Positions 1 through 27,883 of a DNA stretch of 27,883 bases are shown piece by piece. Origin of the DNA: a virus; IMG/VR virus record IMGVR_UViG_3300005548_000029, positions 1 to 27,883 of that record; one strand, 5' to 3'. Made by a program: the position numbers and the translations under genes. Every line of letters begins with the position of its first letter. Within the stretch, counting starts at the first letter, position 1. The notes under the pieces were generated by a model. It made no database searches, had not been told where the DNA came from, and was given only the letters and a program-made list of their open reading frames with translations.

Positions 1-2
1 AC

Positions 3-179
3 GCCGCCTACGCCGCCTACGCCGCCGCCGACGCCGCCGACGCCGCCTACGCCGCCGACGCCGCCTACGCCGCCGCCTACGCCGCCGCCTACGCCGCCTA
101 CGCCGCCGACGCCGCCTACGCCGCCTACGCCGCCTACGCCGCCGCCGACGCCGCCTACGCCGCCGACGCCGCCGACGCT
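3..179 (+). repeat. In-frame GCC GCC TAC / GCC GCC GAC tandem repeat
   Basis: Eighteen units of GCCGCCTAC or GCCGCCGAC are seen (11 with TAC, 7 with GAC), some with an extra GCC codon. The array probably continues left of the window. Every unit is a multiple of three bases, so slippage changes protein length without breaking the frame. The near-identical codon use indicates recent expansion at the DNA level. Confidence 0.9.
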
Positions 180-278
180 CGGCTCCGGACGCGCGAGGCT
201 TGGCGCGTGGCGCAGGCGGACAAACTCATCGAATTGCTGGAGTCCGCTCCGGTTCCTTCGAAGGAGAAAGCGGCGTGA
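3..278 (+). CDS. Alanine-rich Ala-Ala-Tyr/Asp repeat protein, 5'-truncated
   Basis: The reading frame is open from the left edge, so the N-terminus lies outside the window. About 58 residues are built of Ala-Ala-(Tyr or Asp) units, sometimes with a third Ala, followed by a charged tail (ARLRTREAWRVAQADKLIEL) ending in LLESAPVPSKEKAA. All alanines of the repeat use the single codon GCC. Similar Ala-rich repeat proteins with a short C-terminal helix are common in small phage accessory genes; their function is unknown. The tail is likely helical. The stop overlaps the GTG start of the next gene (GTGA), so the two are probably translationally coupled. The frame is supported by the absence of stops and by the coupling; no function is assigned. 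Confidence 0.7.
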   Translation, partial: AAYAAYAAADAADAAYAADAAYAAAYAAAYAAYAADAAYAAYAAYAAADAAYAADAADARLRTREAWRVAQADKLIELLESAPVPSKEKAA

Positions 279-1204
279 CTCTTCCGAACGGAATCATCGA
301 GGTACACGGTCCCGAAGCCCAGAAGGTCATGGACCGGCTCGCTGCGGTTTGGGATGCGCCGGAAAGGATCGCCGCTTTTCTCCGCGACGTCGGCCGATGG
401 GGAAGAACTTCTGCTGGCTATGAGAAGGAGCACGTCAAGTCCGGGACCGCCCCCGGACGCGAATATCACCGTGGCGCGAAGGAGGCTTACGAGCGCGTCG
501 TCGACGCTATGCCTAAGTTCGACGTCCACACGAAAACGCCTGACGACTTTCCTCCTCAGGAAAAAATGAGCTTAGGCGAGAACCTGGCCGTGCGCAGCGC
601 CATATCTCTCGCGATCGGATATCTGCGTGGCGATGGCGCATCGGTGAAGGCCGGAGCTCAGGCCGTTATAGACGCGCTCGAGGACGCAAACCGGTTGCTC
701 GCAGAATACGTCGCGAAGGACGACTTTCCTCCTCTCGTCGATCCGATTCCTCCGATGCCGGATCCTCCGAGAACGGTAGCCGAGCGACCTTTTCGAACAC
801 CGAATCGAGAGAGATGTCAGGCTTTCCGCGAAGAGGACGGAAAAATCTGCGTGCTTGCGAGAGGGCATGACGGCTCTCACCGCGTCGACGACGGTCCCAA
901 AAAATCTCCGACCCGCGAGCCCTTTTCGGACTGGTACGTCAGCCGCGAAGAGGTTCGGCTCATCTGGGATCAGTTCCTCATAAAGCAGCATGAATCGCTG
1001 TCGGGAACCCTAGCCGAGCTGCTCGAAGGGTTGCCGAAACACATCCGGCAATTCGAGCTTGCACTCGATGGCTTGTCGGCAAAAGAAATCCTCCACGAAT
1101 TAGAAACCGAACCGGTAACCGAGCGGGAACGGGAATTCGCTGGCGTTGTCATGCAAATGCTCGTGCGTTATCGCCGCGGCCTTGCTGGAGGTTCGACGCT
1201 ATGA
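275..1204 (+). CDS. Hypothetical phage protein with Cys/His motif
   Basis: This encodes 309 aa, starting at GTG 275 inside a GTGA overlap with the previous stop and preceded by AAGGAG at 261-266; an ATG further upstream at 200 has no such site. I do not recognise the family. The N-terminal half looks helical. Around residues 185-215 there is a CQAFREEDGKIC...GHDGSH stretch, a C-x9-C-x-L-x2-GH-x3-H pattern often seen in small phage proteins and possibly metal binding. The C-terminal third is helical and acidic. The stop overlaps the next start (ATGA), placing it in the same translational run. No function is claimed. Confidence 0.75.
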   Translation: MTLPNGIIEVHGPEAQKVMDRLAAVWDAPERIAAFLRDVGRWGRTSAGYEKEHVKSGTAPGREYHRGAKEAYERVVDAMPKFDVHTKTPDDFPPQEKMSLGENLAVRSAISLAIGYLRGDGASVKAGAQAVIDALEDANRLLAEYVAKDDFPPLVDPIPPMPDPPRTVAERPFRTPNRERCQAFREEDGKICVLARGHDGSHRVDDGPKKSPTREPFSDWYVSREEVRLIWDQFLIKQHESLSGTLAELLEGLPKHIRQFELALDGLSAKEILHELETEPVTEREREFAGVVMQMLVRYRRGLAGGSTL

Positions 1205-1551
1205 GCCGCGACCAGGGCGAACTTTACGAACAGCAATCGGCCGGGCGCTTCGCGGATGTTCTCCGCGGCGGAGCGCCGGAGCCAGACTCTCCCGAAACGC
1301 GGCGGCGAGAATTTGTAAACGTCCTCCGTGTGAGCGGCGAGATGCGCGACGCGATTTTTCCAGTTCTGTTCGAGATGGTCCGCACTGCAGCCGAAGGACG
1401 GTGCATGGTTTGCGGCTGGCCGCTGGCGAAGTCCCGCGAGCAGGGATGCGTCCAGGGCGACTGCTCGTTCCGTCCGCAGTACGGAGACGAGCGCTATTCC
1501 GACTGGCGGCAACGAACAGAGATTTTGCTTTTTGCGCATTACTCGGGGTGA
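1201..1551 (+). CDS. Small putative zinc-binding protein
   Basis: This encodes 116 aa from ATG 1201, overlapping the previous stop by four bases. Four cysteines are arranged as C68-x2-C71 and C83-x4-C88 within residues 68-90, a spacing that suggests a zinc-ribbon or knuckle. The rest is charged with a short hydrophobic helix (AIFPVLFEMV). I cannot link it to a named family. It sits upstream of the ATPase gene, separated by a 107-bp spacer with inverted repeats, so it may end an operon segment. Confidence 0.7.
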   Translation: MSRDQGELYEQQSAGRFADVLRGGAPEPDSPETRRREFVNVLRVSGEMRDAIFPVLFEMVRTAAEGRCMVCGWPLAKSREQGCVQGDCSFRPQYGDERYSDWRQRTEILLFAHYSG

Positions 1552-1591
1552 AGGATTTCGGCCAGACTCCAGCCCGGAGGAAGGCCGGAAA

Positions 1592-1645
1592 CGGAGGGGC
1601 GCTTAGAGGGAAGACGAGGCGCTCCTCCGGTCGCGAAAATTTTCG
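1592..1645. promoter_or_regulatory. Stem-loop plus 12-bp palindrome upstream of the ATPase gene
   Basis: Bases 1592-1602 pair with 1619-1629 as an 11-bp stem with one G-U pair and a 16-base loop. They are followed by the perfect palindrome CGAAAATTTTCG at 1634-1645, just before the ribosome binding site AAGGGA of the ATPase gene. It could be an attenuator or terminator for the genes upstream, or an operator. No convincing -35/-10 pair is visible. Only the symmetry is certain. Confidence 0.4.
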
Positions 1646-1658
1646 GTCGGAAGGGACA

Positions 1659-3470
1659 ATGAAAATTCCCATCGGCAAATCAGGCCCGACGACGATTTCG
1701 CTGGACGTCGACAAGCTGCTTAGCACGCGGCTGCTCGTTCAGGCGAACAGTGGCAAAGGCAAGAGCCATCTTCTACGCCGCATCGCCGAGCAGCTCTTCG
1801 GAAAAGTACCCGTCATTATCGTCGACCCAGAAGGCGAATTCGCGACGCTGCGCGAGAAGTTCGGTTACGTCCTAGTTGGAAAGGGAGGCGAGACGCCAGC
1901 GGATCCGCGATCGGCCGGCCTGGTTGCCCACAAGTTGCTAGAGCTGCGCGCCTCGGCGGTCTGCGATATTTACGAGCTAAAGCCAGCGACACGTCACCTC
2001 TGGGTTAAATCATTTCTCGACGCGATGATCGACGCGCCGAAAAATCTCTGGCATCCCTGCGTTGTCATTGTCGATGAGGCTCACGTTTTCTGTCCGGAAA
2101 AGGGAAGCGGAGAATCTGAAGCATCAGAAGCCATGATTGGCCTCGCGACACGCGGCCGAAAGCGAGGCTTCGCTAGTATCTTCGCGACCCAACGGCTCGG
2201 CAAACTCCGCAAGGACGCAGCCGCCGAACTCCTAAACATCGTGGTCGGAGGCACTTTCATCGATGTCGATCGTAAGCGCGCCGCCGACGCCCTGGGCGTC
2301 TATGGGACAGACCTGCACAAGTTCTTCGATGAAATAAAAGTCATGGAGCCTGGCTACTTCTTTGCGCTGGGCCCAGCGATCTCAGTTGATCGTGTCCTAG
2401 TCCACGTCGGCGAAGTGGCGACAACACATCCTAAGGCAGGCAGCGCGAAGCACGGAGACGAGCCGCCGCCAGCTCCGGAGGCGATTGCCAAGCTGCTTCC
2501 GAAGCTGGCGGACTTGCCGAAGGCCGCAGAAGAGAAAGCCAGGACCGAAGCCGACCTGCGCCGTGAAATTCGCGACTTGAAAAACCAGATGCGCACAGCG
2601 CCAGGTAAATCTGTCGACGTCAAAGTCGCCGACCCGAAAGCAATTGACCGCGCTGTTCGTCCGCTAAAGGCGATGTTGGAGGAAGCAATGAAGGTAATCG
2701 TCAAGGTCAACGCGATCGGATTCGACCAGGCGGGAATGAAGCCGGAGGAAGTAGCGAAGGCTTTCGAGGCGACCGCCAGGGAAATCTCCCGCATATCGAA
2801 GGCCGGTTTGGAAAAGCGAGCCGCCGAATTTGACCGTCTGAAGAGAGAGGCGAATCTTGTTCTATCTCGCCTGAAGAGTCTTCTTGAAAAAGAGGATGTT
2901 GCCGTAACGGTCGACGTCCGTCATAACCAGCCGTTCACGGTCTCGCCCGCCAGCGCCGCACCGCGCAAGCCTGTCGAATCCAATGGAGACCTGTCCCGAC
3001 CGCAAATGAAAATCCTTGCGGCGTTGGCCGAATTTCAGGCGATAGGCGTCAATGAACCAAATCGTTCGATGGTCGCCTCCTGGTGCGGAGTCAAGGCCGG
3101 AACCGGTTCGTTTAAGAATTATTTGAGCGAACTGCGCGTGCGCGGGTACATCGCGGACGGTCGCGATGAACGCCTATCGCTGACTCCGGAGGGAGAACGG
3201 CACGCGCCGGAGGTTGCCTCCGTGATGTCGACGGAAGAATTGCTCCAGCGCTCCGCCTCTATTTTCGGGGCCACGCCAGCGAAGATACTTCGCCTAATTC
3301 ATGCCGAACACCCGAACTTTGTCGAACGGGAGAAGCTCGGCAACGCTCTCGGCATCTCCTCAGAGACGGGAAGCTTCAAGAATTACATTTCGGAGCTCAG
3401 GACAGCGGGAATGATCGAGGACGGTCCAGACCGCAGCCTCAAGGCTGCAGACTGGCTCTTTATCGGATAG
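1659..3470 (+). CDS. HerA/FtsK-type ATPase with tandem C-terminal winged helices
   Basis: This encodes 603 aa from ATG 1659, with AAGGGA seven bases upstream; the frame is open further back but without a start in good context. Walker A is ANSGKGKS (residues 29-36) and Walker B is VVIVDEAH (135-142), followed by an ATRGRKRGF segment and a FATQRL sensor-like motif. This is the pattern of DUF87/HerA-like hexameric DNA-pumping ATPases. A charged coiled-coil region follows (about 280-430). Two winged-helix repeats end the protein (about 445-515 and 540-603), each with a GSFKNY(L/I)SELR helix near residues 483 and 571. It probably translocates or remodels phage DNA, with the C-terminus binding DNA. 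A nuclease gene starts four bases downstream, suggesting a functional pair. Confidence 0.85.
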   Translation: MKIPIGKSGPTTISLDVDKLLSTRLLVQANSGKGKSHLLRRIAEQLFGKVPVIIVDPEGEFATLREKFGYVLVGKGGETPADPRSAGLVAHKLLELRASAVCDIYELKPATRHLWVKSFLDAMIDAPKNLWHPCVVIVDEAHVFCPEKGSGESEASEAMIGLATRGRKRGFASIFATQRLGKLRKDAAAELLNIVVGGTFIDVDRKRAADALGVYGTDLHKFFDEIKVMEPGYFFALGPAISVDRVLVHVGEVATTHPKAGSAKHGDEPPPAPEAIAKLLPKLADLPKAAEEKARTEADLRREIRDLKNQMRTAPGKSVDVKVADPKAIDRAVRPLKAMLEEAMKVIVKVNAIGFDQAGMKPEEVAKAFEATAREISRISKAGLEKRAAEFDRLKREANLVLSRLKSLLEKEDVAVTVDVRHNQPFTVSPASAAPRKPVESNGDLSRPQMKILAALAEFQAIGVNEPNRSMVASWCGVKAGTGSFKNYLSELRVRGYIADGRDERLSLTPEGERHAPEVASVMSTEELLQRSASIFGATPAKILRLIHAEHPNFVEREKLGNALGISSETGSFKNYISELRTAGMIEDGPDRSLKAADWLFIG

Positions 3471-3473
3471 CCC

Positions 3474-3995
3474 ATGGCAGAAACTGTCCAGGCCTTTCCG
3501 TGCAAGTTCGAACGCACGCGCTACACGGAACACTACCTGATGAAGCGCGTTACGGAGGCACAGGTTCAGAGCGATATCGTCCAGCTTCTGAACGCCTATA
3601 AGGTCGACGCGACCGCAGTCGACGCCGGCGGCCGACGCTCGCGCGGGCGCATCGTGGCCGCGGCGGCCGCGAAGGGGATCGACGCGAGTTCGCTCGGGAA
3701 AATCAAATTAGGCGGGGAGCTCCCGAAAGGTTTTTCCGACCTCGAGGCCACGCTTGCGCCGAATGGCCGCGCGCTTTACATCGAGGTCAAGGCGCCGGCC
3801 TGGCTGAATGAAAAGGGGAATATTGACGCCGCCGCCGGGAAACCTTCGGATGATCAGCTCGAGTTTCTTTTCTCGAAGTGGCGGCGCGGGGCTCTCGTCA
3901 TGGTCGCCTGGTCGCAGACCGACGTCATGGATTACCTCGGCCATGCGCTGCGGGAAAACTTCCGATATCTACAGACGGAGGGCCGCCGTCGTTGA
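3474..3995 (+). CDS. VRR-NUC domain nuclease
   Basis: This encodes 173 aa. The VRR-NUC fold of the PD-(D/E)xK nuclease superfamily is visible as TEAQVQSDIVQLL (helix with acidic residue), KGFSDLE (D89), YIEVK (E104 and K106) and the helix SDDQLEFL (Q128). These are the expected metal-binding and lysine positions, so it is likely an active, structure-specific or end-processing nuclease. The start at 3474 follows the ATPase stop by three bases and has no clear Shine-Dalgarno site; the ATG at 3540, just before the nuclease domain, is an alternative. Adjacency to the HerA-like ATPase suggests a DNA end-processing or recombination complex. Confidence 0.8.
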   Translation: MAETVQAFPCKFERTRYTEHYLMKRVTEAQVQSDIVQLLNAYKVDATAVDAGGRRSRGRIVAAAAAKGIDASSLGKIKLGGELPKGFSDLEATLAPNGRALYIEVKAPAWLNEKGNIDAAAGKPSDDQLEFLFSKWRRGALVMVAWSQTDVMDYLGHALRENFRYLQTEGRRR

Positions 3996-4621
3996 GCGCT
4001 GTTTCAAAATTCCGGTTCGTTGCCGTCCAGCCCACGCGCATCGGAGATCGAAAGAAGCTCAAAGCAGCGTCTTACCTTCTCGATTTCCTGACGGATCACC
4101 AGACGGACGCCTCTGGCCTGGTGAACTATGGCCGTCCTTTCGGCTACGCGTGGATCCGCGCGCACTGGCACGGAAATCCTGACGACCGCCCTCCGATTCG
4201 CACGCTCGAGCGCCACATGCGCCTACTAAAGACCGCAGGCTACATCGAGACGCGCACGCTCGGCTTCGGCGGCGGGATGATCGTGCGCCTGCGCTCCTCG
4301 GCTAAATGGCAGAACCAAACCGACGAGCCGGCCGAACAGATGCCGCTCTTTACCGTCCTACCTGTGCAAATAAGGAACGTAAAACCTGTGGAAAAGCGGC
4401 AGATTTCCACTGTGTCTAATTTTCACATCCCGCCAAATATGGCGGTTGTTGACCGCCAAAAATGGCGGCGTAAAGAAGTTAAAGAAAACACCGAAGAGAA
4501 ATACCGTCACACGAACGAAGTCGTTCGTGTGGAAAAGAGCAAAGCCGAAATCGATGAACGAAGACGCGAGCTCCTCGATCAAGCCGAGATGCTGGCAAAG
4601 AAATTCAAAACCGCTGGTTAA
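3992..4621 (+). CDS. Winged-helix DNA-binding protein, replication-initiator type
   Basis: This encodes 209 aa from TTG 3992, overlapping the previous TGA (TTGA), with GGAGGG about ten bases upstream. An ATG at 3878 in the same frame lies deep inside the nuclease gene and is unlikely. Residues about 20-100 form a helix-turn-helix (YLLDFLTDHQ ... RTLERHMRLLKTAGYIETRT) followed by a wing rich in glycine (LGFGGGMIVRLR). This resembles the N-terminal winged helix of phage replication proteins. The C-terminal 80 residues are polar, with a long charged helix. A replication or origin-binding role is inferred from the domain and from the neighbouring ATPase and nuclease. Confidence 0.7.
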   Translation: MSAVSKFRFVAVQPTRIGDRKKLKAASYLLDFLTDHQTDASGLVNYGRPFGYAWIRAHWHGNPDDRPPIRTLERHMRLLKTAGYIETRTLGFGGGMIVRLRSSAKWQNQTDEPAEQMPLFTVLPVQIRNVKPVEKRQISTVSNFHIPPNMAVVDRQKWRRKEVKENTEEKYRHTNEVVRVEKSKAEIDERRRELLDQAEMLAKKFKTAG

Positions 4622-4635
4622 GGAAAACAAAGCCC

Positions 4636-4833
4636 ATGACTCTGGATCCCCTGTCGAATGGCATCAGCAGAAGGGTAAAGATCGCGAAAGAACTCGAGAC
4701 TCGTTGGATAGATGAAGCTCGCGAGATACGACGGAAGAAAATCAAAACGCCCGAGGACGAACTCCGATTCCGTCATGATTTCGGGGAGGGGGCGGGCGTG
4801 AAAAAACTGGAGGGTCGGGATGGGAAAGCCTAA
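4636..4833 (+). CDS. Small charged hypothetical protein
   Basis: This encodes 65 aa starting at ATG 4636 with AAGGA 5' of it (4621-4625). It is highly charged and helical (RVKIAKELETRWIDEAREIR), ending in a lysine- and glycine-rich tail. No family is recognised. It follows the winged-helix gene by 14 bases and its 3' end overlaps a 17-codon reading frame, consistent with a dense run of small accessory genes. Confidence 0.55.
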   Translation: MTLDPLSNGISRRVKIAKELETRWIDEAREIRRKKIKTPEDELRFRHDFGEGAGVKKLEGRDGKA

Positions 4834-4873
4834 GTTTCGCAAGCAGCGCGAAGCTGGAGGTGGAGACAAGTGA
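4820..4873 (+). CDS. Possible 17-aa minigene
   Basis: ATG 4820 is preceded by GGAGGG (4809-4814) and encodes the basic peptide MGKPKFRKQREAGGGDK. Its TGA overlaps the GTG start of the next gene (GTGA). It may be a real short peptide or only a translational coupler for that gene. The overlap and ribosome binding site are seen; expression is inference. Confidence 0.35.
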   Translation: MGKPKFRKQREAGGGDK

Positions 4874-5058
4874 GCGAGCAACTTTACGAATATCGGTGGA
4901 ATCGCCCCGCTCTGCTAGGCCGCAAAGGAACACTCTGCCGAGTCCTGGTGCGCGGCAAGATGAACTCATGCAGCGTTGAATTTCTAGACGGCTTCCGCTG
5001 CGTGACAAGCAGAAACGCTTTACGCAAAGTCTCTGGTACCGGGAAAGGGATGAAATGA
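4870..5058 (+). CDS. Small conserved phage protein (GR-x-C-R-V ... SRNALRK type)
   Basis: This encodes 62 aa from GTG 4870, with GGAGGTGGAG immediately upstream. It has the pattern YRWNRP-ALLGRKGTLCRVLVRGKMNSC ... VEFLDGF ... SRNALRK. I recognise this as a small beta-rich protein found in many phages of Alphaproteobacteria and Betaproteobacteria, of unknown function. Its stop overlaps the next ATG (ATGA). A nucleic-acid or regulatory role would be a guess only. Confidence 0.75.
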   Translation: MSEQLYEYRWNRPALLGRKGTLCRVLVRGKMNSCSVEFLDGFRCVTSRNALRKVSGTGKGMK

Positions 5059-5261
5059 GCACAGCGATCTACATTGTCCATTGGCCGGGGAAAGATGTTC
5101 CGGCTTGCGAGGAGCACGCGCAAAAGATCACTTCACTAGCCCGCTTTATGGGCTTTCCTGTAAGTTCAACTCTCTGCATCGCCGAACAGCCCTGCACGAA
5201 TTGCGAAAACGAAGCCAAGTCACGGAGGAGCGGGATGTTTAGCGATGTCGCTGAAAGTTAA
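5055..5261 (+). CDS. Small phage protein with CTNCENEAK motif
   Basis: This encodes 68 aa from ATG 5055, overlapping the previous stop by four bases. The pattern VHWPGKDVPACEEHA ... C-T-N-C-ENEAK, with cysteines at both ends of the domain and a histidine between, matches a recurring small phage protein that probably binds one zinc ion. The function is unknown. Its 3' end overlaps the next gene by 17 bases. Confidence 0.75.
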   Translation: MSTAIYIVHWPGKDVPACEEHAQKITSLARFMGFPVSSTLCIAEQPCTNCENEAKSRRSGMFSDVAES

Positions 5262-5433
5262 AATTTCGAAAACGCTCTATTGCCCGCGGCATCGCGGCTT
5301 TGACCCTCGTCGCGGCGGCGAATCAGCAATCAGGGGCGGGTGTCGTGTTTGTTATGCGCTGCTCGAATTTTTGAACCAGGTGCGGGTCTTCGAAGAAAAA
5401 CTGGTGGAAGCCGAAAAGATGAAGAAAGGCTAA
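5245..5433 (+). CDS. Small CxxH/CxxC zinc-finger-like protein
   Basis: This encodes 62 aa from ATG 5245, with CGGAGGAG upstream at about 5223-5230. Residues about 12-36 hold CPRH and GGCRVC, a C-x2-H ... C-x2-C arrangement typical of a small zinc finger; a charged helix follows. It is the third small Cys-rich protein in this run. Function unknown. About 120 non-coding bases follow, without a convincing promoter or terminator. Confidence 0.65.
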   Translation: MSLKVKISKTLYCPRHRGFDPRRGGESAIRGGCRVCYALLEFLNQVRVFEEKLVEAEKMKKG

Positions 5434-5552
5434 AGTTAAAGTGTGCTACATTCCGAATTCGGGAGCTGGCTCGTTCGGCGAACGGGATCGGGCAGATACT
5501 CGGCGCAAGAGATTTGCTCACGGCTCCCCCAAGTGAGAAGGGTTACAACATA

Positions 5553-5738
5553 ATGAGCGATGAGGAAAAACTCGCGCGGATCAAGGCGGCGCTCGAGGCG
5601 GCGGTCGACGGCTCTATGTATTTTTCTGCAGGCGATGTCCTGGACGATTCGGGGGTCCCGACGGATCGGAAAACGGTCACGATCGACGGAACGTTTTTCC
5701 TCGATCGGCTCGAGCTCTTTGGAAGTGATAAAAAGTGA
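5553..5738 (+). CDS. Small acidic hypothetical protein
   Basis: This encodes 61 aa from ATG 5553, preceded by GAGAAGGG at 5535-5542. The frame is open further upstream but without a better start. The composition is acidic, with an N-terminal helix (EEKLARIKAALEAAV) and a beta-like C-terminus. The stop overlaps the next start (GTGA). No family is recognised. Confidence 0.6.
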   Translation: MSDEEKLARIKAALEAAVDGSMYFSAGDVLDDSGVPTDRKTVTIDGTFFLDRLELFGSDKK

Positions 5739-5965
5739 GCGAGTCAGATCCCGGATTCTTCGATATCTTCGATAATTTCCCCGATTGGAAAGATGGCGGT
5801 AGGTGTGTGGAAGTTCGCACCGAAGAAGGTAGGATTGTTAGTGGCAGGCTTCGGGCAGAAGTGGAATTTAATGGGGAAGATGAGTATCCCGTTTGGTCGG
5901 TGGTGTGCGCCGACAAATCAACGCATTCGCTAGTCGACTTCAAGACAATGCGCTACGTGAGCTAA
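5735..5965 (+). CDS. Small hypothetical protein, beta-barrel-like
   Basis: This encodes 76 aa from GTG 5735 in a GTGA overlap. It is acidic, with alternating beta-strand patterns (VEVRTEEGRIVSGRLRAEVE ... YPVWSVVCADK), reminiscent of a small SH3-like or Sm-like barrel, but I cannot assign a family. It is the last gene before a 159-base non-coding stretch, so it may close the early small-gene run. Confidence 0.6.
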   Translation: MSESDPGFFDIFDNFPDWKDGGRCVEVRTEEGRIVSGRLRAEVEFNGEDEYPVWSVVCADKSTHSLVDFKTMRYVS

Positions 5966-5998
5966 AATGCAGGGGCGGGGCATGATGCTTTTTTCGGC

Positions 5999-6037
5999 AT
6001 AGGCCTATTGCGGATTTTTCATTTGCAAGTGTAGAAT
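5999..6037 (+). promoter_or_regulatory. Candidate sigma70-like promoter with palindrome at -35
   Basis: TTGCGG at 6008-6013 and TAGAAT at 6032-6037 are 18 bases apart; the -10 matches consensus at five of six positions, the -35 at three. The perfect palindrome ATAGGCCTAT (5999-6008) abuts the -35 and could be an operator. It lies in the only sizeable gap before the lysis/HNH/packaging genes, so it could start the late transcript. Confidence 0.35.
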
Positions 6038-6060
6038 TCGATTCGACTTTCGGGCGCATG

Positions 6061-6109
6061 CCGGTCGCTCTCTTCCACAAACCGGCGCCCTCCTGCTGGT
6101 CATAGCAGG
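6061..6109. other. Two consecutive short stem-loops in the non-coding gap
   Basis: CCGGT (6061-6065) pairs with ACCGG (6081-6085), and CCTGCT (6092-6097) with AGCAGG (6104-6109). They would lie in the 5' leader of a transcript from the candidate promoter just upstream. No T-tract follows, so they are not classical terminators. Confidence 0.3.
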
Positions 6110-6124
6110 CCGCCATCAGTTCGG

Positions 6125-6430
6125 GTGGCGGAGCGTTCACTAAAAAGGCTCCTCACAATTCCACACCAAAAAGCGATTGGCATAATCGGCCGTTGCGACT
6201 CCGAACTTTCCTCTCCTCATCTCTTTTTTGGCCTTTCTCAGGTCGAACTTTTCATAAAACAAGATCGCCTGAAATGGGTGGTCGAGGGCGAAATCGCGCG
6301 CAAGACCTACCTTTGGGATGAGCGAAAACCAGCACGCCGCCGTCTCACCGGCGAATGGATTCCAATGCCTTCGCCTGCTCCACCTGATGATTGGTGCGGA
6401 CCGATTTCTAACGTCCTCCAGTTCGTTTGA
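6125..6430 (+). CDS. Hypothetical protein of about 100 aa
   Basis: The 101-codon frame opens at GTG 6125 without a good ribosome binding site, so the true start is uncertain. The most protein-like part is residues about 48-90 (KWVVEGEIARKTYLWDERK, then RLTGEWIPMPSPAPPDDWC). A 139-codon frame lies on the opposite strand here (6140-6559), and composition does not separate the two strongly. The forward frame is preferred because all neighbours are forward and its end abuts the next gene. No function is recognised. Confidence 0.5.
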   Translation: MAERSLKRLLTIPHQKAIGIIGRCDSELSSPHLFFGLSQVELFIKQDRLKWVVEGEIARKTYLWDERKPARRRLTGEWIPMPSPAPPDDWCGPISNVLQFV

Positions 6431-6462
6431 AAAACCGGGGGAGGGAAGGGACTCTATTTTGT

Positions 6463-6648
6463 ATGGACGGCAAAACAAAAAATCTGATCGGCATCGTTCT
6501 TGAAGTTCTTGGATTCGCGTTGCTCGCGACAGCGATCGTCGCGGCGATCGAACATCCATTCATTATGATTTCAATTCTTCTCGGCGCTGCTCTGGTTTTC
6601 ACCGCGCGCATGATTCGCGGAACGTTGAAGCTCAATCAAAACCTATAG
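6463..6648 (+). CDS. Two-helix inner-membrane protein, holin candidate
   Basis: This encodes 61 aa from ATG 6463, with GGGAGGGAAGGG about 13 bases upstream; a TTG at 6427 is an alternative start. Two hydrophobic segments (about residues 8-26 and 29-46) are separated by a short polar turn (EHP), and the C-terminus is basic, consistent with a class-II-like holin or a small membrane protein. A lysozyme-like gene lies 540 bases downstream, which fits a lysis role, but an HNH gene intervenes and no sequence signature is specific for holins. Confidence 0.55.
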   Translation: MDGKTKNLIGIVLEVLGFALLATAIVAAIEHPFIMISILLGAALVFTARMIRGTLKLNQNL

Positions 6649-6653
6649 GGGAT

Positions 6654-7076
6654 GTGCCGAAAAATTTATTCAAGGCTTGCCAGCGTCCGGGCTGCGGAGT
6701 CGCGTGTCGAGAGCGTTTCTGCAATGAACATTCCGGCGACGCGGCGAGAATTGATTCGAGGCGACGTTTCGACTCGACTCGCGGTTCGGCTCGGGAACGC
6801 GGGTATGACGCGCGTCACGAACGATGGCGCAGGTACATCATTTCTCGCGATCCGTTCTGTAAGATTCGGCATTTCTGCGGGGGAATGTCGCTCAGCACTG
6901 AAGCCGATCACATTGTTCCAATTGAAGCGGGCGGCGCTCGTTTCGATCCGGCGAACGGCCAAGGTTCTTGCAAGCCTTGTCACTCATGGAAAACCGCAAC
7001 GCAAGATTCTCGCTTCCTCGCGCGCAGCCGTGGGCGGAAACCAACTTCTTTTAGTAGGGGCGGGTCAAATCTCTAA
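6654..7076 (+). CDS. HNH endonuclease
   Basis: This encodes 140 aa from GTG 6654, with TAGGGG just upstream. The N-terminus has Cys/His ligands (C9, C14, C23, H26) likely to bind zinc. The HNH core is DHIVPIEAGG (D85-H86), N101 in DPANGQG and CKPCH (C106, C109, H110). Small HNH proteins near the terminase genes are required for DNA packaging or cos cleavage in several HK97-like phages, where they work with the large terminase; that role is inferred here. A 177-codon frame overlapping in another register is a shadow. Confidence 0.85.
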   Translation: MPKNLFKACQRPGCGVACRERFCNEHSGDAARIDSRRRFDSTRGSARERGYDARHERWRRYIISRDPFCKIRHFCGGMSLSTEADHIVPIEAGGARFDPANGQGSCKPCHSWKTATQDSRFLARSRGRKPTSFSRGGSNL

Positions 7077-7187
7077 AAGTTTTATTCTCCGGACCGACGC
7101 GCCGGCTTTACACACACACCCGCGAAATGAAAAAAGCACTATTTGCACAAACCATTCCAGAATCAATGAGTTACACAGTAGGTAAAT

Positions 7188-7601
7188 ATGGTCTCTGAAG
7201 AGCTTATTCTCAAGCTGGCGCGCGCGATAGCGAAGGCTGAAGGCTTTTACGTTCTGAATTCCGTGGGAAATCGCGCGCACAATCCCGGAAACATTACGGA
7301 CGAAGGCGATGTCGGCTTCGGAACGGTCGAAACGAAAGGCCCTTTCGGCGCGAAAATCACAATCTACCCCGACGATGCCGCGGGATGGGCCGCGCTCTAT
7401 AAAAAAATTCGCCGGATGCTCTCAGGGGCTTCCCACACCTACACCCTCAACTTGAGCGTCATGGAAGTCGCCCTGAAATGGTCCGGCGATCCCGATTGGG
7501 CCGCGAATGTCGCGCGAGAAATGGGCGTCGAGACGAAGACCACGCTCGCCGAGCTAGTGCATTCCGACCTCCGCGCGCAGGGCGAAGGAATGGACGCCTG
7601 A
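7188..7601 (+). CDS. Lysozyme-like peptidoglycan hydrolase
   Basis: This encodes 137 aa from ATG 7188, with AGTAGGT upstream. The core pattern is AIAKAEGFYV (candidate catalytic E18), RAHNPGNITDEG, then YPDDAAGWAALYKKIRRML and a C-terminal LSVMEVALKWSGDPDWAANVAREMGV. This matches the lysozyme/transglycosylase-like family found in phages, in which the NPGN segment follows the catalytic glutamate. It could be the endolysin or a virion-associated enzyme. There is no signal peptide, so export would need the holin candidate or virion delivery. The next gene starts within its stop codon (TGATG). Confidence 0.65.
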   Translation: MVSEELILKLARAIAKAEGFYVLNSVGNRAHNPGNITDEGDVGFGTVETKGPFGAKITIYPDDAAGWAALYKKIRRMLSGASHTYTLNLSVMEVALKWSGDPDWAANVAREMGVETKTTLAELVHSDLRAQGEGMDA

Positions 7602-7888
7602 TGATGCCGCAGGTCAAGCGCTTCGCGCTTTCGACCTCGGAATGGACCCCGATCGTTACGCCTATCGCTTGCAACTATTTCGCTATTTTGGGTAGCTCAG
7701 ACGGGGCCGCGATGAGCCGCTGCTCAACTCCTAGCAGCGAACAGAGCTGGAGCGATTGGTATGACCTTCAAGATTACGCGCTGGTCGTTCCGCGCATGGG
7801 AGAGCGCAGGTTCGAACCAGGCGACACCGTGACATATCTCAAGGGAAAGACCCCGGGCCAATCAGCAATTGTGGAATTCATCTTGTGA
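7601..7888 (+). CDS. Small virion-like beta protein
   Basis: This encodes 95 aa from ATG 7601 in a TGATG overlap; ATG 7604 is equally possible. The sequence is beta-rich, with the segments SEWTPIVTPIACNYFAIL, a middle SRCSTPSSEQSW and GERRFEPGDTVTYLKGKTPG, followed by a hydrophobic end. Small proteins of this pattern occur next to structural genes in phages. Its role (decoration, fibre or tip component) cannot be fixed. It leads into two secreted-looking proteins. Confidence 0.6.
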   Translation: MMPQVKRFALSTSEWTPIVTPIACNYFAILGSSDGAAMSRCSTPSSEQSWSDWYDLQDYALVVPRMGERRFEPGDTVTYLKGKTPGQSAIVEFIL

Positions 7889-7895
7889 GGAACCG

Positions 7896-8492
7896 ATGAA
7901 AATCAATTTCCGGGCCATGGCAGCGGTTCTCCTGACCGCCGCCGCGATGATCTTCATACTGCAAACGCCGTCGAGCGGGCAGCTGCAGTCTTCCGGCGGG
8001 ACTGGCAACATTACCTCGATCGGCGGCAGTGCCGTTTCGCTCGGGGCGAAGACTAGCGCAAATTCGTTTCCTGTTGTCATCGCCTCTGATCAGGGCGCGC
8101 TTCCGGCAAGCCAGAGCGGAACCTGGAACGTCACCGTCAATCAGCCTTTGCCCGCAGGCACGAACCTACTCGGCAGCGTCTATTCGGTTCCGAAGACGGC
8201 CTGCGGAAATACAGTCGCAAGCCAGGCTCTCGCCGCCGTTCCGACGAGCTCGACCGCCGTGTTCGCTTCGACGACTTGCGTGGTGACTGTCGTCCTGAAC
8301 AATACGACCTCGGGCGCGCTGACGGTGAGCGTCAGCGACGGCCAAGGTTCTCCTGTGAGCGACGTAGTCACCTTCTCGATTCCCGCAAATTCGCAGATGA
8401 TCCAGCCGCTTTACGGCGTGCAATTCACCAGCGGAGTCAAGTGGTCGGCTTCTGGTTCCGGCGTAACGGGGGCGGTCCTTGGCTACCAGTGA
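7896..8492 (+). CDS. Signal-peptide protein with phage fibre-like repeat motif
   Basis: This encodes 198 aa from ATG 7896, with TGAGGAACC upstream. Residues 1-29 look like a Sec signal peptide (basic start, hydrophobic core AAVLLTAAAMIFIL, then TPSSGQ). After it comes SFPVVIASDQGALPASQSG, a motif widespread in phage structural proteins, then a Ser/Thr-rich beta-sandwich-like domain with two cysteines. A Sec signal on a virion-like protein is unusual: either the protein is exported to the host envelope or surface during infection, or the hydrophobic segment anchors it. It overlaps the next gene by 14 bases. Confidence 0.7.
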   Translation: MKINFRAMAAVLLTAAAMIFILQTPSSGQLQSSGGTGNITSIGGSAVSLGAKTSANSFPVVIASDQGALPASQSGTWNVTVNQPLPAGTNLLGSVYSVPKTACGNTVASQALAAVPTSSTAVFASTTCVVTVVLNNTTSGALTVSVSDGQGSPVSDVVTFSIPANSQMIQPLYGVQFTSGVKWSASGSGVTGAVLGYQ

Positions 8493-8976
8493 AAGGAAGC
8501 GTCGCGGGCTCTTTATTTTTGGCGTTATCGCCATCCTGCTCGCTCCCTGGTGTTTCGGCGACCATGGGGCCCGCGCTCAATCGAATTATTCCGGGCCGCC
8601 TTCAGTCACGATTTCGACATCCGGCTCCAATCCCTGCCAGAATCCGAACGCAAACCTTCAAGCGGTCCTGGCCAGCACGTCGGGAACTTCCGCGACGCAG
8701 ATCATCGCGCTCAGCGCTTCCACAAAGATTTACGTTTGTTCGATCGTGGTCGTCGGCGTCAGTGGAACTTCGCCGACCTTTTCGCTGGTATATGGGACCG
8801 GTTCGAACTGCGCGACGGGGCAGGCGACCTTTCTCGGGGCCTGGACGACGTCGGCTAACACCGTTTACCCATTCCCGTTTCCTGTCGGAATCACGCCGGC
8901 CGGCCAGGCGCTCTGCTATCTCAACGGAGGGACTTCGCCGGTCCAGCGGATAACGCTGACCTACGTTCAGCTCTGA
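8479..8976 (+). CDS. Second signal-peptide, Cys-containing beta protein
   Basis: This encodes 165 aa from TTG 8479, the only suitable start before the signal sequence, with a G-rich site (8468-8473) upstream. A basic segment (SERKRRG) precedes a hydrophobic core (LFIFGVIAILLAPWCF) and an ARAQ cleavage-like site near residue 34. The mature part has the pattern TKIYVCSIVVVGV ... GTGSNCATG ... FPVGITPAGQALCYLN, a cysteine-rich beta protein known from phage genomes. The cysteines suit disulphide formation outside the cytoplasm. The terminase gene starts in its stop codon (TGATG), so it is co-expressed with packaging genes. Confidence 0.7.
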   Translation: MATSERKRRGLFIFGVIAILLAPWCFGDHGARAQSNYSGPPSVTISTSGSNPCQNPNANLQAVLASTSGTSATQIIALSASTKIYVCSIVVVGVSGTSPTFSLVYGTGSNCATGQATFLGAWTTSANTVYPFPFPVGITPAGQALCYLNGGTSPVQRITLTYVQL

Positions 8977-9500
8977 TGGGAGGCCGCCGACCATTGCCTA
9001 CGGGAGTAAAGAAACTCCGCGGCAACCCTGGAAAACGCCCGCTCAATCCGGACGAGCCTAAGCCGCCCGCGGCTGAGCCGAAAATGCCTGCGGACCTGCC
9101 GGCGCTCGCTCAGCAGGAGTGGAAAGACATCGTTCCACTGCTCCTGAAGCTGAACGTGCTCGCCGAGGTCGACGGCAAAGCGCTCGCGGCATATTGCTAT
9201 TGCTTCGCGCGCTGGATTCAGGCGGAAAAAGAAATCGCCGACCGTGGAATTTTGATCGAGGAACCTATCGTCAGATCGGACCCGGATGTAGGCGACGATG
9301 AAATTATCGGCTACAAGGTCAAGAAAAACCCGGCGATTCCCATCGTCAACGAAGCTCTACGAACGATGAAGGCCTATCTCATCGAGTTCGGTCTCACGCC
9401 GGCGGCTCGATCGCGCATGCGAATCGAGAAACCAAAGGACGCCGACCCGCTCGACCTTTACCTGCAGCGAAAAATCAGTGCCACGGCTCACGTCAACTAA
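8976..9500 (+). CDS. terS: Terminase small subunit, P27 family
   Basis: This encodes 174 aa from ATG 8976. The N-terminus (GRRPLPTGVKKLRGNPGKRP, followed by a proline-rich acidic stretch) and the helical core (LAQQEWKDIVPLLLKLNVLAEVDGKALAAYC) are typical of P27-type small terminases, including a C-terminal GLTPAARSRMRI helix. It recognises phage DNA and recruits the large subunit for packaging. It overlaps the large terminase gene by 23 bases. Length and order match the family. Confidence 0.92.
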   Translation: MGGRRPLPTGVKKLRGNPGKRPLNPDEPKPPAAEPKMPADLPALAQQEWKDIVPLLLKLNVLAEVDGKALAAYCYCFARWIQAEKEIADRGILIEEPIVRSDPDVGDDEIIGYKVKKNPAIPIVNEALRTMKAYLIEFGLTPAARSRMRIEKPKDADPLDLYLQRKISATAHVN

Positions 9501-11289
9501 GCATCATCCGGCCGAGATTTACGCCCAAAAGGCCGCCCGCGGCGAAATTGTCTGCTCGCATTTCGTCCGGCTCGCCGCGCAGCGGCATCTGCGCGACATC
9601 GAGAACGGTCACAAGCGCGGCTTGTACTTCGATCCGCGCTCCGGCCAGGACGCAATCGACTTTTTCGGCTTTTTGCGCCATTCGAAGGGCGAATGGGCAA
9701 ACAACGTCTTCGAACTCGAGCCATGGCAGCTTTTTATCGTTTGGTGCATCTTCGGATGGCGCCGAGACGGCGGGACGCGCCGCTTCCGCTCCGCCTACGT
9801 CGAGGTTGCCCGCAAAAACGGCAAGTCAACGCTCTGCGCGGGCATCGGACTCTATCTTTTCTTCGCTGACGGTGAGCCAGGCGCCGAAGTTTATTGCGCT
9901 GCGACGAAGAAAGACCAGGCGCGCATCGTCTTCGCCGAGGCTGAACGCATGCGTGCGGCCTCGCCAGGCCTCGCGAAACGCATTACGAAGTTCCGCGACA
10001 ACATGAACGTGCCCGGCACGGCCTCGAAATTCGAGCCGCTCGGCGCCGATGAAGACACTCTCGACGGCCTAAACATCCATGGGTACATCGTCGACGAGCT
10101 CCACGCGCACAAAACACGCGGCCTTTTGGACGTTCTCGACACCGCGACCGGCGCCCGCCGGCAGCCGATGGGCTTCAAAATCACGACGGCCGGCTTTAAC
10201 CGCGAAACGATTTGCTGGAAAGAGCACGATTACAGCGTCAAGGTGCTCGAAGAGACCGTCGACGACGACACGACGTTCGCTTTTATCGCCTGCCTCGATG
10301 AAGGCGACAATTGGGAAGACGAAGACAATTGGCCGAAGGCGAATCCTAACCTCGGCATCTCCGTCAAGCCCGATGACCTCCGCCGGAAGGCTCACAAAGC
10401 GAAGCAGGAGCCGACCGCGCTCAATTCCTTCCTTCGTTTGCACCTGAACGTCTGGACGCAGCAGGAAACGCGCTGGATGCCAATCGACAAGTGGAACGAA
10501 TGCGTCGGCTTCAGCCTCAAGGACCGCGACGCGAAGGTGCTTCTGACCGAACTCGAGAAGCGCCTCGAGGGACGGCTCTGTTTTGGCGCTCTCGACCTCT
10601 CTTCAAAGATCGATCTAACCTGCTGGCTCAAGCTTTTCCCGCCGGCCGAGGACGATCCCCGCTGGATCCTGATTCCGAAATTCTTCATGCCCGAAGACAA
10701 CGTCGAACAGCGGGTCAAAAAAGACCGCGTCCCTTATGACGTTTGGATCCGCGAAGGTTTTATTACCGCGACCGAAGGCAATGTCGTCGACTATGACGAA
10801 ATCAAGGCGACGATCATCGGCGATCCCTACCTCGGCCTCTCCCACATCGCCGCCTCGCCGGAGCCCGGCCAGGTCGTTACGGTTCCGAACCCTTACATCG
10901 CGCGCAAGGGCGACCGCGATCGCTACCGCATCGAGGAAATCGGCTTCGATCCATGGAATGCGACGCAGGTTGCTGTCGACCTGCAAAAGGCCGGAATGAA
11001 GATGGTCGAGGTCCGCCAGGGCTTCGCGACGCTTTCCGAGCCGACAAAGCAGCTGATGACGCTCGTTCTCGGCAAAAAGCTCGCGCATCTTGGCAATCCC
11101 GTCATGCGCTGGATGGCCTCTAACATCGTCGTCCGCCAAGATCCCGCCGGCAATATCAAGCCCGACAAGGAAAAGAGTCCGGAGAAGATCGACGGCGTAG
11201 TCGCGCTGATCATCGCGCAGAGCCGCGCCATTGCCACGCCGCCGAAAGGCCGCTCGGTCTATGAAACCCGCGGAGTCATGACGATATGA
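9478..11289 (+). CDS. terL: Terminase large subunit, HK97-like
   Basis: This encodes 603 aa from GTG 9478. The ATPase domain has Walker A VARKNGKST (110-118) and Walker B GYIVDELH (202-209), and the N-terminus has the adenine-binding-like FELEPWQLFI. The nuclease domain begins near GALDLSSKIDLTC, with D373 as a metal-ligand candidate. It pumps DNA into the prohead and cuts concatemers. The family is that of HK97 gp2, which acts with cos ends or headful cuts; no cos site could be identified here. The portal gene starts four bases before its end (ATGA). Confidence 0.95.
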   Translation: MPRLTSTKHHPAEIYAQKAARGEIVCSHFVRLAAQRHLRDIENGHKRGLYFDPRSGQDAIDFFGFLRHSKGEWANNVFELEPWQLFIVWCIFGWRRDGGTRRFRSAYVEVARKNGKSTLCAGIGLYLFFADGEPGAEVYCAATKKDQARIVFAEAERMRAASPGLAKRITKFRDNMNVPGTASKFEPLGADEDTLDGLNIHGYIVDELHAHKTRGLLDVLDTATGARRQPMGFKITTAGFNRETICWKEHDYSVKVLEETVDDDTTFAFIACLDEGDNWEDEDNWPKANPNLGISVKPDDLRRKAHKAKQEPTALNSFLRLHLNVWTQQETRWMPIDKWNECVGFSLKDRDAKVLLTELEKRLEGRLCFGALDLSSKIDLTCWLKLFPPAEDDPRWILIPKFFMPEDNVEQRVKKDRVPYDVWIREGFITATEGNVVDYDEIKATIIGDPYLGLSHIAASPEPGQVVTVPNPYIARKGDRDRYRIEEIGFDPWNATQVAVDLQKAGMKMVEVRQGFATLSEPTKQLMTLVLGKKLAHLGNPVMRWMASNIVVRQDPAGNIKPDKEKSPEKIDGVVALIIAQSRAIATPPKGRSVYETRGVMTI

Positions 11290-12866
11290 GATTCCGCGCC
11301 TGGGCGAAAAACGTAATGCGGGCGATGGCCGGCGGAGGCGTTTCGGCCGTGCCTCCGCATGACGATTTCTGGTATAACCGGCCAGGTTATGCGACCGATG
11401 CCGGCGTCAACGTTTCGCCGGAAAGCGCGCTTCGCCTGGCGGCCGTCTTCGCCTGCGTGCGCGTCTGCGCCGAGACGATCGCCTCGTTGCCGCTCATCGT
11501 CTACAAGCGGCTTCCGAATGGCGGGAAGATTCGCGCAACCAATCATCCGCTCTATAAAGTCCTTCACGACAGACCGAATCCCTGGCAGACGTCCTTCGAT
11601 TTCGTAGAAATGATGCAGGGACATCTCGAGCTCCGCGGCAACGCCTTCTCCCGAATTATTCCAGGTCCAAAGGGCGCTATCGACCAGCTGATTCCTATTC
11701 ATCCGGACCGCGTCAATGTCTTCCGTCTCGATAACGGCCGCCTCCGCTATGAGGTGGCGCGGCAATTCGGCGGCGCGATCGACAAGTTCACACAAGAGGA
11801 GATTTTTCACGTTCCGGGCTTCTCCCAGGACGGAATCCTCGGGATGAGCACGATCGCCGCGGGAAGGGAAGTCGTCGGCGGCGCGCTGGGCGCGCAGGAA
11901 TACGCGAATCGGTTCTTCGCCAACGATTCAAGACCGAGCGGAGTCCTCGAGACGGCCGGTACTCTTTCTCAGGAGGCCTCCAAGCGCGTGCGCGACAGCT
12001 GGCAGGAAGCGAATAGCGGCATCAATCGCCATCGCGTCGCTGTCCTCGAGGAAGGCCTGCAATACAAGCAGATGGGCCTGACGAATCGCGATTCGCAATT
12101 TATCGAGGCCCGTCAGTTTTCGCGAGCCGACATCGCGAGCCTTTTTCGTATCCCGCTTCACAAGATCGGCGACCTCACTAAGGCGACCTTCTCGAACATT
12201 GAGCAGCAAGCGATCGAGTTTGTAGTCGATTCGATACGCCCCCGCGTCGTGCGGTGGGAGCGACGGATCAACTGCGATTTGATCGACCCGCTGGACCTTG
12301 GCGACGAATACTTCGCGGAATTCCTGATGGATGCGCTCCTCCGCGGCGACCTGAAGAGCCGGTATGACGCCTATTCCGTAGGAAGGCAAAACGGATGGCT
12401 GTCGACGAACGACATTCGCGGCTTCGAAAACATGAATCCGGTCGAAGGCGGAGACGACGACTACCTGGTCCCGCTGAATATGCAGCAGAAGAACAAGCCT
12501 GCCGCGGCGCCGGCGGACGAAAGAGCCGAGCAGGAAGATTTCAACGCGAAAAACGGGCGAATCCGTGAATTTGCCCTTGCCGCCGCCGAGCGAGTCGTCC
12601 GCAAGGAAGTAACGGCTCTGCGCAAGGCCTACGCTCGCTCGAATGGCAACCTCGAGACCTTCCGCGCCGACGTCGCGAAGTTCTACTCCGAATTCGCGAA
12701 ATTCGTCGAGGAAGCCGCCCATATTTCGCACAACGAAGCCGGTTCTTACGTTTGGAAAAATCTCCAGCTGCTCACGGAAGCCAGCGATCCCTCCGGCGTC
12801 CTCGGATGGATCGAAGCGACCGGAGCGGAAAGCCTCGCCAGCACGGCGTTAGGAGTCAAAGAATGA
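11286..12866 (+). CDS. Portal protein, HK97 family
   Basis: This encodes 526 aa from ATG 11286. Recognisable portal features are LRLAAVFACVRVCAETIAS followed by LPLIVYKRLPNGGKI, the DRPNPWQTSFDFVEMMQ helix, the LRGNAFSRII strand, and FRIPLHKIGDLTKATFSNIE in the stem region. It forms the dodecameric DNA channel at the capsid vertex. The C-terminal 130 residues are Ala/Lys/Glu-rich, longer than in minimal portals, and may help nucleate capsid assembly. The next gene overlaps by four bases. Confidence 0.93.
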   Translation: MRFRAWAKNVMRAMAGGGVSAVPPHDDFWYNRPGYATDAGVNVSPESALRLAAVFACVRVCAETIASLPLIVYKRLPNGGKIRATNHPLYKVLHDRPNPWQTSFDFVEMMQGHLELRGNAFSRIIPGPKGAIDQLIPIHPDRVNVFRLDNGRLRYEVARQFGGAIDKFTQEEIFHVPGFSQDGILGMSTIAAGREVVGGALGAQEYANRFFANDSRPSGVLETAGTLSQEASKRVRDSWQEANSGINRHRVAVLEEGLQYKQMGLTNRDSQFIEARQFSRADIASLFRIPLHKIGDLTKATFSNIEQQAIEFVVDSIRPRVVRWERRINCDLIDPLDLGDEYFAEFLMDALLRGDLKSRYDAYSVGRQNGWLSTNDIRGFENMNPVEGGDDDYLVPLNMQQKNKPAAAPADERAEQEDFNAKNGRIREFALAAAERVVRKEVTALRKAYARSNGNLETFRADVAKFYSEFAKFVEEAAHISHNEAGSYVWKNLQLLTEASDPSGVLGWIEATGAESLASTALGVKE

Positions 12867-13771
12867 AATACGAGCACATCGTCGCCGAGGTTTTTCGCCG
12901 GCCATGGGCCATTCTTCCGGAAAAGCTTAAGGCGATCGTCGGTTTCATCGCGTTCGCAGCCGCTGGCGGAAGACTAAGCAAGGAACAGGTCGAAGCGATT
13001 CAGGCCGGGCCGCGCCCGCGCGCGAACACTCCCGGAACGGTCGCTCTGATTCCTGTTTTCGGCGTCATCGCGCATCGCATGAGCGCCTTTTCCGAGATCA
13101 GCGGGCCCGGCGGGACCTCGATCCAAAAGCTGACGGAGACGTTTCGGAAAGCGATGGAGGACCCGGGCGTCAAGGCTATCGTTTTCGAGATCGATTCACC
13201 TGGCGGAACGGTCGACGGCGTTCCCGAGCTCGCGCAGGAAATCTACGACGGCCGCAGTAAAAAGAAAATCGTCGCGCATGTAAATACCATGGCGGCAAGC
13301 GCCGCTTACTGGCTCGCGGCATCGGCCGATGAAATCGTCGTTACACCCTCCGGCGAAGTCGGTTCGATCGGCGTGTTCGCCGCGCATGAAGACTTCTCGA
13401 AGGCACTCGAACAAGAGGGAATCAAGGTCTCGCTCGTCAGCGCCGGCAAATATAAGACCGAAAATAATCCTTATGAACCGCTGAGCGAAGAGGGCCGCGC
13501 CTCCATCCAGGCCGCCGTCGACGCCTTTTACGGCATGTTCATCAAAGCGGTCGCGAAAGGCCGCGGCTCGACGCCTGCAGTCGTGCGCGAGGGATTCGGA
13601 CAGGGCCGCATGGTCTTGGCTCAAGACGCGATCACCGCAGGCATGGCTGACAAAATCGCGACTCTCGACGAGACTCTCGCCCGCTTTGGAGTGGGAACGG
13701 CTTCCAGCGCCAAACCGATGAGTTCGAAAAGCATGGACATGCTGAGCCGCGAGCTCGCGCTTTACGAATAA
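12863..13771 (+). CDS. Prohead protease, S49 (SppA/ClpP-like) family
   Basis: This encodes 302 aa from ATG 12863, overlapping the portal stop; an in-frame ATG at 12752 lies inside the portal gene. The S49 pattern is clear: VFEIDSPGG oxyanion segment, NTMAASAAYWLA with nucleophile S146, SIGVFAAHEDF, and SAGKYKTENNP with general base K198 (52 residues after the serine, as in SppA). It probably matures the capsid protein and removes its scaffold segment. Its position between portal and capsid genes is typical. Confidence 0.92.
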   Translation: MKYEHIVAEVFRRPWAILPEKLKAIVGFIAFAAAGGRLSKEQVEAIQAGPRPRANTPGTVALIPVFGVIAHRMSAFSEISGPGGTSIQKLTETFRKAMEDPGVKAIVFEIDSPGGTVDGVPELAQEIYDGRSKKKIVAHVNTMAASAAYWLAASADEIVVTPSGEVGSIGVFAAHEDFSKALEQEGIKVSLVSAGKYKTENNPYEPLSEEGRASIQAAVDAFYGMFIKAVAKGRGSTPAVVREGFGQGRMVLAQDAITAGMADKIATLDETLARFGVGTASSAKPMSSKSMDMLSRELALYE

Positions 13772-13838
13772 ATTTCCCGCCGACCCCTGGACGCCGTCGC
13801 GATCCGGAGGAAGGCGAAACGCAGTAGCCGCCGGCAAG

Positions 13839-13854
13839 CCGATCCGTCGATCGG
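13839..13854. promoter_or_regulatory. Stem-loop in the protease-capsid spacer
   Basis: CCGATC (13839-13844) pairs with GATCGG (13849-13854) around a CGTC loop, within a 130-base gap before the capsid gene. GATCCGGAGGA occurs on both sides (13801 and about 13854) as a direct repeat. It is followed by AT-rich sequence and AAAGGA before the capsid ATG. It may be an RNA-processing or transcript-control element. No promoter is convincing. Confidence 0.35.
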
Positions 13855-13901
13855 ATCCGGAGGACGGGTCACTCACGATAAATTTTCGAAAGGACAGACA
13901 C

Positions 13902-15206
13902 ATGAACATCAAAGCCTTGCGGCAACGCAAAGCCGAAATGGCAAAGAAAATTCGCGCGCTGCTCGACGCGGCTCACAAAGAAGGCCGCGAATTTAACGAG
14001 ACAGAGCGGGGCCAGTATGAGGAACAGATGAAGGCCCTCGCTTCGGTCGACGAGCAGATCAAGCGCGAGGAAGCGCTGATGGACATCGAACGCGGCATGC
14101 CCGCAGCGGATGATCCGAATACGGCCGCTTCCATCGCCGCCGGCGCTCCGGGCAAGGACGGCGGGTTCAAATCATTCGGCGAATTCCTGGTCTCTGTAGC
14201 GACCGCCGGTCGTAGCAGCGGAACGAAGATCGACCCGCGGCTCATCCAAGCGGCTGCTTCGGGCCTCTCCGAAGCGGTTCCGCAGGACGGCGGCTTCCTG
14301 GTCCGCAAGGACTTCTCGGAAGAGCTGATCCAGAAGGTCTACGAGTCGGGCCAGATCGTTTCCCGCACGCGGAAGATCCCCATCGGCGGCAATTCGAACG
14401 GCGTGAAGATCAACGCCGTCGACGAATCGAGCCGCGTCGACGGGTCGCGGTGGGGCGGCGTTCAGGCCTATTGGGTCAATGAAGCCGACGCCTTCACCGG
14501 TTCGAAGCCGAAGTTCCGCCAGATCGAATTGAACGTCCAGAAGCTCATCGGTCTTTGCTATGCGACCGACGAACTGCTCGCGGACGCCTCGGCGCTCGAA
14601 GCGGTCGTTATGCAGGCGTTCCCCGAGGAGTTCACCTTCAAGGTCGAAGACGCGATCTTCAACGGGACCGGCGCCGGCCAGCCTTTGGGCTTGCTGAATA
14701 GTCCATCGCTGATTACTCAGGCGAAGGACTCCGGCGATTCGACCGCGACGATCTCGACGAACGACGTGCTGAACATGTGGAAGCGCCTCTGGGCGCGCAG
14801 CCGGCAGAACGCCGCCTGGTTCATTAACCAGGACGTCGAGTCCGCGCTCTATCCCCTGACCCTCGGCTCCGGGACCGCCGTTCAGCTGCTCTACACGCCG
14901 CCCGGAATCAACGGCAATAACAATCAATACGGCCTGCTTTTGGGGCGGCCGGTCATCGCGACTGAGCACAATGCGACGCTCGGGACGCCTGGCGACATCA
15001 TCCTCGCCGACATGACGCAGTACCTGATGGCCGACAAGGGCGCTCCGCAGTCTGCCTCGTCAATTCACGTTCGCTTCCTGAACGATGAAATGACGTTCCG
15101 CTTCACCTATCGCTGCGACGGCCAGCCGGCTTGGAATAAGCCTCTGACGCCGAAGAACGGCTCGAATACGGTTTCGCCGTTCGTCAATCTCGCGACCCGT
15201 CCGTAA
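13902..15206 (+). CDS. Major capsid protein, HK97 fold
   Basis: This encodes 434 aa from ATG 13902, with AAAGGA upstream. Residues 1-65 form a charged coiled coil (the delta or scaffold domain), then a linker; the HK97 fold begins near GLSEAVPQDGGFLVRKDFSEEL and includes LIGLCYATDELLADASALEA, VEDAIFNGTGAGQPLGLL and a C-terminal FRFTYRCDGQP strand. It builds the icosahedral head. The upstream S49 protease is expected to cleave off the N-terminal domain. A strong stem-loop directly follows the stop. Confidence 0.95.
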   Translation: MNIKALRQRKAEMAKKIRALLDAAHKEGREFNETERGQYEEQMKALASVDEQIKREEALMDIERGMPAADDPNTAASIAAGAPGKDGGFKSFGEFLVSVATAGRSSGTKIDPRLIQAAASGLSEAVPQDGGFLVRKDFSEELIQKVYESGQIVSRTRKIPIGGNSNGVKINAVDESSRVDGSRWGGVQAYWVNEADAFTGSKPKFRQIELNVQKLIGLCYATDELLADASALEAVVMQAFPEEFTFKVEDAIFNGTGAGQPLGLLNSPSLITQAKDSGDSTATISTNDVLNMWKRLWARSRQNAAWFINQDVESALYPLTLGSGTAVQLLYTPPGINGNNNQYGLLLGRPVIATEHNATLGTPGDIILADMTQYLMADKGAPQSASSIHVRFLNDEMTFRFTYRCDGQPAWNKPLTPKNGSNTVSPFVNLATRP

Positions 15207-15219
15207 TTGAACCCGCTTC

Positions 15220-15249
15220 CGGAGGGGGCGAATCGCTCCCTCCGCTTTC
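15220..15249 (+). terminator. Stem-loop after the capsid gene
   Basis: Bases 15220-15230 pair with 15234-15244 over 11 positions (one G-U) around an AAT loop, followed by the weak T-run CTTT. It is too poor in T to be a full terminator; more likely it attenuates transcription or protects the 3' end of capsid mRNA. Confidence 0.55.
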
Positions 15250-15273
15250 GAATTCTCGAGGAGGAAAAGGAAA

Positions 15274-15750
15274 ATGAGAGGCTTTATCGCAGCAGTAGGC
15301 GGTCACATTGTGAACATCCTTCCGCCGATCGATATCACCGGCGGAAAGAACGCGCAAGCGTTCTCGCTGAAAAAGCATCATCACGCGAGCATCTTCGTTC
15401 AGATCGGCGTGTCGGCCGCGGCCTTCACGAAGATCCTGCTCAATGCTTGCACCGATGCGAGCGGCAGCAACCCGACCGCTCTCCCATTCACCATTTACAA
15501 ACAGGAAACCGCCGGCGCGAATCAGGACGTCCTGAGCGCGAAGACGGCCGTGACCTCCGCCGGTTACACCCCGTCGGCCAATGACAATATTTTCTATGTC
15601 ATCGAAATCGACGCGAGCGAACTGCCGGACGGTTCACCTTATCTGCAGCTGCAACTGACGAACGGCTCGAACAGCGTTATCGCCAGCGCGGTTGCGGTCC
15701 TTTCCGGGTCGCGGTACGCCGAGGAATCGAGCGCGACCGCAGCGGCTTAG
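15274..15750 (+). CDS. Putative capsid decoration or head-associated protein
   Basis: This encodes 158 aa from ATG 15274, with a very strong GAGGAGGAAAAGG site. It is beta-rich and includes HHHASIFVQIGVSAAAFTKI and a C-terminal IASAVAVLSGSRYAEESS segment, a pattern seen in small proteins that follow the capsid gene in HK97-like phages. A role as a decoration protein on the head surface is inferred from position, the strong ribosome binding site and the terminator that follows. No enzymatic motif is visible. Confidence 0.65.
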   Translation: MRGFIAAVGGHIVNILPPIDITGGKNAQAFSLKKHHHASIFVQIGVSAAAFTKILLNACTDASGSNPTALPFTIYKQETAGANQDVLSAKTAVTSAGYTPSANDNIFYVIEIDASELPDGSPYLQLQLTNGSNSVIASAVAVLSGSRYAEESSATAAA

Positions 15751-15774
15751 TCACCGAGGCCAGCCCGGCAACGC

Positions 15775-15811
15775 GAAGGCGGTCAGCACACCCCCTGGCC
15801 GCCTTCATTTT
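15775..15811 (+). terminator. Rho-independent terminator after the decoration-type gene
   Basis: GAAGGCGGTCAG (15775-15786) pairs with CTGGCCGCCTTC (15795-15806), a 12-bp stem with one G-U pair and an 8-base loop, followed by ATTTT. This is the clearest terminator with a long stem in the window. Downstream head-tail genes must be reached by read-through or a separate promoter. Confidence 0.8.
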
Positions 15812-15840
15812 GAGAAAGGGGAAGAAAGAGAGGCAAGAAA

Positions 15841-16092
15841 ATGAAGATCCGACTGCTCGAAAACGTGACGCACGCCGGCCTGAACGGTTGCAAGGGCCAG
15901 GTGTTGGAGCTGGACGACGCCACGGCGATCGACCTGGAGAAGCACGGACACGCCGAATTTGTCGGCGAAGATGCGGACGAAATGAATACTCGAGTACGCG
16001 CGAAAGCCGACGACACAGGCGCGGCGCCCTCGTCTGACGGTGAATCCGGAGACGAAGACACTCGCACGACTCCGAAAAAGAAAAAGAAATAA
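15841..16092 (+). CDS. Small phage protein with charged low-complexity tail
   Basis: This encodes 83 aa from ATG 15841, with GAGAGG upstream. Residues 1-45 form a small beta domain (KIRLLENVTHAGLNGCKGQ, then LDDATAIDLEKHGHAEFV), a type common in phage head modules. The tail is acidic and Ser/Thr-rich and ends in five lysines. It resembles the N-terminal half of the next gene product, so the two may be paralogues. Function unknown; a head-tail joining accessory is possible from position. Confidence 0.65.
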   Translation: MKIRLLENVTHAGLNGCKGQVLELDDATAIDLEKHGHAEFVGEDADEMNTRVRAKADDTGAAPSSDGESGDEDTRTTPKKKKK

Positions 16093-16097
16093 CACCG

Positions 16098-16346
16098 ATG
16101 TTCGTTCGCATGAAAATCGGGGCTTACGCGGGAGAGATCAGAGAAGTCGCCTTTCTCGCCGGCAAGCAACTCGTCGACGCTGGACGAGCCATAAAAATCG
16201 ACCTCAGCTGCCCGTCTGCGGAATCATCGCCTGTGCCTCCGGCGGTCATTCCGCATGCGGCGGCTGTGCGCGACACAGCGGACCCGCCTGCAATAACGGA
16301 CGCAAAAAAAATGAAGCGAGCGAAGGCGAGAAATGCCCGGGCTTAA
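16098..16346 (+). CDS. Small phage head-module protein, possible paralogue of the preceding one
   Basis: This encodes 82 aa from ATG 16098; no strong ribosome binding site is seen, so translation may depend on the upstream gene six bases away. The start (FVRMKIGAYAGEIREVAFLA, then GKQLVDAGRAIKI) follows the same pattern as the gene before it: beta strand, turn, helix with AGRA/KHGHA, strand. The tail is Pro/Ala-rich and ends basic. It overlaps the connector gene by 14 bases. Confidence 0.6.
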   Translation: MFVRMKIGAYAGEIREVAFLAGKQLVDAGRAIKIDLSCPSAESSPVPPAVIPHAAAVRDTADPPAITDAKKMKRAKARNARA

Positions 16347-17223
16347 GATCGAACTCGCGCCGGCGAACATGCCCGTCACGCTTGGTCAGACTAAAGACCA
16401 CATGCGCGTAACGTTATCGAACGACGACGACCTGATCACGACCTACATTCAGTCCGCGACCGACATGGTCGAGAAATACATGAGCCGTTCGCTCATCAAT
16501 AAGGGCTATCTCCAGGCGCTCGATCACTTTCCTCGCTATCATGATGCGGCCGCGCTCGTCGATTCCCGCGCCTCGGTCTTCTCTTCCGCTCATTCTTCTC
16601 GCGCTCATCGCAATTTTCAAAAGATCAAATTGCTGCGGTCGCCGCTCATTCGGACCGTCAAAATCGACTACATCGATCCCGATGGCGCGCTGCAGACTCT
16701 TTACCCGACGCGGCAATTCGAATCCTGGGAGCCCGGAACGGAATATGTCGTGGGCGAAGAGGTTCTCGACCCGAACGGCAACGTCCAGCAGGTCGCCGAG
16801 ACGCAGAACACAAACGAAGACGGCTCGGCGTCGAGCGGTCTTTCTAACCCCGATTGGGCAGACAACGAAAACGAGTTTACTTCCGACGGGCAACTCTCCT
16901 GGCAGAACAAGGGAGAGCCGCCGGAAGCCGATTTCGTCGAAGACCTGAACGGAGAGCCGCCGACGATTTATCCGATGCCCGGCGAGTCCTGGCCGGCGAC
17001 CCTCGAGACGCCGAACGCGGTCCGGATCCATTTCATCGCTGGCTATGGCGAGACGCCTGACGCCATTCCGGCGAAATTCAAGACCGCCGTCATGATTCAG
17101 ACCTCCGGCCTCTACGAATTTCGCGAGCCCGTCTCGGCGCTCGATCTAAAAGAACTTCCCTGGCACCTGCGGCAGGCCCTTCGGTCTGACAAGGTCGACG
17201 ACTTCGCTCCAACGCCGGGATAG
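16333..17223 (+). CDS. Head-tail connector (gp6-like) with inserted carbohydrate-binding-like domain
   Basis: This encodes 296 aa from ATG 16333. The N-terminus (LGQTKDHMRVTLSNDDDLIT, then TYIQSATDMVEKYM) and C-terminus (PAKFKTAVMIQTSGLYEFRE) are those of the gp6/phiE125 gp8-type adaptor, which forms the ring below the portal. Residues about 128-197 are extra: W132-EPGTEYVVGEEV, a strand, then GLSNPDW ... TSDGQLSWQNKGE. This W-x-P-G-x-Y-x2-G-x2-V ... P-x-W ... DG-x-x-W spacing resembles CBM5/12 chitin-binding-type repeats. Such an insert in a neck protein is unusual and would be exposed on the virion neck. The domain assignment rests on pattern only. Confidence 0.82.
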   Translation: MPGLKIELAPANMPVTLGQTKDHMRVTLSNDDDLITTYIQSATDMVEKYMSRSLINKGYLQALDHFPRYHDAAALVDSRASVFSSAHSSRAHRNFQKIKLLRSPLIRTVKIDYIDPDGALQTLYPTRQFESWEPGTEYVVGEEVLDPNGNVQQVAETQNTNEDGSASSGLSNPDWADNENEFTSDGQLSWQNKGEPPEADFVEDLNGEPPTIYPMPGESWPATLETPNAVRIHFIAGYGETPDAIPAKFKTAVMIQTSGLYEFREPVSALDLKELPWHLRQALRSDKVDDFAPTPG

Positions 17224-17257
17224 GGTCCTAAACTTTTTCGCTTAAGGAGATTAAACG

Positions 17258-18052
17258 ATGCCACAGATCACCACCGGAAATTTGACGACGATTCTGGACA
17301 AGCTCGCGCGGTTTGCGAGCGAGTCGGTCGGAGACCCGGAATTCAGCGGAGCCTTTAACGCCGGAATGACAACGGCCTCCGGTCACGTCCTCTCAGGCGC
17401 TGGCGGTATCGCGACCTTCCTGCTCACGCTGAACGAGGAAGACGTCGAAGCCGACCTTTTGCCCGCGGCGCGCGATCTGGACGAACAGCATCCGGTTCCG
17501 CCGGATGGCTTCCTGATTGCCGTTCCCGGCATCGCAGCCATGCTGAAGGCGCTCGATACCCATTTCAAGCGCTACGGCTTCAAAGGCCTGGACGACTATC
17601 TGACCTCGCTCAACGGGGCGACCGGCATGACGCCCACGCTACGCGCTCACGGTCACTTCAAAAAGTACCTGAAGACACTGAAGGCGGTTAACGCCTTCAT
17701 CCCGACCGACATCGTCCTCGCGACGTTCTCGGAGACCGGCGCCGCGGCCGGCACCTATGCGCACCTGGCCGCGATCGATAAGACGGTTTATGCCGGCGCG
17801 AAGCTGGTTCTGAAGAACGTGACGGCTCTGACGTCGAGTCCGGTCGTGACCGTGACCGGAAAGAAGATCGACGGGACGACGTCATCTCTGACCGCGACGA
17901 TATCGACGCACACGATCAACGCCGAAACTGACCTTTCCGACACGACGAAGGTCTTTGTCGATGTGACGAACATTTCGATCGCGTCGGGCGGGACGAACGC
18001 CGAAGAGTTCGAAGTTGTTGCCAAGGCTGACCGGTCGGTCACCTCGGCTTAA
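17258..18052 (+). CDS. Unrecognised structural protein, probably abundant
   Basis: This encodes 264 aa from ATG 17258, with the strong site TAAGGAGA. I do not recognise the family. Residues 1-165 look mixed helical (LTTILDKLARFASESVG ... FKRYGFKGLDDYLTSL); residues about 170-264 look like an Ig-like beta domain (GAKLVLKNVTALTSSPVVTV ... EFEVVAKADRS). The strong ribosome binding site and the terminator immediately after it suggest high expression, as with the capsid and tail tube genes. Position between connector and head closure genes fits a neck, head-fibre or second decoration protein. Confidence 0.7.
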   Translation: MPQITTGNLTTILDKLARFASESVGDPEFSGAFNAGMTTASGHVLSGAGGIATFLLTLNEEDVEADLLPAARDLDEQHPVPPDGFLIAVPGIAAMLKALDTHFKRYGFKGLDDYLTSLNGATGMTPTLRAHGHFKKYLKTLKAVNAFIPTDIVLATFSETGAAAGTYAHLAAIDKTVYAGAKLVLKNVTALTSSPVVTVTGKKIDGTTSSLTATISTHTINAETDLSDTTKVFVDVTNISIASGGTNAEEFEVVAKADRSVTSA

Positions 18053-18068
18053 CTCCAATAGAAAGGGA

Positions 18069-18108
18069 GAAAGGCGCTCCGTTATCCCCGGCGCGCCTTT
18101 CGCTTTTT
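18069..18108 (+). terminator. Rho-independent terminator
   Basis: GAAAGGCGC (18069-18077) pairs perfectly with GCGCCTTTC (18093-18101) around a 15-base loop, then GC and five T (18104-18108). It follows the 17258-18052 gene. The TTG start of the next gene lies in the T-run, an unusual arrangement. Confidence 0.75.
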
Positions 18109-18505
18109 GCAGACCTACATTGAAGCCGGCAAACTTCGGCACCGAATCAAGATTGTCGACCCGACTGTCGTCGATACCGGAGCGCAGGATTCCTTCGGGC
18201 AAATCATTCCCGGAGCGAATCCTCCGACCGTGGCAGACAACCTTCCGGCCTCCATCGAGTTCGTTTCTGCAAAGCAGATTTACGCCGCGCAGACCTTCAC
18301 GTCGCAGGTAACGCACCGAATCACGATTCGATGGATGGCGGGAATAAAACCGGAGCAAGAGGTTCAGTTCACGGATCCGGAAGGCAAAGACCGGCATGTG
18401 CAAATCGTTTCAATCGATAACCCGGATCAGCAATCGCGAATGCTCATCCTGAACTGTCTCGAGCGCGACCAGTCGGTTCGCGTGGATGTCATAGAGGGTC
18501 ACTGA
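18107..18505 (+). CDS. Head closure / head-tail adaptor protein
   Basis: This encodes 132 aa. The pattern YIEAGKLRHRIKIVDPT, SFGQIIPG, PASIEFVSAKQIYAAQTFTS, QVTHRITIRWMAGIK and DRHVQIVSIDNPDQQSRMLI is that of the SPP1 gp16-like head-tail adaptor, which closes the connector after packaging. The only usable start is TTG 18107; upstream the frame reaches TAG 18059 without another start. There is no Shine-Dalgarno site at normal distance because the terminator stem occupies it (GGGAG lies about 38 bases upstream). Confidence 0.82.
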   Translation: MQTYIEAGKLRHRIKIVDPTVVDTGAQDSFGQIIPGANPPTVADNLPASIEFVSAKQIYAAQTFTSQVTHRITIRWMAGIKPEQEVQFTDPEGKDRHVQIVSIDNPDQQSRMLILNCLERDQSVRVDVIEGH

Positions 18506-18951
18506 TGGCGCGAGTCGTTGAAGTCAAAATCGAAGGCGCAAACGAGCTTTTCGAGCAGCTCGAAGCGCGTCCGGCAAAGATCGCGAAGGCCATCATCCGC
18601 AACTGCCTGCGGAAAGCCGGCGGCATCTGGCGCGGCGAAATGAAAGCGCGGGTCGCGCGAGGCTGGCACGTATTTCAGTCCTCGGCGAAAGGCCGCTCGC
18701 GCGAGTGGGGATTCCTCGCCGGACATATCGGCATGAAGGTCTCGGTCCGCGGCGATGAGCTCGAGGGCACCTGCTCAGTCGGGCCCGTAAAGAAAGGCTT
18801 TTGGGCGCTCTTCCTCGAATTCGGGACGGCGAACATGGCGGCGCAGCCATTTATCCGGCCAGCGTTCGAAGCTCGGAAGCAGGAAGTGCTCGATAAGTTC
18901 ATCTCGAGCGCTAAGGAAGAACTTCAGAAGGAATGGCCGGCGGCTAGATAA
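18505..18951 (+). CDS. HK97 gp10-like tail completion protein
   Basis: This encodes 148 aa from ATG 18505 (TGATG overlap with the previous stop). The pattern EVKIEGANELFEQLEARP, then KIAKAIIRNCLRKAGGIWRG, a GFWALFLEFGTANMAAQPFI core and a helical C-terminus is the HK97 gp10 family, which works at the head-tail interface or in tail completion. The FGT...Q-PFIRPA motif is diagnostic. Confidence 0.88.
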   Translation: MARVVEVKIEGANELFEQLEARPAKIAKAIIRNCLRKAGGIWRGEMKARVARGWHVFQSSAKGRSREWGFLAGHIGMKVSVRGDELEGTCSVGPVKKGFWALFLEFGTANMAAQPFIRPAFEARKQEVLDKFISSAKEELQKEWPAAR

Positions 18952-18953
18952 AG

Positions 18954-19379
18954 ATGCTCCAGGAGGGACTCGTATCGCGGTTCGCGGCCGACCCGGGCAT
19001 CACGGCGCTCATCGGAACGCCACAGTCGAGGCCGGACGGCTCGAATGGCGTTTTTCCAGTGACAATGCCGCAAGGCGCGCCGCTCCCTTGCATCGTCTAC
19101 ATGAAGGTCGCCGGCCATGAAATCGACAGCATGGACGGCCGCGGCGAATTGCGCGTTTCGAGAGTCCAGATTGCGGGCTATGGAACGCAGTACGGCGACG
19201 CTGCCAAAACGGCCGAAGCCGCAAAGGATGCGATCGTCGGATTCAAAGGGCTGCTGGACGATGGGACGCAAATCGATGCCGTTTTCCTCGTCCTCGAGAG
19301 CGACGCTTTCGAATCCGTTCCGAAGATTTATCAGGAGCCGTTCGACGTTGAAATCTGGTATCGGAATGCGAATTCGTAA
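18954..19379 (+). CDS. Tail terminator / completion protein, DUF3168 family
   Basis: This encodes 141 aa from ATG 18954. The features LVSRFAADPGITALIG, then LPCIVYMKVAG, LRVSRVQIAGYGTQYGDAAK, a helical segment AAKDAIVGFKGLL and YQEPFDVEIWYRN match DUF3168-type proteins, which cap the tail tube and join it to the head. Gene order (gp10-like, this, tail tube) is standard. Confidence 0.87.
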   Translation: MLQEGLVSRFAADPGITALIGTPQSRPDGSNGVFPVTMPQGAPLPCIVYMKVAGHEIDSMDGRGELRVSRVQIAGYGTQYGDAAKTAEAAKDAIVGFKGLLDDGTQIDAVFLVLESDAFESVPKIYQEPFDVEIWYRNANS

Positions 19380-19442
19380 ACGAGTTTCGTCCGCCGCGCG
19401 CGGGCGAGAGGCCTTTCGGCCAAAATTTAGAAGGAGACAACA

Positions 19443-19889
19443 ATGAGCGAAGCTTTTTCAGGCCAGTTTCTCAAGCTCCAGCGCGGCGATGGCGGCTCGC
19501 CGGAGGTTTTCACGACAATCAGTGAAATGCAGAAGGTCCAGGGCAGCGGCTCCAAGGCTGACATCGTCGACGTAACCAATATGGACAGTCCGACGGCGTT
19601 TCGCGAAAAGATGCCGACGCTGATCGATTCCGGAGAAATATCGTTCGACGGAAACTTCGTCGCCGACAGCGACTCGCAGCAATCCGTCCGCGACGACTTC
19701 AAGAGCCGTCGGAGGGGGAACTGGAAGATTCTTCTCCCGGACGGCGACACGCCAGGAACGCCGCGCGGGCATTGGGATTTTGAGGCCTATGTGTCGGCCT
19801 GCGATTTCGACGCGCAACATGACAAGCAGGTCACGTTCTCGGGCAAACTGACGATCACGGGCGAAAACGCCTACACCGCCGGGTCCTAA
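19443..19889 (+). CDS. Tail tube protein
   Basis: This encodes 148 aa from ATG 19443, with AGAAGGAGA upstream, one of the strongest ribosome binding sites here. SGQFLKLQRGDGGSPEVFTT, a VTNMDSPTAFREKMPTLIDS loop and EISFDGNFVADSDSQ, with the C-terminal QVTFSGKLTITGE strand, are typical of small siphovirus tail tube proteins. It polymerises around the tape measure. A GC-rich hairpin follows the gene. Confidence 0.88.
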   Translation: MSEAFSGQFLKLQRGDGGSPEVFTTISEMQKVQGSGSKADIVDVTNMDSPTAFREKMPTLIDSGEISFDGNFVADSDSQQSVRDDFKSRRRGNWKILLPDGDTPGTPRGHWDFEAYVSACDFDAQHDKQVTFSGKLTITGENAYTAGS

Positions 19890-19897
19890 AAGAAACT

Positions 19898-19917
19898 GAG
19901 GGGCCTCGCGGCCCCTC
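19898..19917 (+). terminator. GC-rich hairpin after the tail tube gene
   Basis: GAGGGGCC (19898-19905) pairs perfectly with GGCCCCTC (19910-19917) around TCGC. No T-tract follows, so it is more likely an attenuating or mRNA-stabilising hairpin than a full terminator. Confidence 0.5.
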
Positions 19918-19938
19918 TCGAAAACGGAGGCAAGCCAA

Positions 19939-20469
19939 GTGGCTCCTACAGCTCTAAAAAAGCGCACTGCGAAGACATACCCCCTGGTGCTCGACCTCGA
20001 GGACGGCGACGCGAAGTTCACGCGAAGCTTCCTGCTGCTCCTCGATTTCAACGCGCTTGCCGCAGCAGAAGAAAAGGCCGGGACGCGGATGATCGGAATC
20101 GCGTTTTGGACGAGGATGTCGGCGAGGATGCTGACGGCGCTGCTCTGGGCTGCGGCTCTCAGGTATCAGCCGGAATATGCGACGGTCGACAAAGACGGAA
20201 ATCCGACCGATGACGGCTTCGAGGTCATCGGGTCGTATATCGACCCGGGCAATGAGTCGGCAGTCGCCGAGGCGCTCTGGGAGGCATACCTAGTCAATAT
20301 GCCGCAGGACCGGCAAACGCTTTTGCGTAAACTGCGCGCCGGCGAGGAGAAACCTGACCCAAACGGGCAGGAGCCGGCGGAGCCGCCGGCGTCGAACCAA
20401 CCTGGCTCGACCTCTGGTCCGTCGCCAGATACGACCTCGGTCTCAGCGATAGCGAGTTCGGCGAGCTGA
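19939..20469 (+). CDS. Tail assembly chaperone, short form (gpG-like)
   Basis: This encodes 176 aa from GTG 19939, with CGGAGG upstream. The first 130 residues are helical (FLLLLDFNALAAAEEKAGTR, then a second helical region). The last 35 residues, past the frameshift site, are low-complexity Pro/Ser/Thr, as expected of the part that overlaps the alternative frame. Like lambda gpG it should coat the tape measure before tube polymerisation. Position between tail tube and tape measure is diagnostic. Confidence 0.85.
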   Translation: MAPTALKKRTAKTYPLVLDLEDGDAKFTRSFLLLLDFNALAAAEEKAGTRMIGIAFWTRMSARMLTALLWAAALRYQPEYATVDKDGNPTDDGFEVIGSYIDPGNESAVAEALWEAYLVNMPQDRQTLLRKLRAGEEKPDPNGQEPAEPPASNQPGSTSGPSPDTTSVSAIASSAS

Positions 20470-20720
20470 CTTGGGCTGAATATGAGGCTCTCCTCGAGCG
20501 GCGCACGGAAGAACGCAACCGCGCGCAACTGAATGCGGGGATCGTCGCTTCGGCAATCGGAAACGCCTTCCGCGGCAAAGATCAGCCGGCATTCGATGCG
20601 ACCGACTTTGTCCCTGACTATCGCAGAAAACTTCAGGCAGAACGGGACAAGGAAAGACTTAATTCGCAAATCGAGGAAGTCTCGCGTGCTCTCGGCTGCG
20701 GGCCGGGAAGGGTTAATTAG
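19939..20720 (+). CDS. Tail assembly chaperone, frameshifted long form (gpGT-like)
   Basis: A -1 shift at 20358-20364 joins frame 19939-20364 to the frame 20364-20720, giving about 260 aa. The second frame has no start codon of its own in good context but is clearly coding: W-L-D-L-WSVARYDLGLSD, LTWAEYEALLERRTEERNR, a central AGIVASAIGNAFRGKDQP and a C-terminal helix ending GPGRVN. It is closed upstream by TGA at 20355-20357, so the shift must occur after that, exactly where the heptamer lies. In lambda, gpGT recruits tail tube subunits to the tape measure through the T part. Only a small fraction of ribosomes is expected to shift. Confidence 0.85.
20358..20390 (+). promoter_or_regulatory. 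-1 programmed ribosomal frameshift signal
   Basis: The canonical heptamer C CCA AAC occupies 20358-20364 in the zero frame of the chaperone gene. Eight bases later GCCGGCG (20373-20379) pairs with CGCCGGC (20384-20390), a 7-bp GC hairpin with a GAGC loop, at the spacing expected of a stimulatory structure. A stop in the -1 frame sits immediately before the heptamer. Confidence 0.85.
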
Positions 20721-21228
20721 ACGCCGCGGTGAATGCTTGATCGCTGCAGGAGTTCGGTATCACGGACGAACGGGAGCGCAATGAATCCTCCAGGGCGTCG
20801 AAGCAGCTGGCCTCCTGGGCCTTCATCCGAAGGACCTTCTCGTCCTTCGACATTGCCTCATCCACCTTCATATTTTTGATGAGCTCGTTCGATTCGCGAA
20901 TCGAAATTACATAATTCGTCTCGATAAAATCGCGCGACGAATTGTGAAGCAACAGCGCGGTGTAGATTCGATTGAGAGCCGCAGTGACGTTTTTCTCACT
21001 TTTGGTCGTCGCTTCGGCGTCCGCAGTATTGATTGCTTCGATGGTATGCCTATTCGCCAAGGCTTCGCCGTTTTCATATTTCGGCAAAGAACGATCCGCC
21101 CGGATGGTTTTCGCCGCCAACAGCGCGGCTTTCGCGTATGAATCGCCTAGTTTTTCGTTGTCTTTCTTGTGCTGAGGAACGGTCGCTAGGACGAGCGCAC
21201 CAATGATAAGGGCCTTCATGGTCGTCAC
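20713..21228 (-). CDS. Reverse-strand moron: exported protein of unknown function
   Basis: This encodes 171 aa on the minus strand, from ATG 21228 with GGGAAGG eight bases upstream (second ATG at 21219 also possible). The N-terminus MTTMKALIIGALVLATVPQ is a signal peptide or short membrane anchor; the rest is polar and helical with a coiled-coil-like central part and two cysteines near the C-terminus. It is the only reverse gene here, inserted between the chaperone and tape measure genes, with its 3' end overlapping the gpGT stop by eight bases. Hand-counted GC of 20821-21180 is about 49 %, against about 62 % in a portal sample. These are hallmarks of a moron; superinfection exclusion or a lysogenic-conversion role is inference. 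Confidence 0.75.
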   Translation of the reverse strand: MTTMKALIIGALVLATVPQHKKDNEKLGDSYAKAALLAAKTIRADRSLPKYENGEALANRHTIEAINTADAEATTKSEKNVTAALNRIYTALLLHNSSRDFIETNYVISIRESNELIKNMKVDEAMSKDEKVLRMKAQEASCFDALEDSLRSRSSVIPNSCSDQAFTAASN

Positions 21229-21254
21229 CTTCCCGCCTGATTCTAAGGAACATT

Positions 21255-21284
21255 ACGCTACTTCGAGATTGTCTCTGGAGTCAA
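21255..21284 (-). promoter_or_regulatory. Candidate promoter of the reverse-strand moron
   Basis: On the minus strand TTGACT (21284-21279) and TAGCGT (21260-21255) are 18 bases apart, about 30 bases upstream of the moron start. The -35 matches consensus at five of six positions and the -10 at three. The -35 region overlaps the GGAG ribosome binding site of the tape measure gene on the other strand. Confidence 0.4.
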
Positions 21285-21288
21285 TAGA

Positions 21289-24200
21289 ATGAACGTTTTG
21301 GGAAGCCTGTTCGTTCAGCTAAAGGCAAATACCGCCGACTTCGTCGACGGGATGTCCCGAGCATCCTACTCCGCGAAGCGGACCTCGCGCGACATCGAGG
21401 ATTCATTTAGCCGACTTGGTTCGCTTGCCGGATCCTTGCTCGCGCCATTCGGCGAGACCGGGCAGCTCCTCGGCGAAAGCTTGTCGCGCGTCGGAGAGTG
21501 GGGAGCCAAAGCCGCCGAGGGAATCGGAAAAATGTCTGGAGGGCTCAGTTTCCTGACCATCGGCGCCGGCACTGGCGCGGCGGCGATCGCGGCCCTCGAC
21601 GCTGCGTCTATCGGCCTTGCCATTCATGCCACAGAAGGGGCGGCGAAGCTGTTTATCCTTTCCCAAACGACTGGCGTCTCCGTTGAGGCGCTGTCGGGCC
21701 TTTCTTTTGCCGCGAAAATGACCGGCGTCGACCAGGAGACGCTCGCGAAAGGTCTGGAAAAACTTGATAAGTCGATGCTGAAGAATGCCACGTCGGCGCC
21801 TGGGACAGTCGACGCCTTCACCCGGCTTGGCGTGGCGGTGCGCGGAACTGACGGTCAGATTCGGTCGACAGAGGACGTATTCGCGGATCTGGCTGAGAAG
21901 TTTTCACAAATGCAGAACGGCGCAGTAAAGACCGGACTCGCGATTGAGATTTTCGGCCGCGGCGGTGCCGCGATGGTTCCGCTCCTGAATGAAGGGAAGC
22001 AGGGGATCGAAGAGTTTCTCGACACCGCACGAGCCTTAGGCTTAATCCTCGATACAGACACTGCCGCCGCCGCCGAGCATTTCCGCGACAATCTCGAAAC
22101 GATCGAGGAAGCCGGCCATGGAATTTCTCTAAGATTCATGAAAGACCTCCTGCCAGCGCTGGAGACAGTCACGCACGAGCTCGTCGAAGGCCTGAAGGAT
22201 TCACACTCCGCAATCAACGCTTTCGTCGACGATATGGCGTGGATGGCAAAAGCCTCGATCGCCGTCGCTGGAACTGTCACTACAGCCTTCCGCTCGATCA
22301 AAGCTGCCGGCGCCGGTGTAGTGGCAGACTTAAAAGCAGATAAAGAGTTTTTTGCAACGCTCTCCGCATTCGGGTTAGGCGAAGCCAGTTGGGACGACGT
22401 TAAGAAGGCCTACCACAACGTCGTCGAGACAGAGAAAAAAGACTCGAAGGACTTCAGCGAGTACAACAAAAAACTCTGGAAGGACAACGCGGACTTCATC
22501 GAAAACATGATGGGGCCTCGAGCGCCATGGACGCTTAGTCATCGCGGCGACCGTGGAAACATGGGCGACGTCGATACCAAGCCGGCGAGGCAGGACACTG
22601 TCCTGGAACGCATTAGAGAGCGAATCAACGCGCTTGCTCTAGAGCGCGAGGGATGGCTGAAAATTGGGCAGGCCGGCAGCCAAGCCGCGCAGCTCATCGC
22701 CGAGGCGTCAAAAAAAGGCGACGAAGAATTCGGAAAATTGAGGGCGGAAGCCGCCAAGAGCAAGACTCCAGAAGCACTCAAACTCGTCGACGCAAATGAG
22801 GGCGCGATTAAGGCTGCCGGCGCGGCCGCGACGTTCGGCGGCGCAATCAAAGGAATAATCGGCGATTTAGACAAACAGGGCCGAAAGTTCGACGAGGAGG
22901 CGGCAGCCTCTGACAAGCTCGCCCAGGCTTATAGAAACGGAGGCGTAGCTTCGGCGGTGCTCGACGGCATGCTCGCCGAGCAATCTGCCAAAGTCTTAGT
23001 GCTGAAACAGGCCCATGACCAATTGGCTGAGCAATTAGGTGAAGAGAGCCCGCAGGTCAAGCAACTAGCGGACGGGTTGGCTCTCGCAAACGAGGAACTA
23101 GAAGAGAACAAAAAAAAGCTGAGCGCAGCATTGAGTTCCAAACTGTCTACCGAACTCGATAAAGAAACAGCTTCTTATGCGGCTCTGCGACCATTCGTAG
23201 CAGCTATAGCTGACGCGCACCTCCAGAGCGCTGCGGCGGTTCGCGCCGAAACTGTAGCAATGCAACTGCAGGCGTTCATACGAGACGGGAACGATAAAGG
23301 CGTCGCGTTGTCTAGCGAATTGATCGAGCGGCAGCGGCAGCTTCTTCAGGCTAAATCCGACGATGCTTATCGCGACGCGACGATCGAGGAAGCCTCGCGT
23401 TACGACCTAATCACAAGTTACGCGAAGGAAATCGAGAGAATCGGAGACCTGCGGGCGGTTCTTCTGGAAAACCATCAGTCGACGATGCTTCTCGATGCGG
23501 AGGAGTATGACTTCCAGGCTCGAATGATTCAGCAATGGGACCAGGCCGCAATGAAGGTCGGGAGCCTCGGCGACAAATTCCGGGCCACGATGAACGAAGT
23601 CGCGCTGCAGGGCCGCAATTTCAGCGGCAAGGTTTTCGAAGCTTTCGGCAAGGCGATCGACGATGTCTCGACGCAGCTCGCGAAACTGGTGGTGACCGGA
23701 AAGGCCAATTTCAGGGAACTCTTCCAAGGCCTCGAGGAGTCGATTGTAAAAGCTGGCTTCCAAACCATGATCGGAAAGGCCGCCGGCTTCATCAATAACA
23801 AGTTCTTCGGCGGGGCGATTCCAGGCCTGGGCCAAAAAGCCGACGGTTCCCAGGCCTCACCCTTCTATGTGGTTCCCGTCGACGCGTCCGGAAACATCTT
23901 CGGGAGTATGGGCGGAGGCGGACTCTGGGGCGGGTCGGCCACGAAGGATAATGGCGGGATCTGGGACGAAAGCATCCCTGGGCTCGGCGGAAGCGACCAG
24001 GACGGCGGCGGCGGCGGAATGTTCGGCGGACTTTTCGGGAAGATCGGAAGCATCTTTTCCTCCGCGTTTAGCGGCATTTTCAGTTTCTTCGGGAAAATCG
24101 CCTCCGGAATCGGCGGCGCCTTCAGCTCGATCTTTAGTTTCTTCGGAGGCTTCCTCGCAAACGGCGGCGATGTAACTCCTGGCCGGGCTTACATCGTAGG

Positions 24201-24399
24201 GGAAAAGCATCCGGAGTTTTTTGTCCCACGCCAGGCCGGCCAGGTTGCGCCGGCGCTGCAAATGGGCAGCTCGCAACAGTATTCCTATCAGTTTCACTTC
24301 CATGGCGTTCAGGACTTCGACAGTTTCAAAAAGTCCAAAGGCCAAATGATGGCCGATTTCCAGCGTCAACTTTCGCTCGCACATGGAAGGAATCGATGA
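21289..24399 (+). CDS. Tail tape measure protein
   Basis: This encodes 1036 aa from ATG 21289, with TGGAG upstream. Features in order: N-terminal VQLKANTADFVDGMSRASYS domain, a hydrophobic segment near residues 85-115, long helical coiled coils (about 430-790), the lambda-type block STQLAKLVVTGKANFRELFQ near 800-830, a Gly/Phe-rich hydrophobic stretch (about 905-965) likely to enter the host membrane, and LANGGDVTPGRAYIVGEKHP near the end. By the usual 0.15 nm per residue the tail would be about 150 nm. It sets tail length and may help DNA passage. Confidence 0.93.
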   Translation: MNVLGSLFVQLKANTADFVDGMSRASYSAKRTSRDIEDSFSRLGSLAGSLLAPFGETGQLLGESLSRVGEWGAKAAEGIGKMSGGLSFLTIGAGTGAAAIAALDAASIGLAIHATEGAAKLFILSQTTGVSVEALSGLSFAAKMTGVDQETLAKGLEKLDKSMLKNATSAPGTVDAFTRLGVAVRGTDGQIRSTEDVFADLAEKFSQMQNGAVKTGLAIEIFGRGGAAMVPLLNEGKQGIEEFLDTARALGLILDTDTAAAAEHFRDNLETIEEAGHGISLRFMKDLLPALETVTHELVEGLKDSHSAINAFVDDMAWMAKASIAVAGTVTTAFRSIKAAGAGVVADLKADKEFFATLSAFGLGEASWDDVKKAYHNVVETEKKDSKDFSEYNKKLWKDNADFIENMMGPRAPWTLSHRGDRGNMGDVDTKPARQDTVLERIRERINALALEREGWLKIGQAGSQAAQLIAEASKKGDEEFGKLRAEAAKSKTPEALKLVDANEGAIKAAGAAATFGGAIKGIIGDLDKQGRKFDEEAAASDKLAQAYRNGGVASAVLDGMLAEQSAKVLVLKQAHDQLAEQLGEESPQVKQLADGLALANEELEENKKKLSAALSSKLSTELDKETASYAALRPFVAAIADAHLQSAAAVRAETVAMQLQAFIRDGNDKGVALSSELIERQRQLLQAKSDDAYRDATIEEASRYDLITSYAKEIERIGDLRAVLLENHQSTMLLDAEEYDFQARMIQQWDQAAMKVGSLGDKFRATMNEVALQGRNFSGKVFEAFGKAIDDVSTQLAKLVVTGKANFRELFQGLEESIVKAGFQTMIGKAAGFINNKFFGGAIPGLGQKADGSQASPFYVVPVDASGNIFGSMGGGGLWGGSATKDNGGIWDESIPGLGGSDQDGGGGGMFGGLFGKIGSIFSSAFSGIFSFFGKIASGIGGAFSSIFSFFGGFLANGGDVTPGRAYIVGEKHPEFFVPRQAGQVAPALQMGSSQQYSYQFHFHGVQDFDSFKKSKGQMMADFQRQLSLAHGRNR

Positions 24400-25034
24400 G
24401 TTTTTTTGAAGTTCAATTTCCGACTTTTATTTCGTTCCGGGCGGTGGGCGGTCCCTCATTCAGCACGACGATCAATCAGGGACTTTCCGGCGGCGAACAG
24501 CGAAACCGGAACTGGGCAAAGGCTCGCCGCAAGTTTCAATGCGATCTGCGCACGCCGCAGAAATATTCCGGCAATCGCCAGCAGTTCATCGATGATCTCC
24601 TAGCCTTTTTTTTGAATGTCGGCGGCATGGCGGACGGCTTCCGATTCAGAGATCATCGCGCGTATAAAGCAGTCGGGCAGCCTCTAGTGGCCGTGGCCGG
24701 CGGCGTTCAGTGTGCCGTCACCCGGACCGTAGCCGGCCGCTCCTATGTCGACCTGATTTCCAAGCCAGTCACAGAAGATGTCGTCGACTATACCGGCGTA
24801 AATCTCGTTAACACCTGCTTTTTGCATAACACGACGACGCCGTTTGACGTCGACCATACGACGGGCCTTGTGACCGGCCGGAGCGCGGGGGATTTAGTCG
24901 ATTTCGAGTACGACATCCCGGTCCGCCTGGAGGCCGACGATTTTCAATTGACACTCGAAGAATCGCCCGCCGACGAGCCGCTCGGGTCATGGAATTCCAT
25001 AGGACTGATCGAGGTCCTCGCTCCGAATTTCTGA
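24396..25034 (+). CDS. Distal tail protein, DUF2460 family
   Basis: This encodes 212 aa from ATG 24396, overlapping the tape measure stop (ATGA). The start (FFEVQFPTFISFRAVGGPSF), the G-x(2)-RN-x-NW-x-KARR-F segment, a FFLNVGGMADGFRFRDHRAY core and the end (LIEVLAPNF) fit DUF2460, the gp12-like distal tail protein of the Rhodobacter gene transfer agent. It forms the ring between tail tube and hub. Confidence 0.92.
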   Translation: MSFFEVQFPTFISFRAVGGPSFSTTINQGLSGGEQRNRNWAKARRKFQCDLRTPQKYSGNRQQFIDDLLAFFLNVGGMADGFRFRDHRAYKAVGQPLVAVAGGVQCAVTRTVAGRSYVDLISKPVTEDVVDYTGVNLVNTCFLHNTTTPFDVDHTTGLVTGRSAGDLVDFEYDIPVRLEADDFQLTLEESPADEPLGSWNSIGLIEVLAPNF

Positions 25035-25037
25035 CCG

Positions 25038-26513
25038 ATGAAAACCGCCTCCGTCGCAATGCAGGCGCACCTCGCCGGCAACCCGACGACGCTCGCCTAT
25101 ATCTTGAGCGTTAAGCGCCGCGACGGGATGATCCTCGGCTTTACGACGCATGACGAGGACCTCACCTATGACGCGGGCGATGGAGACGGCGCGATCACCT
25201 ATACAGCTCGAAGCGGTTCTAGCAACACCGCGATGTCATCGAAGAGCGACCTCTCCGTCGACAACCTCGAGGTTACGTGCCTGCTCGATTCAGATGCGAT
25301 AACCGAGGAAGATCTCCGCGCGCATCTCTTCGACGACGCGACCATAACGATCCGCCTTGTCAATTGGGCCGATCTGACGATGGGACATATCACCTTGCGG
25401 AAGGGATCATTTGGTGCCGTCAAGGTGGCCGGGGGCGTCGGCAACATCGAGCTTCGCGGCCTCACGCAAAAACTGACGACGAAGCTCGGTTCGACTTACG
25501 GTCCGATCTGCCGCGCCGAGCTCGGCAGCGGCACGACGCAGTCTAAAATCGTCGCACGTCCGACGGTTCTGCTGAACGGTTGGGGTGCCAATGGACACGT
25601 CGGGCAGTACGAAAACGGCATAGATGAAAATCACGCCTACTTCGGCCTCGATGGCGGGACGACACTACCGTATGACAACGCCGCTAATGCTGTAGACAGC
25701 GATCCCACGACCTACGCTTCTTCGGTCGTTCAGCATACGCACAGGTATGCCGGATGCGTCTGGTCCTTCGCTGCGATTGCCGGCAGCTCGAATCCAAGGA
25801 CGCTCAACGTCCTATCCGGCGTCGGGACGTTTTTCGGAGCTATCGCCAACACCCGCAGCGCTTCGATCTGGTACACGCTCAATGGCGGCGCGAGCTGGCA
25901 GATGCTTTACGATTCCGCGGCGCGAAACCCGCAAGTCGATTCGATCCCGCTGCCGGCCGGTCAAGACCTCTCGCTCGTGCAGGTGCTGGCTTTCAACGAT
26001 TCGCACGACGACATGGCGCACTACGTCGGCGACATTTTCGTCAGCGAGCCGGCGATCGTCACGGCCGGCGCTCGAGTGGACTCGAAGTCCAAATGGCTCT
26101 GTAACGTCGACCTCTCGACTTATCGTCAGGAAGTCGCGCTGAGCGTAGTCGTGGACGAGTTCACCATCACCATCAATTTCCCGAGTCCGCGGCTTCTTAT
26201 GGTAGGAACGGGCACGCCGACGACCGGTGCGCCCGACGGCTGGTTTGATGGCGGCGTTCTGACATTCACGTCGGGAGTGCTGGCCGGGCAGTCCTTCGAG
26301 GTTAAACGCTTCCTCGGCGGCCTCGACCAGACAATCAAGTTTTACCTTCCGCTCGAGATCCTTCCTTCGCCTGGCGATACGTTCAGCATCGATCCAGGAT
26401 GCAATCACACCATTTTCGACTGTCAAAACAAGTTCACTAACATCGTAAATTTTCGCGGTGAGCCGTTTATGCCTGGCGAGGACAAGATCCTCGACTATCC
26501 CGATGCCAACTAG
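25038..26513 (+). CDS. Baseplate hub protein, DUF2163 family, with large inserted domain
   Basis: This encodes 491 aa from ATG 25038, about 200 longer than typical DUF2163 proteins. The N-terminal half (ILSVKRRDGMILGFTTHDED ... VDNLEVTCLLDSDAITEEDL) and C-terminal end (DPGCNHTIFDCQNKFTNIVN, then FRGEPFMPGED) are family-typical. The usual C-RAELG ... C-VDL junction is split between C158 and C355. The insert (about residues 164-352) contains NAVDSDPTTYAS and strands such as ASIWYTLNGGASWQML, resembling discoidin (F5/8 C) or related jelly-roll sugar-binding folds. The hub probably binds the cell surface with this domain. The next gene overlaps by 11 bases. Confidence 0.88.
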   Translation: MKTASVAMQAHLAGNPTTLAYILSVKRRDGMILGFTTHDEDLTYDAGDGDGAITYTARSGSSNTAMSSKSDLSVDNLEVTCLLDSDAITEEDLRAHLFDDATITIRLVNWADLTMGHITLRKGSFGAVKVAGGVGNIELRGLTQKLTTKLGSTYGPICRAELGSGTTQSKIVARPTVLLNGWGANGHVGQYENGIDENHAYFGLDGGTTLPYDNAANAVDSDPTTYASSVVQHTHRYAGCVWSFAAIAGSSNPRTLNVLSGVGTFFGAIANTRSASIWYTLNGGASWQMLYDSAARNPQVDSIPLPAGQDLSLVQVLAFNDSHDDMAHYVGDIFVSEPAIVTAGARVDSKSKWLCNVDLSTYRQEVALSVVVDEFTITINFPSPRLLMVGTGTPTTGAPDGWFDGGVLTFTSGVLAGQSFEVKRFLGGLDQTIKFYLPLEILPSPGDTFSIDPGCNHTIFDCQNKFTNIVNFRGEPFMPGEDKILDYPDAN

Positions 26514-26991
26514 AGCGCAAGTCTTGGAAGCAGCGCGCGCCTACATCGGCACACCATACCGACTCATGGGACGAACGAAGGGACGCACGACGTCTGGCGT
26601 CGATTGCGTCGGAGTGTTTCTCGGCCCCTGCGAGGCCTTCGGCCTGGTCGACACGGAAGGAATTCCGATCACGCTCCGCGACTATGCGACATATACGCGC
26701 GATGTCAACGCCCTGGCGGAGCTACGGACAAGACTGCTCGAGAAGAAGTTCTCCGAACTCCGGCCCGCGGATGTGATCGTTTTCAATTTTCCGATTGCTG
26801 GACTACCTGGGGCAGCTCGAGGCGACGCGCGACAAAGTCCGTGTCATGTCGCCATTGCCGGCGACCTGTTCGGGTTCACCTCAGTAATCCAGGCCTATCA
26901 AGGCCTCGAGCGTGTCACCGAGCATATGCTCGACGCAAAGTGGCGGAGGCGGATCGCGGGAGTGTTCTCGATTCCTGGCGTCGTGGACTGA
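26503..26991 (+). CDS. Phage NlpC/P60 family peptidase
   Basis: This encodes 162 aa from ATG 26503; an earlier in-frame ATG at 26458 lies well inside the hub gene. AARAYIGTPYRLMGRTK precedes the nucleophile in GVDCVGVF (C35); CHVAIAG supplies the histidine (H115). This is the tail-associated peptidase of GTA-like tails (gp14-like), cutting peptidoglycan stem peptides during DNA entry. It follows DUF2163 and precedes the tip protein in the standard order, overlapping the latter by one base (TGATG). Confidence 0.92.
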   Translation: MPTRAQVLEAARAYIGTPYRLMGRTKGRTTSGVDCVGVFLGPCEAFGLVDTEGIPITLRDYATYTRDVNALAELRTRLLEKKFSELRPADVIVFNFPIAGLPGAARGDARQSPCHVAIAGDLFGFTSVIQAYQGLERVTEHMLDAKWRRRIAGVFSIPGVVD

Positions 26992-27883
26992 TGGCAAAAC
27001 TCGCGATCGGCATTGCGATAGCGGCCTTCGAGATCGGGACGACGATCTATCGTCTCCTGAATCAGCCGCACCTAAAGCAGCAACCGCTGCAGGATCAATT
27101 CAGCGAATCGATTGAGGGGAATCCGATCGCGTTCGGGTATGGGATCGACCGCGTCGCCGGCGGGTTCATTTGGGAACCGGGAATTAAGTCTGTCGCCAAA
27201 ACGAGCGGCGGCGGATGCTTCGGCGGACCGAAGGTCACGACCTATACGTACTTTGGAAACTTCGCTGTAGCATTCTGCGAAGGGCCTGCGCGGATCCGGC
27301 GGGTCTGGTTTGACAGCAAAATCGTTTACGATCCGGAACCCGGGTCCTCGGCGAGTTATCGTCCGGAGGATTACCCGCTCTGGTCTGCGACAGAAACGTA
27401 CAACCCCGGAAACGTCGTCGCATGGTCCGATCTCGTCTGGCAATCGATTTCCTTAAGCACCGGCGTCGAGCCGGGAAGCGGGCTCTCGTGGACAACATTC
27501 TGGGAACAGTTAAGCGACTATCCGGCTTGGAATAATTTCGTAAACTACGGCGCCGGCGACGTCGTTACTTATGGCGGACAGCTGTACGTCGCCGTTCAGG
27601 GCAACTCCGGCGTCACGCCCTCCAGGAATGGCGACGACTGGAAGAGCCTCGCATCATATTATCCGGCGCCGACGATATACAAAGGCGACGAGACGCAGCT
27701 TCCGGATCCGGTCATACAATCCACCGAAGGAGCCGCCAAAACGCCGGCTTTCCGAGGTATGTGTTATGCGGTATGGGAAAACTTTCCTCTTGCAAACTTC
27801 GGAAATCGAGTCCCGAACGTCCGCGCCGAGATCATTTTCGACGATGCGAACGGGCCGGCCGTTCTCGACCAGGGATTCGTCGA
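26991..27883 (+). CDS. Tail-tip / host-recognition protein (GTA gp15-like), 3'-truncated, with tandem carbohydrate-binding-like repeats
   Basis: The frame is open from ATG 26991 to the right edge (297 complete codons). The N-terminus matches large tail-tip proteins: a hydrophobic IAIAAFEIGTTIYRL start, SIEGNPIAFGYGIDRVAGGF, GGPKVTTYTYFGNFAVAFCEGP and PARIRRVWFDSKIVYDPE. The conserved YPAPTIYKGDETQLPDPVIQ resumes near residue 224, then GMCYAVWENFPLANFGNRVP. Between them, residues about 122-222 hold two aromatic repeats (Y128-PLW...YNPGNVV...LVWQS and D176-YPAWNNF...YGAGDVVTYGGQLYVAV) with CBM5/12-like spacing. These probably bind surface glycans. The rest, including any TIM-barrel domain, lies outside the window. 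Confidence 0.88.
   Translation, partial: MAKLAIGIAIAAFEIGTTIYRLLNQPHLKQQPLQDQFSESIEGNPIAFGYGIDRVAGGFIWEPGIKSVAKTSGGGCFGGPKVTTYTYFGNFAVAFCEGPARIRRVWFDSKIVYDPEPGSSASYRPEDYPLWSATETYNPGNVVAWSDLVWQSISLSTGVEPGSGLSWTTFWEQLSDYPAWNNFVNYGAGDVVTYGGQLYVAVQGNSGVTPSRNGDDWKSLASYYPAPTIYKGDETQLPDPVIQSTEGAAKTPAFRGMCYAVWENFPLANFGNRVPNVRAEIIFDDANGPAVLDQGFV

What the first reader, a model, noticed from the sequence alone, without database searches (positions are those of the whole stretch)
20713..21228. Low-GC reverse-strand exported moron inside the tail operon
A single minus-strand gene with a signal peptide, its own ribosome binding site and a candidate promoter interrupts the otherwise forward chaperone-tape measure junction, where almost no phage carries an insertion. 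Its GC (about 49 % by hand count over 20821-21180) is well below its neighbours. An exported product expressed against the late operon fits superinfection exclusion, receptor masking or lysogenic conversion, and I recognise no known family.
Basis: partly seen in the sequence, partly recalled or inferred. Interest (0 to 1): 0.8.

Follow-up and report, generated by a model that had tools for sequence, protein, structure and literature searches.

The report
Exported reverse-strand moron in Acidobacteriota-type phages
A soil phage, probably infecting Acidobacteriota, carries one backwards gene between its tail genes; it belongs to an undescribed family of small exported proteins found on phages, a prophage and a conjugative element, and it most likely protects or alters the cell that carries the phage.

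Summary
Window 20713-21219 on the minus strand encodes a 168-aa protein, with ATG as the better start than GTG 21228. It lies between a frameshifted tail chaperone (G/GT, ending 20720) and the tape measure (start 21289). GC is 52%, against about 59% for its neighbours.

Database searches with the single sequence find no family, but a survey of chaperone/tape-measure junctions gave homologues. A second phage has the gene at the same place and strand. A third has it about 8 kb away, again against the late operon. An Acidobacteriota-sample prophage, a conjugative element (two copies) and chromosomal loci carry others. All have a hydrophobic N-terminus; the nine aligned share two invariant C-terminal cysteines. 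Two phage copies show dN/dS 0.13, and all three phage copies share TTGACT-N18-YAGMGT upstream.

So it is a real, mobile, probably exported moron with its own promoter. Exclusion at the envelope is the leading guess, untested. This is a new protein family of a known kind (compare lambda bor, HK97 gp15).

The parts
20713..21219 (-). moron gene, 168 aa, ATG start 21219-21217, stop 20715-20713 (alternative GTG start 21228)
   Evidence: coding-like frame; dN/dS 0.13 between two homologues
21175..21213 (-). hydrophobic N-terminal segment (residues 3-15), probable short signal peptide
   Evidence: clear signal peptides in homologues L211, L219, L221, L222; lipobox (LTGC) in L220
20803..20805 (-). codon of Cys139, invariant in 9 of 9 homologues
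20746..20748 (-). codon of Cys158, invariant in 9 of 9 homologues; predicted disulfide partner (inferred)
21226..21234 (-). Shine-Dalgarno-like GGGAAGGTG upstream of the ATG
21255..21284 (-). promoter-like element TTGACT-N18-TAGCGT (-35 at 21279-21284, -10 at 21255-21260)
   Evidence: same two boxes and spacing in the three phage members; no other of the 212 loci held had it
19939..20469 (+). tail assembly chaperone G
   Evidence: (phrog_2115 tail, E 0.002), synteny in relatives
20358..20364 (+). -1 slippery heptamer CCCAAAC
20365..20720 (+). T extension of the chaperone (-1 frame); its stop overlaps the moron's stop tail to tail
21289..24399 (+). tail tape measure protein, 1036 aa

Best explanation
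It is a moron: a self-contained gene with its own promoter and ribosome-binding site, inserted antisense to the late operon of a tailed phage that probably infects Acidobacteriota. It is expected to be expressed from the prophage and shut down by opposing late transcription in the lytic cycle. The product is sent to the periplasm, where it should form an alpha-helical bundle, probably locked by a C-terminal disulfide. Most likely it acts at the cell envelope to exclude competing elements, for example by blocking DNA entry through their tape-measure conduit, as HK97 gp15 and TP-J34 Ltp do. Shown here: the gene is real, accessory, present in two genomic positions and on other mobile elements, with a hydrophobic N-terminus, an invariant cysteine pair and a shared upstream element. 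Inferred: export, the disulfide, timing of expression, and exclusion. Probabilities: moron about 0.95; exported about 0.85; exclusion as the function about 0.4.
For: Real gene: coding statistics and dN/dS 0.13 between two phage homologues. Accessory and in two places: of 73 distinct chaperone/tape-measure junctions, 53 have at most 60 nt; a homologue sits at the same junction in L134 (37% identity); in G003 the junction is closed (2 nt) and the homologue lies about 8 kb beyond the tape-measure gene, again antisense to the late operon. Mobile elements: a prophage with integrase, prohead protease and terminase (G077), and a conjugative element with TrwC relaxase, TrwB-type coupling protein and a secretion ATPase carrying two copies (G608). 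Envelope: hydrophobic N-termini in all, lipobox in G608, invariant Cys pair; helical core with pLDDT near 90. Own promoter: shared TTGACT-N18-YAGMGT. Site: HK97 gp15, a superinfection-exclusion moron, occupies the same junction. Most other non-structural inserts there also encode hydrophobic or exported products. Exclusion proteins of long-tailed phages act on tape-measure-dependent injection (PMC10883804). A sister phage has an integrase.
Against: No homologue has a known function. Chromosomal homologues (G261, G544) sit next to transporter genes with no phage nearby, so the ancestral role may be a host envelope function. The G003 copy is not next to the tape measure, so linkage to it is not required. 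The phage signal peptides are short and borderline. No tyrosine integrase was found in the available 36.6 kb of this virus. No fold match is above background.
Confidence: 0.45

Rival explanations
1. Lysogenic conversion without exclusion: a captured host envelope protein that changes stress tolerance, nutrient uptake or surface properties of the lysogen (as lambda bor does for serum resistance).
For: Chromosomal exported homologues exist in genomes of the Acidobacteriota sample, two of them in the same context next to MacB/HlyD-like transporter genes. Lambda bor is a reverse-strand outer membrane moron.
Against: The family is rare (6 of 298 genomes of one order), several members are on mobile elements, and the site is shared with an exclusion moron. 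None of this is decisive.
Confidence: 0.35
2. A late-expressed accessory protein acting in the lytic cycle (lysis timing, envelope remodelling, or a minor virion part).
For: It lies inside the late region. Other genes in these phages that start with signal-peptide-like segments are in the late operon.
Against: It runs against the operon, has its own promoter-like element, is absent from most relatives, and has homologues on a conjugative element and on chromosomes.
Confidence: 0.12
3. Entry-exclusion or competition factor of mobile elements in general, directed mainly at conjugation and carried by phages as a passenger.
For: Two copies on one conjugative contig; lipobox in one of them.
Against: Only one conjugative element was seen; three phages carry it.
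Confidence: 0.06
4. Spurious ORF or antisense of an unrecognised plus-strand gene.
For: GC-rich DNA opens antisense frames.
Against: No plus-strand frame is open; the codon signal is only in this frame; homologues in other positions; dN/dS 0.13.
Confidence: 0.02

Closest known systems
HK97 gp15 (superinfection-exclusion moron)
   Same: Inserted at exactly the junction between the frameshifted tail chaperone and the tape measure; small envelope-directed product.
   Different: HK97 gp15 is on the plus strand, about 62 aa and predicted to be an inner-membrane protein (PMC10883804); here the gene is on the minus strand, 168 aa, probably periplasmic, with a Cys pair. No sequence relation was found.
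Lambda bor
   Same: Reverse-strand exported moron within the late region.
   Different: Located after the lysis genes; outer membrane protein; different family.
TP-J34 Ltp and other exported exclusion proteins
   Same: Exported; mechanism via the tape measure is documented for Ltp (PMC10883804, and references therein).
   Different: Ltp is a lipoprotein of a Gram-positive host; no sequence match, and its fold was not seen among the matches here.
Tab of JBD26
   Same: Prophage-expressed moron that targets the tape measure (PMC10884400).
   Different: 83 aa, encoded between the terminase genes; blocks assembly of tails inside the cell.

Membership tests
Phage moron | extra gene between two genes that are adjacent in relatives | tested here: met
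   53 of 73 distinct related junctions have at most 60 nt between chaperone T and tape measure
Phage moron | own promoter (and often terminator) | tested here: inconclusive
   conserved TTGACT-N18-YAGMGT upstream; no terminator-like site next to the gene; no transcript data
Phage moron | divergent base composition | tested here: met
   52% against 55-62%
Phage moron | expressed from the prophage | not testable with these tools
   needs RNA-seq of a lysogen
HK97 gp15 family | sequence homology | tested here: not met
   tblastn of the protein against 50,697 phage records, HK97 included, gives no match even at E 1
HK97 gp15-like superinfection exclusion | blocks DNA injection of related phages | not testable with these tools
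   needs a challenge assay
Known protein or defence families (Pfam, PHROGs, NCBIfam, PADLOC) | match over cut-off | tested here: not met
Family defined here (exported helical Cys-pair proteins) | N-terminal hydrophobic segment, K/R-L/I-S/G-D/E motif, two C-terminal cysteines | tested here: met

The most novel reading that the evidence does not exclude
An undescribed family of exported exclusion proteins shared by phages and conjugative elements of Acidobacteriota, one of several unrelated envelope proteins that collect immediately upstream of tape-measure genes because exclusion specificity co-evolves with the tape measure.
Probability: 0.25. Interest if true: 0.65.

Novelty: new member of a known kind. 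Interest (0 to 1): 0.42.

Why it matters
It gives a defined, testable set of exported morons for a bacterial phylum whose phages are almost unstudied. It also shows that the chaperone/tape-measure interval recurrently receives genes for envelope proteins, in line with tape-measure-directed exclusion.

Tried and rejected
Single-sequence searches gave nothing: Pfam, PHROGs, NCBIfam, PDB sequences, phages, plasmids, and a GTDB pattern scan. TIGR03915 (E 0.03) and Autophagy protein 5 (E 1.2) are noise.

The AlphaFold model from one sequence was poor (pLDDT 52). The three-sequence model is better (pLDDT 69), but Foldseek gives no match under E 0.5, and the VIA-align Z of about 7 is within background for helical bundles.

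L038's reverse gene is not a detectable homologue (blastp none); it has only a sub-threshold DUF7018 match.

Control groups: 0 of 199 genomes in the phylum sampled around a Planctomycetota genome; 1 of 200 in the phylum sampled around an Acetobacteraceae genome, a 54-position fragment with a stop inside, taken as chance.

Searching the viral collection with the tape measure alone returned only the same virus.

Full report
Check of the observation. The minus-strand ORF exists at the stated place. The ATG at 21219 is the likelier start, because the GTG at 21228 lies within the only Shine-Dalgarno-like stretch. GC over 20821-21180 is 49.2%; the gene is 52% and its structural neighbours 55-62%. 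A complete ORF this long appeared in 26 of 5000 Markov simulations of the interval, and the codon signal is coding-like only in this frame. Upstream is a tail chaperone with a classical -1 frameshift (CCCAAAC at 20358; T product ends at 20720), and downstream is the tape measure. The window is an IMG/VR record of 27,883 bases; every stretch compared is identical to IMGVR_UViG_3300028379_000013, a 36.6-kb record of the same virus.

Relatives and the junction. Database searches with the single protein found nothing but the identical virus. I therefore collected relatives by capsid and by the frameshifted T domain, and read their chaperone/tape-measure junctions. Of 73 distinct junctions 53 are closed (at most 60 nt). 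Ten of the 20 open ones hold a forward gp10-like tail gene, three of them (L129, L183, L204) together with another gene. Four junctions hold a reverse-strand gene: the window, L134, L038, and L129 (next to the tape measure, after the gp10-like gene). All four genes begin with a hydrophobic, export-type segment. Forward inserts in L183, L204, L029 and L158 also encode products with hydrophobic N-termini or transmembrane segments. HK97 itself carries gp15, annotated as a moron, at this junction.

The family. L134 carries a 37% identical protein at the same junction and strand. Profile searches added L206/G003, where the chaperone/tape-measure junction is closed and the gene lies between two tail-fibre-like genes, again against the late operon. 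Searches of genomes around an Acidobacteria MAG added five members and one weaker one (L222, E 8.4e-4). G077's lies in a prophage with integrase, prohead protease and terminase. G608's lies on a conjugative element with relaxase, coupling protein and secretion ATPase, which also holds a second, more distant copy (profile E 6.8e-8). G261 and G544 carry chromosomal copies next to transporter genes. Within the order searched 6 of 298 genomes match, several of them used to build the profile; control groups gave 0 of 199 and one spurious fragment in 200. Six columns are invariant in the nine-member alignment, including both C-terminal cysteines. The L134/L206 pair has dN/dS 0.13, which is strong evidence that the protein is made and selected.

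Expression. All three phage copies have TTGACT, 18 nt, then YAGMGT, 21-35 nt before the start codon. No other of the 212 loci held at that point had the pattern. The chance that all three 110-nt upstream stretches hold TTGACT is about 6e-5. The pattern was read off these same sequences, so this is suggestive, not proof. In the window the -35 box shares two bases with the tape measure's Shine-Dalgarno; in L134 it lies too far from the tape-measure start codon to serve as one, so the box is not merely that signal. Opposing late transcription would be expected to silence the gene in the lytic cycle (inference).

Product. The N-terminus is hydrophobic in all members; signal peptides are clear in the chromosomal ones, and a lipobox occurs in G608. 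The three-sequence AlphaFold model is helical with a confident core and no meaningful fold match. Function is inferred. The combination of envelope location, presence on phages and a conjugative element, and the site shared with HK97 gp15 favours exclusion of incoming DNA, a role documented for membrane proteins of long-tailed phages acting through the tape measure (PMC10883804; compare Tab, PMC10884400). The rival, lysogenic conversion by a captured host envelope protein, is nearly as likely because of the chromosomal homologues.

Host. The nearest capsid in genomes is from an Acidobacteria MAG (60%), and the moron's homologues come from genomes sampled around that MAG. Acidobacteriota is therefore the likely host, but this is not proven.

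Noticed in passing
L038:14621-15118 (-) and L129:1573-1989 (-): Two further reverse-strand genes with hydrophobic export-type N-termini directly upstream of tape-measure genes, not detectably related in sequence to this one (L038: weak DUF7018).
   Followed up: partly
L029:12743-12826, L158:5567-5653, L204:5921-6181, L183:5668-6555: Small transmembrane or exported forward ORFs in the same chaperone/tape-measure interval: a possible hotspot for envelope proteins.
   Followed up: partly
window 7869-8492 and 8479-8976; L215:11836-13056, 13706-15307, 15310-16026; L216:16685-17374: Late genes of these phages, some of them tail-fibre-like, begin with signal-peptide-like segments, which is unusual for virion proteins.
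   Followed up: no
L227:465-15144: Conjugative element (TrwC relaxase, TrwB-type coupling protein, secretion ATPase) with two members of the family about 3.4 kb apart.
   Followed up: partly
window 20358-20364: Slippery heptamer CCCAAAC for the chaperone -1 frameshift.
   Followed up: yes
window 21277-21284: The -35 box of the moron and the Shine-Dalgarno of the tape measure overlap by two bases on opposite strands.
   Followed up: partly
window 1581-3470: HerA/DUF87-type ATPase near the start of the window, upstream of the structural genes.
   Followed up: no
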